Assembly (NCBI RefSeq): GCF_031585635.1 | Contig: NZ_CP134196.1 | Location: 1,488,001-1,552,000, forward strand | DNA length: 64,000 nt | Source: Paraburkholderia sp. FT54 | Lineage (GTDB): Bacteria > Pseudomonadota > Gammaproteobacteria > Burkholderiales > Burkholderiaceae | Direction: 5' to 3' | Part shown: positions 1 through 64,000 of the stretch, in pieces | Position numbering within the stretch: the first letter of the stretch is position 1 | How the letters are laid out: each line of letters begins with the position of its first letter | The notes under the pieces: generated by a model | The model's input: the letters and a program-made list of their open reading frames with translations, nothing else | Database searches by the model: none | What the model was told of the DNA's origin: nothing | Translations under genes and position numbers: made by a program

Positions 1-976
1 TTGCTTCGAAACGGAACACCACGCCATTGCGCTCGTGAAGCGCGCGGAACATCGCGCCGGCGCGCTCACCGAACTGCCTCGCGAACGGCACTTTTTCCGG
101 GGAAATGACGGTCACTTGCGCGCCGCGTTTGCGCAGCGCCGAAGCCGTTTCCAGTCCGATGAAGCTGCTGCCGAGAATCGCGACCTGGGTTTGCTTTGAA
201 TCGTCGTCGATTGCGTCCACCAGCGCGGCGGCGTCGTCGAGACTGCGCAGCACGTGCACGCCGCCCAGCTCTACACCGGGAATCGCGGGAAGCTTCGGCA
301 CGCTGCCCGTGGCGAGCAAGGCGGTGTCGTATGTCAGTTCGCCATCGCTTTCGAAATGAATCGTGCGAGCGGGTACATCGAGCCGTGCAACTTTCTGGAC
401 AATTCGCTCGATGTCGTGCCGCTCGAGCCAGTCCGGCGCGAGAAGCGGCGGTACATCGGCGGGCGCCATTTCACCGGACGGCACGAATTTACTCAGCGAA
501 GTGCGGTCGTAGGGCGCATGGGGCTCATCGCCTACGAGCGTGATGCGGCCACCAAAGCCGCATTCGCGCAGGGTCGCGCAAGCGGCTGCGCCCGCCGCGC
601 CCGCGCCGATCACCACGTAATGCGGTTCTGGCGCGTTGGCATTGCGCGCCGGCTGCGGGAGTTTTTCCGGCGTGACCATGACGTCGTCGCCTGTCACGAC
701 CACGGGATAACGGTCGAGCGCGACCAGCGCGGGCGGTTCGAGTACGTTGCCTGTAGAGACGTCGAACGTCCCCTTGTGCCACGGGCAGATGATCCGGCCG
801 TCGCATAGCGCGCCTTCTTCGAGCGGCGCGCCGGCGTGCGGGCAATCGGCGGAATAGGCGCGCACGGTATCGCCGTCGCGCACCAGCAGAATCTTTTCGC
901 CGTCCACCACGACACGTTCAGCGCGGTCGGTTCGCAATTGCGAGAGCTGAGCGACGCATCGGGCAATCGTGGGCAT
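1..976 (-). CDS. Rieske-domain FAD-dependent NAD(P)H oxidoreductase (AIF-like), partial
   Basis: About 325 N-terminal residues are visible; the C-terminus lies beyond the left edge. The N-terminal ~100 residues form a Rieske [2Fe-2S] domain with the ligand motifs CPHAGAP and CPWHKGTF. A pyridine nucleotide-disulphide reductase fold follows, with an FAD-binding GAGAAGAAA glycine motif near residue 123, an ATGSVPKLP segment and a second Rossmann motif (GSSFIGLE). The family (apoptosis-inducing-factor-like ferredoxin reductases) passes electrons between NAD(P)H, FAD and an iron-sulphur centre; the partner is unknown here. The start at 976 is supported by GAGGAA just upstream. It is divergent from the sensor kinase gene, sharing a ~280-base intergenic region. 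Confidence 0.85.
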   Translation of the reverse strand, partial: MPTIARCVAQLSQLRTDRAERVVVDGEKILLVRDGDTVRAYSADCPHAGAPLEEGALCDGRIICPWHKGTFDVSTGNVLEPPALVALDRYPVVVTGDDVMVTPEKLPQPARNANAPEPHYVVIGAGAAGAAACATLRECGFGGRITLVGDEPHAPYDRTSLSKFVPSGEMAPADVPPLLAPDWLERHDIERIVQKVARLDVPARTIHFESDGELTYDTALLATGSVPKLPAIPGVELGGVHVLRSLDDAAALVDAIDDDSKQTQVAILGSSFIGLETASALRKRGAQVTVISPEKVPFARQFGERAGAMFRALHERNGVVFRFEA

Positions 977-1255
977 GGCCGGTTCCTCGCGGACGGTGAA
1001 ATGAGCAAATAGCAGCACAGGCGGCGCAACGCGCGTCAGCACGTCGCGCTGCGGCGCGTCCTTCAAGCCGTTAATCAATCGTCAATGGTCGAGCAATCCA
1101 TGTGCCTGGATGCACGCATCGCCACAAGCGCTGTTTCCTTACCCATCACGCTATGGAGAACGGCCGAAGTGCGGTAAATTCCGGAACAGGAAATAGCACA
1201 CGACCATGCACCGCGCATGTCGTGCCATGGCGTCCCTGACGTGTGTCGACCTTTC

Positions 1256-3424
1256 ATGGAGATCGTGACCGTGCAGCGTGCGGAACGTGCCGCAGTCGAT
1301 TTCCCCATGCCGTCGCGCAATTTCGCGGCGACGCGGCGCATGCTGCTGATCGTGCTCGCCGTTTCGGTTGTGTTTCCTCTGGTCTGTCTCGCGGGCTACG
1401 GCTACTTCGATTACCAGCGCCGGATCGCCGATTCGAACGACATGATCGACCGGCTCGCGCGCGTGGCCGAGGAGCAGGCTGTCAAGGTGCTGGATCTGAA
1501 CCAGCAGATGTCCTCGCGCATCGTGGAGCTGCTCGGCAACGAAGACGACGCGCAGATTCGCGAGCGCGAAGCGCTGTTGCACGATCGCCTGCGCGGAATC
1601 GGCGGCGACTTTGCGCAGGTCGCGTCCATCTATGTGCTCGGCGCGACAGGCGACCTGCTGGTGTCGAGCCGCACTTTTCCCGCGCCCGCCATGTCGATCG
1701 GGCAGCGCGAAGACTTCACGAGCGCGCGAGCGATGCGCCCGCAGCCGTATTTTTCGCTGCCGATGTTCGGCCCGCTCTCGCAGACCAATGTGTTCACCAC
1801 CGCGACGGGCCGCTCGGACGCGGACGGCCAGTTCCTCGGCGTGGTCTCGGTAGCGCTGCGCAACGAGTACTTTTCGCGCTTCTATCGTGAACTGACCAAC
1901 GGCGATTCGTCGCTCGCGCTCGGCCTGTATCGCCAGGACGGCAACCTGCTGGTGCGCTATCCGCCGTGGCCGCCGGGCGCGCAGCCCAGCGCGCAGAGCA
2001 AATTCACCCAGGCGTTGCGCGACAAACAGCTGTTCGGCCACGTCCGTCTGAATTCGACGGTGGACGGCGTGGAGCGCCTGCTGGCGTTTCGCCGCGTTGG
2101 CGACTATCCGCTCTATGTGATGAGCGCCTACGCGACTTCGTCGATCGGCGCGGCATGGCAGCAGCACTTCATCATGATCGCGGCGCTCACGGCCGTGCCC
2201 TGTATCGCGATCTGGCTGCTGGTGTTCTACTCGCTGCGTCAACTGGAAGGCGAGCGCCGCGCGTGGGAACGCTGGCAGGGCGAAGTGGCGATGCGTCTCT
2301 CGGCCGAAGCATCGAGCCGGCAACTGCAGCGCATGGGCGCGCTCGGGAATCTCGTCGCCAACGTCGCGCACGATTTCAACAATCTGCTGATGGTGGTCTC
2401 CGCCAACACGGAGCTCGCGCGGCTCAAGCGCTTCAACAACGTGGAGAAAGAAGTGCTCGCCGTGGAGCGCGCCACCGCTACGGCCGAATCCCTTACGCGG
2501 CGCCTCCTGAGCGTGGCGCGCAAGCAGCCGCTCAAACAGCAAGCGCTCGATCTCGCCACGTGGCTGCCCGCCGCCGCGCCGCTGATCGATGCGGCGCTCG
2601 GCGACAACGTGGAGCTGGCCTTGAACATGGTCGATCAGGTCTGGCAGGTGCTGGCCGATCCGACCGACCTCGAATTCGCGTTCATGAACCTGGCCGTCAA
2701 CGCGCGCGACGCGATGCCGCGCGGCGGACGCTTCGTGATCCGTTGTCAGAACCACCGGCTGGTCGCCAGCGATACCTTGCTGCCCGACGGCGAATACGTG
2801 TTGCTTGCCTGTTCCGACGACGGCGAGGGCATGCCCGAGGCCGTCGCGCGGCGCGCCTTCGAGCCGCTCTTCACCACCAAGCTGCGCGGCTCGGGCACGG
2901 GCCTCGGTCTCGCGCAGGTGCTTTCCATGTGCGAACAGGCGGGCGGCACGGCAAAGATCGACAGCGTGCCGGGCAGCGGGACGACGGTCAGATTGTATTT
3001 GCCGCGCTATCGCGAACGGCAGAAGACGTCGGCCGCGCAAGTCGAGACGGTGCAAGCGCCCGCGCCTGCGCCGAGTGGCGTCGTGCTGCTGGTGGAAGAC
3101 AACGAAGATGTCGCGGCGGGCGTGGCGGCGGTGCTGGAAACCTTCGGCTGCGAGGTGCGCCATGAACCGACCGCCGACCAGGCGCTCGACGTCCTCGCGG
3201 GCGGCGCGCGCTTCGAGCTCGTGCTGTCCGACATCCAGATGCCGGGCAAGCTGAATGGCATCGACCTCGCGGAAAAGGTGCGCAGCGCGTGGCCGTCGCA
3301 GAAGATCGCGTTGATGACCGGCTACGCCGACGAACTAGACCGCGCGCGGCGGCTGGGCGTGGCGATACTCGCCAAGCCGTTCAATATCGACGAGTTGCAC
3401 GCTCTGGTGGCTTGTCAACCGTAA
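1256..3424 (+). CDS. Hybrid sensor histidine kinase with receiver domain
   Basis: A membrane-bound hybrid kinase of about 722 residues. Order: transmembrane helix ~29-49, periplasmic Cache-like sensing domain, second helix ~303-325, a dimerisation/H-box with VAHDFNNLL (phospho-acceptor His about 372), a HATPase_c domain with N box (NLAVNARDAM), G1 box (DDGEGM) and G2 box (GTGLGLAQV), then a C-terminal receiver with LLVEDNED at ~610 and phospho-acceptor Asp about 659 in LSDIQMPG. HDFNNLL is the CckA-like H-box variant. No response regulator gene is adjacent, so the output partner is elsewhere. The start is uncertain: in-frame ATGs at 1217, 1256 and 1307 all lack a clear ribosome-binding site. 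Confidence 0.9.
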   Translation: MEIVTVQRAERAAVDFPMPSRNFAATRRMLLIVLAVSVVFPLVCLAGYGYFDYQRRIADSNDMIDRLARVAEEQAVKVLDLNQQMSSRIVELLGNEDDAQIREREALLHDRLRGIGGDFAQVASIYVLGATGDLLVSSRTFPAPAMSIGQREDFTSARAMRPQPYFSLPMFGPLSQTNVFTTATGRSDADGQFLGVVSVALRNEYFSRFYRELTNGDSSLALGLYRQDGNLLVRYPPWPPGAQPSAQSKFTQALRDKQLFGHVRLNSTVDGVERLLAFRRVGDYPLYVMSAYATSSIGAAWQQHFIMIAALTAVPCIAIWLLVFYSLRQLEGERRAWERWQGEVAMRLSAEASSRQLQRMGALGNLVANVAHDFNNLLMVVSANTELARLKRFNNVEKEVLAVERATATAESLTRRLLSVARKQPLKQQALDLATWLPAAAPLIDAALGDNVELALNMVDQVWQVLADPTDLEFAFMNLAVNARDAMPRGGRFVIRCQNHRLVASDTLLPDGEYVLLACSDDGEGMPEAVARRAFEPLFTTKLRGSGTGLGLAQVLSMCEQAGGTAKIDSVPGSGTTVRLYLPRYRERQKTSAAQVETVQAPAPAPSGVVLLVEDNEDVAAGVAAVLETFGCEVRHEPTADQALDVLAGGARFELVLSDIQMPGKLNGIDLAEKVRSAWPSQKIALMTGYADELDRARRLGVAILAKPFNIDELHALVACQP

Positions 3425-3569
3425 GGCTCGCCATTCGCGGCGCACCGCCTTGCATGTTCGAAGTGTTTCATGACTCGCGGCACAGCCCTTGCTGAGATGA
3501 GAACGAGGTATGCGTATCCCGGCAGTCCCGGCCGGCGCAACCCGCTTCTTATTCGCACAGGAGAAAGTC

Positions 3570-3869
3570 ATGAACCTCAGAAACAGGACGCGCAGCGCAG
3601 TTCTCATCTCGGCCTTGCTCGCCGCTTCCTCAATCGCGATGGCGCAAGGTAGCGGCGGCGGTGGCGGCGGAGGTCCGGCCGGCAACGACCCGAGCGGCGG
3701 CACCAATGCCGGGGCGACGCGTGAAGGCGGCGACATGCAGGCATCCGGCGCGATGGCGCATTCGAAGTCGACTAAAAAGCATCACATGAAGTCGTCCAAG
3801 ACGAAACCGGCGACCGACTCCACCAATATGCCGGGCGCGGATGCCAGCAGCGATACGAAGGGGCAGTAA
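3570..3869 (+). CDS. Small secreted Gly/Lys/Ser-rich protein, unknown function
   Basis: A 99-residue protein with a signal peptide (basic MNLRNRTRS start, hydrophobic core, AMA-Q cleavage-like site near 25). A run of seven glycines follows, then a low-complexity hydrophilic tail rich in Ser, Thr, Lys, Asp and His (STKKHHMKSSK). The start is set by AGGAGAAA eight bases before ATG 3570; upstream in-frame starts lack such a site. Short secreted proteins of this composition are common in Burkholderiaceae and usually annotated as hypothetical. No enzymatic motif is visible. It stands alone between the sensor kinase and the esterase, with its own leader. Confidence 0.7.
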   Translation: MNLRNRTRSAVLISALLAASSIAMAQGSGGGGGGGPAGNDPSGGTNAGATREGGDMQASGAMAHSKSTKKHHMKSSKTKPATDSTNMPGADASSDTKGQ

Positions 3870-4005
3870 TGCAGACGTAGCCCGAGTTGCATGCCGTTCA
3901 TAGGTATAGCGCTTGCTGAAATTGACCGCATGCACGGTTGTCGAGCGCCGATCCTGAAAGCCTCCGATGAGTCCGTGCCCCTTCATTTTCTACAGGAGCA
4001 TGGAC

Positions 4006-5028
4006 ATGACACCCGGCGATACGATCAAAGGCATGGTCGGCATGGATCCAACGGCACATGCCGACCCCGACATGAAAGCGGTGCTCGACGCGCTCAGGAG
4101 TCTCGAGCCGAAGCCCATTGAAGATTGCACGGTGGAGGAGGCGAGGCGGCAGCCCACGCCCGCCGACGCCGTCAAAAAGCTGATGCAGGACCCTGCGTTC
4201 AGCGCGCGGCCTGCGCTGGAACTGGAGGCGGTGCGCACGCAGGACATCATGATTCCGGGCGCGGCCGGCAGCAATCCGGCACGGGTCTACACGCCGCAAG
4301 GCGAGGGGCCGTTCCCGCTGATTCTGTATTTTCACGGCGGCGGCTGGGTGATCGCCGACCTCGATACCTACGATGCCACGCCGCGTTCCATGGCCGCCCA
4401 GAGCCGGGCGATCGTGGTGTCCGCGCACTATCGGCAGGCGCCGGAGCACAGGCTGCCGGCCGCTCACGACGACGCGTTCGCCGCATGGGGCTGGCTGATC
4501 GGGAATGCGACGAGCGTCGGCGGCGACCCGGACAAGATCGCGATCATGGGCGAGAGCGCCGGCGCCAATCTGGCGATCAACGTATGCATCCGCGCGCGCA
4601 ACACGGGCATCCGCATGCCGATGCACCAGGCGCTTATCTACCCGGTGGCGAGCAACAACATCGTGTCGATCTCTTATGAAGAGAATCGCAATGCCAAGCC
4701 CCTGAACAAACCGATGATGCTGTGGTTCGTGCATAACGTGATCAACAGCGAGAGCGATCTCACCAGTCCGCTGATCGACCTGGTGAGCGCCGATCTGTCA
4801 CGGTTGCCGCCGGCTGTGGTGGTCACGGCGGGCATCGATCCACTGCGCTCGGACGGTGAGAAGCTCGCGCAGAAACTGCACAGCGCGGGCGTGCCCGTCG
4901 AGCATCGCAACTATCGAGGCGCAACGCACGAGTTCTTCGGCATGGCCGCAGTGGTCCAGGCGGCGCGCGACGCGCAGGCCTTCGTGTCGCTCGCGCAGCG
5001 CCAGGCGTTCGGCGGGGCGCCGCTGTGA
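4006..5028 (+). CDS. Alpha/beta hydrolase, hormone-sensitive-lipase (HSL) family esterase
   Basis: A carboxylesterase of about 340 residues. The HSL family oxyanion motif HGGGW begins at ~110, the nucleophile elbow GESAG has Ser at ~184, and the acid (Asp ~278 in AGIDPLRSDG) and His (~308 in ATHEFFGM) complete the triad. No signal peptide, so a cytoplasmic enzyme is expected. The ATG at 4006 is chosen because AGGAG at 3994-3998 sits seven bases away; ATG 4000 would be too close and ATG 3967 lacks a site. The true substrate (short-chain esters, possibly amides) cannot be read from sequence. It is convergent with yjbQ. Confidence 0.88.
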   Translation: MTPGDTIKGMVGMDPTAHADPDMKAVLDALRSLEPKPIEDCTVEEARRQPTPADAVKKLMQDPAFSARPALELEAVRTQDIMIPGAAGSNPARVYTPQGEGPFPLILYFHGGGWVIADLDTYDATPRSMAAQSRAIVVSAHYRQAPEHRLPAAHDDAFAAWGWLIGNATSVGGDPDKIAIMGESAGANLAINVCIRARNTGIRMPMHQALIYPVASNNIVSISYEENRNAKPLNKPMMLWFVHNVINSESDLTSPLIDLVSADLSRLPPAVVVTAGIDPLRSDGEKLAQKLHSAGVPVEHRNYRGATHEFFGMAAVVQAARDAQAFVSLAQRQAFGGAPL

Positions 5029-5043
5029 GGCGGTGAGCCGTCG

Positions 5044-5463
5044 TCATTCGCCGGTCAGATGCAGCACGATGTCCCGATGCTGCGTGTGACGGCGATGTTC
5101 GAACAGATACAGGCCTTGCCAGGTGCCGAGCACCATCTGTCCATGTTCGACCGGCACCGACAATTGCACTTGCGTGAGCGCGGTGCGCAAATGGGCCGGC
5201 ATGTCGTCCGGGCCTTCGGTGTCGTGCTCGTAACGCTCGGCGTCTTCGGGCGCGAGGCTCGCGAAGTAGCGCTCCAGATCGCGCTGTACCGAAGGGTCGG
5301 CGTTTTCCTGAATCAGCAGCGAAGCGGACGTATGGCGGCAAAACAGCGTCAGCAGGCCTGTGTCGATGGACTGCGCGGCGACGAAACGGCGCGCTTCGCC
5401 GGTGAATTCGACGAGGCCGCGGCTGGGGGCCTTGACGCTCAGGTGGTGGATGGCTTGTCGCAT
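5044..5463 (-). CDS. yjbQ: YjbQ family (UPF0047) secondary thiamine-phosphate synthase-like protein
   Basis: A 139-residue single-domain protein matching the YjbQ/UPF0047 family over its full length. It has the conserved HTSASLLIQENAD block (residues 44-56) and the C-terminal GTWQG and HR segments, where family His/Glu residues form a metal/phosphate site. Family members show weak thiamine-phosphate synthase activity and can rescue thiE mutants when overexpressed, but their real role is unsettled. It lies 57 bases downstream of the thioredoxin gene on the same strand and may be cotranscribed. Confidence 0.9.
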   Translation of the reverse strand: MRQAIHHLSVKAPSRGLVEFTGEARRFVAAQSIDTGLLTLFCRHTSASLLIQENADPSVQRDLERYFASLAPEDAERYEHDTEGPDDMPAHLRTALTQVQLSVPVEHGQMVLGTWQGLYLFEHRRHTQHRDIVLHLTGE

Positions 5464-5520
5464 GAGAGTGGTCGGGTGGACATGGCGCGGCGCATGAAAC
5501 GCAGCATGTGCCGCTAGACT

Positions 5521-5841
5521 TCAGAGCGACGTCAGAACGTCCGCGATTGCCGCGGCGTTGGCCGGACGCACCACGCGCGCGACTTCCGTGCCGTCGCGCA
5601 TGAGGATCAGCGTCGGCCAGAGCTTGACCTTGAACGAGCGGCCGAGCGGCCGGCCCGGACCGTCTTCGATCTTCAGATGCCTGAGGCCGTCGTGAGGTTC
5701 GAGGGCTTCGGCAATCGACGCTTGCGCGCCCTGGCAATAGCCGCACCAGTCCGTGCCGAATTCGACGAGGGTGGCGCCCGGCAGGGCATCGAGTTGGGCT
5801 CGCGAGGGAGCTTTGGAAGAATAGGCGGTCTGGGTTGCCAT
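5521..5841 (-). CDS. Thioredoxin family protein
   Basis: A 106-residue cytoplasmic thioredoxin fold with active site WCGYC (Cys33 and Cys36). The cis-proline is preserved in the KLWPTLILMRDG segment. The active-site pair GY differs from the GP of housekeeping thioredoxin, suggesting a shifted redox potential or a dedicated partner. No signal peptide. It is the first gene of a probable two-gene minus-strand unit with yjbQ. The target proteins are unknown. Confidence 0.88.
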   Translation of the reverse strand: MATQTAYSSKAPSRAQLDALPGATLVEFGTDWCGYCQGAQASIAEALEPHDGLRHLKIEDGPGRPLGRSFKVKLWPTLILMRDGTEVARVVRPANAAAIADVLTSL

Positions 5842-6086
5842 GCGCGCTCCGGAGCGGTTTAAGCTGTGCAGGCAGGGGTTTGCGCCGCCGTGGCGTCCCC
5901 TGCGGAATGTGCCAAGAGTAGCAGCTATGCCCGGGATCGTCAGTGGGACCGGCCTCGCCCCATCCGCCGCGCGGCATGCGGCGGCGTGAATTTCACGCGA
6001 TGTCGCATTCTTGTCGGCATGACGTGTTAAACATCGTCTGGTGGCGCCGACAGGCGGCGAATCATCGAGGTCAGGAAAGGAAAGAA

Positions 6087-6383
6087 ATGGGCGAAAGGAT
6101 TTATCTGCGGTGTCCCGGCAAGGATGAAACCGTGGCGGTCGCCATCGGTTTCAGCTGGGGTGCGTTTCTGCTGGGCTTCGTGTGGGCGTTGTCGAAGAAA
6201 ATGTGGTTTGCCGCCTTTGTCATGCTGGCGGTCAATCTTCTGCTGTTCTGCTCGGGCCTGTGGGGCGAAACGGCCGACCTGATTGGCCTGGTGCTGTCGG
6301 TGCTGTTCGGCATGGCTTGCGGTATGTATGGCAATCAGTGGCACCGCTGGACACTGGAAAAACGCGGCTACGTCATGCTGTAA
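6087..6383 (+). CDS. DUF2628-like small membrane protein
   Basis: A 98-residue protein with a short N-terminal hydrophilic strand (GERIYLRCPGKDE) and then hydrophobic segments, including WGAFLLGFVWALSKK, MLAVNLLLFCSGL and a third segment around VLSVLFGMACGMYGN. This is the layout of DUF2628 inner-membrane proteins, whose function is unknown. The start at 6087 follows AGGAAAGG; longer in-frame starts upstream lack such a site. It ends 37 bases before the next plus-strand gene, so the two may share a transcript. Confidence 0.75.
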   Translation: MGERIYLRCPGKDETVAVAIGFSWGAFLLGFVWALSKKMWFAAFVMLAVNLLLFCSGLWGETADLIGLVLSVLFGMACGMYGNQWHRWTLEKRGYVML

Positions 6384-6420
6384 CGTCGAACCTCTTCCCA
6401 ACGCGTCATGGAGGCATCCC

Positions 6421-6930
6421 ATGCCAAATGTAGTTGCTCCACGCCGTTCTGCTGTGGTTTCCAATTTTTTACGCCGCAACCTGGCTGGCGCGGTGCTGGC
6501 CGTGTCGCTCGGCGTCGCGTCGCTTGCGCATGGCGCGGAGCCGAGTGCCGCGCCGGGCGCGGACATGAGCGGCGCGCCCGGCGCTTCGAGCGCGGCGCCG
6601 GCAACTTCCGCCGCGGCAGCGCCCGACGACACCTTCCTGCTCACCATCTTCCTGCGGCATGACGAGTCCAGGCCGCTGCCGAAGATCAACGATCAGTTGC
6701 GCGCACAAGGATTCTTCAAGACCTTTCCGCCGCCCGGCATCGAAGTGGTGTCGTGGTACGTGATGATGGGTATCGGCCAGGTCGTCACGCTGCGCGTGCC
6801 TGCGAGCCGTCTGCGCGAAGTCAACCGGGCGATCGAAACCACCGCGTGGGGTGGCTATCGCACCGAGTTTTACCCGACCTACGATTACAAGGCGCAAGCG
6901 CAGCACATGCGCGCAACGGATGCCAAGTAG
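6421..6930 (+). CDS. Secreted hypothetical protein
   Basis: A 169-residue protein with an N-terminal signal (basic segment to residue ~20, hydrophobic LAGAVLAVSLGVASLAHG, cleavage near AHGAE), an Ala/Pro/Ser-rich linker, then a ~110-residue folded part. That part contains the patterns LTIFLRHDESRPL, FPPPGIEVVSWYVMMGIGQ and FYPTYDYKAQ. The start has a GGAGG site at 6410-6414. I do not recognise a characterised family; the C-terminal part looks like a conserved periplasmic domain. No neighbour indicates a pathway. Confidence 0.75.
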   Translation: MPNVVAPRRSAVVSNFLRRNLAGAVLAVSLGVASLAHGAEPSAAPGADMSGAPGASSAAPATSAAAAPDDTFLLTIFLRHDESRPLPKINDQLRAQGFFKTFPPPGIEVVSWYVMMGIGQVVTLRVPASRLREVNRAIETTAWGGYRTEFYPTYDYKAQAQHMRATDAK

Positions 6931-7103
6931 CGTGCTCCAGGTCGTCAGTTGCGCGGCAACGGTGTGGTTTCCAATCTTGGGACGCGGTGGCGCGGGTTTA
7001 CGCGCCCGCAAGCTAAGCCGATAATGCCCCGGTCGTTCCGGCCACGAAGTTTGCGGCGCGCATCGCGCGTCGCAGGCTCGCTTTCCCTGACCCACCGCCT
7101 CTC

Positions 7104-8432
7104 GTGTTGAAAACCTCACGTTTTTTCGACCTGCTGCGCATTCCTGGCTTCAAGCCGCTCGCCGCCGCGACCCTCATGCTCGGTGTGGCGATGTCGTTCA
7201 CCGCTCCCTATCTCTCGCTGTTCGGCGTCGAGCGCGCCGGCATGACGCCGTTCAGGCTCGGCGTTTTCATGACGCTGATCGCGGCGAGCGGGGTGCTCGC
7301 CAGCACTTTCGCGGGCCGCTGGAGCGACGCGAGCGGACGGCATCGGCCCTTGCTGCTGGCCGCGCTGATCGCCGCGGCGCTCGGCTATCTGTGCTTATGC
7401 GTGGTGCGTGATTACCGGCTGCTGCTGGTGGTGGGGATCGTCTTTATCGGCGCGGGCGGCTCGGCCATTTCGATGGTCTTTTCGTTCAGCCGCGCGGCCC
7501 TGCCGGTGGCGGACCCGGCCGAGCGCGTGTTCGCCAGCGCGACCTTGCGGACCATTCTGTCGGCGGCGTGGGTGTTCGGGCCGTCGGTGGGCGCGCTGGT
7601 GCTCGCCGCCAGCAGCTTCTATGGGCTCTTCCTGTTCGCCGCCGCCAGTTTCGGCGCCTGCGCGACGATCGTCTGGCGCATGCGGGAGCCGCAAGGCCAT
7701 CTGGGCGATCATACGGTGGAAGACACGGCGTCGGAACCGTCGGCGTCGATCACCGTGCCGCCGCTGACCACGCCGGGCGAAGACGCGCACGAGGACTTGC
7801 CCGGCGTGGCCTCGGCCAACGACATCGGCCGCGCGGTGGCCGCGCTCACCTTGCTCGGCCTCGCCGCGAACGCCACCATGATCGTGCTGCCGCTCTACAT
7901 CGTGCACGGCCTGAGCGGCACGCATCTGGACGTGTCGGTCATGCTCGGCCTCGGCGCCTTGATGGAGATTCCGATGATGCTCGCGCTCGGCGCGAAATCA
8001 TCGGCGCTGCACAAGCCCAACTGGCTGGCCGCCTGCGCCGCGGTGCACGCGGTGTATTTCGTCGGCATGTCGCTGGCGGGAAATGTCCATGTGCTGATCC
8101 CGATGCAGATGCTCAACGCCTTCGTGGTCGCCGTGACCTCGTGTCTCGGCATGACCTATGTGCAGGATCTGATGCCGCACTCGCCGGGCCGCGCCACCGC
8201 GCTCTTCTTCAACGCGGCGCGCGTCGGGTCGATTCTTTCGGGCGTGTTGTCGGGTTTGCTGGTGCAGGCGTTCAGCTATCGCGGCACGTTTCTGTTCTGC
8301 GGCTTGCTGGCACTGTGCGCGCTGGTGCTGTTCGCCGTGCCGGGCTATCGCTATCCGCTGATGTGGAAAGCAGTGAAGCGTTTTGCGCGTTCGCAATACG
8401 GCAAGCTTCAGGCACGACAGCAACAGCGCTAG
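7104..8432 (+). CDS. MFS transporter, sugar-efflux (SetA-like) type
   Basis: A 442-residue inner-membrane major facilitator with about 12 hydrophobic segments. The loop 2-3 signature appears as AGRWSDASGRHRPLLL, and a hydrophilic central loop (about 208-245, rich in Glu/Asp/Thr) separates the two six-helix halves. Overall character is like SetA/SetB sugar and drug efflux permeases. Translation starts at GTG 7104. It lies upstream of the 6-phosphogluconate dehydrogenase and HAD phosphatase genes on the same strand, a mild hint of a sugar-related role. The reading frame stays open after the stop; see the next entry. Confidence 0.82.
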   Translation: MLKTSRFFDLLRIPGFKPLAAATLMLGVAMSFTAPYLSLFGVERAGMTPFRLGVFMTLIAASGVLASTFAGRWSDASGRHRPLLLAALIAAALGYLCLCVVRDYRLLLVVGIVFIGAGGSAISMVFSFSRAALPVADPAERVFASATLRTILSAAWVFGPSVGALVLAASSFYGLFLFAAASFGACATIVWRMREPQGHLGDHTVEDTASEPSASITVPPLTTPGEDAHEDLPGVASANDIGRAVAALTLLGLAANATMIVLPLYIVHGLSGTHLDVSVMLGLGALMEIPMMLALGAKSSALHKPNWLAACAAVHAVYFVGMSLAGNVHVLIPMQMLNAFVVAVTSCLGMTYVQDLMPHSPGRATALFFNAARVGSILSGVLSGLLVQAFSYRGTFLFCGLLALCALVLFAVPGYRYPLMWKAVKRFARSQYGKLQARQQQR

Positions 8433-8796
8433 ACGTGCCGGCCGCAACTGCAAAGAAGAACTGTAAGAAGACAGTCAGCCGAATCGAAGCCTGCGCGAGC
8501 AGCACGCCGCGCGCCGCCGGGCAACTTCACGCGCGAGGAACTTTACGCCGCGCAAAACCTCTGCAAAGAGGCGTATCGTCTTTCGATACATGCGACGACG
8601 CCCGCTTCGCTGCAAGAGCGATTCAGGGCGGCTACCGTGTGTCTGGCGCACACGAAAAAACGCCACTACAACTAGAGTAAGCGGAGCCAGCCGCGATCCC
8701 AGTGGCCGCGACTGAAGCGCTCAGCGAAAACGCAGCATGGCCGCAGTACAGCGAAGCAAATCGAGCAGTGCAACGAGGCACTTTCCGGAGCGAGAT
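8433..8796 (+). other. Intergenic stretch with an open frame in phase with the MFS gene
   Basis: Between the MFS stop codon (8430-8432) and gnd. The frame in phase with the MFS gene stays open for 80 codons to a TAG at 8672-8674. It has no ATG, GTG or TTG near its beginning. Its second half looks protein-like (NFTREELYAAQNLCKEAYRL, then CLAHTKKRHYN at the end). It could be a C-terminal extension reached by readthrough of the TAG, a small gene with a rare start such as CTG 8448, a decayed gene, or chance openness in GC-rich DNA. The rest (8675-8796) should hold the gnd leader. Confidence 0.3.
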
Positions 8797-9834
8797 ATGC
8801 AGCTAGGCATGATTGGATTGGGACGCATGGGCGCCGACATGGTGCGGCGCCTGACGAAGGGCGGTCAGCACTGTATCGCCTACGACGTGCAGCCGGCGGC
8901 GGTCGAGAAGCTGAAACAGGACGGCGTCGCGGGCGCGGCATCGCTGCAAGACCTGGTCGCGCAACTCGAGAAACCGCGCGCCGTGTGGCTGATGGTGCCG
9001 GCCGCGGTGGTCGACGCGACGCTGGAGAAACTCGTGCCCTTGCTGGAACCGGGCGACATCGTGATCGACGGCGGCAACTCCTACTATCACGACGACATCC
9101 GCCGTGGCACCGAGCTGGCCGGGCGCAAACTTCACTATGTGGACGTCGGCACGAGCGGCGGCGTGGCGGGCCGCGAGCGCGGTTACTGTCTGATGATCGG
9201 CGGCGAGCCGGAGATCGTAAAGCGGCTCGAACCGATTTTCTCGACGCTCGCGCCGGGCGCCGGCGCAGCGCCGGCCACGCCCGGGCGGGCCGCCGGCACG
9301 GGCACCGCGGATCAGGGCTTCCTGCACTGCGGCCCGCAGGGCGCCGGGCACTTCGTCAAGATGGTTCACAACGGCATCGAGTACGGCATGATGGCCGCGT
9401 ACGCGGAGGGCCTGAACATCCTGCGCCACGCCGACGCCGGCAAGCACGCACGCGAGGCCGACGCCGAAACCTCGCCGCTGCGCCGTCCCGAGTTGTACCA
9501 GTACGATCTGAATCTCGCCGACGTCACCGAGGTCTGGCGGCGCGGCAGTGTGATCGGCTCATGGCTGCTCGATCTGATCGCCGGCTCGCTCGTCAGCGAC
9601 GCCGATCTGCAGAACTACGCTGGACGCGTATCCGATTCGGGCGAGGGACGCTGGACGGTGGCGGCCGCCATCGACGAAGGCGTGCCCACGCCGGTGCTGA
9701 GCGCGGCGCTCTTTGCGCGTTTCAGCTCGCGCGGCGAGGCGGATTTCGCGAACCGCGTGCTTTCGGCGATGCGGCATGATTTCGGCGGGCACGTCGAGAA
9801 AGCGGCCACGCCGGCCGATGGACCGAAAAGCTGA
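8797..9834 (+). CDS. gnd: 6-phosphogluconate dehydrogenase, decarboxylating (short YqeC/GndA-type)
   Basis: A 345-residue cytoplasmic enzyme that oxidatively decarboxylates 6-phosphogluconate to ribulose-5-phosphate. The N-terminal Rossmann motif is GLGRMGADM, and the substrate-binding signature [26 protein letters not shown] block (~126-147) is present. The catalytic helix [15 protein letters not shown] follows, with the Lys and His-Asn pair. The length fits the short, often NAD-preferring class. An Ala/Gly/Pro-rich insert ([16 protein letters not shown]) before the catalytic helix is longer than usual. The start ATG 8797 follows GGAG at 8787-8790. The HAD phosphatase follows after 16 bases. 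Confidence 0.9.
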
Positions 9835-9850
9835 TTCCAGGGGAGCCGCG

Positions 9851-10543
9851 ATGCAAGCCACTACCTCCACGCCGCACGACGTCGTGTTTCTGTTCGACTG
9901 CGATAACACCTTGCTGGACAACGACCATGTGCTGTCGGATCTGCGCGCGCACATGACGCGGGAGTTCGGCGCGGAGAACAGCGCGCGGTACTGGGAAATC
10001 TTCGAAAACCTGCGCGCCGAGCTCGGCTATGCCGACTACCTGGGCGCGCTGCAGCGGTATCGCCAGGAGCATCCGCGCGACACGCGGCTGTTGCTGATGT
10101 CGTCCTTCCTGATCGACTATCCGTTTGCGAACCGGCTGTATCCGGGCGCGCTCGATACGATCCGGCATCTCGGCGAACGCGGTCCGACGGTGATCCTGTC
10201 CGATGGCGACGTGGTGTTCCAGCCGCGCAAGATTTCCCGCTCGGGGCTATGGGACGAGGTCGAAGGTCGGGTGCTGATCTACATCCACAAAGAGCTGATG
10301 CTCGACCAGGTGATGGAGTGTTATCCGGCGCGCCACTATGTCATGGTCGACGACAAGCTGCGCATTCTCACGGCCATGAAAAAAGCGTGGGGCGCGAAGC
10401 TGACGACGGTGTTTCCCCGCCAGGGGCACTATGCGTTCGATCCGAAAGAGATTTCCAGCAATCCGCCCGCGGATGTGACGGTGGAGCGGATCGGAGAGCT
10501 GGCGGAGTTCGACGTGGAGTCGCTGTTAGCCGGGAAACGCTAG
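9851..10543 (+). CDS. HAD family hydrolase
   Basis: A 230-residue haloacid-dehalogenase fold protein. Motif I is DCDNTLLDND (nucleophile Asp16, acid/base Asp18), motif II is the Ser in VILSDGDVV, a Lys lies in the HKELM region, and motif IV is the acidic VMVDDK. A helical cap of about 80 residues follows motif I (type C1). It is probably a sugar-phosphate phosphatase, inferred from its position 16 bases behind the 6-phosphogluconate dehydrogenase; the substrate cannot be fixed from sequence. GGGAGCCGCG precedes ATG 9851. Confidence 0.85.
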   Translation: MQATTSTPHDVVFLFDCDNTLLDNDHVLSDLRAHMTREFGAENSARYWEIFENLRAELGYADYLGALQRYRQEHPRDTRLLLMSSFLIDYPFANRLYPGALDTIRHLGERGPTVILSDGDVVFQPRKISRSGLWDEVEGRVLIYIHKELMLDQVMECYPARHYVMVDDKLRILTAMKKAWGAKLTTVFPRQGHYAFDPKEISSNPPADVTVERIGELAEFDVESLLAGKR

Positions 10544-10546
10544 ATG

Positions 10547-10608
10547 GTTCGCGGCGCTTGCGGGTCTCTGTGTACGTCCATGCACATGGAGAAGCGCAAG
10601 CGCCGAAC
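10547..10608. terminator. Long inverted repeat between convergent genes
   Basis: Arms 10547-10562 and 10595-10608 pair over 14 bases with a two-base bulge (GTTC/GGCGCTTGCG against CGCAAGCGCCGAAC) around a ~32-base loop. It sits just after the HAD stop and before the ankyrin gene end, so it could stop transcription from both sides. There is no uridine run, so classic intrinsic termination is not certain. Confidence 0.4.
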
Positions 10609-10625
10609 GCCAATCACGACTCGTT

Positions 10626-11162
10626 TTATGAACCGAGTTCCTTCAAACGCGCTTGAGCGTCGCCGGCGCCCATGCGGCCCGCTGCATCCAGGGCCGACAC
10701 GCCGTTCGCATCGCGGGCCTTCGGGTCCGCGCCATGCGCAATCAGCAACTCCATGATCGCCGTGCGATTGAACATCGCGGCAATCATCAGCGCGGTGCGT
10801 CCGTCCGGCGACGCGCCTTCCACATCCGCACCGTGCGCGAGCAACGTTTCGATCACCTTGTCGAAGCCCTTGAACGCCGCGCCTGCAATCGGCGTCTGTC
10901 CGTTGTCGTTCCGCAGATCCGGATCGGCGCCGCGTTCGAGCAGCGTGCGCACGGCGTCCGCGTGACCGTGGTAGCTGGCGAGCATGACGAGGCTGTCGCC
11001 TTTGTCGTTGCGCAGATTCGGCGGCACGCCTTTTTCGATCACCGCCGCTAGCATGGCGGCATCGCCGCGACGCGCGAGGTCGAAAACCTGCTGCGCCAGT
11101 TCGAGCAACTCCGGATCGATCGGCTGGCCGGAGGGCGGGGAAGTATCAGCGTGGTCCGTCAT
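10626..11162 (-). CDS. Ankyrin-repeat protein
   Basis: A 178-residue soluble protein made of about four ankyrin repeats between residues ~35 and ~165. Typical repeat elements are GDSLVMLASYHGHADAVRTLL, NGQTPIAGAAFKGF, GRTALMIAAMFNRTAIMELL and NGVSALDAAGRMG, each starting with an Asp/Asn-Gly turn. No signal peptide or catalytic domain. Bacterial ankyrin proteins of this size usually act as small protein-binding partners; the partner is not evident here. A small hydrophobic ORF lies 124 bases upstream on the same strand. Confidence 0.88.
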   Translation of the reverse strand: MTDHADTSPPSGQPIDPELLELAQQVFDLARRGDAAMLAAVIEKGVPPNLRNDKGDSLVMLASYHGHADAVRTLLERGADPDLRNDNGQTPIAGAAFKGFDKVIETLLAHGADVEGASPDGRTALMIAAMFNRTAIMELLIAHGADPKARDANGVSALDAAGRMGAGDAQARLKELGS

Positions 11163-11286
11163 TGGAATCTCCTTGCAATGAATCTGGGCACCCGAAGTCC
11201 CGGGAGGGCACGAGACCCCGCGTGAAGGCGCCGGGAAGACTGCTCAGGATACACATTTTGCGCCAGCGACGCCCGCCCAGCGTCGC

Positions 11287-11412
11287 TCAGGCGTGGCCGA
11301 ACAGCTTGACCAGCAAGCCGAACACGCCGATCAGAACGGTGACGCCCGCGAACAGCAATACGAATGTCAGGACAAGGATCAACGGCGCTTTGAAGCGGCT
11401 GGGTGTCGGCAT
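11287..11412 (-). CDS. Small single-span membrane protein (41 aa)
   Basis: A 41-residue ORF starting MPTPSRFKAP, followed by one long hydrophobic stretch (LILVLTFVLLFAGVTVLIGVFGLL) and a short VKLFGHA tail. The frame extends upstream to 11556, but that extension is basic and low-quality, so the ATG at 11412 is preferred. No good ribosome-binding site precedes it. It may be a genuine small membrane protein; no function can be inferred. It lies upstream of the ankyrin gene on the same strand. Confidence 0.5.
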   Translation of the reverse strand: MPTPSRFKAPLILVLTFVLLFAGVTVLIGVFGLLVKLFGHA

Positions 11413-11822
11413 GATCAAGTGTTGAGGTAAGGGACGAGTAATGCGGGACGCGCCGGATGTGGTCCGCCGTCGCGGGAGCAACAGGAGCTTAAGGCATTTA
11501 CTTAATATGCGCATAAAGCCTGACGCGTGCGGTGCGGCGTTGGACGTTGCCGGCACCTCGCACTCGCAGTCGACTCAAGCTTTGGACGATCGCGTCGAAC
11601 CATGCAGCACGCTTCCTGTCACACACCCTGACGATCATCGGGCAACGGCGTGAAAACACGCTGCTCGGGCCTTTGCCGCTACGCTTGCGTTGTGTCATCC
11701 GCATGACAGGATGGCCGCTAGTGCCGATTTCTTTCGCGCCTGCCGCCTCACGAACTCACGAACTCACGAACCGCCGCCGCATTCGCTAACCTGCCTGACA
11801 GTCCTTTTCAAGGAGTGACGCC
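11413..11822. other. 410-base leader region upstream of xfp
   Basis: No convincing gene. It should contain the divergent promoters for the small membrane ORF (minus) and for xfp (plus). Visible structure: a perfect 10-base palindrome TATGCGCATA at 11506-11515 in a locally AT-richer stretch, and a three-copy 8-base tandem repeat at 11748-11771. AAGGAG at 11810-11814 region serves the xfp start. Confidence 0.6.
11748..11771. repeat. Three perfect tandem copies of TCACGAAC
   Basis: Three uninterrupted 8-base units at 11748-11755, 11756-11763 and 11764-11771, about 50 bases before the xfp start. The copy number could vary by slippage and change promoter spacing or the leader of xfp; that is inference. 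Confidence 0.7.
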
Positions 11823-14216
11823 ATGGCTGAAGCAACCTCCCGTCCCACGCCGCCGCAAACGCTGGACCCCGACACGTTGCGCAACATGGATCGCTACTGG
11901 CGGGCCTGCAATTACCTCTCGGCCGGCATGATCTATCTGCGTGACAATCCGCTGCTGCGCGAACCGCTGAAACCCGAACACATCAAGAACCGCCTGCTGG
12001 GCCACTGGGGCTCGGACCCGGGGCAGAGTTTCCTGCTCGTGCATCTGAACCGGCTGATCAGGAAGCTCGATCTGAACATGATTTACGTGGCCGGTCCCGG
12101 TCATGGTGCGCCCGCCACACTGGCGCATTGCTATCTGGAAGGTCACTACTCGGAAATCTATCCCGACCGCAGCCTGGACGAAGCCGGCATGCGGCGCTTC
12201 TTCCGGCAGTTCTCGTTTCCTGGCGGCATCGGTTCGCATTGCACACCCGAGACGCCCGGCTCGATTCACGAAGGCGGCGAACTCGGCTATAGCCTGTCGC
12301 ACGGTTACGGCGCCGCATTCGACAATCCCGATCTGATCGTCGCCGTGATGATCGGCGACGGCGAAGCGGAAACGGGCCCGCTCGCCACCTCGTGGCACTC
12401 GAACAAATTCCTCAATCCGATCCGCGACGGTGCAGTGTTGCCGGTGCTGCATCTGAACGGCTACAAGATCGCCAATCCGACCATCCTCGCGCGCATTCCC
12501 CGCGAGGAACTCGAAGCGTTGCTGACCGGCTACGGCCACAAACCGTATTTCGTCGAAGGCGACGATCCCGCCGTCATGCATCAGCAGATGGCGGCGACGC
12601 TCGAACAGTGCGTCGGCGAAATCCGCGCGATCCAGCAGCGCGCGCGCGACAGCAACGACGCGTCACGGCCGCGCTGGCCGATGATCGTGCTGCGTTCGCC
12701 GAAAGGTTGGACCGGTCCGAAGGAAGTCGACGGGCACGAGGTGGAAGGTTCGTGGCGCGCGCATCAGGTGCCCGTGCTCGATCCGGTGACCAACGGCAAG
12801 AGCCTGAAGCTGGTGGAAAACTGGCTGCGCAGTTACGGGCCCGAGACGCTGTTCGACGAAGCAGGGCGCCTGGTAGCGGAACTGCGCGAACTCGCCCCTG
12901 AAGGCGCGCGCCGCATCAGCGCCAATCCGCATGCGAACGGCGGCTTGCTCTGCAAGACGCTCGACATGCCGCCGTTTCGCGATTACGCGGTGGCAGTGAA
13001 AAAGCCGGGCCGCTCGTACATGTCGCCGACCGAGGCGCTCGGCAAATTCCTGCGCGACGTGATGCGCAACAACATGACGAACTTCCGTGTGTTCGGCCCT
13101 GACGAGACCGCGAGCAACAAGCTGACCGCCATCTACGAAGCCTCCGAAAAAACCTGGCTCGCGCAAACCGAGCCGGGCGACGCGGACGGCGGCGAACTCG
13201 CGGTGGACGGCCGCGTGATGGAAATGCTCAGCGAACACACGCTCGAAGGCTGGTTCGAAGGCTATGTGCTGACCGGCCGTCACGGTCTGTTCGCCACGTA
13301 CGAAGCGTTCGTCCACGTGATCGATTCCATGTTCAACCAGCACGCCAAGTGGCTGGAGAAGGCCAAGCGCGATCTCGGCTGGCGGCAACCGGTGCCGTCG
13401 ATCAACCTGCTGATCACCTCGCTCGTATGGCGTCAGGATCACAACGGCTTCACGCACCAGGATCCCGGCTTTCTCGATGTCGTCACGAATAAAAGCCCAG
13501 ACGTGGTGCGCATTTATCTGCCGCCGGATGCGAACTGTCTGCTGAGCGTCGCCGATCATTGCCTGCGTTCGCGCGATTACGTCAACGTGATCGTCGCCGA
13601 CAAGCAGCCGCATCTGCAGTACCTCGACATGGACTCGGCGGTCACGCATTGCACCAAGGGCATCGGCATCTGGGACTGGGCGTCGACGGATCACGGCGTC
13701 GAGCCCGACGTGGTGATGGCCTGCGCGGGCGACATCGCGACCATGGAGGCGCTCGCCGCCGTACAGATTCTGAAGGAGCAGTTCGCCGACCTGAAGATCC
13801 GCTTTGTCAATGTGGTCGACCTGTTCCGCCTGATGCCCGAGCATGCGCATCCGCACGGCCTGTCCAGCCGCGATTTCGATTCGTTGTTCACCACGACCAA
13901 GCCGGTGATTTTCAACTTCCACTCGTATGCGTCGCTGGTTCACAAGCTGACCTATAACCGCACGAATCACGACAACCTGCATGTGCATGGCTATCACGAG
14001 AAGGGCAACATCAATACGCCGCTCGAATTGGCGATAATCAACCAGGTCGACCGGTTTTCGCTGGCGATCGACGTGATCGATCGCGTGCCGAAGCTGCGCG
14101 GCGTCGGCGACCATGCGAAGGAATGGCTGCGTGGCCAGATCATCGAGCATCTGGCGTATGCGCATGCCGAGGGCATCGACAAGGAAGAAATCCGCAACTG
14201 GACGTGGAAAGGCTGA
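11823..14216 (+). CDS. xfp: Xylulose-5-phosphate/fructose-6-phosphate phosphoketolase
   Basis: A 797-residue thiamine-diphosphate enzyme that cleaves xylulose-5-P (and usually fructose-6-P) with phosphate to acetyl-phosphate plus glyceraldehyde-3-P or erythrose-4-P. Full-length family match: N-terminal [15 protein letters not shown], substrate loop [30 protein letters not shown] block, ThDP motif [10 protein letters not shown], and C-terminal FHSYASLVH and [10 protein letters not shown] segments. The start ATG 11823 has AAGGAG eight bases upstream. ackA begins seven bases after the stop, so the two form an operon converting acetyl-phosphate to acetate with ATP gain. Confidence 0.96.
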
Positions 14217-14223
14217 GCGAGGC

Positions 14224-15396
14224 ATGGCCATGCACACTGAAGACCGCGCTGAAGATCGAACGATTCTGGTGTTGAACAGCGGTTCGTCGTCGCTGAAGTT
14301 CGGGCTGTTCAGGCATGCGGGCGATGACGAATCCCTGTTGCTGGAAGGCAGCGCCGAAGGCATCGCGCGCGACGACGGCAGCCTGCGGATCAAGGCGCCC
14401 GATGGCCGCGTGCTGGTGCAGCAGGAGCGCGTGCTCGAATCGCAGACCGATGCGTTGCAAAAGCTCGCGCAGGTGCTCACGCAACAGCACCATGCGCGGC
14501 CTTCGGCGGTGGGGCATCGGGTGGTGCATGGCGGACCGCATCTGCGCACGCATCAGCGCATTACCGCCGACGTGCGCCGTCAATTGCAGGATGCCGTGCA
14601 TTTTGCGCCGCTGCATATTCCGCCGGCGCTCGCGTTGATCGACGAGGCGCAGAAGATTTTCGGCGACGCGCCGCATTTCGCCTGTTTCGATACAGCGTTT
14701 CACGCCACCTTACCTCCACGTGCGGCGCACCTCGCGTTGCCGCGCCGTTATGCGCAAGCCGGCGTGATGCGCTACGGCTTTCACGGGCTGTCGTACGAAT
14801 CGCTGGTGACGCGGCTTGGCGCGGACCTGCCGGCGCGCGCGGTGTTCGCGCATCTCGGCAACGGTTCGAGCGTGTGCGCGCTGCGCGAGGGCAAATCGAT
14901 CGATACGTCGATGGGGTTGACGCCGACCGGTGGCGTGCCGATGGGCACGCGCAGCGGCGACCTCGACCCGGGCGTGCTGCTGTATCTGATGCGCGTGGAA
15001 AAGCTCGATGCCGGCGCATTGGAGACACTGCTGAATCGCCAGAGCGGTCTCGCCGGCTACGCGGATGGCGAAAGCGATATGCAAGCGCTGGAAAAACGCG
15101 CTGCGGCGGGCGATGCGGATGCGTCGCTGGCACTCGATGCGTTCACGACCGCCGTGCGCAAGACCATCGGCGGTTATGCGGCGTTGCTCGGTGGAATCGA
15201 TTTGCTGGTGTTTACCGGCGGCATCGGCGAGCACAGCCAGGAGATTCGCAAACGCGTATGCGACGGGCTCGCTTTCATGGGTCTAACGGAAAACGATCCG
15301 GCGGGCAAGGTGAGGACGATTCACACTGAAGAGGAGAAGCAGATTGCGCGGCATTGCCGTGCGCTGTTGCGGCAAACGCAGACGCAGATGCGCTGA
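14224..15396 (+). CDS. ackA: Acetate kinase
   Basis: A 390-residue cytoplasmic kinase of the ASKHA fold that interconverts acetyl-phosphate + ADP with acetate + ATP. Signatures: VLNSGSSSLKFGLF at ~15-28, the second signature YGFHGLSYES, LGNGSSVCALREGKSIDTSMG, PMGTRSGDLDPG and FTGGIGEHS near the C-terminus. The start ATG 14224 is chosen for the short overlap-free spacing behind xfp; the longer frame upstream reads through xfp and is spurious. Its 7-base spacing from xfp makes the phosphoketolase route its likely supplier of acetyl-phosphate. Confidence 0.95.
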   Translation: MAMHTEDRAEDRTILVLNSGSSSLKFGLFRHAGDDESLLLEGSAEGIARDDGSLRIKAPDGRVLVQQERVLESQTDALQKLAQVLTQQHHARPSAVGHRVVHGGPHLRTHQRITADVRRQLQDAVHFAPLHIPPALALIDEAQKIFGDAPHFACFDTAFHATLPPRAAHLALPRRYAQAGVMRYGFHGLSYESLVTRLGADLPARAVFAHLGNGSSVCALREGKSIDTSMGLTPTGGVPMGTRSGDLDPGVLLYLMRVEKLDAGALETLLNRQSGLAGYADGESDMQALEKRAAAGDADASLALDAFTTAVRKTIGGYAALLGGIDLLVFTGGIGEHSQEIRKRVCDGLAFMGLTENDPAGKVRTIHTEEEKQIARHCRALLRQTQTQMR

Positions 15397-15399
15397 CCT

Positions 15400-15660
15400 T
15401 CATTTAGCCTTGACGACGGTGCGGTCCGATACGCCTGTCACGCCGAAGAGACGTGTCACGTCTTCGAGCGCCGCGGCGCGTTGCTGATCGCGTTGCAACT
15501 CGCCGCGCAAGGTGATGCGGCCGCGCGAGACGTGCACTTTTACGGCGTGTTCGGGGACTGCTGCGTCCCAGGCGAGACGCTGCGTCGCCTCCGCGGCGAT
15601 CTGCGCATCGCTCAGGCGTGCGTTGCCTGCTTTCGGTTTTGCGGCATCGGCGTGTGGCAT
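15400..15660 (-). CDS. BON-domain protein
   Basis: An 86-residue protein with one BON domain at about 28-84: a helix LSDAQIAAEATQRLAWD, then VKVHVSRGRITLRGEL and GVTGVSDRTVV strands. BON domains in small periplasmic or cytoplasmic proteins are thought to bind membranes or protein partners. No signal peptide is evident, so the location is uncertain. The start at 15660 has GGAGG five bases upstream. It ends three bases from the ackA stop, in convergent orientation, and lies downstream of the DadA-type gene. Confidence 0.85.
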   Translation of the reverse strand: MPHADAAKPKAGNARLSDAQIAAEATQRLAWDAAVPEHAVKVHVSRGRITLRGELQRDQQRAAALEDVTRLFGVTGVSDRTVVKAK

Positions 15661-15781
15661 GGAGTCCTCCACGGAAGTGATACGTATGGGGAGAACACTA
15701 GCAGAAGTGGCGAATTTTGCATTCGACGGCGGCAGCGGTGACGTCACGCTGCCGCCGCTCGCAAAACCCGGTCAGCAAGCG

Positions 15782-16993
15782 CTACTGGATCGCGCCCGCC
15801 AACACCTGCGCCGTCGCAGCCGACAACGTCCAGCCCAGATGCCCATGCCCGGTGTTGTAGAAGACGCCGAGCCGTTTCCCCCGGCCCACCCTGGGCAACA
15901 TGCTCGGCAGCATCGGCCGCAAGCCGGCCCACGGAATCACGCGTGAGGTCGACACCTCGGGAAAATAGCGCCGCGTCCAGTCCACCAGCGGCGCGATGCG
16001 ATCTGAACGGATATCGCGGTTGAAGCCGTTGATCTCGGCCGTGCCCGCCACGCGAAAACGATCCACGCCCAGCCGGCTCGTGACGATCTTCGCGCTGTCG
16101 TCGAGCAGGCTTACCCACGGCGCGCGCTGCTGGCTGAGTTCGTCGTCGAGACAGACCGTGATCGAATAGCCTTTGACGGGGTAGATGTTCACGTGGTCGC
16201 CCAGCATCGCCGCGAAGTCGCGGCTCTTCACGCCCGCGCACACGACGATCCGCTCGAACGCGAAGCGTTGCGACTCGCCTTCGAGATCGACCATCAACGT
16301 AAAGCGGCCCTCGGCGGGCTGCTCGATCGAGGTGATCTGCGCGTCGTAGTGAAACTCGACACCATGCCGCACACACGCCTGAGCGAGCCCGCGTGTGAAC
16401 TTGTGAATGTCGCCAGTCGAATCGGACGGCGTGAAAAAGCCGCCGTAAAAATCGCCGTGCAGCGTGGGCTCGATGCCATGCAGCTCGCTCGCCGTCACCG
16501 GGTTGCGGTCGAGCCCGCCTTCGCGCAGCAGTTCGTTCACCTTGCTCGCGGCGTCGAATTCCTTGCGGGTCTTGTAGATGTGCAGAATGCCGCGCCGCTC
16601 CAGGTCGAAGTCGATGCCTTCGGCACTGGCGATCGAAAACAGATGCTCGCGCGCGGCAATCGCGAGCCGCACGGTCTCGACCGTATTCGCCCGGTAGTGC
16701 GGAATCTGCCGCAGGAATTCGCCCATCCACGAGTACTTGTGCCAGGTGGGCATGGGATTGAGCAGCAGCGGAGCGTCGCGCGTGAGCATCCAGCGCAGGC
16801 CCTTCATGACGGTGGCGGCGCTGTTCCAGACTTCGGCATTGCTGGCGGACAACTGGCCGCCGTTGGCAAAGGAAGTCTCCATCGCCGCATAGCGATGGCG
16901 CTCGAAGACGGTGACGTGATGGCCGCGCTGCGCGAGGGCGTGAGCAGTCGTGACGCCGGTAATGCCGGCGCCGATAATGGCGATTCGTGACAT
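15782..16993 (-). CDS. FAD-dependent D-amino-acid dehydrogenase (DadA-type), glycine-riboswitch controlled
   Basis: A 403-residue DAO-family flavoprotein. N-terminal FAD motif IAIIGAGITGVTTAHAL (GxGxxG at 8-13) is followed by the FERHRYAAMETSFANGGQLSASN segment typical of DadA, and a C-terminal GLRPMLPSMLP and YNTGHGHLGWTLS FAD-closing block. DadA enzymes deaminate D-amino acids to keto acids and pass electrons to the respiratory chain. The leader carries a tandem glycine riboswitch, so glycine itself (giving glyoxylate and ammonia), or a compound linked to glycine, is a likelier substrate than D-alanine; that is inference. No alanine racemase gene is adjacent. Confidence 0.88.
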   Translation of the reverse strand: MSRIAIIGAGITGVTTAHALAQRGHHVTVFERHRYAAMETSFANGGQLSASNAEVWNSAATVMKGLRWMLTRDAPLLLNPMPTWHKYSWMGEFLRQIPHYRANTVETVRLAIAAREHLFSIASAEGIDFDLERRGILHIYKTRKEFDAASKVNELLREGGLDRNPVTASELHGIEPTLHGDFYGGFFTPSDSTGDIHKFTRGLAQACVRHGVEFHYDAQITSIEQPAEGRFTLMVDLEGESQRFAFERIVVCAGVKSRDFAAMLGDHVNIYPVKGYSITVCLDDELSQQRAPWVSLLDDSAKIVTSRLGVDRFRVAGTAEINGFNRDIRSDRIAPLVDWTRRYFPEVSTSRVIPWAGLRPMLPSMLPRVGRGKRLGVFYNTGHGHLGWTLSAATAQVLAGAIQ

Positions 16994-17020
16994 GACATGG
17001 TCCAGAGTAGTTGAGCATCA

Positions 17021-17047
17021 CCGGTGTCGATTTCGTGTCGAAACCGG
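17021..17047 (-). promoter_or_regulatory. Stem-loop between riboswitch and start codon, possible expression platform
   Basis: Arms 17021-17030 (CCGGTGTCGA) and 17038-17047 (TCGAAACCGG) pair over ten bases with one mismatch around a 7-base loop. The element lies between the second glycine aptamer and the ATG of the DadA-type gene. There is no uridine tract, so control of translation or RNA stability is likelier than intrinsic termination. Confidence 0.4.
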
Positions 17048-17054
17048 CGTCGAT

Positions 17055-17263
17055 GCCCCATCTGTCCATGTACCTGAGAGTTTCTTCCCTGCGGCAGCCT
17101 GACCCGATGCGAGCCGTGTGCGGGGAATCCCCTTCGGTGGGCGCACAGGGTCTTGCCCATGCGCCGCTCTCCAGATGTTCCTGCCGCGCGGTCCTTTTGC
17201 CTGAGAGTTTCCGGGGCGGTTGCTCCGTCGGCGTCGTCACGTACGTCTGACGATCTCTCCCGC
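17055..17263 (-). ncRNA. Tandem glycine riboswitch
   Basis: Two aptamers lie head to tail in the leader of the DadA-type gene. Read on the minus strand, aptamer 1 (about 17263-17181) starts GGGAGAG and contains GCCGACGGAGCAA, then ACTCTCAGGCAAAAGGACCG. Aptamer 2 (about 17175-17056) contains TCTGGAGAG, CCACCGAAGGGG and ACTCTCAGGTACATGGACAG. These are the conserved glycine-aptamer blocks, one per half, with the short linker expected for the cooperative tandem form. It ends about 60 bases before the start codon. In the best-known cases glycine binding turns expression on. Confidence 0.93.
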
Positions 17264-17464
17264 GCTGCATTGCAGAACGGCTCGACAATACCGTTCAAAG
17301 ATTTTTACCGCAAGTGTTTCCTGCGCTGCACTGCACTGCGCAAGCGGTGCTTTGCAGTGGCGCGCCCGAACAGCCGCCGCAAGCTCTTCACCATGGGCCT
17401 CGTGCTCGCCGGACTCGCGGTACGCATCGCGCTCGACTCGCACCGTTGAGTTTTTCGAGGCGCG
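17264..17464. other. Intergenic region upstream of the riboswitch, with a possible 30-aa ORF
   Basis: This should hold the promoter of the riboswitch transcript (minus strand). On the plus strand a short frame from GTG 17357 to TGA 17449 encodes ARPNSRRKLFTMGLVLAGLA and ten more residues: a basic start and one hydrophobic segment, like a tiny membrane peptide. No clear ribosome-binding site was seen, and the call is weak. Confidence 0.3.
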
Positions 17465-18697
17465 CTATCCGCCGCGCGCCGCACCCGAGCCTCTGAACAC
17501 CCAGCCGTTGAACAGCGCCCCGCATAGCATCAACGCGCTGGTGATGAGAAACACCGCCTGCATGCCGAAATGCGCGCCCGCAAAGCCGCCCGCGAGCGGC
17601 CCCGCCACCTGTCCCGCGTAGTTCGCAGAGGTCGCATAGCCGAGAATGTAGCCGGCGGAGCGGTCGGGCACGCTATGCCGGATCACGCTCGTGATCGACG
17701 GCAACAGCCCGGCCAGTGCGAGTCCCATCAGAAAGCGCAGCACCACCAGTTGCCAGCCGCTCGTGACGAACGCCTGTGGCACCAGCAAGGCCGCGCACAC
17801 GGCGAGGCACGCCACAATCACCTTGGGCGTGCCAATCCGGTCGGCCAGACGCCCGACACGCGAGGCCGCCAGCACGCTGCCGAGCGCCGAGGCCGACATC
17901 ACGAAGCCCGACACCAGCGTGACGTGCCTTGCGTCGTGCACGAGTTGGCTGACATACACGGTGATGATCGGCTCGATCGACATGTTGGCGAACATCAGCA
18001 AGCCGGCGGTGAACAGCATCGCCAGCACGGGCCGCCGGTCGGGCACGCTGGCCCAGCCGGTAGGCGCATCCGTCTCGTGCGGTTGGCCGCGCGTGCGCTC
18101 GACCGGTTGCTCCTTGACGAGCAGCGTGGTCGCGATGAACGCGCAGAAGATCATCGCGCCCGCAATGAAAAACGTGTTGCGGATGCCGATCAGCGGCGGC
18201 AAGGCGCCGCCCACCAGCGGGCCGACGAGACTGCCCGCCATCACCCCCGAGGCCAGCGTGCCGAGTGCCCAGCCGGTGCGTGAGCGCGGCGTCTGCGTGG
18301 CGATCATCACGGTGGCGCCCGATGAATAGCCGCCGACCAGCCCCGCCAGAAAACGCAGCCCCACCAGTTGCCAGACATTCTGCGCGAGTCCGAGCAAGGA
18401 CATCACGACGGCCATGCCAAGGCTCGCGCGAATCAGGATCAGCTTGCGTCCGTAACGGTCGGCCATGCGCCCCCACAGCGGCGAGACTAGCGCGGCGGCG
18501 AGGAACGTCGCGCCGAACGCGACGCCGGACCATTGCACGGCGGCCGCGTCCGTATCGACGCCGAGTTGTTTCACATAGAGCGGCAGGAAGGGCAGCAGCA
18601 GGGTCATCGCGACGATGGTCGTGAACGAGCCGAACAGGCAGACATAGAGATTGCGCTGCCAGTGCGGCGCGCCGTCGGTGGGAGGGGTCGAACTCAT
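17465..18697 (-). CDS. MFS transporter, drug:H+ antiporter (DHA1/TetA-like) type
   Basis: A 410-residue inner-membrane transporter with 12 predicted helices. The motif A loop is present as SPLWGRMADRYGRKLILIRA between helices 2 and 3 and is partly repeated in the second half (SRVGRLADRIGTPK), typical of 12-helix drug exporters. Motif C-like GVMAGSLVGPLVGG lies in helix 5. The start at 18697 (MSSTPPTDG) is preferred over an upstream ATG at 18787 because the extension is not transporter-like. It is divergent from the thioesterase gene. The exported compound is unknown. Confidence 0.87.
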   Translation of the reverse strand: MSSTPPTDGAPHWQRNLYVCLFGSFTTIVAMTLLLPFLPLYVKQLGVDTDAAAVQWSGVAFGATFLAAALVSPLWGRMADRYGRKLILIRASLGMAVVMSLLGLAQNVWQLVGLRFLAGLVGGYSSGATVMIATQTPRSRTGWALGTLASGVMAGSLVGPLVGGALPPLIGIRNTFFIAGAMIFCAFIATTLLVKEQPVERTRGQPHETDAPTGWASVPDRRPVLAMLFTAGLLMFANMSIEPIITVYVSQLVHDARHVTLVSGFVMSASALGSVLAASRVGRLADRIGTPKVIVACLAVCAALLVPQAFVTSGWQLVVLRFLMGLALAGLLPSITSVIRHSVPDRSAGYILGYATSANYAGQVAGPLAGGFAGAHFGMQAVFLITSALMLCGALFNGWVFRGSGAARGG

Positions 18698-18975
18698 CGA
18701 GGCAGTTGGGTGCGGGGCGGACAGGGCTCGGGCCGCAAGCGCGGCGAAAAACCGATTGTGCCTGAGAGCGGGCAAGCGGGCCGGCAAAGCGGGCGGATCG
18801 CGGCCGATAGCGAGTGCATCGAGCCACGCACACAGGCAAGCAGACAGAGCGAGCCGACGCTGTCACGCGCCGCTCCGGCAGATGGCCAGCCGTGAACCCT
18901 GGTATGCTGACTACGCGCCATTGGCGCGCGCCCCGCGCGCCCGGCATTGCTCACCTCGAACACAAAGGCCTGTCC

Positions 18976-19371
18976 ATGTCCGACTTTCCCATCGACAACC
19001 CGTTTCTCGAATCGCTCGGCGTGCGTTTGACGCAATGGCGCGACGGTTACGCCGAACTGCTCATGCCGATCGATGCGAGCAAGCTCAATCGCCAGGGCGT
19101 GCTGCAAGGCGGCGCGATCGCCACGCTGCTCGACGCGGCGGCAGGTTATGCCGGACTCTTTGCGGCAAGCGGCGAGCCGGCACGGCATGCCTTCACGCTG
19201 TCGCTGACCACCAACTATCTCGACAAGGGACTCGGCGAATCGGTCACCGCCAAGGGTTATCTGGAGCGCGCGGGCCGCTCGATTTTCTTCTCGCGCGGCG
19301 AGGCGTGGGTGGACGGCACGCTGCTGATCGCCAGCGCGCAGGGCACGTTCAAGTATTCACGAACGGCCTGA
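18976..19371 (+). CDS. PaaI-family hotdog thioesterase
   Basis: A 131-residue hotdog-fold protein: NPFLESLGVRLTQWRDGYAEL, then the catalytic-helix signature NRQGVLQGGAIATLLDAAAGYAG (gly-rich turn with a conserved acidic residue), SLTTNYLDKG and the final FSRGEAWVDGTLLIASAQGTF strands. Family members hydrolyse acyl-CoA thioesters, often aromatic or medium-chain. No CoA-ligase or phenylacetate genes are nearby, so the substrate is open. The start ATG 18976 fits the family N-terminus. Confidence 0.88.
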   Translation: MSDFPIDNPFLESLGVRLTQWRDGYAELLMPIDASKLNRQGVLQGGAIATLLDAAAGYAGLFAASGEPARHAFTLSLTTNYLDKGLGESVTAKGYLERAGRSIFFSRGEAWVDGTLLIASAQGTFKYSRTA

Positions 19372-19397
19372 CGTGTAGCAGCCGGTCCGCACGCTCG

Positions 19398-19925
19398 TCA
19401 CAGCGCCTTGTACATGATGGTGGTCGCGTCGTACTCCTGGCTATGCGTGCCACGCGCGTAGCCCGGGATCACGCCGGCCGTCCGGTAACCCAGTCCGGTA
19501 TAGAGCGGCTCGGCGTGGTCGCCGGTGCGGGTGTCGAGCGTAAGCAGGCTGCGCTGCAAGGCATGCGCACGACGTTCGAGTTCCGTCATCAGCGCCCGCG
19601 CGATGCCTTGCCGGCGCAAGCCCGGATGGACCAGCAGCTTGCGCACCTCGGCGCGATGCCGCTGATTGGGCATCGTGTCGTAGTCCAGTTGCACGGTGCC
19701 CGCAATCGCCTCGCCGCGGCGCGCAACCAATAGCACCAGCCCGCCTGCACGCAGCGAAGAAAGCACTTTGCCGCGCCAGAACGCTTCACTCTCGCCGACG
19801 CCACACGGCATGACAAAGCCGACGCTCGCGCCGTCGTGCACACAGGCACGCAGCAGGGCGCCGAGTTCGGGAAGATGACGCACGAGGTCGTCGGCGGAGA
19901 ATGAGGTGATGGTGGTCGCGCTCAT
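19398..19925 (-). CDS. GNAT family N-acetyltransferase
   Basis: A 175-residue GNAT domain. The acetyl-CoA-binding motif A is visible as VRKLLVHPGLRRQGIARALMTELE (R-x-x-G-x-G/A pattern), followed by LLTLDTRTGDHAEPLYTGLGYRTAG, the usual motif B region ending in Tyr. It may acetylate an amine or antibiotic-like substrate, unknown here. It begins six bases after the stop of the XRE-cupin regulator, so the two are almost certainly one transcript and the regulator may control it. Confidence 0.88.
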   Translation of the reverse strand: MSATTITSFSADDLVRHLPELGALLRACVHDGASVGFVMPCGVGESEAFWRGKVLSSLRAGGLVLLVARRGEAIAGTVQLDYDTMPNQRHRAEVRKLLVHPGLRRQGIARALMTELERRAHALQRSLLTLDTRTGDHAEPLYTGLGYRTAGVIPGYARGTHSQEYDATTIMYKAL

Positions 19926-19931
19926 GCTGGC

Positions 19932-20504
19932 TCACACGATGAAGAGAATGTAGCGGGCCGCGCTGTGCGCGGGCGTCACGAAAGCGCTGGGCCCGAACAG
20001 TTGATAGCGCAGGCAGTCGCCGGGTTGCAGATCGTGGCTCTGGCCATCGACGGTGATCTGCAATTGCCCTTCGAGCAGAATCAGATGATGTTCGAGGCCG
20101 GGCCGCGGCGACGCGTCGTAAGCGATGCGCACACCCGCATCGAGTTCGCATTCCAGCGCCTCGCCGCTCAGCGCTTGCGCAGGCGGCGACACGGAGCGCC
20201 GCCGGAAGCCGACGCTCGTGTCAGTCCAGAACGGCTGGGCGTCGCGCGGCACGAGCGGCGCGAAGTCTTCCTCGACCATGTGCATGAGGCGCGACATCGG
20301 CAGGCCGTAGGCGACGCAGAGTTTGCCGAGCACGCTCGCCGTCGGGCTCACGGCGGCGTTTTCGAGGCGTGACAACGTTGCGCGGCTGACGCCGCTGAGT
20401 CTTGCGAGGTCGTCGAGCGACCAGTTGCGCTCGGCGCGCAGCGCCCGCAGACGTTGGGCGATGCGGCGGTCGATGGCGTTGTCGTCGGGGAGTGGGTTTT
20501 CCAT
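19932..20504 (-). CDS. XRE-family regulator with C-terminal cupin domain
   Basis: A 190-residue transcription factor. The N-terminal helix-turn-helix (residues ~12-67) contains WSLDDLARLSGVSRATLSRLE, and the C-terminal part (~105-188) is a cupin barrel with HHLILLEGQLQI and LQPGDCLRYQ, a small-ligand sensing domain. This architecture (SutR/PuuR-like) usually represses a neighbouring enzyme gene; the GNAT gene six bases downstream is the obvious target. The ATG lies inside a perfect inverted repeat and no ribosome-binding site precedes it, which suggests leaderless translation with autorepression. Confidence 0.88.
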   Translation of the reverse strand: MENPLPDDNAIDRRIAQRLRALRAERNWSLDDLARLSGVSRATLSRLENAAVSPTASVLGKLCVAYGLPMSRLMHMVEEDFAPLVPRDAQPFWTDTSVGFRRRSVSPPAQALSGEALECELDAGVRIAYDASPRPGLEHHLILLEGQLQITVDGQSHDLQPGDCLRYQLFGPSAFVTPAHSAARYILFIV

Positions 20505-20529
20505 ATTCGGAAAATTATCTCGAATATGG
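20501..20529 (-). promoter_or_regulatory. Perfect inverted repeat over the XRE-cupin start codon, probable operator
   Basis: CCATATTCG at 20501-20509 and CGAATATGG at 20521-20529 are perfect 9-base arms around an 11-base AT-rich spacer. The left arm includes the start codon of the XRE-cupin regulator. Position and symmetry suggest an autoregulatory operator. Confidence 0.6.
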
Positions 20530-20887
20530 AATTAGGTCAACAAGGAAAAAAACGCACGTCCATCCAACTCACGCCGGCGACTCTGCTTATTCGATTCGGG
20601 TCATGCGCAGGATCGGCGTGTCGCCACCGAGCGCGAGAACTCGCTCGATCAACGCGTCACTTACACTCGCGACCGGCGTGACTTCACGCGTGAGAATCCA
20701 CAAGACAGGCAGCGCCCGCCCGGCTCGCGTCAGACGGCCTCGCGCGTCAAGCTGTAGCGGAGATTGGTACACCTGCGCGGCCTGGCCCGTTTATCATAGT
20801 GCCCACAAACCAGAAAGCACCGCCCGGCTGTGCAGCGGTAACGCACATCATCCACGAGACCTGGCGGCTCATGCCGCGACATCATTT
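20530..20887. other. Divergent intergenic region, XRE-cupin / yceH
   Basis: No gene can be supported firmly. A 61-codon minus-strand frame (20772-20587, GTG start) encodes LPVLWILTREVTPVASVSDA and flanks, with no recognisable family and no convincing ribosome-binding site; it may be a decayed gene or chance. The stretch must also carry the promoters of the two divergent genes. Confidence 0.4.
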
Positions 20888-21592
20888 ATGAACTCCACTC
20901 CCGACGCTTCTTCCCGTCCTTCGATCCGCGCGTTGACCTTGCTTGAAGGACGCGTGCTCGGCGTGCTCGTCGAAAAGCAGCACACGGTGCCGGACAGCTA
21001 TCCGCTCTCACTCAACGCATTGACCTTGGGCTGCAACCAGAAAACCGGCCGCGCGCCGGTGATGAACGCCACCGAAGCCGAGGTGCTGACCGCCCTCGAC
21101 GGATTGAAGCGGTTGAGCCTCGTGATGGAAGGCAGCAGCAGCCGCGTGCCGCGCTTCGAGCACAATATGCATCGGGTGCTGGGGCTGCCGAGCCAGTCGG
21201 CGGCCTTGCTCACCACGTTGCTGCTGCGTGGCCCGCAAACCGCGGCTGAACTGCGCCTGAATAGCGCGCGTCTGCATGGTTTCGCCGATATCTCGTCGGT
21301 CGAGGCGTTTCTCGACGAACTCGCGGCCAACGACCCGCCACGGGTCGTGAAACTCGCGCGCACACCGGGCGAGCGCGAGAACCGCTGGACGCATCTGCTA
21401 TGCGGTGAAGTGAGCGCGAGCGAGTTGGCGCAGCCGGGTGCCGAAGACGACTCGGTGCCGTTGTCCACGTTCGAAGCGGTCAAGGCCGAACAGAAGCGTC
21501 TCGCCGATGAAGTGAGCCGTCTGCAGATCGTGGTCCGCCGCATGGCAGCGGAGTTGGGTATCGACGCCGGCGATCTCACTGCCGGCGAATGA
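20888..21592 (+). CDS. yceH: YceH family protein (UPF0502/DUF480)
   Basis: A 234-residue protein matching YceH over its length: LTLLEGRVLGVLVEKQHTVPD at the start, SLNALTLGCNQKTGR (the family signature), and LLRGPQTAAELRLNS in the second winged-helix half, then a C-terminal coiled tail (KAEQKRLADEVSRLQ). Structures in the family show two winged-helix domains, but the biological role is not established. The ATG 20888 is the only start agreeing with family length; the longer upstream frame is non-coding. Confidence 0.92.
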   Translation: MNSTPDASSRPSIRALTLLEGRVLGVLVEKQHTVPDSYPLSLNALTLGCNQKTGRAPVMNATEAEVLTALDGLKRLSLVMEGSSSRVPRFEHNMHRVLGLPSQSAALLTTLLLRGPQTAAELRLNSARLHGFADISSVEAFLDELAANDPPRVVKLARTPGERENRWTHLLCGEVSASELAQPGAEDDSVPLSTFEAVKAEQKRLADEVSRLQIVVRRMAAELGIDAGDLTAGE

Positions 21593-21601
21593 AGTTCGCG
21601 G

Positions 21602-21635
21602 CGCCTGTTGTGCGTGACGTTTCGCGCAACAGGCG
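21602..21635. terminator. Strong hairpin between convergent yceH and mipA-like genes
   Basis: Arms 21602-21614 (CGCCTGTTGTGCG) and 21623-21635 (CGCGCAACAGGCG) form a 13-base-pair stem with one wobble pair and an 8-base loop. It lies between two converging genes, where a bidirectional terminator is expected. There is no long T-run on either side. Confidence 0.6.
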
Positions 21636-21647
21636 AAGACAGCAAAC

Positions 21648-22478
21648 CTAGAACTTGTAGTTCACAGAAGCGAGCGTATTGAGTTCGAAGCGCTTTTCGG
21701 TAATCGGGCTATTCGCCGCATCATGTTCGAGCCGCCCGAACGTCGCAGCGACCGAGCCATTCCAGTGCCGGGAAAAATCATACGTCACCATCGCGTTCAG
21801 ATGAATATCGCGCACGCCGGCGCTCGTGTTGTACGCGGGCAATCCCGACGCGGCGCTTTGCTGAGCTGAAACGCCGAAGAACGTCCGCGTATACGTGCCG
21901 TTCGCCCACGTGAATCCCGGTCCTACGGAAAAGAGCCAGCCGCCCACGGGCGCCGACGCCAGGAAGTCGGTGCTGACCGTCGTTCCTTGCTGATGTCCGG
22001 CGATGTCCTGGTACAAGGCCACCGAGCCGGTGAATGCCCACCACGTATAGTCGGCGAACAGTTTCAGTTTGGGGCCGCCGTCCACATTGCCGAGGCCATG
22101 CAGGCGCGGATCGTCCGACTCCTTGCGTGACTGGAAATCGAAACTCAACGCGGCGCCCAGGTGATACGCGGGACTGCGCAACACGTTGACGCCGAGCACG
22201 TCCGGGCCTTGGGAGAAGAACCGGTCGTCGTAAGAGATATCGAGCGCGGGGAACGGAATGTAGCTCAACTGCCGCGAGCCCGGATATTTCGGTGTTATCA
22301 CGAGACCGGGGCCGACGCCGATTTTCCATTTACTGTCCGCTGCGGTGCCGGCGCTTGCATCCGTCGTGGCGCTCGAAGCGGCTTCGTCCGCGTGGGCGCT
22401 TTGCGCCACCGGAAGACCCAGCGCCGCGGTGAGCAGCGACGATGCCAGCATCGGACTCACAGGCTTGCGCGCCTTCAT
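21648..22478 (-). CDS. MipA/OmpV family outer-membrane protein
   Basis: A 276-residue protein with an N-terminal signal peptide (KARKPVSPMLASSLLTAALG, cleavage after about SAHA) and an outer-membrane beta-barrel of the MipA/OmpV type. The barrel has KWKIGVGPGLVITPKYPGS, a KLFADYTWWAFTGSV strand pair and a C-terminal FELNTLASVNYKF ending in Phe, as required for BAM insertion. MipA in E. coli scaffolds murein enzymes; OmpV-like members elsewhere are porins or adhesins. Its start codon overlaps the stop of the preceding esterase gene (ATGA), so translation is coupled. Confidence 0.9.
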   Translation of the reverse strand: MKARKPVSPMLASSLLTAALGLPVAQSAHADEAASSATTDASAGTAADSKWKIGVGPGLVITPKYPGSRQLSYIPFPALDISYDDRFFSQGPDVLGVNVLRSPAYHLGAALSFDFQSRKESDDPRLHGLGNVDGGPKLKLFADYTWWAFTGSVALYQDIAGHQQGTTVSTDFLASAPVGGWLFSVGPGFTWANGTYTRTFFGVSAQQSAASGLPAYNTSAGVRDIHLNAMVTYDFSRHWNGSVAATFGRLEHDAANSPITEKRFELNTLASVNYKF

Positions 22479-23401
22479 ACGCGCTCCTTGCCCAGCGCCG
22501 CGAGCTGTCTGAGGCGGCGCGCCAGCGCCTTCGAGACGACTGCTTGCCTGCTGTCGTCGCCGCTGTGCGCGGCTTCGCTTTCGCGTAAAAACAGTGCGGT
22601 TTCGCGCGCGACGATCTCCCGCTCGTTGTCCGATGTAATCATGTGATACGAATCGTCCAGCCAGATTGTGCGTAAGAAGGCCGCGCCGATGTGGCGGGCG
22701 ACGAAGCGGGCATTGCGCGGGCTCGAGGTTTCGTCGTCGATTGCGTGGACGATCAGGCAATCGGTCTTGATGTCGCGCACCGATGTGCGCACGGTCGACG
22801 CGAGGCGGCTCGCCTCGTGCAACGCCGGCAAGGAGATCGTCGACGGCCCGACTTCGCTGAAGTCGCTGCGCTGCATGGCACGGGCAATCTTCGCCCGGAG
22901 CGCTTCGTTGCGCAGGCCGAACGGCGCTGCTTCGCGGTAGCGCCAGCGTTTGCGCATTGGCGTGTAGTACGCCCAGTTGAGCAGGAAGCGATACCACGGG
23001 ATGGCCCAGCCGTCGTACGAGAGCGTGAGCGAAAGCAGCACGAGCGACTGCGCCTGCGGCCTGCGCTGCGCCAGCGCGAGCGCCAACGCCGCGCCGATCG
23101 ACAGGCCGCAGATCGACACGCGCGCGAAACGCGCGGCCAGCGCGTCGTACTCGCGCACGGCGGCCTCGACCCACACTTCCATTGCGGCTTCGTCGGAACC
23201 CGCGCTATAGCCGGGCAGCAGCGGCGCGCTAATGGTGAAGCCTTCCGCGTTCAGAAAGCGCGCGAGAAAACGTAATTCGAGCGGCGAGCTGGACAGGCCG
23301 TGCAACATCAGCACGGCGTGGTCGTCGCCGGCGAAGAACAGAGGTGTCGGCTGGCTCACGTCAGGCTGCTCCGATCCGCAGCACGAGAAAGTCGCCGGCA
23401 T
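22475..23401 (-). CDS. Alpha/beta hydrolase (Est30-like carboxylesterase)
   Basis: A 308-residue serine hydrolase. HGLSSSPLELRFLARFL is the oxyanion HG motif of Est30-type carboxylesterases; the nucleophile elbow is ICGLSIGAALALA, the acid Asp lies in VHAIDDETSSP and the His in DDSYHMIT. A basic C-terminal extension (KALARRLRQLAALGKERV) follows the domain. It overlaps the mipA-like gene by four bases and the upstream DUF4118 gene by 41 bases, so the three are one translationally coupled unit. A cell-envelope substrate is plausible from the company it keeps, but not shown. Confidence 0.87.
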   Translation of the reverse strand: MPATFSCCGSEQPDVSQPTPLFFAGDDHAVLMLHGLSSSPLELRFLARFLNAEGFTISAPLLPGYSAGSDEAAMEVWVEAAVREYDALAARFARVSICGLSIGAALALALAQRRPQAQSLVLLSLTLSYDGWAIPWYRFLLNWAYYTPMRKRWRYREAAPFGLRNEALRAKIARAMQRSDFSEVGPSTISLPALHEASRLASTVRTSVRDIKTDCLIVHAIDDETSSPRNARFVARHIGAAFLRTIWLDDSYHMITSDNEREIVARETALFLRESEAAHSGDDSRQAVVSKALARRLRQLAALGKERV

Positions 23402-24134
23402 GCGTCGTGAAGCGCTCGCATACGCATTCGGTCAGCTTCGAGGCGCCGTCGCCGCTTTTCATGCGCACGCGATGACTGCCCGGCCACAGTGCCTTGCTGA
23501 GCCGCTGAATGTCATCGGAATGGACTTCGGCAAAGCGCGGGCCGGGCGCAATTTCATTGGGCAAGCGCGGCGGCGCGCTTTGCGGCTTGACGTCGTCGAC
23601 CGGTTGCAATGCGTTGCGCTCGAGCGCCTGAATGAAAATAAACGTCTTGTGATGATGCGATAGATGCCGCAGCAGCCGATGCGTTTCGTCGACGGCCCGG
23701 CGCGCGAGCATGCGTTCGTTATCGTGACGCAGCAGCATTTCATAACGCGACTGCGCGACCGAGGCGATCAGTTCGGCGCGAAACTGCGAGCGCCGCAAAC
23801 GCTCGATCAGAACGATCACCAGTAGCGTGACCAGCGGATAGGAAATCAGCAGAGCCAGGTCCGCGCGATCGAATACGGCTAGATGCGCATAAGGCGGCAC
23901 GAACAGATAGTCGGCGATACACAGGCCGAGCACCATGACCGTCAATGCCGGCGCCAGTCCGAAAAAATATTCGACTAGCGATGCCGCGATACAAAACGCG
24001 GTGCCCGGCAGGAACGGGCCAATGAATGGGTGGAGCAACAGGCGCACACCGCTGGCAATCGCCAATGCGGCAGCGGCGGCAAGCCAGGCGCGCGTTCCCC
24101 GTGGTGCCCAGCGTCGGGCGTTTTGAACTTCCAT
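23361..24134 (-). CDS. DUF4118 (KdpD-like) membrane protein without kinase domain
   Basis: A 257-residue protein. Residues ~18-115 hold about four transmembrane segments of the DUF4118 type seen in KdpD sensor kinases (GPFLPGTAFCIAASLVEYFFGLAPAL, ADYLFVPPYA, LLISYPLVTLLVIVLIERLRR). A coiled region follows (SVAQSRYEMLLRHDNERMLARRAVDE), then a ~90-residue C-terminal domain without histidine-kinase boxes. It is thus a sensor-like membrane module lacking a catalytic domain. The start at 24134 (MEVQNARR) is preferred over an upstream ATG at 24212. Its 3' end overlaps the esterase gene by 41 bases. Confidence 0.75.
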   Translation of the reverse strand: MEVQNARRWAPRGTRAWLAAAAALAIASGVRLLLHPFIGPFLPGTAFCIAASLVEYFFGLAPALTVMVLGLCIADYLFVPPYAHLAVFDRADLALLISYPLVTLLVIVLIERLRRSQFRAELIASVAQSRYEMLLRHDNERMLARRAVDETHRLLRHLSHHHKTFIFIQALERNALQPVDDVKPQSAPPRLPNEIAPGPRFAEVHSDDIQRLSKALWPGSHRVRMKSGDGASKLTECVCERFTTHAGDFLVLRIGAA

Positions 24135-24526
24135 GATATTTTTTCTAGGGAGCGATTCCGCTTCCCGATTGAGTGTGGCGTGCGCATTCACGCGCAGGCC
24201 GGACAATACCATAAGCGGTCAGACGCAAAAGCGGGCAAACGTAAAATTCGTGTGCACGGGCACAAATGTCGCATTTCGATTGGCTGACAAAAATATGCGC
24301 CGGCGAAGAGGGATATTTTCAGCGCGTTGAATGATGCGGTATAGAGCTTAAGTGACGCTTAAGCACGATTGGGTGGTCCTTGCGCGGTCTTCTGTCACTG
24401 AGCTTAGAATCGCGCAAAGCGCTTTCGCATGGCAACGCGCATGGACAAAGTCACGGGCCGCCTCGTTCGGCTTTCGTAAAGTACTTGTATTGAATGTGTG
24501 TCAATTCCAGTTAAAGCCATTTACAC
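24135..24526. other. AT-richer non-coding stretch
   Basis: No gene seen. Composition is visibly less GC-rich than the surroundings (for example CAAAAATATGCG, AGGGATATTTTCAGCG and TTAAGTGACGCTTAAG, a hyphenated palindrome at about 24348-24363). It should carry the promoter of the DUF4118-esterase-mipA unit and the former promoter of the methyltransferase remnant at 24527. Confidence 0.5.
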
Positions 24527-24610
24527 ATGACACAAAACATTTACGATGATCCGGCCTTTTTCGAGAATTACAGTCAATTGGGCCGCTCGCGGAAGAATGC
24601 GAACGCCTGA
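24527..24610 (+). pseudogene. N-terminal remnant of a class I SAM-dependent methyltransferase
   Basis: A 27-codon frame encodes TQNIYDDPAFFENYSQLGRS after the initiator Met, then loses similarity (RKNANA) and stops. The beginning is the hallmark N-terminus of a UbiE/type-11 methyltransferase family whose next element should be the SAM-binding GxGxG motif; this is absent in all nearby frames. The gene therefore looks cut off by a deletion or rearrangement. The SLATT gene begins on the other strand within 70 bases of the break. Confidence 0.7.
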
Positions 24611-24676
24611 TGATGCTGCTGGTTTGCGCCACGCGTCAGCTGCGATCGGAAGGCGTGATAGGAAGGCGATTGGCGC

Positions 24677-25195
24677 TCAAGTATCGCCATTGCGATTCGG
24701 ATTCGCCGACAGCGTCCGCTGCGTGCGATAGAAGATGCGCGGCGGCACGTTGGGCGAATCCTGGGCGAGCCGATCGAGTTCGTCGCGGATCGCGGTGAGG
24801 TAGTGGCCGTCGCGCGCATCGGCATCGCCCGCGAAGATCGCTTCGAGTCTGCGGCGCACCGCGCCATAACGCGCGCCGGCCGCGCGATGTTTTTCGGCGC
24901 GCTCCGCGTAGCGCAGGAACGTCTGCAGCGCGGCGGACACCGCGGCCGTCACGCTCACGAGGCCGATGAAGATCCTGAGTTCCGGCGAGACCGCGGACAA
25001 ATTCAGCGATGCAAACACCGCCGTGCCCACGAAAGCGGTCAGGGCGGTCACCAGCCAGCCGACCTGGCGGTCGCGCGCCGCCAGCAGGTCGGCCATGTCG
25101 TAATGGCTCATCTGGGATTCGCGCGCGCGCCGGATCCATTTCAACAGAAGCTGGTTTTCGTCGACCGGCGGCTCGTAGCCTGGCAGGTTCTTCAT
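24677..25195 (-). CDS. SLATT-domain membrane protein
   Basis: A 172-residue protein of SLATT architecture: an N-terminal amphipathic stretch (LLLKWIRRARESQMSHYDMAD), two transmembrane helices (~47-68 and ~74-94; VGWLVTALTAFVGTAVFASL and FIGLVSVTAAVSAALQTFL) and a C-terminal helix with RYAERAEKHRAAGARYGAVRRRLEAI. Comparative work on conflict systems predicts SLATT proteins to be membrane-damaging effectors gated by a nucleotide-signal sensor. No partner (SLOG, nucleotidyltransferase, reverse transcriptase) is adjacent here, so it is an orphan. ATG 25195 is preferred; a GTG at 25258 would extend it by 21 residues. Confidence 0.72.
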   Translation of the reverse strand: MKNLPGYEPPVDENQLLLKWIRRARESQMSHYDMADLLAARDRQVGWLVTALTAFVGTAVFASLNLSAVSPELRIFIGLVSVTAAVSAALQTFLRYAERAEKHRAAGARYGAVRRRLEAIFAGDADARDGHYLTAIRDELDRLAQDSPNVPPRIFYRTQRTLSANPNRNGDT

Positions 25196-25299
25196 GTTGC
25201 TCGTCAGGACTGTGTGGTTGCGCAAGCTTAGCGCATGCGCCTGACGATACTGTGCCACATGAAGCCGGCGATCCGCGCGCGGCCGGGCAATTGCGGTCT

Positions 25300-26574
25300 T
25301 TACGCCGGCGCCAGAGCCGATGCCGATGCCGGTTGCCGCGCCACACCGAAGCGTTCGCTATGCGCCTTGCCGTTCAGGTAAAAGTCGCCGATCGCGGCCT
25401 CGCGAATGATCGCGGGATTGTGCGAGGCCAGCACGCGGGCATTGCGCCAGTAGCGGTCGAAGCGGCGCGCCTCGCTGGTTGCCGAAGCACCGCTCACTTC
25501 GAACAGCAGCGTCGCCGCCTGCAGTGTCTGCTCGATGGCGATCTGTTGCGCCTGGAAGGTCTGGATGTCGAGGTTGATGTAGGTCTGCTCGCTGGTGCGG
25601 CCTTCCTCGCGCGCTAATGAGACTTCATCGATGGCACGCGCGAGCGACGCGCTGATGCTCTGCGTCGAGTAAGCCAGGCTCGCGAGCCGCCCGATCACGC
25701 GATGCACCAGCGGATTGTCGCGCGGACTCGACTCACCCGGAACGCCGAAGGTGCGTGTTCTGGCTTGGGTGAACGCGACTGCGTCGCGCAACGCCGCGCG
25801 GCTGATCCCCGCGAGGTTCGCGACATGCAGCGCCTGGTAGTAAGCCGTCAGCAGACTGTTGCGACGCGGCTCGGCGGCGTTATAGCGCCGGTAGAGATTG
25901 TCCAGCGAGACCGGCGCGTGAGTGAAGCGCGCCGTGCCGCTGCCCGTGAGCCGCTGCCCGAAACCATCCCAATCGTCGATGCGTTCCACGCCCGGCGTGT
26001 CGGCTTTGACGAGCACGCGCACGTCGCTCTCGCCGTCGCGCGCGGTGACGTCCACCCAGTCCGCGTAGAGCGTGCCGGTGGTGTAGTACTTCTCGCCCTC
26101 CAGATGCCATGCGCCGTCGGTTTGCGTGAGACGCACGCTGTTGTTGGTGACGCCGGTGCGTTCCGACACCGCGCCACCGACGATCTGCCCTTGCGCAACA
26201 CGCGTGAGCCAGCGCTCGCGCAACGATTCGTCGTCTTGTTCCAGCAGCGATTCGATGAAGCCGCCATGCACGCGCAGGATTTGCGGCAGATTCGAGTCCG
26301 CTTCGCCCAGGCGCGTAACCAGCGCGAAGAACTGTGTGAGTGAGATGCCTTCGCCGCCGTACCGTCTGGGCACGCGTAGCCTGGTATAGCCCGCTTCACG
26401 CAACCACTCCACGGGTGCGTAGGCCAGTTCGCGATGTTGCTCGCGTTCGACCGCGCCTTCGGCAATGCGCGCGAAAACCGGCGCGAAGCGGCGGGTCAGC
26501 GGATCGTCGCTGAGGAGTTGCGCGGCGTCGGCGATGCTGTGGCCTGGATTCGTTCGTGATTCAACTGCGGACAT
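25300..26574 (-). CDS. SfnB/DszC-like acyl-CoA-dehydrogenase-fold oxidoreductase
   Basis: A 424-residue flavoprotein with the acyl-CoA dehydrogenase fold: helical N-terminal domain, central beta domain with VGGAVSERTG and GEKYYTTGTLYADW, and a helical C-terminal domain (TSEQTYINLDIQTFQAQQ, LFEVSGASAT). These traits fit the SfnB/SfnC/DszC group, flavin-dependent enzymes of sulphur acquisition and desulphurisation, not beta-oxidation; the catalytic Glu of true acyl-CoA dehydrogenases is not apparent. Members need a flavin reductase partner; the flavin reductase at 33152 is 7 kb away and not clearly linked. No other sulphur gene is adjacent. Confidence 0.82.
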   Translation of the reverse strand: MSAVESRTNPGHSIADAAQLLSDDPLTRRFAPVFARIAEGAVEREQHRELAYAPVEWLREAGYTRLRVPRRYGGEGISLTQFFALVTRLGEADSNLPQILRVHGGFIESLLEQDDESLRERWLTRVAQGQIVGGAVSERTGVTNNSVRLTQTDGAWHLEGEKYYTTGTLYADWVDVTARDGESDVRVLVKADTPGVERIDDWDGFGQRLTGSGTARFTHAPVSLDNLYRRYNAAEPRRNSLLTAYYQALHVANLAGISRAALRDAVAFTQARTRTFGVPGESSPRDNPLVHRVIGRLASLAYSTQSISASLARAIDEVSLAREEGRTSEQTYINLDIQTFQAQQIAIEQTLQAATLLFEVSGASATSEARRFDRYWRNARVLASHNPAIIREAAIGDFYLNGKAHSERFGVARQPASASALAPA

Positions 26575-26715
26575 GGGTTCTCCGAAACGGGGTGCGCGTG
26601 AGGCGCAATCAGAGAACGGTAAGGGACGCGGCGGGGCGCTAGCAACGAAGTATTTGGCCGATTCTTAGCAGCAGGCGTGAAATGGTTCTGGTGCGCGCCA
26701 CACCGAGCGCCGGGC

Positions 26716-27621
26716 CTATTTCAACGCCGCCACTGCACGCCTGCGCGCCAGCACTCGCACCGCGAGCAGACACACGCCCATCACGGTTAGCGACAACACC
26801 GTCGTCATGGTGCCCAGCGCGTAGATCACCGGCGTGGTCACCGACGTCGTGAGACCCTGAAGCTCGAGCGGCAAGGTGTTCTGATCGCCGATCGCCTGCG
26901 AGGTGCGGGCAATCTCGTCCCAGGAGAGCGTGAAGCCGAACATGGCGACCCCCACCACTGAAGGACCGATGATCGGCAGCACCACGTGCCGGAAACTCTG
27001 CCACGGGCTCGCACCCAGATCGCGCGACGCTTCTTCATAAGCGGGATTGAAGCGGTTGAACACCGCGAACATCACCAGCAAACCGAACGGCAGCGTCCAG
27101 GTCAAATGCGCGCCGAGCGCGGAAGTAAACAAGCCCATCGAAGTGGTATAGCTGTCGGCGAAAGACTGATAGCCCCACGCGGACGCCAGGTACTTCACGC
27201 CGTTATCCAGCAGACGGAACGTCAAGCCGATGCCGAGCGAAACGATAATGGACGGCATGATCAGACTGGCCACGGAGACGTAAAACACCGCCGTGTCGCC
27301 GCGAAACTTTCTGCGAAACGCGAGGCCCGCCGCGACCGAGAACAACACCGTCAGCACCGTGACCGCCAACGCGAGCCGCACGGACCGGCCGAATGCAGCC
27401 CAGATATCGACGTCGCCCACACCGTCGCGCAACACGGCGAACCAGTGCAGCGACACACCGCGCATCGGAAACGTAAGGCCGCCCTCGGGCCCCTGAAACG
27501 ACAGAATGAAGATGGTGATCACGGGTCCGTAGAGAAACAGCACGAACAGGCCGAACAGCAGCGCCAGCCAATAGAAACTCGCTGGACGGCGTTCCCGGTG
27601 TTTGAGGCGAATGGCTCGCAT
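26716..27621 (-). CDS. ABC transporter permease, PotC-like
   Basis: A 301-residue permease with about six to seven transmembrane helices and the EAA loop as EEASRDLGASPWQSFRHVVLPIIGP (~205-229), which docks on the ATPase. N-terminus KHRERRPASFYWLALLFGL, then a TIFILSFQG segment typical of polyamine-type permeases. It is the last gene of the four-gene importer, starting two bases after the stop of the PotB-like gene. Confidence 0.9.
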   Translation of the reverse strand: MRAIRLKHRERRPASFYWLALLFGLFVLFLYGPVITIFILSFQGPEGGLTFPMRGVSLHWFAVLRDGVGDVDIWAAFGRSVRLALAVTVLTVLFSVAAGLAFRRKFRGDTAVFYVSVASLIMPSIIVSLGIGLTFRLLDNGVKYLASAWGYQSFADSYTTSMGLFTSALGAHLTWTLPFGLLVMFAVFNRFNPAYEEASRDLGASPWQSFRHVVLPIIGPSVVGVAMFGFTLSWDEIARTSQAIGDQNTLPLELQGLTTSVTTPVIYALGTMTTVLSLTVMGVCLLAVRVLARRRAVAALK

Positions 27622-27623
27622 CT

Positions 27624-28538
27624 TCACAGCTCCTTGCGGATGTCGACGACCCGCGTCAAACCCCACACGATCATCAGCACCACGGCGAGCAGAATGATCG
27701 CGTTGGCCGCGGCGGCGGGAAATTGCAGGTAGCCGGTTTGCACCTGAATGATCTTGCCCACCGACGCGATCTGCTGGCCACCCATCACGCCGACCGTCAG
27801 GAAATCGCCCATCACGATCGTGATGACGAAGATCGAGCCGATCACGATGCCGGTTTTCGACAACGGCAGGACCACGTCGCGCACCACTTGCCAGCCGCTC
27901 GCGCCGGCATCGCGCGCGGCTTCGAGGAGCGAGCGGTCGATCCGCATCATTGCGTTGAAGATGGGCACGATCATGAAGAACGTATAGAGATGGACGAAGG
28001 CGAGCACCACAGAAAAGTTCGAATACAGCAGCCATTCCAGCGGCTGGTCGATCAGATGCGCGCCGAGCAGAGCCTGATTCACGAGACCATTGCGGCCGAG
28101 CAGCGGCATCCACGAAATCATGCGGATCACGTTCGAAGTCCAGAACGGAATCGTGCAGACGAGGAACAGCACCGTCTGCATGCTCGTGGTGCGCACATGG
28201 AACGCGAGGAAGTAGGCGATTGAAAAGCCCAGCAGCAAGGTCACTGCCCACACGATCGCGCAGAACCTGAGCGTCGACCAGTACGTCTTGAAGGTGACGC
28301 AAACGTCCGTCAGCGACGAACAGCCGTTGAAAATCGCCGCGTAGTTCTTCAGCGTGAACGCGGGAATGATCTGGTATTCGTTGAAGTCCCAGAAACTGAC
28401 GATCAGCGTGATGACCAGCGGCACGATGAAAAACAGCAGGAACGTCAGCGAGAGCGGCGTCGCCTGCAGCCACGCCGGCGCGCGGCGGTGTTTGACGGGC
28501 TCGTCCTGCGCGTGCGAGGGAAGGTCGATCGTTGCCAT
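27624..28538 (-). CDS. ABC transporter permease, PotB-like
   Basis: A 304-residue permease whose first helix (LSLTFLLFFIVPLVITLIVSF) follows a polar N-terminal tail. The EAA loop is LEAARDAGASGWQVVRDVVLPLSKTG. It resembles PotB/PotH in spermidine/putrescine importers and pairs with the downstream PotC-like permease. It is separated from the binding-protein gene by 108 bases. Confidence 0.9.
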   Translation of the reverse strand: MATIDLPSHAQDEPVKHRRAPAWLQATPLSLTFLLFFIVPLVITLIVSFWDFNEYQIIPAFTLKNYAAIFNGCSSLTDVCVTFKTYWSTLRFCAIVWAVTLLLGFSIAYFLAFHVRTTSMQTVLFLVCTIPFWTSNVIRMISWMPLLGRNGLVNQALLGAHLIDQPLEWLLYSNFSVVLAFVHLYTFFMIVPIFNAMMRIDRSLLEAARDAGASGWQVVRDVVLPLSKTGIVIGSIFVITIVMGDFLTVGVMGGQQIASVGKIIQVQTGYLQFPAAAANAIILLAVVLMIVWGLTRVVDIRKEL

Positions 28539-28646
28539 GGGCGTATTTCTAAGGAAGGACTATGCGTTCATTCGGACGGGCGGTCACAGCCGGCGTGTCG
28601 CGTGCCGGCTGCCATATCGAACCTCGGCGCGAATCACACCGCGAAA

Positions 28647-29942
28647 TCACGCCGCGATGAACTCGTTCCACTTCTGGACCATGTAGATGTTCTCGTCCAT
28701 CACCGCGTTCCAGCAGGCAATCGCGCCCATGCGCTGGTTGTACGAGCCGCCGTCACGCACGGTGCCGGCTTTTTCGAGCAACTGGCCGTCCGGCGCCTTG
28801 ATGTCCTGCGCAGCCGCTTTGCCTTCGATCCAGTAGTCCCACTCGTACGGTTGCATGTGCGTTTTCGCGGTCTCCAGCACGCCAGAGTAGTAGCCCTGAC
28901 GCATCAGATAGGCACCCGCCCAGCCGTCCTGGAACCAGTTGACGAATTCGTACGCGGCGTCGAGTTTCTTGCCTTGCAGCGAGCGCGGGAAACCGAAACC
29001 CGAGGCCCACGAACGATAACCTTCCTTGAGCGGCTGGAACTTGCAGGCGACACCCATGGTGCGGACTTTCGTCACGGCGGGCGACCACATCGACTGGATC
29101 ACCACTTCGCCCGACGCCATCAGGTTCACGCTCTCGTTGAAGTCCTTCCAGAAGGCGCGGAACTGGCCGGCGCGCTTCGCCTCGATCAGGATCTTGATGG
29201 TCTGGTCGATCTCGGCCTTGGTCATGTTGCCTTTGTCGCCGTATTTCACGTGGCCCATTGCCTCGATCGCCATGGCCGAGTCCATGATGCCGATCGCGGG
29301 AATGTTCAACAGCGCGGCCTTGCCCTTGAACTGCGGATTGAGCAGTTCCGCCCAACTGTCCACGGGCCGCTTGATCAGGTCGGGACGAATGCCGAGCGTG
29401 TCCGCGTTATATGTGGTGGGAATCAGCGTCATCCACTCGGTGGGCGTCGCGGAGAACTCCGTGGAGCGCGGGCCGGTGAGGAACATCACTTTCTTCGGCG
29501 CGGTGCCTTGATCGCCGATCTTCTTGCCGTTCACTTCGCCGCGCGTGAGCACCGGCGTAATCTTGTCGGCGAGCTTGATGCGCTTCGCGTCCATGCCGGC
29601 CAGCGTGCCGGCCGGAATCAGCTTCTTGAGCGCGAAGTATTCGGTATCGACGATGTCGAACGAGTTGGGCTGGGTGATGATGCGCTTGGCGACGTCGTCG
29701 GTGGTCACCGGCACGTATTGAATCTCGATGCCGGTGTCCTCCTTGAATTTCTTCGCGATGTCGGCGCTTTGATTGACCGCCGTGCCGAGGTAGCGCAACG
29801 TGATTTTTTCCTGCGCGTGCACGTACGGAAAACCGGCAATGCCGGCCGCCGCCACCGCGCCCTTGATGAACGTGCGGCGCGACAGGCCTTTTTCTTTCAC
29901 ATCCGTTGCGGCCGTTGCCGGGCTTTCGTTCGCTTCGCTCAT
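28647..29942 (-). CDS. ABC transporter substrate-binding protein, polyamine-type, Tat-exported
   Basis: A 431-residue periplasmic binding protein of the PotD/PotF (family 1) type. The N-terminus carries a twin-arginine signal SRRTFIK at 21-27, then AAAGIAGFPYVHAQ. The mature part begins KITLRYLGTAVNQSADIAKKF and has the hinge and ligand-lobe pattern EKGI-like DVAKRIITQPNSFDIVDTEYF. Tat export implies folding before export. PotD-type acidic polyamine-binding residues cannot be confirmed by eye, so the ligand may be another small amine, amide or amino-acid derivative. Confidence 0.88.
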   Translation of the reverse strand: MSEANESPATAATDVKEKGLSRRTFIKGAVAAAGIAGFPYVHAQEKITLRYLGTAVNQSADIAKKFKEDTGIEIQYVPVTTDDVAKRIITQPNSFDIVDTEYFALKKLIPAGTLAGMDAKRIKLADKITPVLTRGEVNGKKIGDQGTAPKKVMFLTGPRSTEFSATPTEWMTLIPTTYNADTLGIRPDLIKRPVDSWAELLNPQFKGKAALLNIPAIGIMDSAMAIEAMGHVKYGDKGNMTKAEIDQTIKILIEAKRAGQFRAFWKDFNESVNLMASGEVVIQSMWSPAVTKVRTMGVACKFQPLKEGYRSWASGFGFPRSLQGKKLDAAYEFVNWFQDGWAGAYLMRQGYYSGVLETAKTHMQPYEWDYWIEGKAAAQDIKAPDGQLLEKAGTVRDGGSYNQRMGAIACWNAVMDENIYMVQKWNEFIAA

Positions 29943-30040
29943 TGCTTTCTCCTCGGTTGACGTTCGATTGACGTTCGGTTTACTTTCGGTTCGCGCCTGT
30001 TTGATGCATGCGGCACGGCTGCGTCATGCAGCTTCAATAC

Positions 30041-31099
30041 TCACGCTGCGAGCGGATGCGCGTCCCGCTCCTCCCACCAGACCACCACGCGCGCTTCGGG
30101 ACCGAGCCGCGCCGGGTCGTAATCGCCGTCGCTCACGAGCGAGATCAATTCGGGCGAACCGTCGAGCGGGTCGAGCGTCACGCGCAGATGCGTGCCCTGG
30201 TATTCGGCTTCACGTACGGCGCAAGGCACGCCGCCGATGCGCGTCATGCCGTTGTCGCCGCTCGCGTTCTGCACCGGCGTAATGCCATGCGGCACGACGC
30301 GCAGATGGTCGGCTCGCACGGTAAACAAGCGGCCATTGGTATTGAAGACGTTGTGACCACCGAGAAAGCGCGCGACGAATTCCGTGCGAGGACGGTTGAA
30401 CACTTCATGCGGCGTGCCGCTCTGCTCGATGCGGCCGTGGCTCATCACCACGACGAGATCGGCGAGCGCCATCGCTTCTTCCTGCGAATGCGTGACATGC
30501 ACGAAGGTGATGCCGAGTTCTTTCTGCCAGCGTTTGAGTTCGGCGCGCATCTGCACGCGCAGGAACGGGTCGAGCGCGGAGAGCGGTTCGTCGAGCAACA
30601 GGCAGCCCGGTTGATTGAGCAACGCGCGGGCCAGTGCGACACGTTGCTGCTGGCCGCCGGATAGCTGGGCCGGTTTGCGTTCGGCATACGCCGACATGGC
30701 GACCAGTTCGAGCAGCTCGGCGGCGCGCTTGTGCCGTACGTCCTTGGCGATGCCGCGCATCTTCAGGCTGAACGCGACGTTATCGAGCGCGCTCAGATGC
30801 GGGAACAGCGCGTAGTTCTGGAACACCATGGCCGTGCCGCGAGCAGCGGGCTCGGCGCGTGTGACGTTGCGCCCAGCGATCAGAATGTCACCTTCGGTGA
30901 CCGATTCATGCCCGGCGATCATCCGCAAGGTCGAGGTCTTGCCGCATCCCGATGGTCCGAGCAGGCAGCAGTACTGGCCGCCGGCGATGCGCAGATCGAT
31001 CGCGTCGACGGCAAGCGAGTCGCCATATTGCTTCGACACGTGCACCAGCTCGATGTCGGCGGCTTTGGTTTCGAGCACCGTTGAAACAGGCTGAATCAT
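30041..31099 (-). CDS. ABC transporter ATP-binding protein, PotA-like
   Basis: A 352-residue ATPase: Walker A GPSGCGKT at 48-55, Q-loop MVFQNYALFPH, signature LSGGQQQRVALARAL, Walker B LLLDEPLSALD and the switch His in HVTHSQEEAM. A C-terminal TOBE-type domain (NTNGRLFTVRADHLRVV onward) matches polyamine and opine importers. It is the first gene of the minus-strand importer. The start at 31099 (MIQPVSTVLE) is the natural family start; the long upstream frame to 31390 runs through the promoter region. Divergent from the CE4 hydrolase gene. Confidence 0.9.
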   Translation of the reverse strand: MIQPVSTVLETKAADIELVHVSKQYGDSLAVDAIDLRIAGGQYCCLLGPSGCGKTSTLRMIAGHESVTEGDILIAGRNVTRAEPAARGTAMVFQNYALFPHLSALDNVAFSLKMRGIAKDVRHKRAAELLELVAMSAYAERKPAQLSGGQQQRVALARALLNQPGCLLLDEPLSALDPFLRVQMRAELKRWQKELGITFVHVTHSQEEAMALADLVVVMSHGRIEQSGTPHEVFNRPRTEFVARFLGGHNVFNTNGRLFTVRADHLRVVPHGITPVQNASGDNGMTRIGGVPCAVREAEYQGTHLRVTLDPLDGSPELISLVSDGDYDPARLGPEARVVVWWEERDAHPLAA

Positions 31100-31445
31100 C
31101 AGGAGGTGTCCTCGTAATCGGCGAAGAAGTGACGAAGATGCGAACAACGAAGCACAAGAGCAAAGCCCGCGAAACGGACGCGGCGCCAGAACGAGCCCAA
31201 GCAAATGCAAGACATGTGCCATCCATTGCATCGTGTGGTGCGTGATTGCCGACACACCGGTGTGCTTAACGTCTACAACCTGGCTCACATATTGCAAACG
31301 ATCCGCAGCGTCGATCGTTAGCGATTCCAACGATTCTTTTTGCGCGATCACGGTGCGTGCCGGGTCCGTCGCGGGGCATGAACTGGCCATTCCGGTTCAT
31401 CCGCTGATGCGCTCCAGCGCTTTTTCTCACCCACGGCTTCTTCAA
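31100..31445. other. Divergent promoter region, PotA-like ATPase / CE4 hydrolase
   Basis: No gene seen. This 346-base stretch must carry both promoters of the divergent importer and hydrolase-regulator units. Its clearest element is a 12-base perfect palindrome at 31253-31264. Confidence 0.6.
31253..31264. promoter_or_regulatory. Perfect palindrome CACACCGGTGTG, possible GntR operator
   Basis: A 12-base perfect palindrome in the middle of the divergent intergenic region. GntR-family regulators bind short palindromes between divergent target operons, and the GntR gene at 32408 lies in the plus-strand unit. The match to a known GntR consensus is not evident. Confidence 0.35.
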
Positions 31446-32411
31446 ATGAACGACACACGGAACATGCCCGTTACAGAGAACCGCGCGCGTCAATTGCTCG
31501 CCACGCATGGCCGCTTTCCCTATCGCCCGATCACCGACAGCGACGCGTTCCGCTGGCCTGGCGACAGCGGGCTCGCGGTTTATCTGGGCTTCAACATCGA
31601 ACACTTTGCCTTCGGCGAAGGGCTCGGCGCCGCGCTCGGTCCGATCTCGCCGCAGCCGGATGTGCTGAACCATAGCTGGCGCGAGTACGGCAATCGCGTC
31701 GGGGCGTGGCGCTGCATCGAACTGTTCGATCAACTGGAATTGCCGGTGGGCACGCTCATCAACACCGCGCTCTATGATCATTGCCCGGAGTTGATCGCAG
31801 CCTGCGTGGCGCGCGGTGACGAACTAATCGGCCACGGCCATACGAACGCGCACCGGCAGAGCGATCTCGACGAAACCAGCGAGCGTGAGTTGCTTCTCCA
31901 TTGCCGCGAACGGATCGCCGAAGTGTCCGGCACAGCACCGCGCGGCTGGCTTTCACCATGGATTTCGGAGTCCCATCTGACGCCCGATCTGCTCGCGGAG
32001 ACCGGTTATCGCTATACGCTGAACTGGTGTCACGACGACCGTCCGGTGCGGATGGCCACGCGCGGCGCGCCGCTCTGGTCGATTCCGTATCCGCAGGAGC
32101 TCAACGATTTACCCATGATGGTGGGCCGCCATATGGATGGCCGCGACTTCGCCGACATGGTCATCGACCAGTTCGACGAGATGCTCGAACAGGCCAATCG
32201 CGGCGCGCAGCCGCAGGCGCTCGTGATGGGCATCGCACTGCATCCGTACCTGGTCGGGCAGCCCTATCGTTTGCGGCATCTGCGCCGCGCGCTTGAACAT
32301 ATCGCCGCGGCACGCGCCCGCGGCGACGTGTGGATCACCACGCCGGGCGCCGTCGCGAATCATATGGACGTGCTGGAGCGGGATGGTATCGTGCGCCCGG
32401 CCATCGCATGA
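31446..32411 (+). CDS. CE4-fold polysaccharide deacetylase family hydrolase (allantoinase PuuE-like)
   Basis: A 321-residue protein with the NodB/CE4 barrel. It has GDSGLAVYLGFNIEHFAFGEG at the start of the domain, VGTLINTALYDHCPELIAACVARG, the metal-site motif GHGHTNAHRQSDLDE, APRGWLSPWISES and a late HPYLVGQPYRLRHLRRAL. No signal peptide, so it is cytoplasmic, unlike chitin or peptidoglycan deacetylases. Cytoplasmic CE4 proteins of this kind are close to PuuE allantoinase and related amidohydrolases acting on small ureides or amides. The GntR stop-start overlap (ATGA) downstream and the divergent amine importer suggest catabolism of the imported compound. Confidence 0.82.
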   Translation: MNDTRNMPVTENRARQLLATHGRFPYRPITDSDAFRWPGDSGLAVYLGFNIEHFAFGEGLGAALGPISPQPDVLNHSWREYGNRVGAWRCIELFDQLELPVGTLINTALYDHCPELIAACVARGDELIGHGHTNAHRQSDLDETSERELLLHCRERIAEVSGTAPRGWLSPWISESHLTPDLLAETGYRYTLNWCHDDRPVRMATRGAPLWSIPYPQELNDLPMMVGRHMDGRDFADMVIDQFDEMLEQANRGAQPQALVMGIALHPYLVGQPYRLRHLRRALEHIAAARARGDVWITTPGAVANHMDVLERDGIVRPAIA

Positions 32412-33142
32412 ACGCGAAAGCCGGTGCGGCCACCGTGAAAAAAGCGCCGAAAGACGACGCCGACCTCGATGGGCGCATCTATCAGTCTATTTTCGACGGC
32501 GTGCTGAATCATCGTCTGACGCCCGGCACGAAATTGCCCGAGCCCGAGTTATGCCAACTGTTCGGCGTGGGCCGCGCGGTGGTGCGGCGCGTACTGGAAA
32601 AGCTCGCGTATGACGGCATCGTCGTGTTGCGGCCGAACAAGGGCGCGGTGATCGCCGAACCTACGCCAGAGGAAACGCGCGAGATCTTCGAAGCGCGGCG
32701 CTCCGTCGAACGGATGCTGGTCGAGCTGGCCGTACAGCGCGCGAACGCCAAAGACATCAAGGCGTTGCGTCAACAGCTCGCGAGCGAACATGAAGCGATG
32801 CATCGCTTCGACCAGCCTTCGTGGGCGACGCTCGCCAGTGGTTTTCACATGCGTGTCGCCGCGCTGGCGGGCAACTCGATTCTGCAAAACTATCTAAAGG
32901 AACTGGTCTCGCGTTGCTCGCTGATCGTCGGCGTGTACGAACCGCCGGGGCATGCGCCATGCGAACATGCAGAGCACGCGGCGATCGTCGATTGCATCGA
33001 GGCGCGCGACGCGGCCGGCGCGATGGCACATATGGAAGCGCATCTGCGCGACCTCGAAGAGCGGATTGAAACCTCGCGGATGCGCGGCGAAAAGAGCCTC
33101 GGCCAGCTGCTCGGCATCACCGCATCAGTCACTCCCAACTAG
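32408..33142 (+). CDS. GntR-family (FCD-type) transcriptional regulator
   Basis: A 244-residue regulator: winged helix-turn-helix at ~20-85 (LTPGTKLPEPELCQLFGVGRAVVRRVLEKL, then VVLRPNKGAVIAEP) and an all-helical FCD ligand domain at ~95-230 with metal-ligand candidates (His in GFHMRVAALAGN; HAEHAAIVDCIEARD). FCD regulators sense small organic acids. The ATG 32408 overlaps the hydrolase stop by four bases. Likely controls the importer and the hydrolase-reductase unit. Confidence 0.9.
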   Translation: MNAKAGAATVKKAPKDDADLDGRIYQSIFDGVLNHRLTPGTKLPEPELCQLFGVGRAVVRRVLEKLAYDGIVVLRPNKGAVIAEPTPEETREIFEARRSVERMLVELAVQRANAKDIKALRQQLASEHEAMHRFDQPSWATLASGFHMRVAALAGNSILQNYLKELVSRCSLIVGVYEPPGHAPCEHAEHAAIVDCIEARDAAGAMAHMEAHLRDLEERIETSRMRGEKSLGQLLGITASVTPN

Positions 33143-33151
33143 GCGGCCGAC

Positions 33152-33742
33152 ATGGAAATCGATTTCGAAGCGATCACCGAATACCAGCGCTACAAGCTGA
33201 TGGCGAGCCTGATCGTGCCGCGTCCAATCGCGCTCGTCACCACGCTCGGCGCCGACGGCACGATCAACGCGGCGCCGTTTTCCATGTTCAACATGCTCGG
33301 CGAGGAGCCGCCGATCGTCATGATCAGCATCAACCGCGTGGCCGACGGCACGCTCAAGGACACGGCGGTGAATATCGCGCGCACGGGCGAGTTCGTGGTG
33401 CATCTCGCGGACGAAGCCATCGCCGCGAAAATGCATCGCTGTGGGGAAAGGCTGCCGCCCAACGTGAGCGAGCTCACCGAGGTCGGCTTGACGCCGCTGC
33501 CGAGTTCGCACGTTGCGCCGCCGCGCATCGCAGAAGCGCCGGTCGCGTTCGAGTGCACCACGTGGGAGACGTTGGAGACGACGAGCCGGCAGATTTTCAT
33601 TGGACGCGTGCATCGGTTGCACGCGCGGGACGAGTTGATCGACATGGAAACGTGGCGCGTTCGCCTGCAACATTATTTCCCGGTGGGCCGCTTCGGCGCG
33701 AGCGACTATGTGACGACGCGCGACCGGTTCACGCTTGGATGA
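33152..33742 (+). CDS. Flavin reductase family (flavoredoxin-like) protein
   Basis: A 196-residue split-barrel FMN protein: YKLMASLIVPRPIALVTTLGADGTINAAPFSMFNML is the typical FMN-binding start (~10-45), followed by PPIVMISINRVADG, TGEFVVHLADE and a C-terminal HARDELIDMETWRVRLQ. Such proteins bind FMN and supply reduced flavin or act as reductases. It begins nine bases after the GntR stop, so it belongs to the hydrolase-GntR transcript. The physiological partner is not identifiable. Confidence 0.87.
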   Translation: MEIDFEAITEYQRYKLMASLIVPRPIALVTTLGADGTINAAPFSMFNMLGEEPPIVMISINRVADGTLKDTAVNIARTGEFVVHLADEAIAAKMHRCGERLPPNVSELTEVGLTPLPSSHVAPPRIAEAPVAFECTTWETLETTSRQIFIGRVHRLHARDELIDMETWRVRLQHYFPVGRFGASDYVTTRDRFTLG

Positions 33743-33763
33743 ACCGCGGACGCCCTCGTCACA

Positions 33764-35350
33764 TCACACCGCAAGCGCCCGGCCATCACTGCGGGGATCG
33801 TGCGCGCCCGAGGCGGACCCGTCCGCCTCGATGCGAATCACACCCGGGTGTCCCGCCAACGGACTGCGCGCCGCAATCGCGCTTATTTCATGACCGCGCG
33901 CGGCGAGCGCCGCGAACACGTCGGCGCCGGCGTCCGCTTCGAGCTTCAACGCATCGCGTGTATCGGAGAAGGTCTTGCCGAGCAGAAAACGCGGGCGGGC
34001 GAGGGCGGTCAACGGGTCCATGCCGTAGTCGATCAGCCGCGTGAGAATCGCGGCGAGCGTTTGCGGTTGACCGTCCGCGCCCTGCGTGCCGAACAGCAAC
34101 CGCGGACGGCCGTCCTTCACATACATGCCGGGGTTGAGCGTATGGAACGGCCGCTTGCCCGGTTGCACGGCGTTATGATGCGCGGGGTTCGTGCTGAACG
34201 ACGCACCGCGGTTGTGCCACAGAATGCCGGTATCGCCCGCTACCACGCCGCTGCCCCAATCGAAGTAGACCGTTTGCAGGACGCTCACGCTGCGGCCTTC
34301 GCGATCCGTCGCGCCGATGAACACCGTATCGCCCGGACGGAAAACATGCGGCCATGCGCGCGCGGCATGCAGATCGATCGAGCGTGCATGGGCGTCGAGC
34401 GTGGCGGGCGAGAGCATCTCATCGACCGGCACGGGGTTGAACTCGGGATCGCAGACGAAACGGTCGCGATCCACGAACGCGCACTTCACGGCTTCCACCA
34501 ACAGATGATAGTAATCCGCGCTGCCTTCAGGAATAGATCCTGGATCGAAGCGCTCCAACGTGCCCATGATCTGCAAGGTCGTCACGCCTTGCGTGGGTGG
34601 CCGCATGCTGACCAGTTCGCCGCCGCGATAGGCGACCCGCAGCGGCGCCTCATCGCGCGCGCGTGTGCGGGCGAGGTCGCTCGCAGTGAGCGGCGAACCG
34701 GCCTTGCGGAGACCAGCGGCGATCCGCTCAGCCAGGTCACCTTCATAGAACTCGCGCGCGCCGAAACGGGCAATGCGCTCGATGCTCTTCGCCAACGCCG
34801 GCTGCACGAAGCGCTCGTCGATTGCAGGGATGCGCCCGTGCGGCGCGAAGGTCGCCGCGAAGCCGTGCAACGCATGCAATTCGTCGGCGCGCATGGTTTG
34901 CCAGAAATGCTGCGACGGCGTCACGGGAAAACCGTCGGCGGCAAGCTCCAGCGCGCGCTCGAACAGCGACGGCCACGACTGCTTGCCGCCCCACGCGCTT
35001 TGGCTGATCCCGTAGGCCTGATGCCATGTATCGACGGTCGCGGCGGTGGTGATCGCGGAAGCCGGACCGCGCAACGGAATCGCACCGTGGAACGCCGGCA
35101 GTTGCGCCGCGGCCTGGCCGATGCCCGATACCGTGCGCAACATCCCATGCCGGTCGCCGATCACCCAGAAGGCGTCGCCGCCGAGCCCGGTGAAATGCGG
35201 GTACGTCACGCACAGCGCCGCGCCGATCGCGATGGCGGCTTCGATGGCGTTGCCGCCCGCGCGCAGGACGTCGCGGCCCGCCTCGCTTGCTAGCGCATGA
35301 GGACTGGTGACCATGCCGCCATAGGTGCCGGCGGGTTTCAGATTGTGCAT
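33764..35350 (-). CDS. Gamma-glutamyltransferase family protein
   Basis: A 528-residue Ntn-hydrolase of the GGT superfamily. N-terminal GGNAIEAAIAIGAALCVTYPHFTGLGGDAFW is the family opening. Autoprocessing should occur before the Thr in GDTVFIGATDREGRSVSV, aligned with the nucleophile Thr of classical enzymes, and the small-subunit pattern FDWGSGVVAGDTGILWHNRGASFS and GTQGADGQPQTL follow. The usual TTHxS motif is altered to DTVFIG, so activity on gamma-glutamyl compounds is uncertain; cephalosporin-acylase-like or other amidase activity is possible. No signal peptide: a cytoplasmic member. GGAG precedes ATG 35350. Convergent with the flavin reductase. Confidence 0.85.
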   Translation of the reverse strand: MHNLKPAGTYGGMVTSPHALASEAGRDVLRAGGNAIEAAIAIGAALCVTYPHFTGLGGDAFWVIGDRHGMLRTVSGIGQAAAQLPAFHGAIPLRGPASAITTAATVDTWHQAYGISQSAWGGKQSWPSLFERALELAADGFPVTPSQHFWQTMRADELHALHGFAATFAPHGRIPAIDERFVQPALAKSIERIARFGAREFYEGDLAERIAAGLRKAGSPLTASDLARTRARDEAPLRVAYRGGELVSMRPPTQGVTTLQIMGTLERFDPGSIPEGSADYYHLLVEAVKCAFVDRDRFVCDPEFNPVPVDEMLSPATLDAHARSIDLHAARAWPHVFRPGDTVFIGATDREGRSVSVLQTVYFDWGSGVVAGDTGILWHNRGASFSTNPAHHNAVQPGKRPFHTLNPGMYVKDGRPRLLFGTQGADGQPQTLAAILTRLIDYGMDPLTALARPRFLLGKTFSDTRDALKLEADAGADVFAALAARGHEISAIAARSPLAGHPGVIRIEADGSASGAHDPRSDGRALAV

Positions 35351-35766
35351 CGAGGCTCCGCCAGGGAAGGTTCGCCGGAAGGTGCCGCGAGTATACGGTC
35401 GCCAATTTTTAGATGATGAGCCATCTGATAACACGCAGGGCAGCGCGCTTCGACAACGCTGAACACGTCGCGCCTTGTCCGTGCGCCTGGCGATTCGGCC
35501 GGCGCGGCGATACGCGTAGCGTCGGGCTTTGCCGATGCGCGTGTCGGCGCGAATCCAGGGCGCGCGAGCCCCGAGTTGGTGAGCGCTGCACCATCGGCGG
35601 CGCCGGGCGGCGTCGTTTCACGCGCGCTGCGGCCGCTGTGACTGAAGCACTGAAGCGCCGTCTGGCGAGGCTTTGAAGCGATCTTCGCGATGAACCAGGT
35701 AACTGGCATAGCTCCTGCTAATTTGAGTTCGAACTTGTATTCAAGATTGAACTCAAGGAAAAACAG
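35351..35766. other. Divergent region, GGT-like / atzF
   Basis: No gene can be supported in these 416 bases; short frames on both strands look like GC-rich noise. The right end is AT-richer and holds the inverted repeat described next, so the promoter of the atzF operon should lie near 35690-35760. Confidence 0.55.
35723..35756 (+). promoter_or_regulatory. Inverted repeat before atzF, probable operator
   Basis: TTGAGTTC (35723-35730) and GAACTCAA (35749-35756) are perfect arms around an 18-base spacer that itself holds CTTG-N4-CAAG; the left arm also forms the palindrome GTTCGAAC. The right arm runs into the atzF ribosome-binding site (AAGGA 35755-35759). Binding here would block initiation; the GntR regulator at 44290 is the natural candidate. 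Confidence 0.55.
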
Positions 35767-37629
35767 GTGCCTATTTCTTCTCCCATGACGGTCAAAGGTC
35801 TGCTCGCTGCATATGCCGCCGGCAGCCTCACGCCCACCGAAGCCGTGACGTCGGCGCTCGCTCGGATCGACGCCATCGACCGGCCCGAAGTCTGGATCCT
35901 GCGCGTGCCCGCAGCCGACGTGCAGGCTCGCGCGCAAGCGCTCGAAGCCTTATACGCCGCGCAGGGCAGTGCGGTGTTCAATCAGATGCCGCTGTTCGGC
36001 GTGCCGTTCGCGGTCAAGGACAACATCGACGTCGCCGGCTTGCCGACCACAGCCGCGTGCGAGTCCTTCAGCTATACGCCGGACACGTCGGCGTTCGCGG
36101 TGCGGCGGCTCATCGATGCCGGCGCCATTCTGATCGGCAAGACCAATCTCGATCAGTTCGCCACCGGGCTCGTCGGTACTCGTTCGCCGTATGGCGCCGT
36201 GCGGCATGCCGAGTCGCCACTGCGCGTGTCGGGCGGTTCGAGTTCGGGCTCGGCGGTCGCGGTGGCGGCGGGATGCGTGGCGTTTTCGCTCGGCACCGAT
36301 ACCGCGGGTTCGGGCCGCGTCCCGGCGGGATTCAACGGTCTGGTCGGTCTGAAGCCTTCGTTGGGACTGGTCAGCAAACGTGGCGTGGTGCCCGCGTGCC
36401 GAAGCCTCGACACGATCTCCGTGTTCGCCCACGACGTCGACGATGCCTGGCGCGTGCTCAGCGAAATGGCGCGCTTCGATTCGCTCGACGGGTATTCGCG
36501 CAAAGTGCCGGCCCTTGGCCTGCTGCGTTCGGCACCGCGCATCGGCGTGCCGGAGCAATTGGAGTTCTATGGCGACGCCGGGGCGAGCCGGGCATTTTCA
36601 AGCGCGTTCGACACGCTCACCACACATCTGCATCTGTCGACGCAACCGATCGACTTCGCGCCGCTCAAGTCTGTTTCCGCGTTGCTCTACGACGGCCCGT
36701 GGGTCGCCGAACGGCGCGCGGCGCTCGGCACTTTTTTTGCAACCCGTCACGAAGCGATCGATGCGGTCGTGGCCAAAGTGATCGGCAAGGCGGAGCAGTT
36801 CAGCGCCGCCGATGCCTTCAACGGCCAGTACGCGCTGGCCGATCTGAAACGGCACGCCGAAGCGCTCTTCGAAACGATCGACATCCTGATCGTACCCACC
36901 ACGCCGACGCATCCGCTGATTGCGGACGTGCAGGCCAACCCCGTCGAACTGAACAGCCAACTTGGCTACTACACCAACTTCGTCAACCTGCTCGATCTGT
37001 GCGCGCTGGCCGTACCGTGTCAGCGTCGCGGCGACGGGTTGCCGGCCGGCGTCACGCTGATCGCGCCGAGCGGCGCGGACCGCCGGCTCGCCGAACTGGG
37101 CGCGCGGATTCAGGCACTGTTCGCGAACGCCACCGAGGCCACAGAGGCCGCAACTGCAACCACGCTCATCCAACCGCTGCCATTTCAGGAACCCACCATC
37201 ACCGTTGCGGTGGTCGGCGCGCATTTGCGCGGGCAGCCGTTGAACTGGCAGCTCCAGGAAGCCGGCGCGCGTTTCGTGAAAGCGACGCATACCGCGCCCG
37301 GCTACAAACTCTACGCGCTCGCCAACACCCAGCCGCCCAAACCCGGCCTCGTGCGCGCGACGCAGCAGCAAGGCCAGCCGATCGCCATCGAACTATGGGA
37401 AGTGCCGCTGCGCACCTTCGGCCAATTCGTCGCCGACGTGCCCGCGCCGCTCGGCATCGGCACGTTGCAACTCGCCGACGGCCACAGTGTGAAAGGCTTC
37501 ATTTGCGAGCCGTCGGCCGTGAGCGACGACAGCGGCGCGCTCGACATCACGTCGTTCGGCGGCTGGCTCGCGTATCTGGCCAGCCTCAAGCCCAAGCCGC
37601 AAGCCAACCCTCAGGCCAATACACGCTAA
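35767..37629 (+). CDS. atzF: Allophanate hydrolase
   Basis: A 620-residue amidase-signature enzyme that hydrolyses allophanate to ammonia and CO2. The catalytic triad is visible: Lys84 in FAVKDNIDVAG, the cis-Ser in GGSSSGSA (156-163) and the nucleophile Ser182 in GTDTAGSGRVPAGFNG. The C-terminal ~170 residues (from PTITVAVVGAHLRGQPLNWQL) are the extra domain that distinguishes AtzF and urea-amidolyase allophanate hydrolases from other amidases; in AtzF it supports assembly and decarboxylation. GTG 35767 is chosen for AAGGA seven bases upstream; ATG 35785 is an alternative. First gene of the biuret-type cluster, without a urea carboxylase nearby. Confidence 0.94.
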   Translation: MPISSPMTVKGLLAAYAAGSLTPTEAVTSALARIDAIDRPEVWILRVPAADVQARAQALEALYAAQGSAVFNQMPLFGVPFAVKDNIDVAGLPTTAACESFSYTPDTSAFAVRRLIDAGAILIGKTNLDQFATGLVGTRSPYGAVRHAESPLRVSGGSSSGSAVAVAAGCVAFSLGTDTAGSGRVPAGFNGLVGLKPSLGLVSKRGVVPACRSLDTISVFAHDVDDAWRVLSEMARFDSLDGYSRKVPALGLLRSAPRIGVPEQLEFYGDAGASRAFSSAFDTLTTHLHLSTQPIDFAPLKSVSALLYDGPWVAERRAALGTFFATRHEAIDAVVAKVIGKAEQFSAADAFNGQYALADLKRHAEALFETIDILIVPTTPTHPLIADVQANPVELNSQLGYYTNFVNLLDLCALAVPCQRRGDGLPAGVTLIAPSGADRRLAELGARIQALFANATEATEAATATTLIQPLPFQEPTITVAVVGAHLRGQPLNWQLQEAGARFVKATHTAPGYKLYALANTQPPKPGLVRATQQQGQPIAIELWEVPLRTFGQFVADVPAPLGIGTLQLADGHSVKGFICEPSAVSDDSGALDITSFGGWLAYLASLKPKPQANPQANTR

Positions 37630-37653
37630 CCCTCGATCAGGAATTTGGACACC

Positions 37654-38751
37654 ATGACCAGCCGCCGCCATTTCATCAAGAGCGCCAGCCTGTTGACGCT
37701 CGGCAATATTCTGCCCATCCAGTCGGTGTTCGCCGCGCCGAAGACCACCGTCGGCGTGATCTACGTCGGCGCGCGCGGCGACTACGGCTACAACCAGGCG
37801 CAGGCGCAAGCCGCCGCCGTGCTCAAGAAGATGCCCGACGTGAAGGTGGTGGAAGAAGAGAACGTGCCCGAGACCATCGCCGTGCAGAAGACGATGGAAG
37901 CGATGATCGAACAGGACGGCGCCACGCTCATCTTCGCGACCTCGTTCGGCTACTTCGACCCGCACGTGCTGAAGATGGCGGCGAAGTATCCGAAGGTGCG
38001 ATTCGCCCATTGCGGCGGTTTGTGGAAGCAAGGCAATCCGTCGAACATCACCAGCTACTTCGGCTATATCGACGAGTGCCAGTACCTGAACGGCGTGGTC
38101 GCCGGCCATATGACCAAGAGCAAGAAGCTCGGCTTCGTCGCCGCCAAGCCGATTCCGCAGGTGCTGCGCAATATCAATTCGTTCACGCTCGGCGCGCAGT
38201 CGGTCGATCCGTCGATCACCACGCAGGTGATTTTCACGGGCGACTGGTCGATGCCGGTCAAGGAAGCCGAAGCCACCAACAGCCTCGTGGATCAAGGCTG
38301 CGACGTGCTGACCTGTCACGTCGACGGTCCGAAGGTGGTGGTCGAGACCGCGGAAAAACGTGGTGCGATGAGCTGCGGCTATCACGCGAGCCAGGCCGCG
38401 CTCGCGCCCAAGGGTTATCTGACCGGCGCGGAATGGGATTGGGCGACGCCGTACAAGCAACTGGTGACGGGCGCGCAAGCCGGCACGCCGCAGCCCAACG
38501 TATTGCGCGGCGGCCTGAAAGAGGGCTTCGTGAAGATGTCGCCGTACGGCGCGAAAGTGACGGCCGCCGCGAAGCAGAACGCCGACTCGATCCGCAGCAG
38601 CATGGTGGCCGGCAACTTCGTGATCTTCAAAGGCCCGATGAAGGACAACAAAGGCGGCATGGCGATCGCCTCGGGCGCGAGCCACAACCAGACCGACTAC
38701 ACGCTGGAAAGCATGAACTATCTGGTCGCGGGCGTCGTCGGCCAGATCTGA
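37654..38751 (+). CDS. BMP-family ABC transporter substrate-binding protein
   Basis: A 365-residue periplasmic binding protein of the Bmp/Med type. The N-terminus SRRHFIKSASLLTLGNILP is a twin-arginine-like signal, and the mature part opens with KTTVGVIYVGARGDYGYNQAQ, the family start. Bmp proteins usually bind nucleosides or purine-like ligands; here the operon argues for a ureide such as biuret. ATG 37654 is preferred over TTG 37645 because AGGAA (about 37639-37643) is too close to the latter. It follows atzF after 24 bases. Confidence 0.9.
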   Translation: MTSRRHFIKSASLLTLGNILPIQSVFAAPKTTVGVIYVGARGDYGYNQAQAQAAAVLKKMPDVKVVEEENVPETIAVQKTMEAMIEQDGATLIFATSFGYFDPHVLKMAAKYPKVRFAHCGGLWKQGNPSNITSYFGYIDECQYLNGVVAGHMTKSKKLGFVAAKPIPQVLRNINSFTLGAQSVDPSITTQVIFTGDWSMPVKEAEATNSLVDQGCDVLTCHVDGPKVVVETAEKRGAMSCGYHASQAALAPKGYLTGAEWDWATPYKQLVTGAQAGTPQPNVLRGGLKEGFVKMSPYGAKVTAAAKQNADSIRSSMVAGNFVIFKGPMKDNKGGMAIASGASHNQTDYTLESMNYLVAGVVGQI

Positions 38752-38785
38752 TGACGGCGATGTTTACGTGGATCAAGGAGCCGTA

Positions 38786-39901
38786 ATGCGCCCCAATGCC
38801 TCTGCCGCGAGAGTGATGCTCGCGCTCTTGCCCGCGCTGCCGACCGTGCTGGCGGTGCTCGGCACCTTGCTGCTGTTCTCGCTGTTCCTGCTGGTGCAGG
38901 GCCAGCCGGCGCCCGACGCAATTGCACTGATTTTCCAGGGCGCGTTCGGTTCGTCATTCGCCTGGCAAAGCACATTGCTGCGCGCCGCGCCGTTGATGCT
39001 CACCGCCTTGTGCGTCGCCTTGCCCGCGCAGGTCGGGCTGATCGTGATCGGCGGCGAGGGCGCGCTCGCGCTGGGTGGCATGTGCGCCGCCATCGTCCCG
39101 CAGATGCTGCCGCATAACACGCCCTGGCTCATCGCCACACCGTTGATGGCGCTCGCCGGCATGCTCGCCGGTGGCGTCTGGATCGGCGCGGTCGGCGCGT
39201 TGCGGCAATGGCGCGGCGTCAACGAGACCATCAGCAGTCTGTTGATGTCGTATATCGCCATCGCCGTGTTCAAGCATCTGGTGGAAGGGCCGCTGCGCGA
39301 TCCCGCGAGTCTGAACAAGCCGTCGACGCTGCCCGTGCCCGACGCGATGATGATCGGCTCGATTCCCGGACTCGACACGCATTGGGGCCTGTTCTGGGGC
39401 GTCGTTGCGTGCATCGCGGCGTGGGTGTTCGTGAAGTTCAGCACCAAAGGTTTTGCGATGCGCGTGGTGGGCGGCAGCAATCGCGCGGCGCGTCTGGTCG
39501 GCTTGCCCGTCAATATGCTTGCGGTGACAGCGTGCGTGCTGGGCGGCGCCGCCGCTGGGCTCGGCGGCATGTTCGAAGTCGCGGCGGTGCAGGGCAGCGC
39601 GAACGCGTCGTTGCTCGCGGGCTACGGTTACGCAGGCATTCTCGTCGCCTTCGCGGCGCGCCAGAATCCGCTCGCGATCATCGCGTGCGCGCTGATGATC
39701 GGCGGTATCGAGGCGAGCGGCAGCCTGCTGCAACGGCGCCTCGATTTGCCCGACGCCACCACGCTTGTCCTGCAAGGGCTGCTGTTCGCCAACCTGCTCG
39801 CGTGGGAGGCGCTTGGCAGCCGCATCGCCGCATGGCGCGTGAAATTGCAAGCGGCCGCGCAGACCGATGTCGCCGTGCAACTGGAGCAGACCCATGCCTG
39901 A
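38786..39901 (+). CDS. ABC transporter permease (BMP/nucleoside-type, subunit 1)
   Basis: A 371-residue permease with about nine to ten helices, of the branched BPD_transp_2 family paired with Bmp proteins (YufP/NupB-like). It has LPAQVGLIVIGGEGALALGGM and the EAA-like loop region GFAMRVVGGSNRAARLVGLPV. The ATG 38786 follows AAGGAG by five bases. It overlaps the next permease by eight bases. Confidence 0.9.
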   Translation: MRPNASAARVMLALLPALPTVLAVLGTLLLFSLFLLVQGQPAPDAIALIFQGAFGSSFAWQSTLLRAAPLMLTALCVALPAQVGLIVIGGEGALALGGMCAAIVPQMLPHNTPWLIATPLMALAGMLAGGVWIGAVGALRQWRGVNETISSLLMSYIAIAVFKHLVEGPLRDPASLNKPSTLPVPDAMMIGSIPGLDTHWGLFWGVVACIAAWVFVKFSTKGFAMRVVGGSNRAARLVGLPVNMLAVTACVLGGAAAGLGGMFEVAAVQGSANASLLAGYGYAGILVAFAARQNPLAIIACALMIGGIEASGSLLQRRLDLPDATTLVLQGLLFANLLAWEALGSRIAAWRVKLQAAAQTDVAVQLEQTHA

Positions 39902-40820
39902 TATGCACTCGCCCATCGTGATTCTGCTGTTGTCGCTGTTCGCCGGCGCGATCCGCGTCAGCACGCCTTATCTGTTTGTCAGTCTCGGCGAGTGTCTGAC
40001 CGAGAAGGGCGGCCGCGTGAATCTCGGCCTGGAAGGCATTCTCGTGTCCGGCGCGATGAGCGGTTATGCCGGCGCGTTTCTGAGCGGCTCGCCGTGGATC
40101 GGCGTGCTGGCCGCGGGCGTGGTCGGTTTGCTGCTCGGTTGTCTGCACGGCCTTGTGTGTTCGTTGCCGCGCGTATCGGACATCGCCTTCGGCATTGCGT
40201 TGATGTTGCTCGGCACCGGACTCGCCTTCTATCTCGGCAAACCCTTTATCGAACCACAAGCACCGATGCTGCCGTTCATCGACCTCGGTGCGTGGACTTC
40301 GTCGCCGCAACTGCACAACGCGCTGCATCTGAATCTGCTGTTCGTGATCGGCGTCGCGCTCGCCTTCGTTTTGCAATGGGGCTTGCGCAATACGCGCTGG
40401 GGCATGGTTCTGCGGCTCGTCGGCGATCACGCGGAAACCGCGCGTGCGATGGGCTATCCGCTGACGCGCGTGCGCATCGCGGCGACGGCGGCAGGTGGCG
40501 TGTTAGCGGGCATTGGCGGCGCGTATCTGTCGCTGGTTTATCCGGGGAGCTGGAACGAGGGGCTTTCCAGCGGCCAGGGCCTGATGGCGGTCGCGCTTGT
40601 GATCTTCGCGCGCTGGCAGCCGTTGCGCTGCCTGTGGGCCGCGTTGCTGTTCGGCGCCGCGGGTGCGCTCGGCCCCGCCTTGCAGGCGATCGGCGTGACG
40701 AGCGGCTACTACCTCTACAACGCCGCGCCGTATGTGCTGACGCTCGTGATCATGATCGTCAATTGCCGTCCGGATCGCACGCTGGCGGGCGCGCCCGGCG
40801 AGCTGAGCCTGACTCGCTGA
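39894..40820 (+). CDS. ABC transporter permease (BMP/nucleoside-type, subunit 2)
   Basis: A 308-residue partner permease (YufQ/NupC-like) with STPYLFVSLGECLTEKGGRVNLGLEGIL near the start and the loop WGMVLRLVGDHAETARAMGYPLTRVRI that contacts the ATPase. The ATG at 39894 lies inside the end of the upstream permease gene; ATG 39903 is a possible later start. It completes a heterodimeric membrane channel. Confidence 0.9.
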   Translation: MPDMHSPIVILLLSLFAGAIRVSTPYLFVSLGECLTEKGGRVNLGLEGILVSGAMSGYAGAFLSGSPWIGVLAAGVVGLLLGCLHGLVCSLPRVSDIAFGIALMLLGTGLAFYLGKPFIEPQAPMLPFIDLGAWTSSPQLHNALHLNLLFVIGVALAFVLQWGLRNTRWGMVLRLVGDHAETARAMGYPLTRVRIAATAAGGVLAGIGGAYLSLVYPGSWNEGLSSGQGLMAVALVIFARWQPLRCLWAALLFGAAGALGPALQAIGVTSGYYLYNAAPYVLTLVIMIVNCRPDRTLAGAPGELSLTR

Positions 40821-40879
40821 GATGTACGCGCATCTCCAGACTTTGCTTTTGACGAACCCAAACCCAGGATTTCCCGACC

Positions 40880-41572
40880 ATGACCCGATTCATCGAAGCC
40901 AAACCCTATCCGTGGCCCTACGACGGCAACCTGCGCCCGGACAACACCGCGCTCGTGATCATCGACATGCAGACGGATTTCTGCGGCCACGGCGGCTACG
41001 TCGACAAGATGGGCTATGACCTCTCGCTCACGCGCGCGCCGATCGAGCCGATCAAACGCGTGCTGAAGGCGATGCGCGAACAGGGCTTCACGATCATTCA
41101 CACGCGTGAAGGGCATCGTCCGGATCTCTCCGATCTGCCCGCCAACAAGCGCTGGCGCAGCCGCCGCGCGGGCACCAACGGCGTGGGCATCGGCGACGAC
41201 GGCCCATGCGGCAAGATCCTCGTGCGCGGCGAGCCCGGCTGGGAAATCATCGACGAACTGAAGCCGCTTGCGGGCGAGATCGTCATCGACAAGCCAGGCA
41301 AGGGCTCATTCTGTGCGACGGATCTCGAACTGATCCTGCGCACACGCGGCATCGGGAATCTGATTCTGACCGGCATCACGACCGACGTCTGCGTGCACAC
41401 GACCATGCGCGAAGCCAACGATCGCGGTTTCGAATGCACGGTGCTCGCCGACTGCTGCGGCGCAACCGACAAAAACAATCATGACGCCGCGTTGCACATG
41501 ATCACGATGCAAGGCGGCGTGTTCGGCACGGTGTCGGACTCCGGCGCGCTGCTGCAAACGCTAGGTGGATGA
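40880..41572 (+). CDS. biuH: Biuret amidohydrolase (isochorismatase-like cysteine hydrolase)
   Basis: A 230-residue cysteine hydrolase converting biuret and water to allophanate and ammonia. The catalytic set is visible: Asp29 in [14 protein letters not shown], a Lys in DKPGKGSF (~137-144) and Cys171 in [17 protein letters not shown]. The N-terminus ([13 protein letters not shown]) and the blocks [21 protein letters not shown] and DDGPCGKIL are close to the characterised rhizobial BiuH, closer than to RutB or nicotinamidase. Its product is the AtzF substrate, encoded in the same cluster. The ATPase gene start overlaps its stop (ATGA). Confidence 0.87.
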
Positions 41573-43185
41573 TCATGTCGACCGTACGGCAAGCTCTCGG
41601 TGTTGAAGTGCTGAATGCGAGCAAGTCGTTCGGCGCGTTTCGCGCGCTGGACGGCGTCTCGATCAAGGTCAAGGCCGGCACGATCCACGCGCTGCTCGGC
41701 GAGAACGGCGCGGGCAAGAGCACGCTCGTGAAGGGACTGGTCGGCTACGGCGTGCTCGACGACGGCCAGATCGCCGCCGACGGCCGCGAAGTGCTCATCC
41801 ACTCGCCGCGCGACGCGCAAGCGCTCGGTATCGGCATGGTGTACCAGCACTTCACGCTGGCCGCGGGCCTTTCCGTTGAAGAAAACCTGCTGCTCGCGCG
41901 TGGGCGGATGCCGTGGAAAATCGACTGGAAAGCGGAGCGCGCCGCGCTCGCCGCATTCATGCAGCGCATGCCGTTTCGCTTGCCGCTCGACGCGCCGGTT
42001 GCAGCGCTCGCCGCCGGCGAGAAGCAGAAGCTCGAAATCCTCAAGCAACTCTATCTGCAACAGCGCTTCCTGATACTCGACGAACCGACTTCCGTGCTGA
42101 CGCCGCAGGAAGCCGACGAAGTGCTCGGCCTGATGCGCGAGCTGACCACGCGCGGCGAGCTGACCGTGCTGATGATCACGCACAAGTTCCGCGAGGTGAT
42201 GGCCTACGCGGACGACGTCACCGTGTTGCGCAAGGGGCGTCAGGTCGGCACCAGCGCGGTGGCGAACACCAGCCGCGACGAACTCGCCGCATGGATGATG
42301 GGCACGGTGGCAACGAACGACGCGCCTGTCATGGCCGCCGTGACAGAGGAACGCGTCCCGCGCAAGCCGCTCGACGAATCGGCTCAGGTGCGCCTGGCAC
42401 TGCGCGATGTATCCGTGGAAGACGATCGTGGCCACACGGCGGTCAAGCACGCGACGCTGTCCGTGCGCGCGGGCGAAATTCTTGGGCTTGCAGGCGTCTC
42501 CGGCAACGGTCAGAAGGAACTGGTGGAAGCGCTGGTCGGCCAGCGTCGTGTGAAAACCGGCGACATGCAGGTCGCCGGCAAACCTTACCAGGCGACGCGT
42601 GAGCAGATGACGCAACGGCGCGTCTTCGCGATCCCCGAAGAGCCGCTGAAAAATGCCTGCGTGGGCGGTATGAGCGTGGCGCAGAATCTCGCGTTGCGCG
42701 ACTTCGACCGCGAGCCGTTGCGCCGCGGCGGCTGGTGGCTCGATCGTCGCGCCATCCGTGAGCGTGCCGCGCAGTTGATCGGTGAATTCAACGTGCGGCC
42801 GCCCGTACCCGAGCGCGCGATCGGCACGCTCTCGGGCGGCAATGTGCAACGCGCCGTGCTGGCGCGCGAACTCGGTCAGCCGGTGGATGTGCTGATCGTC
42901 GCCAATCCGGTGTTCGGGCTCGACTTCGCGTCGGTGGCCGATATCCATGCGCGTCTGATGGCCGCGCGCGATGCGGGCGCGGCCGTGCTGCTGGTCAGCG
43001 AAGACCTCGACGAACTGCTCGAACTCGCGGACCGCATCATGGTGATCGCCGAGGGCGAGCTGGTGTACGAAACACCGGCGGCGCGCGCGGATCGCACCGT
43101 GCTCGGCCAGCATATGGCCGGCCACGGCGACACGCCCGTGCGGCCCGCCGTGCCCGCGGAGAAACTCAGGGAAGCCATCGGATGA
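41569..43185 (+). CDS. ABC transporter ATP-binding protein, double-domain (BMP/sugar type)
   Basis: A 538-residue protein with two ABC domains. The N-terminal one has Walker [11 protein letters not shown]-loop [15 protein letters not shown], and Walker [11 protein letters not shown]. The C-terminal one has [12 protein letters not shown] as a degenerate Walker A, signature [15 protein letters not shown], and [10 protein letters not shown] in place of a normal Walker B, as usual for this class where one site is weak. It drives the importer with the two permeases. Start and stop overlap both neighbours by four bases, so it is translationally coupled between the two hydrolases. Confidence 0.93.
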
Positions 43186-43877
43186 CATCGACCCACACGC
43201 TGACTATCGACGCCCAACCCGGCCCGTTCAGCTTCGACTCCGCGAAAACCGCGCTGGTCGTGATCGACATGCAGCGTGATTTCATCGAGCCGGGCGGCTT
43301 CGGCGAATCGCTCGGCAACGACGTCTCGCTGCTCGCGGAAATCGTGCCGACGGTGGCCGCGCTGCTGGCCTTCGCGCGCAGGCATCAATGGCTCGTCGTG
43401 CATACGCGTGAATCGCATGCCGCGGATCTGTCCGACTGTCCGTCCGCCAAACGTCTGCGCGGCGCGCCGAATGCGCGCATCGGAGACGCCGGGCCGATGG
43501 GCCGCATCCTGATTCGCGGCGAGCCCGGCAATGCGATCGTCGAACCGCTCGCGCCGCTGGCGGGCGAACTGGTGATCGACAAACCCGGCAAGGGCGCGTT
43601 CTACGCGACCCGGCTCGGCGAAGAGCTTGCGATGCGCGGCATCACGCATCTGGTGTTTGCCGGCGTGACCACCGAAGTGTGCGTGCAAACCTCCATGCGC
43701 GAAGCCAACGACCGTGGCTACGACAGCCTGCTGATCGAAGACGCCACCGCGAGCTATTTCCCCGCGTTCAAACAGGCGACGCTCGACATGGTGCGCTCGC
43801 AAGGCGGCATTGTCGGCTGGACCGCGCCCCTTGCTTCACTGATCACAATCGACCGGACAATCCCAGCATGGAAATAA
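43182..43877 (+). CDS. Second isochorismatase-like cysteine hydrolase, BiuH paralogue
   Basis: A 231-residue paralogue of BiuH with the same triad: Asp in [15 protein letters not shown], Lys in [11 protein letters not shown] and Cys in [17 protein letters not shown]. It differs in substrate-loop blocks ([33 protein letters not shown]), so it likely hydrolyses a related amide. Candidates are triuret (the TrtA reaction, giving carboxybiuret) or another condensed urea; this is inference. Its ATG overlaps the ATPase stop, and the AtzH-like gene starts inside its last codons. Confidence 0.85.
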
Positions 43878-44254
43878 ATCAGCCCGAAATCGTGGCGCAG
43901 GTCCACGCGGCGTTCATCGAATACGAGCGCGCGCTGGTCGACAACGACGTCGCGGCCATGAACGCGCTGTTCTGGCACACGCCGGAAACGGTGCGCTACG
44001 GCATCGCCGAAATCCAGCACGGCGGCGAGGCGATCCGTGCCTGGCGCGAGCGCTGCGAGCCGGTGCCGAAGTCGCGCAGGCTGCATCGAACCGTGGTGAC
44101 CACTTTCGGCACCGACTTCGCCACTGTCAGCACCGAATTCACCAGCGACGCCACGCCGTTGCTCGGGCGTCAGATGCAAACGTGGGCGAGGCTCAGTCCC
44201 GGCGAGGGTTGGAAAATCGTCGCCGCGCATGTGAGTCTTATCGGCAGATCATGA
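43868..44254 (+). CDS. AtzH-like protein (DUF3225, NTF2-like fold)
   Basis: A 128-residue protein with the SnoaL/NTF2-like architecture of DUF3225: [28 protein letters not shown], then [21 protein letters not shown] and [29 protein letters not shown]. In the cyanuric-acid pathway AtzH deamidates 1,3-dicarboxyurea to allophanate, next to AtzE/AtzG. Here AtzE and AtzG are absent, so its substrate source is unclear. It overlaps the upstream hydrolase by 10 bases. Confidence 0.82.
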
Positions 44255-44289
44255 AACGCTGATAATAAGAAAAAAGGGGCCTTGGCATC

Positions 44290-45036
44290 ATGAACGACGA
44301 CCCGACGAATCTGCTGGAGACGCCCGCCGCTCCAGGCGGGCAGGAGGCGCCCGCGGCCAACCCGCTCGCCGAGCAGGTTTATCAACAGCTCAAGAGCGAC
44401 ATCTTCAGCTTTCGCCTGTTTCCCGGCGACCGTTTTTCGGAGAACGGCATTGCGCAACACTACGGCGTGTCGCGCACGCCGATGCGCGACGGCCTGTTCC
44501 GTCTGCAACGCGAGGGCTATCTGGAAGTCGGTTTCCGGCGCGGCTGGAAAGTGTCGCCGATCAACTTCGATCAGCTCGATCAGCTCTACGATTTGCGTAT
44601 CGTGCTGGAAGTCGCGGCGGTGGAACGAGTCGGCGCGGGTGGCGATATCGCGCATGCGGCTGTCGAGGAATTGAAGACGATCTGGTGTGTCGAGCCCGAG
44701 TTGCGCGAGAGCGATCCGGTGAAGATGTTCGGCATGGACGAGAACTTTCACCGGCAACTCGTTGCCGCCACAGGCAACGCGGAAATGCTGCGCGTGCATA
44801 ACGAAGTGACCGAGCGCATCCGCATCGTGCGGCGGCTCGATTTTCTGAAACCGCACCGCACCAGCGCCACCTACGACGAGCATTCCACCATGGTCAACCT
44901 GATCGAACGCAACCGGCTGACCGAGGCGATCATTCTGCTGCGCGCGCATATCACGCAGAGCAAGCTGGAGGTTCGCAAGATCACACTGTCGATGCTCGCC
45001 GCGGCGCGCGACAGCAAGCTGCCGTTCGTGTCCTGA
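44290..45036 (+). CDS. GntR-family (FCD-type) transcriptional regulator of the ureide cluster
   Basis: A 248-residue regulator. The winged HTH (~18-85) shows LAEQVYQQLKSDIFSFRLFPGDRFSENGIAQHYGVSRTPMRDGLFRLQREGYL, the classic FadR/VanR opening, and the FCD domain follows with metal-site candidates (MDENFHRQLVAATGN; EHSTMVNLIERN). It closes the plus-strand cluster 36 bases after the AtzH-like gene, and is the best candidate to read the pathway intermediate and bind the inverted repeat before atzF. AAGGGG precedes ATG 44290. Confidence 0.9.
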   Translation: MNDDPTNLLETPAAPGGQEAPAANPLAEQVYQQLKSDIFSFRLFPGDRFSENGIAQHYGVSRTPMRDGLFRLQREGYLEVGFRRGWKVSPINFDQLDQLYDLRIVLEVAAVERVGAGGDIAHAAVEELKTIWCVEPELRESDPVKMFGMDENFHRQLVAATGNAEMLRVHNEVTERIRIVRRLDFLKPHRTSATYDEHSTMVNLIERNRLTEAIILLRAHITQSKLEVRKITLSMLAAARDSKLPFVS

Positions 45037-45055
45037 GCAGCTCGATGCGGCAAGC

Positions 45056-47660
<2,605 letters not shown>

Positions 47661-47671
47661 TGCGTCCGAAT

Positions 47672-47687
47672 ATTACCGGATCGTAAT
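47672..47687 (+). promoter_or_regulatory. ATTACCG-N3-CGTAAT motif before the response regulator
   Basis: ATTACCGGATCGTAAT (ATTAC-N6-GTAAT symmetry) lies 57 bases before the regulator start. The same pattern recurs twice before the RND operon (56041-56058 and, reversed, 56126-56143). Likely a binding site of the response regulator itself. Confidence 0.55.
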
Positions 47688-47702
47688 CACCCTGCCGGGT
47701 GC

Positions 47703-47726
47703 TTGACGGTATGATTTCACCGTCAA
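47703..47726 (+). promoter_or_regulatory. Perfect inverted repeat TTGACGGT-N8-ACCGTCAA
   Basis: 8-base perfect arms (47703-47710, 47719-47726) lie 18 bases before the response-regulator start and enclose a -10-like TATGAT. It may be a second operator, or a hairpin in the leader. Confidence 0.4.
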
Positions 47727-47744
47727 CGCAAAGCGGAGCAATCG

Positions 47745-48422
47745 ATGCGAATCCTGGTGATCGAGGACGAGCTGAAAACAGCGGCCTACCTCAAGAAAGG
47801 CCTGGAAGAATCCGGCTACGCGGTCGACGTGGCGAACGACGGCCCGCAAGGGCTGATCCTTGCCCTCGAAGAAGAGTACGACGTGATCGTGCTCGACGTG
47901 ATGTTGCCCGGCATGGACGGCTGGAGCATCGTCAAGACCTTGCGCGCCACGCGCACCACGCCCGTGCTGTTCCTCACCGCCCGCGACGACGTCGACGACC
48001 GCGTGCGCGGCCTCGAACTCGGCGCGGACGACTACCTCGTCAAGCCTTTTGCCTTCGTCGAACTGCTGGCGCGCGTGCGCACGCTGGCGCGCCGTGGGCC
48101 GCCGCGCGAAAGCGAACTGATCAAGGTGGGCGATCTGGAAATGGACGTGAACCGCCGTCGCGTAAAGCGTGGCGGCGTGCGCATCGACCTCACGCCGCGC
48201 GAATTCTCGCTGCTGCAACTGCTCGCGCGGCGTCAGGGTGAAGTGCTGAGCCGTACGCAGATCGCCTCGTATGTGTGGGACATGAATTTCGACAGCGACA
48301 CCAATGTGGTCGAAGTCGCGATCCGCCGCCTGCGCACCAAGATCGACGACAACTTTCCCGTCAAGCTGATTCACACGGTGCGCGGCGTGGGCTATGTGCT
48401 CGAACTGAAGGGCACCGTTTGA
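47745..48422 (+). CDS. OmpR/CopR-type response regulator
   Basis: A 225-residue two-component regulator: receiver with acidic ED at 7-8, phospho-acceptor Asp51 in [13 protein letters not shown] and Lys in YLVKPF, then an OmpR-type winged helix ([36 protein letters not shown]). It resembles heavy-metal and copper regulators (CopR, CusR, IrlR). It is followed directly by its kinase gene (TGATG overlap) and lies convergent to an RND efflux operon, the usual target of such systems. Confidence 0.93.
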
Positions 48423-49882
48423 TGCGCGGCCGCTCGCTTGCCGCAGCGCTTGCGCTGGCGTTCGGCGCCACCACGCTGGCGGTTTTCGTGCTCGTCGGCA
48501 GTTTTCTGTATCTCGCGCTCGAAACGCAGATCAAGGCGCAGGACAATCTCGACATCGTGCTCGCCGCGCGCCACGCACGGCGGCTCGCCTCGGAGCTGGA
48601 CTCGGCGAAAGGCATTCGCGAGCACGGCGATCGTCTGGCCAGCATCGTGCTCGGCAACGAAGCCATGTCGATGGAAGTGTTCGATGCCGACGGCAAGCGG
48701 GCGATCGATCACAACATCGCCGCCGCGCTCGCCGGGCCGGATGCGGCGAGCGGCGCCGCGACCGTTGCGGCGTTGCCGCCGCTCACGCGCGTGCCCGCGA
48801 CGGCGCGCATCACCGAGGCCGATATCGGCGACTGGACCGGCCGTGACGGCGCGCCGATCCGCGGCATTCTCACGGACGCGCGGCTGCGTGACGGCGACAC
48901 GGCGAGCGTGCTGGTGGCGCGCAACATGAGCGACCGCTGGCTCCTGCTGGACCGTTACCGCGACAAGCTCCATATTGCCGGCGTGGCCGGCGTGGCGCTG
49001 GCCATGCTGCTCGGCTACCTGTTGATTCGTGCCGTGCTGCGGCCGTTGCGCGATATCGCGGCGAGCGCGAGCCTCGTCACCGTGAACCGCCTCGATACAC
49101 GGATCACGGTGGCGCGCGTGCCGCGCGAACTTGAAACATTGGTAGTCTCGCTGAACGCGATGCTCGAGCGCGTCGAACATGGTTTCCAACGCCTGTCGCG
49201 TTTCACCGCCGATCTCGCTCACGACATGCGCACGCCGCTCAGCAACATGCGCGGCGCCGCCGAAGTCGCGCTCGCCCGGCCGCGCTCCGTCGACGAATAC
49301 GAATCGCTGCTCGCCTCGAATCTGGAAGAGTGCGACCGGCTCGCGAGAATGATCGAGAACGTGCTGTTTCTGGCGCGCGCCGAGCATCCGCAGTTCGTCA
49401 AACAATTGCGCGAGTTCGGTGCGGGGCTGGAGTTGACCCATATCGCCGAATACTTCGAAGGAATCGCCGAAGAGGCGAATGTGCGTGTGCGCGTGAACGG
49501 CGCGGCCGCCCTGACGGCGGATCTCGAACTGTTTCGCCGCGCCGTGAGCAATCTGCTCGCCAACGCGATTCGCTATACGCCGCCGGGCGGCGAGATCGCG
49601 CTGCACGCGAGCGCGTCGGCCGACGCGGTGCGCGTGACCGTGGAGAACCAGGGACAACCGATTCCCGCCGAGCATCTCGACCGGATCTTCGACCGCTTCT
49701 ATCGGGTCGATCCGTCGCGCAGCTCGCTGCCGACGTCGGGGTTGTCGCAAGGGTCCACGGGTTCGACGGGGCTCGGGCTTGCCATCGTGCGCACGATCAT
49801 GGAACTGCACGGCGGGTCCGTGCATGCGGAGAGCGATGCGCGCAGTACACGGTTCGTGCTGATGTTCCCGCGCGCCCGGTGA
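48422..49882 (+). CDS. Sensor histidine kinase, heavy-metal-sensor type
   Basis: A 486-residue kinase: N-terminal transmembrane helix (LAAALALAFGATTLAVFVLVGSF), periplasmic loop, second helix ~180-200, a HAMP domain and then a HisKA H-box with His267 in FTADLAHDMRTPLSNMRG, followed by HATPase_c N box (NLLANAIRYTPPGG), and G boxes (NQGQPIP; GSTGLGLAIVRTIME). Order and H-box match CusS/CzcS/IrlS kinases. It forms one transcript with the regulator. The signal it senses cannot be read from sequence. Confidence 0.92.
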   Translation: MRGRSLAAALALAFGATTLAVFVLVGSFLYLALETQIKAQDNLDIVLAARHARRLASELDSAKGIREHGDRLASIVLGNEAMSMEVFDADGKRAIDHNIAAALAGPDAASGAATVAALPPLTRVPATARITEADIGDWTGRDGAPIRGILTDARLRDGDTASVLVARNMSDRWLLLDRYRDKLHIAGVAGVALAMLLGYLLIRAVLRPLRDIAASASLVTVNRLDTRITVARVPRELETLVVSLNAMLERVEHGFQRLSRFTADLAHDMRTPLSNMRGAAEVALARPRSVDEYESLLASNLEECDRLARMIENVLFLARAEHPQFVKQLREFGAGLELTHIAEYFEGIAEEANVRVRVNGAAALTADLELFRRAVSNLLANAIRYTPPGGEIALHASASADAVRVTVENQGQPIPAEHLDRIFDRFYRVDPSRSSLPTSGLSQGSTGSTGLGLAIVRTIMELHGGSVHAESDARSTRFVLMFPRAR

Positions 49883-49895
49883 GGCCTGCAACCGG

Positions 49896-51353
49896 TTACA
49901 CGGGCCCTGCCGCGCCGCCGGCTTTATCACCCCACGTGCCACCCAACGCCTTGAGCAACAGCACACTCGACTCCAGCTGCCGCGCGGCGATCTGATCCGC
50001 GATACGCTGGTTGGTCAGCGCAATCGTCTGCGCGGTCACCACGTCGAGATAGCTGACCGCGCCCGCATTGAAGCGGTTGGTCGTGAGCTGCAACGACAGA
50101 TCCGCGGCGGTGGTGGCGCGCTGCTGGCTGACGGCTTCGTCGGCGAGGGCATGCAAGGCGGACAGGTTGTCCTCGACCTGCTGGAACGCCACCAGCACCG
50201 ACTGGCGATAGTCCGCGACCGTGCCGTCGTATTGCGCCGTGGCGCCGTGCAGGGTGGCTTCGCGCTTGCCGCCGTCGAACAGCGTGCCGAACAGTTGCGG
50301 ACCGAGCGACCAGAACAGACTCGGCGCGCTCAACCACGGTGCGAAAAACGTGCTTTCGAGCCCGGCGGTCGCGGACAGCACGAGATCTGGAAAGAACGCC
50401 GCATGCGCCACGCCGATCTGCGCATTCGCCGACGCCACGCGCCGTTCGGCGGCGGCGATATCGGGGCGTCGTTCCAGCAGTTGCGACGGCAGACCGGTTG
50501 GAATCGCCGGCGGCGTCGCAGCCGAGCCATTCGGCGGCAGCGTGAAGGTCGATGCCGGCTCGCCGATCAGCGTGGCGATCGCGTGCTGCATCTGCGCGCG
50601 CGTCACGTCGATGTCGGTGTCCTGCGTGCGCGTTGCTTCGAGTTGCGTCGTGGCCTGGGCGACGGCGGAGGCATCGATCGCGCCGTTTGTCAGTTGCTGC
50701 TGCAACAGCTTCAACGCGGCGGCATAGGCGTTCACGCTGTCGTCGAGCAGTTTCTTCTGCGTGTCGAGCGAGCGCAGCGCGAAATAGTCGACGGCCAGAT
50801 CGGCGCTCATCGACAGGCGCACGCCTTCGAGGTCCGCCTCGCTCGCCTGAGCGTCGGCCTGCGCGCCGTTCACGCTGTCGCGCACCCGTCCGAACAGATC
50901 CGGCTCCCAGCTCGCCGTCACGCCTGCCGCATAGTCCGGCACGGTCTTGCCCGCGAGCGATTTCCCTTCGACGTTCTGCGAGGTCCGGAAGCGCTCCTGC
51001 GCGGCACCGGCGGTGATGGTCGGGAAGAACCCGGCACGCTGGTAGTCCACCATCGAGCGCGCCTGCTGTACCTGCGCGACCGCCTTGCGCACGCTCTGGT
51101 TCGAGACGTCGATGCGCGCCTCGAGCTGGTTCAGCACGGGATCGTTGAAGATCGTCCACCAGGGACCGCGCGGCGAGGCGTCGGCCGGCGCGGCCTGGGC
51201 CCAGCCGGGCGCGGCGCCTGCGTAGTGCGCCGGAATGTCGGCGCTCGGGCGCTGGTAGGGCGGCAGGGTCGAGCACGCGCTGAGCAGCGCGCCGACCAGC
51301 GTGGCCGCGAGAGCGCGGCGCGCCACCGGCTGTGAAAGAGACAGGTTGATCAT
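49896..51353 (-). CDS. RND efflux outer-membrane lipoprotein (NodT/OprM family)
   Basis: A 485-residue outer-membrane factor. Signal peptide with lipobox LSAC puts the lipidated Cys at about 27, followed by STLPPYQRPSADIPAHY. Two OEP repeats give the TolC-like helical barrel (AQVQQARSMVDYQRAGFFPTITAG; RPDIAAAERRVASANAQIGVAHAAFFPDL). It is the exit duct of the pump and the last gene of the minus-strand operon, ending 13 bases from the convergent kinase gene. Confidence 0.93.
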   Translation of the reverse strand: MINLSLSQPVARRALAATLVGALLSACSTLPPYQRPSADIPAHYAGAAPGWAQAAPADASPRGPWWTIFNDPVLNQLEARIDVSNQSVRKAVAQVQQARSMVDYQRAGFFPTITAGAAQERFRTSQNVEGKSLAGKTVPDYAAGVTASWEPDLFGRVRDSVNGAQADAQASEADLEGVRLSMSADLAVDYFALRSLDTQKKLLDDSVNAYAAALKLLQQQLTNGAIDASAVAQATTQLEATRTQDTDIDVTRAQMQHAIATLIGEPASTFTLPPNGSAATPPAIPTGLPSQLLERRPDIAAAERRVASANAQIGVAHAAFFPDLVLSATAGLESTFFAPWLSAPSLFWSLGPQLFGTLFDGGKREATLHGATAQYDGTVADYRQSVLVAFQQVEDNLSALHALADEAVSQQRATTAADLSLQLTTNRFNAGAVSYLDVVTAQTIALTNQRIADQIAARQLESSVLLLKALGGTWGDKAGGAAGPV

Positions 51354-51380
51354 CGGCAAATCCTTTATCTGGCGAAGCAC

Positions 51381-52658
51381 TCAGCTATGCGAGGCCGGCA
51401 TGATCTGAACCATCTGGCCGGTGCTCAGCGAATCGCCGGGGTTGTCGATCACGCGGTCGGTGGCGGCGAGTCCCGTCGTGATTTCCACGTGCGTGCCGAA
51501 ATCGCGGCCGATATGCACGGTCTTGAGCTGCGCGCGGCCATTGCTGTCGACCACCGCGACCGTCACGCCGTCCGGCCGGAACAGCAGGGCGCTGACGGGC
51601 AGATCGAGCGCCGGCGTGGTCGACTGCAATTGCAGATGCACCTGCGTGTAAGCGCCGGGCAGCAGCGCGCCATCCTTGTTGTCGACGTCGACCTCGACGC
51701 GCAGCGTGCGGCTCGACGGATCGATCGAGCCGGTGTTGCGCGCCACTTTCGCCGCGATGTGGCGGCCCGGATACTGCTGGGCGGTCAGATACACGCCGGT
51801 GGCCGGCGTGACGTACGGCGCGTCGTCTTGCGGCACGTCGACGAACACGCGCAGCACGCCGTTCTGCTGGATATGGAACAGTTCGCCCGACATGCCCGCG
51901 GTGCCGGGCGTGCCGCCCGCCGTCACCAGTGCGCCGACGTCGACGCGGCGCGCGGTGATCACGCCGTCGAACGGCGCGGTGATCTTCTCGTACGAGACCA
52001 GTTCGGCCAGATGCGCGACATTGGCCTGGGCCGAGGCGAGCATCGCGCGGCGTGCTTCCATGTCGCTGACCTTGGTGTCGGTGTCCTGTTGCGCGACCGA
52101 TTGGGTCTTCAACATCTCCTGCCAGCGCTGCGCGGTGGTCTTCGCGTAGTCGAAATTGGCTTGCGCGGTGGCTTCGTCGGCGCGGGCCTGGCGTAGTTGC
52201 GCGTCCAGGTCCGGGGCTTCGATCGTCGCGAGAGTCTGGCCGCTTTTCACCTGCGTGCCGATGTCGGTGTTCCAGTGCGCGAGGTAACCGCTCGTGCGCG
52301 CATAGATGGATGCTTCGGCGAACGGCGTGACGGCGCCAGGCAACAGCAGGTCGTTGACGGCCGGCGCGGGGCGCGGCGCGACCACCGACACGCTGAGCAT
52401 GCCTTGCCCCTGCGTTTGCTGCGTGAGCGCGGCGCTGGCATACAGACGCGGCACGATGCCGACGATCAGCAAAACGGCGGCCACACCGCTCAGCGCGAAG
52501 GGCCAGAGACGATGGCGCGGTTTTGCGCTGCTGTCGAGGTGGGATGCGGGAGCGGTGGCGTCGGCATGCGTAGTCCCCGCGGCGTGGGCGGCGTGGGTGG
52601 TTTCCGCAGCCGTGGCCGCCTGCTTACCCAACTCCGGCGGAAGTGATGAATCGTTCAT
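51381..52658 (-). CDS. RND efflux periplasmic adaptor (membrane fusion protein)
   Basis: A 425-residue HlyD/AcrA-type adaptor. A long polar, His/Thr/Ala-rich N-terminal cytosolic tail (~65 residues) precedes one membrane helix (WPFALSGVAAVLLIVGIVP). Then come the lipoyl half-motifs (YLAHWNTDIGTQVKSGQTLATIEAPD; VSYEKITAPFDGVITARRVDVGALV), a coiled-coil hairpin between them, and beta-barrel domains. The His-rich tail is unusual for AcrA-like lipoproteins and is anchored by a helix instead of a lipid. It sits between pump and outer-membrane genes. Confidence 0.92.
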   Translation of the reverse strand: MNDSSLPPELGKQAATAAETTHAAHAAGTTHADATAPASHLDSSAKPRHRLWPFALSGVAAVLLIVGIVPRLYASAALTQQTQGQGMLSVSVVAPRPAPAVNDLLLPGAVTPFAEASIYARTSGYLAHWNTDIGTQVKSGQTLATIEAPDLDAQLRQARADEATAQANFDYAKTTAQRWQEMLKTQSVAQQDTDTKVSDMEARRAMLASAQANVAHLAELVSYEKITAPFDGVITARRVDVGALVTAGGTPGTAGMSGELFHIQQNGVLRVFVDVPQDDAPYVTPATGVYLTAQQYPGRHIAAKVARNTGSIDPSSRTLRVEVDVDNKDGALLPGAYTQVHLQLQSTTPALDLPVSALLFRPDGVTVAVVDSNGRAQLKTVHIGRDFGTHVEITTGLAATDRVIDNPGDSLSTGQMVQIMPASHS

Positions 52659-52677
52659 GGGAAAGGTCTCGTCGAAA

Positions 52678-55600
52678 TCAAAGAGTGCGGGCCGTGACGG
52701 CGGATTCGTGTTTTTCAGTGCGTGCCGCGCGGCGTTTGTCGAGCCACGCATGCACCATCCCGTAGACGACGGGGACGAACAGCAAGGTCGACACCGTGCC
52801 GAGCGCGAGGCCGCCGATCACGGCGCGGCCGAGCGGCGCGTTCTGTTCGCCGCCGTCGCCGAGACCGAGCGCCATCGGCAGCATGCCGATCAGCATGGCG
52901 AGCGCGGTCATCAGCACCGGACGGAAGCGGCTGAAGCCGGCTTCGAGCGCGGCCGCGAGCGGCGGCTTGCCGCCGTGGTGGATTTCGCGCGCGGTGTTGA
53001 TGACGAGAATGCTGTTGGCCGTGGCGATGCCGATGCACAGAATGGTGCCGGTGAGTGCCGGCACGCTCAGGCGAGTGCCGGTGCTGAACAGCATCCACGA
53101 AATCCCGGCAAGCGAGGCCGGCAAGCCGCTGACGATGATGAACGGGTCGAGCCACGATTGGAAATTGACGACCATCAGCAGATAGACGAGGCCGATGGCG
53201 AACACGAGGCCGCTCGCGAGGCCGCTGAACGAATCGTGCATGGCTTGCACCTGGCCGCGCACGACGATGGACGCGCCCGGCGGCAATTGCGGCCGGATCT
53301 GCTCGACGAGCCGGTTCACGTCCGTCGCCACGCCGCCGAGATCGCGCCCTTGCGCCGACGCGAAGATATCGAGCACCGGCTGCACGTTGTAGTGCGAGAC
53401 GACGGCTTGCTGCGAGACGCGCGTCAGCGTGCTCAATGCGCCGAGCAGGTTCTGCGGCGCGGGGCCGGCGCCGCTCACCGAGGCCCCCGTGAGTGCGCCG
53501 GAGCTGGAGCCGCCGATCTGCGCGACCGGAATATTGGCGAGCGCCTGCAGCGAGTTGATGTCGTACTGCGGCATCATCGCCATCAGCGGATAGCTCACGC
53601 CGTTGCGCGGATCGAGCCAGAAATTCGGCGTGGTCTGCGAACTGCCGGAGAGTGCGATCAGCAGATTCTGCGATACGTCGCGTTGCAACAGGCCGGCCTG
53701 AATCGCTCGCGTGCGGTCGACGTTGACGTTGATCGCGGGCTCGTCGCCAGGCTGTTGAATGCGCGCGTCGACGAGGCCGCGCACGCCGCGCAGTTGCGCG
53801 AGCAGGCGGTTCGCCACGACACGGTTGGCGGCGAGCTTGTTGCCGACGATCTGGATATCGATCGGCGCGGGCAGGCCGAAGTTGAGAATCTGGCTGACGA
53901 TGTCGGCGGGCAGGAAGGCGAACGTGACGCCGGGGAAATCTTTGGTCAGCGTGTTACGCAGCGTCGCCACGTATTGCGCGGTCGGCTTGTGTTTTTCCGC
54001 GAGCGTGATCATCACGTCGGCATCCTCGGGGCCGATCGGGTCCGACGAGTCGTAGGTCAGATTGATACCGCTCACCGGCACGCCGATGTTGTCCAGCATC
54101 GCCGCGAGTTCCTGCTTCGGGATCACGTCGCGCACGCGGGCTTCGACCTGGTCGGTAATGCTCGCAGTGTCCTCGATTCGTGTGCCGGTCGGCGCGCGCA
54201 GATGCAGGCGGATTTCGCCGGTATCCACAGCCGGGAAGAAGTCGCGCCCGGCGAACGGCACCAGAATGAGCGAGGCGATGCAAAGCAGCAGAAAGATCGC
54301 GATAAAGCGCCGTGGGCTCGCGATCGCCGCGCCGAGCACGCCGCGATAGCGTTCGCGCAGCCGTTCGAAGCGCCGCTCGAAGCCGGCCTGGAAGCGGATC
54401 AGGCACGCAATCGGACCCTTGCCGGTAACTGGCGCGTTGCTGCGCGCGCGCATCAGATACATCGCGAGGGTCGGCACCAGCGTACGCGAGAAGAAGTACG
54501 ACGCGATCATCGCGAACACCACCGCTTCGGCGAGCGGCACGAACAGATAGCGCGCGACGCCGGAGAGCAGGAACATCGGCACGAACACGATACAGATCGA
54601 CAGCGTCGAGACGAAAGTCGGCACGGCGATTTCGCCGGAGCCGTTCAGGATCGCGTCGTGCAACGGCTCGCCGTTCTCCAGATGATGCGTGATGTTTTCA
54701 ATGGCGACGGTGGCGTCGTCGACGAGAATCCCCACGGCGAGCGCGAGGCCGCCGAGCGTCATGATGTTGATGGTCTGGCCGAGCGCGGACAGCGCGATCA
54801 GCGAGGTCAGCACGGCGAGCGGAATCGACACCGCGATGATCAGCGTGGCGCGCCAGCTGCCGAGGAACAGCAGAATCATCAAGGCGGTGAGGGCGGCGGC
54901 GATCACCGCTTCGCGCGCCACGCCCACCACGGCCGACTTCACGAACACGGATTGATCGGACAGCGCGGTGATGTGCAGCGCGCTCGGCAGGCCGGCCGCG
55001 ATATGCGGCAGCATCGCCTTGACCTGCTGGATGATGGTCAGCGTCGAGGTGCTGCCGGATTTCTCGATGGTCAGGAGCGCCGCGCGCTTGCCGTCGCTGC
55101 GCACCATGTTGGTTTGCGGCGCGTAGCCGTCGCGCACATGGGCGACGTCGCGCACGTACACCACGCCGCCGCCCACGGTCTTGATCGGCAGATCGTTGAG
55201 CGCGGCCACCGTGTCGGTGCTGCCGTTCATCTGCACGTTGTATTCCTTCGTGCCGATCTTCGCGGTGCCGCCCGGCAGAATCAGGTTCTGCGCGTTGACG
55301 GCGTTGACCACGTCGAGCGGGGCGAGTCCCTTGGCTTGCAGCGCGTGCGGATCGATATCCACCATGATCTGCCGCACCTTGCCGCCGAACGGCAGCGGCA
55401 CCGACGCGCCTTGCACCGTCGCCAGTTGCGTGCGGATCTGGCTGTTGCCGAGGTCGTAGAGCTGCTGTTCGGAAAGCGTGTTGCTCGACAGGCCGAGTTG
55501 CAGGATCGGCACCGTCGACGCGTTGTACGTAATAATGTTCGGCGGCAACGTGCCGGGTGGCAGCACGCGCAGGATCGACGCCGAATTGGACGCCGCCTCG

Positions 55601-55920
55601 GCAATCGCGCGATTGATGTCCGCGCCCTGGTGGAAGAAGATCTTCACCACGGAGACGCCGTTCAGCGATTGCGACTCGATGTGCTCGATATCGTCGACGT
55701 CCGAAGTCAACGCGCGCTCGTAGTTCGACGTGATGCGATTGGCCATGTCCTCGGCGGAGAAGCCGTTATAGCTCCACACGATGCTGACCACCGGGATATC
55801 GATGTTCGGAAAGATATCGGTCGGTGTGCGCAGTATCGTCAGCGGGCCGACGATAAAGATCAGCACGGCAAGGACCACGAAGGTATAAGGGCGGCGCAAC
55901 GCCAGCCTGACAATCCACAT
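52678..55920 (-). CDS. RND efflux inner-membrane transporter (HAE1/AcrB-like)
   Basis: A 1080-residue proton-driven pump with 12 helices and two large periplasmic loops. N-terminal PTDIFPNIDIPVVSIVWSYNG and the helix-4 motif GILVDDATVAIENI, whose adjacent Asp pair is the proton-relay pair of AcrB-type drug exporters. The C-terminal half shows ISWMLFSTGTRLSVPALTGTIL and PVLMTALAMLIGMLPMALGLG. The loop DVDDIEHIESQSLNGVSVVKIFFHQG fits a subgroup with many soil-bacterial members of unknown substrate. First gene of the three-gene operon. Confidence 0.94.
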   Translation of the reverse strand: MWIVRLALRRPYTFVVLAVLIFIVGPLTILRTPTDIFPNIDIPVVSIVWSYNGFSAEDMANRITSNYERALTSDVDDIEHIESQSLNGVSVVKIFFHQGADINRAIAEAASNSASILRVLPPGTLPPNIITYNASTVPILQLGLSSNTLSEQQLYDLGNSQIRTQLATVQGASVPLPFGGKVRQIMVDIDPHALQAKGLAPLDVVNAVNAQNLILPGGTAKIGTKEYNVQMNGSTDTVAALNDLPIKTVGGGVVYVRDVAHVRDGYAPQTNMVRSDGKRAALLTIEKSGSTSTLTIIQQVKAMLPHIAAGLPSALHITALSDQSVFVKSAVVGVAREAVIAAALTALMILLFLGSWRATLIIAVSIPLAVLTSLIALSALGQTINIMTLGGLALAVGILVDDATVAIENITHHLENGEPLHDAILNGSGEIAVPTFVSTLSICIVFVPMFLLSGVARYLFVPLAEAVVFAMIASYFFSRTLVPTLAMYLMRARSNAPVTGKGPIACLIRFQAGFERRFERLRERYRGVLGAAIASPRRFIAIFLLLCIASLILVPFAGRDFFPAVDTGEIRLHLRAPTGTRIEDTASITDQVEARVRDVIPKQELAAMLDNIGVPVSGINLTYDSSDPIGPEDADVMITLAEKHKPTAQYVATLRNTLTKDFPGVTFAFLPADIVSQILNFGLPAPIDIQIVGNKLAANRVVANRLLAQLRGVRGLVDARIQQPGDEPAINVNVDRTRAIQAGLLQRDVSQNLLIALSGSSQTTPNFWLDPRNGVSYPLMAMMPQYDINSLQALANIPVAQIGGSSSGALTGASVSGAGPAPQNLLGALSTLTRVSQQAVVSHYNVQPVLDIFASAQGRDLGGVATDVNRLVEQIRPQLPPGASIVVRGQVQAMHDSFSGLASGLVFAIGLVYLLMVVNFQSWLDPFIIVSGLPASLAGISWMLFSTGTRLSVPALTGTILCIGIATANSILVINTAREIHHGGKPPLAAALEAGFSRFRPVLMTALAMLIGMLPMALGLGDGGEQNAPLGRAVIGGLALGTVSTLLFVPVVYGMVHAWLDKRRAARTEKHESAVTARTL

Positions 55921-56040
55921 GACGGGTTCCTGAAAAGAGGCCGATGGAGGCACGCGTCGTTGCGATGCCGCAAGGGTGCGTAACGCGGGCTTCGTAATTC
56001 AGGAGTGTCGCGTGGCGGCGCTGACGGGCTGCCGTCGGCT

Positions 56041-56058
56041 AGATTACCGTTCTGTTAT
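56041..56058 (+). promoter_or_regulatory. AGATTACCG-N3-TGTTAT site, RND side
   Basis: AGATTACCGTTCTGTTAT lies ~120 bases upstream of the RND start, in the 310-base divergent region 55921-56230. It matches the site before the response regulator (47672) in 11 of 13 defined positions. Confidence 0.55.
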
Positions 56059-56125
56059 GTTCAGCGCTGATGCGAATGTACGGGGATGTAGCGTGGCCTC
56101 TCGTCGCATCCGTCGGGCCGGTGAG

Positions 56126-56143
56126 ATAACAAATCGGTAATCT
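56126..56143 (-). promoter_or_regulatory. AGATTACCG-N3-TGTTAT site, reverse orientation, DUF4148 side
   Basis: Read on the minus strand AGATTACCGATTTGTTAT, identical to the 56041 site except in the three spacer bases. It lies ~90 bases before the DUF4148 start. The pair may let one regulator serve both divergent genes. Confidence 0.55.
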
Positions 56144-56230
56144 GGCAGTCAGTGCTCCGCCAGCGAAAATGACAAGAATGAGAAGCGTGCTTCAGGCCAC
56201 TCATTGCTTGCATCTACCCGGAGAGACAAC

Positions 56231-56518
56231 ATGAAATTGTTGACCGCCTTTGCCGTCACCGCCCTCAGCTTGACGTTCGGTGCGAATGCTTTCGCGCAAA
56301 CCAGCACATCAGGGCTGACGCGCGCCGATGTGATGGTGCAGTTGCAGCAGGCCCAAGCCGAAGGGCTGGTGCCGACGCGCGCCGACGACTATCCGCCGAC
56401 AGCCGCCGATGTGGCGCGAAATCGTGAGATCTATGCGATCACGCACGGCGCGGACGGCGCCGCTGCGATGCGCACCGCGCAGTCGCCGGCGGCCCATGGG
56501 GAGCCGGCTTCGAATTGA
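56231..56518 (+). CDS. DUF4148 small secreted protein
   Basis: A 95-residue protein with a signal peptide (KLLTAFAVTALSLTFGANAFAQ, cut after AFA) and the DUF4148 pattern GLTRADVMVQLQQAQAEGLVPTRADDYPPTAADVARN. Such proteins occur in many copies in Burkholderiaceae and have no known role. GAGAGAC precedes ATG 56231. The divergent arrangement with the RND operon, with the regulator-like sites between, suggests joint control. Confidence 0.88.
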   Translation: MKLLTAFAVTALSLTFGANAFAQTSTSGLTRADVMVQLQQAQAEGLVPTRADDYPPTAADVARNREIYAITHGADGAAAMRTAQSPAAHGEPASN

Positions 56519-56560
56519 GGTCAGGGCGGGCTGCGCCTGGCCGCCGACAGATTGCCGGCG

Positions 56561-56731
56561 CTACGACCGGTCGCGGTTGCGTGCCCGCGTCGCGCCGGTA
56601 ATGACCGCGAGGCCGAGCAGAATGACCGCCACGATGGCAATCGTATGTTGAGCGACGTGCATGGCCATCAATCCCCAGGACACGCCGCCGATCAGAATGA
56701 TCCAGCCAACCAGATATATCAGCAGGGTCAT
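56561..56731 (-). CDS. Small two-helix membrane protein (56 aa)
   Basis: A 56-residue protein too short for ordinary calling: TLLIYLVGWIILIGGVSWGL forms one helix, VAQHTIAIVAVILLGLAVIT a second, and it ends in a basic ATRARNRDRS tail. ATG 56731 has AAGGAG eight bases upstream, an ideal ribosome-binding site. The function is unknown; small membrane proteins of this kind can act on transporters. It is convergent with the DUF4148 gene and 130 bases downstream of the ribose-type binding-protein gene on the same strand. Confidence 0.75.
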   Translation of the reverse strand: MTLLIYLVGWIILIGGVSWGLMAMHVAQHTIAIVAVILLGLAVITGATRARNRDRS

Positions 56732-56861
56732 CTTTTCTCCTTATTCGAGTCGACGTAACAGGTCTATCGAGTAGCAGATTTCGCGCCCGACGCCGGCTTG
56801 CCGCGCCGGCGCTCGGCGGCTGAAGGAGAACAGCGCGATGACGCAGTGCGGCTCGCCCGCG

Positions 56862-58007
56862 TCAACCGCAGGCCGGCTTGGCCTTTTTGCACGCATCGGC
56901 AAGCTGGGGCGGCGGGTCCTTCTTGAACACGGTCTTATAAGACTCGAGCACGTTCGACTGAATCACCGGCAACGACTGCACGCCGATCCACGCCGGCGGC
57001 GTCTGGCCGATGAGCGCCTTCATCATCGCCATGGCCTCGGCGACGCCCTGATCGTACGGGCGCTGCGAGCCGGTCGCCTTCAGTGGTCCGCCCTTGGCGA
57101 TTTCGATCGCTGATTGAAGTCCCAGATCGACCGTCGTCATGGGAATCGTCACGCCTTGTGCGCGCATCGACGTGAGCGTGTCGAGAGCCGGCTGATCCCA
57201 GACGGCGAACAGACCCTTGACGTCCGGATTCCCAGTGAGGAAGTCGCCCGCGATCTGCCCGACTTTAGACGGGTCCGTGAAGGCGACCTGCTTGATCTTG
57301 ATGTCCGGACGGTTTTTCTTGAGCCAGTCGTTGACGGCCTTGGTGCGCTCCGTCGTGCTGAAGTAGTCCACGCCGAAATTCACGAGCCCGACCGTCGCGC
57401 CCTGCGGCACGCACGACGCGAGCACTTTCGCCGCGATCTGGCCGTTGCCTTCGCTGTCCGCCGAGATCATCGCCGCGTATTGTTCCGGATGCTTCAGGCC
57501 GGTCGGCACATTGTCCATGAACACGAGCTTGATGCCGGCCGCCGATACTTTCTTGTAGGTGGCGGCCGTCGCCGTGCCGTCCACCGGAATCGAGATGATG
57601 CCGTCCGGATGGCGCTGGATCGTGTTCTCGATGTCGGCGATCTGCTTGTCGACCTGATACTCGGCCGAGGCCGTGCCGATCACTTCCACGCCGTACTTCT
57701 TCAGCGTATCGGTGATGCCTGCCACCTGAAGTTGCGACCAGTCGAGATTCATGGTCTGCATGGAAATGCCGACCTTGAACTTGCCGGCCTTGATTTTGGC
57801 GATGTCGGCGTCGGTCAGCTTCACGGCATCCACCGACGCGGCTTTCTCGCCGTTCGGTCCTTGCCCGACGATGTTCTTCGGTCCGATCGATCCCGCTGGC
57901 AGGCTGGTCACGCATTGCGCGTAAGCACCCGAGGAAGCCAGGCAAGCGACGGCGGCCGCCGCCACGATACTGGCTAACGCTTTTCTTGAGCCACGACGTT
58001 GTTTCAT
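56862..58007 (-). CDS. ABC transporter substrate-binding protein, ribose/sugar type
   Basis: A 381-residue periplasmic binding protein (Peripla_BP_4). Signal peptide (KQRRGSRKALASIVAAAAVACLASSGAYAQ), then KFKVGISMQTMNLDWSQLQVAGI, EYQVDKQIADIENTIQRHPDGIISIPVDGTATAATY and VKGLFAVWDQPALDTLTSM: the RbsB-like fold. A Cys-rich N- and C-terminus (CVTS; DACKKAKPAC) could form a disulphide. GGAGGAGAAAC precedes ATG 58007. Last gene of the three-gene minus-strand importer. The ligand may be a deoxyribose-like sugar, inferred from divergent deoC. Confidence 0.9.
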   Translation of the reverse strand: MKQRRGSRKALASIVAAAAVACLASSGAYAQCVTSLPAGSIGPKNIVGQGPNGEKAASVDAVKLTDADIAKIKAGKFKVGISMQTMNLDWSQLQVAGITDTLKKYGVEVIGTASAEYQVDKQIADIENTIQRHPDGIISIPVDGTATAATYKKVSAAGIKLVFMDNVPTGLKHPEQYAAMISADSEGNGQIAAKVLASCVPQGATVGLVNFGVDYFSTTERTKAVNDWLKKNRPDIKIKQVAFTDPSKVGQIAGDFLTGNPDVKGLFAVWDQPALDTLTSMRAQGVTIPMTTVDLGLQSAIEIAKGGPLKATGSQRPYDQGVAEAMAMMKALIGQTPPAWIGVQSLPVIQSNVLESYKTVFKKDPPPQLADACKKAKPACG

Positions 58008-58071
58008 GTTTCTCCTCCGTTGGTCTTCATGTCTGTGCTTCACGTCCGAACTACGTCTCCTCGATGCCTTG

Positions 58072-59073
58072 CTACTTCCTGGTAAACGCAACCGCCGCGA
58101 CGATGATCACGCCCTTGATCACCAGTTGCAGCGATGAACTCACGCCGAGCAGCACCAGCCCGTTATTGAGCGTGCCGATGATCAGACTGCCGAGCAAGGT
58201 GCCCAGCACGAAGCCGCGGCCGCCGAACAGACTGCAGCCGCCGAGCGTGACGGAGGCGATCACATCCAGTTCCATGCCTTGCACGACGTCGGGCCGCGCC
58301 GCATGCGAGCGCGCCGAGAGCACCAGTGCGGCGAGTCCCGCCAGCATGCCGGTGAGAATGAAGGCGAGGGTGGTCACGCGCCGCGTGTTGATGCCCGAAT
58401 AGAGCGCGGCCGTCGGATTGCCGCCCGCCGCGTAGATCTGCCGGCCGAACACGCTGTAGTGCAGCAGCAGAATGCCGGCGATCACGGCGAGCAGCGTCCA
58501 GATGATCGGCACCGGCACGCCGAAAATGTCGCCCTCTCCGAAGATCGCGATGAACGAGTCGTTGTCGATGATCACGGGCTTGGTGGTCGTGACCATCAGC
58601 GCGAGGCCGCGCGCGGCGCTCAGTGTGCCCAGCGTGACGAGAAACGAAGGGATGTTGACGCGCGTGGTCACGATGCCATTGATCGCGCCGACGATCGCGC
58701 CGGTGCCGATGCCGGCAATCGCGCCGATGACCCAGTTGTTGCCCACATACGTCATGGCGAGCGCCGCGGACATGCCCGAGAGCGCCAGCGTCGACCCCAC
58801 GGACAGATCGATCTGCCGGGCGATGATCACGAAGGTCATGCCGATCGCGATGATCGAGACCAGCGCGGTTTGCCGGCCGATGTTCAGGAAGTTGTCGATG
58901 GACAGGAACCACGGCGACGCGAAGCTGAACACCACCAGCAGAATCGCGAACGCGGCATACAGCGCATAAGGCCGGTCGCCTTGCAGCAGGGCTTGCGCGA
59001 TGCGCCGCATACGGCTTTTCCGCGGCGGCGATGCCTGCCGTTCGGCCGTCAGCGGCGAGACGGATTCATTCAT
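58072..59073 (-). CDS. ABC transporter permease, RbsC-like
   Basis: A 333-residue permease of the ribose/galactose class with about ten helices: FASPWFLSIDNFLNIGRQTALVSIIAIGMTFVII, then QIDLSVGSTLALSGM (the conserved DLSVG motif) and GGCSLFGGRGFVLGTLLGSLIIGTLNNGL. ATG 59073 is preferred for GAGG ten bases upstream; GTG 59082 would overlap the ATPase stop. It lies between the ATPase and binding-protein genes. Confidence 0.9.
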   Translation of the reverse strand: MNESVSPLTAERQASPPRKSRMRRIAQALLQGDRPYALYAAFAILLVVFSFASPWFLSIDNFLNIGRQTALVSIIAIGMTFVIIARQIDLSVGSTLALSGMSAALAMTYVGNNWVIGAIAGIGTGAIVGAINGIVTTRVNIPSFLVTLGTLSAARGLALMVTTTKPVIIDNDSFIAIFGEGDIFGVPVPIIWTLLAVIAGILLLHYSVFGRQIYAAGGNPTAALYSGINTRRVTTLAFILTGMLAGLAALVLSARSHAARPDVVQGMELDVIASVTLGGCSLFGGRGFVLGTLLGSLIIGTLNNGLVLLGVSSSLQLVIKGVIIVAAVAFTRK

Positions 59074-59078
59074 GTTGC

Positions 59079-60686
59079 TCACGCCTCAAGGGAAGAACGG
59101 GAAAGTTGGATCAGGTGATGCAGCGCTTCGGCGTTGGCGAGTTCCGTGCGCTCGACGGTGTTGACGATGCAGCCGTCGGCCACTATCGAAATCCGGTCGC
59201 ACAGGCGCAAGAGCTCATCGAGGTCCGAGGACACGATGAGCACGCCGGTGCCCGCCTGCGCGGCGTCGTTCACCACGCCGTAGATTTCCTCGCGCGCGCC
59301 GACGTCGACGCCGACGGTCGGTTCGTCGAGCATGAGCAACTTGGGCCGCGGATGATTCCACTTCGCGAAGACGACTTTCTGCTGATTGCCGCCGGATAGA
59401 AACTTGACCGCGGTGGAAGAGCCGGGCGCCTTGACGGACAACTCTTTCATCGAACGCTTCGCCTGCTGAACGGCGGCCTGGCTGCGCAGCCATCCCCAGC
59501 GGGAAAAATGCGGCAAGCGCGGCAGCGTCAGATTGCGTTCGATCGAATGATCGAGCACGAGCCCTTCCAGGTGACGGTCCTCGGGCACCAGCGCCACGCC
59601 GAGTTGAATGGCCTCGGCGGGCGTGATGCGCGCACGCGTTCGACCGTCGATCTCGATGGCGCCGGCGTCGACGGAGCGAAGGCCGAAGATGGTTTGCAGA
59701 ATCTCGGTGCGTCCGCTGCCGATCAATCCCGCGAGTCCGTGGACTTCGCCACGGCGAAGCACGAGGTCGATGTGACGCAGGCGGTCGTTGCTGACGTTCG
59801 ATAACTTCAGCACGGGCGCAGCGCCGGCATTGGGCGCTTCTTCCGACGCGGGCAATACGCTTGCCGTCGCGGCGGCCGCTCCATCGCCCACCGCCGTCTT
59901 CTGCCGTGCTTGCAACGCGGCATGAGCGGGACCGACGATCGCCGCCACCAGTTGCTTCATGTCCGTTTGTGCCGTCGTGAACGTGCCGGCATTCGCGCCG
60001 TCACGAAACACCGTGACGCGCTGCGAAATCCGGAACACCTCGTTCAACCGATGCGTCACGTAGATCACGCCCACGCCGCGAGCCGTGACCGCGCGAATCG
60101 CGTCGAACAGAATCTGCTCTTCGCCGCCGGTCAACGCGGAAGTCGGTTCGTCGAGAATCAGCACCCGCACTTCGCCCATCAGGGCCTTGCAGATCTCGGT
60201 CATTTGCCGGTAGGCGAAGGGCAACGAACCGACCGGCACTTTCGGATCGAGTGGAATGCCATGCGAGCGCAAAAACTCGCCGACCGTGGCCATGAGTTGA
60301 CGGTTCTTCACGAAGCCCAGACGCGTGCGCGGCTCGCGGCCCAACATGAGGTTGGCGCCGACCGACAGCGATTCGACGAGACTCAAATCCTGATAGACCA
60401 CGGCGACCCCGGCGTCGCGCGATTGCGCCGGCGAGTCGAACGCCACTTTGTGGCCGGCGATTTCCATGACGCCGTCGTCGTATGCATGCACGCCGCTGAG
60501 GATCTTGATCAGGGTGGATTTGCCCGCGCCGTTTTCGCCGAGCAGGGCGTGGACTTCGCCGGGCAACACTTCGAGGTTGACGCCGCGCAGCGCTTGCACG
60601 CCACCGAATCGTTTGGTGACGCCCGCAACACGGATCAATGGAACCTGAGGCGATGACGCGGCCGCGACCGCAACCGGCTCACTCAT
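59079..60686 (-). CDS. ABC transporter ATP-binding protein, RbsA/XylG-like double domain
   Basis: A 535-residue two-domain ATPase. Domain 1: Walker [11 protein letters not shown]-loop VVYQDLSLVESLSVGAN, Walker [11 protein letters not shown] with YVTHRLNEVF. Domain 2: GLIGSGRTEILQ, SGGNQQKVVFAKW and LLMLDEPTVGVDVG. A Pro/Ala-rich insert (~260-285) separates them. First gene of the sugar importer, starting about 250 bases from the divergent deoC gene. Confidence 0.93.
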   Translation of the reverse strand: MSEPVAVAAASSPQVPLIRVAGVTKRFGGVQALRGVNLEVLPGEVHALLGENGAGKSTLIKILSGVHAYDDGVMEIAGHKVAFDSPAQSRDAGVAVVYQDLSLVESLSVGANLMLGREPRTRLGFVKNRQLMATVGEFLRSHGIPLDPKVPVGSLPFAYRQMTEICKALMGEVRVLILDEPTSALTGGEEQILFDAIRAVTARGVGVIYVTHRLNEVFRISQRVTVFRDGANAGTFTTAQTDMKQLVAAIVGPAHAALQARQKTAVGDGAAAATASVLPASEEAPNAGAAPVLKLSNVSNDRLRHIDLVLRRGEVHGLAGLIGSGRTEILQTIFGLRSVDAGAIEIDGRTRARITPAEAIQLGVALVPEDRHLEGLVLDHSIERNLTLPRLPHFSRWGWLRSQAAVQQAKRSMKELSVKAPGSSTAVKFLSGGNQQKVVFAKWNHPRPKLLMLDEPTVGVDVGAREEIYGVVNDAAQAGTGVLIVSSDLDELLRLCDRISIVADGCIVNTVERTELANAEALHHLIQLSRSSLEA

Positions 60687-60822
60687 CTGGCATGTCTCCT
60701 TCGTCCACGCGACGAAATTCTTTTCTTTGTATCACGCTATCCGGCCGAAACCGTGTTGTGATCTTCGCATCATGAATATGGTGCGTCAATAACATTTACG
60801 GGCGTGCGCCGGGCTTTGGTGC

Positions 60823-60892
60823 TTGTTCGTGTAACGATTGCTCGCAAAGCTTGTTATGATTCTATCAATCGTTGTAGCATAAGTGCGAACAA
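60823..60892. promoter_or_regulatory. Nested inverted repeats in the importer/deoC divergent region
   Basis: Two arm pairs are nested: TTGTTCG (60823-60829) with CGAACAA (60886-60892), and AACGATTG (60833-60840) with CAATCGTT (60866-60873). All are perfect. Their position between divergent operons suits a repressor operator, perhaps two half-operators of a LacI- or DeoR-type protein not encoded in the window. Confidence 0.5.
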
Positions 60893-60937
60893 ATTGTCGG
60901 CGGCTGTTGTGCGTCGCATCATATTTTTGGATGTCTT

Positions 60938-61948
60938 ATGCCAGAAGCCCCATTGCAGTCTTCCTCGGTCGTCGCGCTGCGCGGCACACCGATCGTCCAT
61001 CCCGAGCGCAATCCGGGCATGCCGTTCGACGCGTCCTGGCTCGACGGCCTGCGCGTCAATCAGTCGGCGGTGGAACGGCGCACCGCCACGCTCGGCACGC
61101 GCCGCAGCGTCAAGAAAGATGCGCAGGCGGCGTGGCTGCTCAAGGCCGTCACCTGCATCGACCTCACCACGCTCAACGGCGACGACACCGAAGGCCGCGT
61201 GCGCCGGCTCTGCGCGAAGGCGCGCCAACCCGTGCGCGCCGATCTGCTCGAAGCGCTCGGCATCGCGCCGCAAGGCATCACGACGGGCGCGGTGTGCGTG
61301 TATCACCGTTTCGTCGCGGCGGCGGTCGATGCGCTGCGAGGCAGCGGCATTCCGGTCGCGGCGGTCTCCACGGGTTTTCCCGCCGGCCTGATCCCGCATC
61401 CGCTGAAGCTCAAAGAGATCGAAGCCTCGGTCGCGGACGGCGCGCAGGAAATCGATATCGTCGTCACGCGTGAATACGTATTGACCGGCAACTGGCGGGC
61501 CCTCTACGACGAAGTGCGCGACTTCCGCGCGGCCTGCGGCCCGGCGCATCTGAAGACCATTCTCGCCACCGGCGACATCCGCACGCTTTCGAACGTGGCG
61601 CGCGCGTCGATGGTGTGCATGATGGCCGGCGCGGACTTCATCAAGACGTCCACCGGCAAGGAAGGCGTCAACGCGACGCTGGACGTGTCGCTCGTGATGG
61701 TGCGCATGATCCGCGAGTACCAGGAGCGCACTGGCGTGCTGATCGGCTTCAAGCCGGCGGGCGGCGTATCGACTGCAAAGTCGGTGCTGTCGTATCAGAT
61801 CCTGATGAAGGAAGAACTTGGCCGTGCGTGGCTCGAACCGGAGCTCTTCCGGATCGGCGCATCGAGCTTGCTGGCCGATATCGAACGCCAGCTCGAACAT
61901 TACGTGAGCGGCCGTTACTCCGCTTTCAACCGTCACCCCGTAGCCTGA
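60938..61948 (+). CDS. deoC: Deoxyribose-phosphate aldolase
   Basis: A 336-residue class I aldolase splitting 2-deoxyribose-5-phosphate into glyceraldehyde-3-phosphate and acetaldehyde. The TIM-barrel motifs are clear: CIDLTTLNGDDTEGR, ITTGAVCVYHRFV, VSTGFPAGLIPHPLK, EIDIVVTREYVLTGNW, LKTILATGDI and the Schiff-base Lys (about 236) in GADFIKTSTGKEGVNAT, then IGFKPAGGVST. A ~60-residue N-terminal extension before the barrel makes it longer than E. coli DeoC (259 residues), as in eukaryotic-like and many proteobacterial forms. The fused aldehyde dehydrogenase gene follows after 16 bases. Confidence 0.95.
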   Translation: MPEAPLQSSSVVALRGTPIVHPERNPGMPFDASWLDGLRVNQSAVERRTATLGTRRSVKKDAQAAWLLKAVTCIDLTTLNGDDTEGRVRRLCAKARQPVRADLLEALGIAPQGITTGAVCVYHRFVAAAVDALRGSGIPVAAVSTGFPAGLIPHPLKLKEIEASVADGAQEIDIVVTREYVLTGNWRALYDEVRDFRAACGPAHLKTILATGDIRTLSNVARASMVCMMAGADFIKTSTGKEGVNATLDVSLVMVRMIREYQERTGVLIGFKPAGGVSTAKSVLSYQILMKEELGRAWLEPELFRIGASSLLADIERQLEHYVSGRYSAFNRHPVA

Positions 61949-61964
61949 ACAGAAGACCGATCCC

Positions 61965-64000
61965 ATGAGCGTAGCCGAGTATTTTTCATCGATGGAGTAC
62001 GGTCCCGCACCCGAGGACGATCAACCCGCGCGCGCCTGGCTGGCGCAGCATGAGGGCAGGTTCGGGCATTTCATCGGCGGTGCGTGGCATGCGCCCGCGG
62101 CCGGTGAACACTTCGCTTCGCACGCGCCCGCGACGGGCGAGCAACTCGCGGACATCGCCCAGGGCGATGCGGCCGATATCGACGCAGCGGTCGCCGCCGC
62201 GCGCGCCGCGCAGCCGGGCTGGCTTGCGCTAGGCGGCGCCGGACGGGCGCGCCATCTGTATGCGCTTGCCCGCATGGTGCAGCGTCATAGCCGGCTCTTC
62301 GCCGTGCTCGAAGCGCTCGACAACGGCAAGCCGATCCGCGAGACGCGCGACATCGACGTGCCGCTGGTCGCACGCCACTTCCTGCATCACGCGGGATGGG
62401 CGCAGTTGCAGGAGAGCGAGTTCGCCGATTACGCGCCGCTCGGCGTGGTCGGTCAGATCGTGCCGTGGAATTTCCCGCTGCTGATGCTCGCGTGGAAGAT
62501 CGCGCCGGCCATCGCCACGGGCAACTGCGTCGTGCTGAAGCCCGCTGAATACACGCCGCTCACCGCCTTGCTGTTCGCCGAACTCGCGCATCGCGCGGGC
62601 TTGCCGGCCGGCGTGCTGAACGTCGTCACGGGCGACGGACGCACGGGCGCGGCGTTGGTCGAGCATGCGCGGGTCGACAAGATCGCCTTCACCGGTTCGA
62701 CCGAAGTGGGGCGGCTGATCCGTTCGGCCACGGCCGGCTCGGGCAAATCGCTGACGCTCGAACTGGGCGGCAAGTCGCCCTTCATCGTTTTCGACGACGC
62801 GGATCTGGACGGCGCGGTAGAAGGTGTCGTCGACGCGATCTGGTTCAACCAGGGGCAAGTTTGCTGCGCGGGCTCGCGGCTGCTCGTGCAGGAAGGCATC
62901 GAGGCGCGCTTCATTGCCAAGCTGAAACGGCGCATGGAGACGCTGCGCGTGGGCACGTCGCTCGACAAGAGCATCGACCTCGGCGCGATCGTCGATCCGG
63001 TCCAGCTCGAACGTATTCAGTCGCTGGTGGAAACCGGCCGCCGTGAAGGCTGCTCGGTGTGGCAATCGCCTGACACGACCATGCCTTCCAACGGCTGCTT
63101 TTATCCGCCGACGCTCGTCACCGGCGTGGCGCCGGCTTCCACGCTGGCGCAGGAAGAAATCTTCGGGCCGGTGCTGGTGACCATGAGCTTTCGCACGCCC
63201 GATGAAGCCATCGCGCTCGCCAACAACTCGCGCTACGGACTCGCCGCGAGCGTGTGGAGCGAAACCATCGGGCGCGCGCTCGATGTCGCGCCGCGCCTGG
63301 CCAGCGGCGTCGTCTGGATCAACGCGACGAATCTGTTCGACGCGGCGGTCGGCTTCGGCGGCTACCGCGAATCGGGTTATGGCCGCGAAGGCGGGCGTGA
63401 GGGCATCTACGAATATCTGAAACCGCGGGCCTGGCTCAATCTTGCGGAGCGTCGCATCGCGCAAGCCGCTACGAGCAAAGCGGCCACGCTCGATCCGCTG
63501 TCGAACGTTACCTCGATCGATCGCACCGCGAAGCTTTTTATCGGCGGCAAGCAGGCGCGTCCGGACAGCGGCTATTCGCTGCCGGTACATGCGCCGGACG
63601 GCACGCAAGTCGGCGAAGTGGCCGCGGGCAATCGCAAGGACATCCGCAACGCGGTGGAAGCGGCGCGCGCCGCGCAGAAGTGGTCTCAGGCGAGCACGCA
63701 TAACCGCGCTCAGGTGCTGTTCTATCTGGCGGAAAACCTGGCCGTACGCACGGAGGAGTTCGTGCTTCAACTGGTCGCGCGCAACGGTGCGACTGAAGCC
63801 ACGGCGCGTGCCGAAGTAGATGCCTCCGTGCAGCGTCTGTTCACGTACGCGGCGTGGGCCGACAAGTTCGACGGCGCCGTGCATACGCCGCCGTTGCGCG
63901 GCGTCGCGCTGGCCATGCACGAGCCGCTCGGCGTGATCGGCATCGCCTGTCCGGACGAGGCGCCGCTGCTCGGCTTCGTGTCGCTGGTAGCGCCCGCGCT
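61965..64000 (+). CDS. Fused double aldehyde dehydrogenase, C-terminus beyond the window
   Basis: At least 678 residues and still open at the right edge. Module 1 (~35-490) is a complete ALDH: oxyanion Asn in VGQIVPWNFPLLM, FTGSTEVGRLI cofactor loop, Glu in LELGGKSPF, nucleophile Cys (about 300) in NQGQVCCAGSR and EEIFGPVL. Module 2 starts about residue 520 (RTAKLFIGGKQARPDSG) and has IGIACPDEAPLLGF where an active enzyme has PWN; the catalytic Asn is missing, so this module may be structural. Next to deoC, the likely job is oxidation of acetaldehyde to acetate or acetyl-CoA. Start ATG 61965 follows AGAAGACC. Confidence 0.9.
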   Translation, partial: MSVAEYFSSMEYGPAPEDDQPARAWLAQHEGRFGHFIGGAWHAPAAGEHFASHAPATGEQLADIAQGDAADIDAAVAAARAAQPGWLALGGAGRARHLYALARMVQRHSRLFAVLEALDNGKPIRETRDIDVPLVARHFLHHAGWAQLQESEFADYAPLGVVGQIVPWNFPLLMLAWKIAPAIATGNCVVLKPAEYTPLTALLFAELAHRAGLPAGVLNVVTGDGRTGAALVEHARVDKIAFTGSTEVGRLIRSATAGSGKSLTLELGGKSPFIVFDDADLDGAVEGVVDAIWFNQGQVCCAGSRLLVQEGIEARFIAKLKRRMETLRVGTSLDKSIDLGAIVDPVQLERIQSLVETGRREGCSVWQSPDTTMPSNGCFYPPTLVTGVAPASTLAQEEIFGPVLVTMSFRTPDEAIALANNSRYGLAASVWSETIGRALDVAPRLASGVVWINATNLFDAAVGFGGYRESGYGREGGREGIYEYLKPRAWLNLAERRIAQAATSKAATLDPLSNVTSIDRTAKLFIGGKQARPDSGYSLPVHAPDGTQVGEVAAGNRKDIRNAVEAARAAQKWSQASTHNRAQVLFYLAENLAVRTEEFVLQLVARNGATEATARAEVDASVQRLFTYAAWADKFDGAVHTPPLRGVALAMHEPLGVIGIACPDEAPLLGFVSLVAPA

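Follow-up and report, generated by a model that had tools for sequence, protein, structure and literature searches.

Gene content and upstream region of the locus

The window analysed here is a 64,000-nucleotide stretch of the Paraburkholderia sp. FT54 genome. Positions 35767-45036 of the window are filled by nine co-directional genes on the + strand, and two candidate control sites lie directly upstream.

35703..35719, + strand: sigma54-like -24/-12 site CTGGCATAGCTCCTGCT, a possible nitrogen-controlled operon promoter (10/13 consensus positions)
35723..35756, no strand assigned: inverted repeat TTGAGTTCGAACTTG-N4-CAAGATTGAACTCAA, a candidate GntR operator (15-nt arms, 87% complementary)
35767..37629, + strand: atzF, allophanate hydrolase with amidase and C-terminal domains (Pfam, NCBIfam)
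37645..38751, + strand: BMP-type solute-binding protein (PF02608; start TTG 37645 or ATG 37654), twin-arginine motif close to the start
38768..39901, + strand: ABC importer permease 1, BPD_transp_2 (Pfam, NCBIfam)
39867..40820, + strand: ABC importer permease 2, BPD_transp_2 (Pfam, NCBIfam)
40880..41572, + strand: biuH, biuret amidohydrolase (NF050097; 14/14 residues as in BiuH 6azo)
41569..43185, + strand: ABC importer double ATPase (Pfam, NCBIfam)
43182..43877, + strand: trtA, triuret hydrolase by residue comparison (14/14 residues as in TrtA 6xix)
43868..44254, + strand: atzH-like gene, probable trtB, carboxybiuret decarboxylase (PF11533; both AtzH catalytic residues present)
44290..45036, + strand: GntR/FCD transcriptional regulator (Pfam, NCBIfam)

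An earlier, sequence-only reading had placed nine genes on one strand within the same limits, and this was confirmed by the coordinates and by Pfam and NCBIfam family matches. The overlaps of 4-10 bases that it described are present at biuH/ATPase (4 bases), ATPase/trtA (4 bases) and trtA/atzH-like (10 bases). For the two permeases, the longest frames share 35 bases, and a later ATG reduces this to 8 or none. The upstream gamma-glutamyltransferase and PuuE-like genes were left out of the operon because they are rare across the surveyed trtA loci (2/80 and 1/80, respectively, in the best 80 of 584).

The sigma54-like site was scored against 13 positions of a -24/-12 consensus, and its score of 10 was equalled by 2 of 50 shuffles. 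Among 76 scanned upstream regions, the window included, 33 score at least 11, and two Herbaspirillum loci (L047 and L064) score 8/13 and have no sigma54-like site. No sigma70-type site was found in 35300-45200. The inverted repeat follows shortly after the sigma54-like site. Control of the operon probably lies with the GntR protein, and a sigma54-type promoter may also be involved.

Identity of the hydrolytic enzymes

The enzyme identities of the operon rest on sequence tests. The atzF product scored 782 bits against TIGR02713 (cut-off, 511), contains both the amidase and the allophanate hydrolase C-terminal domains, and is the sole match above that cut-off in the genome. BiuH scored 411.7 bits against the NCBIfam equivalog NF050097 (cut-off, 370), and the second isochorismatase-like hydrolase scored 241 bits, under the cut-off of this BiuH model. 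Using diagnostic residues taken from PMC7948467, we found BiuH to be identical to the characterised BiuH 6azo at 14/14 positions, carrying Y35, Y41, S134, D160, T187 and V205 in TrtA numbering. The second hydrolase is identical to TrtA 6xix at 14/14 published residues; the catalytic triad D24, K129 and C162 is present, and the discriminating residues F35, N41, A134, E160, Y187 and I205, together with Q202, are all as in 6xix. At the six positions within the 14 that differ between TrtA and BiuH, each protein matches its own characterised relative. In the residue counts across TrtA and BiuH genes, some genes were entered twice. By these comparisons, the protein that had been noted as a second cysteine hydrolase, with its identity missed, is TrtA, a triuret hydrolase, an enzyme type expected to act on triuret with very little activity on biuret. 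The earlier assignments of BiuH as producing allophanate and of AtzF as cleaving it are supported.

The AtzH-like protein matches PF11533 (171 bits) and has the catalytic Tyr22 and Arg46 (PMC6219798; numbers mapped by hand on the 6bjt alignment). Family and context point to it as TrtB, a probable carboxybiuret decarboxylase. Its NCBIfam label is HpxZ (155.5 bits; cut-off, 135), and assignment as plain HpxZ was rejected, as no oxalurate gene is named among the nine by Pfam or NCBIfam.

These databases also named no purine-degrading family and no atzD-like gene among the nine. The latter bears on whether the importer might be a broad s-triazine and ureide transporter (cyanuric acid, ammelide, biuret) in a cluster devoted mainly to cyanuric acid use. 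Carboxybiuret is also the product of cyanuric acid hydrolase (PMC7948467), and the binding protein AtzT, a relative of the one in the window, binds ammeline and 2-hydroxyatrazine (PMC6834077). Against this, besides the missing atzD-like gene, an AtzD search of the genome gave no match, though its controls gave no signal either. We regard cyanuric acid use as a highly improbable main role.

The binding protein and its purine-binding relatives

The binding protein has a BMP fold and matches PF02608 (138 bits, over the Pfam cut-off), and its closest solved relatives are AtzT and 3s99, both of which hold purines. AtzT serves the AtzSTUVW importer of Pseudomonas sp. ADP and binds guanine at 110 nM; it has a Tat signal, is linked to an operon that carries atzF and atzH, and is reported to be under sigma54 control (PMC6834077). 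The importer class had been described as one known for nucleosides, which does not fit these closest solved relatives, since they bind nucleobases and, in the case of AtzT, s-triazines. The window protein resembles the AtzT system in its BMP fold, its Tat signal and its linkage to atzF and atzH (37% identity over the alignment with AtzT; TM, 0.83-0.85). It retains Tyr45, Ser97, Phe98 and Trp194 of AtzT, and thus the guanine-holding aromatic clamp along with Ser97/Phe98. Unlike AtzT, it has Gln, His and Asp in place of the contacts Glu165, Asn218 and Asn220.

An alignment of 170 BMP rows, with exact duplicates removed, was divided into a ureide group (77 rows with at least 48% identity to the window protein, itself included) and a purine-type group (66 rows with 29-38% identity, AtzT and 3s99 included). 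At the position of AtzT Glu165, which contacts guanine, 66/66 purine-type rows have Glu and 77/77 ureide-group rows have Gln, Ser or Thr; the window protein has Gln there, not the Glu of the purine-binding subgroup. The 27 rows excluded from both groups comprise a longer copy of the window protein (L003), two rows removed by hand (L140, Asp165; L152, Val165), two under the identity limit (L157, Glu165; L177, Ala165), five distant rows with Glu165 (L128, L133, L135, L139 and L141) and 17 more distant paralogues. Six later-found proteins outside the 77, with 47-62% identity, have Gln (three), Thr, Leu and Ile (one each) at this position. In a tree of 93 of the aligned rows, rooted at the midpoint only and with long AtzT and 3s99 branches, a branch supported at 100/99 separates the clade of the window protein from the AtzT group. 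Positions switched between the two groups showed no enrichment around the ligand (4/28 lining versus 25/298 other positions; P = 0.29); only the pocket changes themselves are therefore used as evidence.

Linkage of the importer to biuH and trtA

Linkage to biuH was assessed in a phylum sample of 398 genomes drawn irrespective of the cluster. The window type of BMP protein is present in 24 of the 398, and biuH lies 2.8-4.2 kb away in 24/24; the linkage P values for this sample ignore relatedness among genomes. Conversely, 2 of the 26 biuH genomes lack the importer. trtA lies within 8 kb of the importer in 13/24 genomes and is not found within 16 kb in 7/24, so triuret is weaker than biuret as a candidate cargo. 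A TrtA match is present in 36/398 genomes, one of which (G296) is counted through its BiuH.

These data bear on whether the importer still serves purines or oxidised purine bases, with the hydrolases degrading ureides formed from them in the cell. Such a role would agree with the purines held by AtzT and 3s99 (PMC6834077), with the retained Tyr45, Ser97, Phe98 and Trp194, and with the annotation of a linked importer as a nucleoside transporter (PMC12625717). However, Glu165 is replaced in 77/77 clade rows, no purine-degrading family is represented among the nine genes, every sampled genome with this BMP type has biuH linked to it, and the FT54 genome encodes two other BMP proteins, both purine type, with an 8-oxoguanine deaminase gene close to one of the two. 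We consider a purine cargo decidedly unlikely. Pocket residues, clade and biuH linkage suggest instead that the probable cargo of the importer is biuret, possibly also triuret, and not nucleosides, in line with the biuret or longer condensed urea that had been proposed; the longer compound can be named as triuret from the identity of the second hydrolase as TrtA.

The sequence-only reading had suggested a neighbourhood survey as a check. We surveyed the best 80 of 584 confirmed trtA loci; since these were chosen by trtA, linkage to trtA within the set is by construction. All nine genes occur in the window's order on 13 of these 80 loci, and the recurrence of the whole order indicates that the grouping is more than chance. 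The view of one coordinated uptake and hydrolysis unit is supported. Individually, the BMP gene is found on 68 of the 80, the permeases on 71 and 73, the ATPase on 76 and biuH on 72, counting matches anywhere on a locus, distant paralogues included (e.g. L029, L053, L061 and the BMP of L066); several loci end at contig ends.

Exceptions to the linkage were also seen. In a family sample, the importer is missing from a 19-kb locus of genome G015 (L187) that encodes AtzF, BiuH, TrtA and GntR, and also from the BiuH locus L192 of G017. At L132 and L136 the importer stands apart from biuH and trtA, both of which are elsewhere in the same genomes. A purine-type BMP protein is encoded near one trtA locus that lacks biuH (L225).

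A somewhat unlikely alternative is that the importer serves biuret only, with triuret entering otherwise or arising inside the cell. The importer adjoins biuH in all 24 sampled genomes and has trtA within 8 kb in only 13, and 13 retrieved trtA loci without biuH (L214-L217, L219 and L223-L230) show no BMP protein of the window clade. On the other hand, trtA of the window belongs to the same series of overlapping genes, and the nine-gene order recurs on the 13 trtA loci described above.

Proposed function and comparison with known systems

Taken together, we think it likely that the locus is a complete triuret and biuret nitrogen-scavenging operon with its own importer. The twin-arginine-signal binding protein, two permeases and double ATPase would import biuret, possibly triuret. 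In the cytoplasm, TrtA would deaminate triuret to carboxybiuret, the AtzH-like protein may speed its decarboxylation to biuret, BiuH would convert biuret to allophanate, and AtzF would cleave allophanate to ammonia and CO2. In series, these four steps would free all four nitrogen atoms in triuret.

The enzyme set and its linkage to a BMP-type importer are already published (PMC7948467, PMC12625717). The triuret pathway of TrtA, BiuH and AtzF was described in 2020 for Herbaspirillum sp. BH-1 and Rhizobium leguminosarum 3841, with operons containing trtA, biuH and atzF (PMC7948467). The window enzymes are the same, with the same diagnostic residues, and L047 and L064, from Herbaspirillum strains other than BH-1, have the nine-gene order of the window; the available sections of that account do not discuss an importer. 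In nitrifiers, a 2025 study reports atzF-biuH-trtA-trtB collocated with bmpA-nupABC, with gntR in its Fig 6 legend (PMC12625717). Those clusters match the window in gene set, BMP-type importer and gntR included, and differ in being from other organisms and in labelling the importer a nucleoside transporter. The suggestion that the unit may not have been described therefore fails. We found no cargo test for the linked importer in the passages of the literature consulted, those of PMC12625717 among them. New here are the clade, the Glu165 replacement, the biuH linkage in the phylum sample and the nearby formamidase gene.

Urea fertiliser contains triuret as an impurity, and urate oxidation also yields it (PMC7948467); biuret is likewise a urea impurity (PMC7700744). 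Given these sources, dedicated importers would reveal how dilute triuret and biuret are acquired by bacteria in soil. The clade, its residue signature and its link to biuH allow a simple binding test, which could correct the nucleoside transporter label on these genes.

A more speculative proposal, which we hold tentatively and regard as rather unlikely, is that the importer represents a new BMP specificity class for linear ureides (biuret, triuret and probably formylurea) and that, in the variant with formamidase, the whole system recovers the fragments left when the rings of oxidised nucleobases break open. Urate would then be the source of triuret, and pyrimidines the source of biuret and formylurea; formylurea, deaminated in a TrtA- or BiuH-like reaction, would yield formamide, which formamidase would then break down. 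A formamidase gene lies nearby in 13 of the 24 phylum-sample genomes with this BMP type and is present on at least 4 of the 13 nine-gene loci (L011, L012, L082 and L083).

The nine-gene cluster as a triuret/biuret operon

The nine frames that the sequence-only reading had placed on the + strand, with outer limits 35767 and 45036, are present in the window (G000:C2:1488001-1552000 of an 8.65-Mb genome in five contigs), and the Pfam and NCBIfam matches bear out the naming it had proposed, adding detail. The main features are as follows (below, L numbers are fetched loci and G numbers sampled genomes).

35703-35719: sigma54-like site, CTGGCATAGCTCCTGCT, upstream of atzF
35723-35756: inverted repeat with 15-nt arms, after the sigma54-like site
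35767-45036, + strand: operon of atzF, BMP gene, two permeases, biuH, double ATPase, trtA, AtzH-like gene and GntR/FCD regulator
37645-38751, + strand: BMP-type binding protein (PF02608) of the importer

The second isochorismatase-like hydrolase had as its top match the solved triuret hydrolase TrtA (6xix; E 8.9e-96). Fourteen diagnostic positions, taken from PMC7948467 (D24, F29, F35, N41, E72, K129, K132, A134, T158, E160, C162, Y187, Q202, I205), were read after aligning the window hydrolase with TrtA, BiuH and the homologues encoded on the fetched loci. The window TrtA matches TrtA at all 14, and the window BiuH matches BiuH (6azo) at all 14, including the six where TrtA and BiuH differ. 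Among other rows of at least 60% identity, counts in which some genes are present twice, the exact TrtA string occurs in 76 of 92, the remaining 16 differing only by Met134, and the exact BiuH string in 79 of 83; three of the other four BiuH rows deviate only at 134, and that of L192 is incomplete, with Cys134 and Ile205. AtzF exceeds its curated cut-off and is the sole gene to do so in the window genome.

The AtzH-like protein is closely similar to the solved Bxe_B1374 protein (2owp; E 2.3e-78) and, in an alignment with numbering mapped by hand, retains Tyr22 and Arg46, which are named as catalytic in AtzH in PMC6219798. The gene is probably trtB, because these residues are kept, because a decarboxylase gene trtB is described as co-occurring with trtA (PMC7948467), and because PMC12625717 apparently uses two names for one gene, atzH in its abstract and trtB in the body.

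From the residues and gene content, we infer that the triuret pathway of the window is the published one. TrtA would convert triuret to carboxybiuret and ammonia; carboxybiuret would then yield biuret and CO2, either through TrtB or spontaneously, for which PMC7948467 gives a half-life of about 20 min. BiuH would convert biuret to allophanate and ammonia, and AtzF would convert allophanate to two ammonia and two CO2.

Conservation of the gene set

Among the named TrtA matches listed, the closest were from Paraburkholderia madseniana (92%), Burkholderia sp. OK233 (91%) and P. fungorum (90%). Neighbourhoods were surveyed on the best 80 of 584 trtA loci, selected by trtA in one genome-collection scan, counting matches anywhere on a locus, distant paralogues included. 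Matches were found for the BMP (68/80), the permeases (71/80 and 73/80), the ATPase (76/80), BiuH (72/80), atzF (37/80), the AtzH-like gene (64/80) and the GntR gene (63/80). The conserved gene set for which the sequence-only reading had proposed such a survey was recovered: all nine genes stand in the window's order on 13 of these 80 loci (L004-L007, L009-L012, L017, Herbaspirillum L047 and L064, and Pseudomonas L082 and L083). The suggestion that the system may not be described as a unit does not hold, since the gene set with a BMP-type importer is already published; in ammonia-oxidising bacteria, atzF, biuH, trtA and trtB are collocated with bmpA-nupABC, and gntR appears in the Fig 6 legend (PMC12625717). 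That the locus is a triuret/biuret operon of an already known kind is well supported. For the importer cargo, the parts consulted of PMC7948467, PMC12625717, PMC6834077, PMC6219798, PMC5806882 and PMC9800807 gave no measurement, the subscription literature lying mostly outside the search.

Linkage of the importer to biuH and trtA

Because the 80 loci had been chosen by trtA, a second sample of 398 phylum genomes, drawn without regard to the cluster, was analyzed with a limit of E 1e-75 or better for BMP and biuH. The window's BMP type occurred in 24 of these genomes and biuH in 26, two of which (G296 and G487) lack this BMP. In all 24 BMP genomes biuH shares the contig with the BMP gene, at a distance of 2751-4240 bases measured from one listed low end to the other. 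All 24 also carry trtA: 13 have it within 8 kb and four at 8-16 kb, and in the remaining seven it is more distant or sits on a different contig. This BMP is missing from 12 of 36 genomes with a TrtA match, one of which, G296, was included through a BiuH counted as TrtA. Therefore, the importer tracks biuH more strictly than trtA.

Exceptions were seen in a family sample of 120 genomes. Importer and GntR genes occur without adjoining biuH or trtA on L132 (G016) and L136 (G037), genomes in which biuH, trtA and the AtzH-like gene are located elsewhere. In G015 and G017, biuH is present but BMPs of this clade are absent; fetched locus L187 (G015) carries biuH with AtzF, TrtA and GntR, and neither that locus nor L192 (G017) has an importer match. 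On L149 (G052), the BMP gene is split into two frames and most of the operon is retained.

The binding protein and its pocket

The best solved relative of the window BMP is AtzT of Pseudomonas sp. ADP. In a structure search with an AlphaFold2 model built from 12 sequences (mean pLDDT 82), AtzT came first (TM 0.83-0.85), followed by 3s99 (0.80); proteins that bind nucleosides, PnrA and BmpD among them, reached about 0.7. Guanine in AtzT is held by Tyr45, Ser97, Phe98, Glu165, Trp194, Asn218 and Asn220 (PMC6834077). Tyr45, Ser97, Phe98 and Trp194 are common to both proteins, whereas Glu165, Asn218 and Asn220 are Gln165, His218 and Asp220 in the window BMP.

In a tree of 93 of the aligned rows, the window's BMP group makes up one side of a branch supported at 100/99. 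Glu165 is present in 66/66 purine-type rows and in none of the 77 window-group rows, where Gln stands in 64, Ser in 10 and Thr in 3; at position 242, Met occupies 66/66 purine-type rows and Gln 77/77 window-group rows. Six further proteins of 47-62% identity have Gln (three), Thr, Leu or Ile (one each) at 165. His218 and Asp220 are weaker markers: both occur in 3s99, and Asp220 in almost every purine-type row. As a caution, positions switched between the two groups showed no enrichment around the ligand (P = 0.29). The window genome's two other BMPs (L163 and L164) are of the purine type, and on L164 a LysR-type frame separates the importer genes from a nearby gene for 8-oxoguanine deaminase. 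Collectively, the evidence shifts the likely cargo away from "nucleoside" and in the direction of biuret and probably triuret.

Second, divergent BMPs resembling that of the window, with Leu or Ile at 165, were seen at L211:6267-7373, where the gene adjoins trtA on the same strand, and at L212:8270-9472.

Regulation and flanking genes

The site upstream of atzF scores 10/13 against a sigma54 consensus, a score matched by 2/50 shuffles. The scan covered 76 upstream regions, that of the window among them. Scores of at least 11 were seen in 33, of which 12 reached 12 or 13, each matched by at most 2/50 shuffles; 19 score 9 or less, including both Herbaspirillum loci. Scanning 35300-45200 for sigma70-type sites gave no match. 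This arrangement would fit a nitrogen-controlled, GntR-regulated operon.

Divergent from atzF lies a gamma-glutamyltransferase gene (33764-35434, - strand), found on just 2 of the best 80 of 584 trtA loci. Farther out, a polysaccharide deacetylase-like protein (31233-32411, + strand), weakly similar to allantoinase PuuE (101 bits; cut-off 425), is encoded next to a GntR gene and a flavin reductase-like gene.

Formamidase and amidase variants

Pyrimidine oxidation yields formylurea and biuret. At L130 (13541-14542) and L136 (12667-13665), the trtA position is occupied by a carbon-nitrogen hydrolase, which on L130 exceeds the NCBIfam formamidase cut-off (557 versus 406 bits). At a limit of E 1e-100, close homologues are present in 14/398 phylum genomes, all within the 24 importer genomes, and lie less than 7 kb from the importer in 13 of the 14, that is, 13/24 importer genomes (G108, G116, G138, G324, G311, G262, G269, G369, G434 and others). 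A formamidase of at least 72% identity is also present on 30 of the best 80 of 584 trtA loci; the window genome has no homologue at 1e-40. Formylurea is suggested as part of the substrate range, because TrtA acts on it weakly, at about 0.3% of its triuret activity (PMC7948467), and because formamide would remain once formylurea had been deaminated and then decarboxylated. No paper covering both formamidase and biuret hydrolase was found in a literature search with subscription titles mostly outside its scope.

A further amidase-family match below 300 bits occurs on 39 of the best 80 of 584 trtA loci, several being contig-end fragments. Comamonadaceae loci such as L020, L033 and L070 have an additional amidase-family gene and an AtzH-like gene ahead of the importer. 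An AtzE-type route from carboxybiuret, beside AtzH, may exist in some relatives such as these, although this is only a suggestion.

A second BMP-type importer, whose binding protein shows about 21-25% identity, has a BiuH-like hydrolase of 35-39% identity in its vicinity on L126, L127, L143 (2642-3850), L146, L147, L148, L029, L053 and L061. This hydrolase has other active-site residues, and some of the loci carry an AtzH-like gene.
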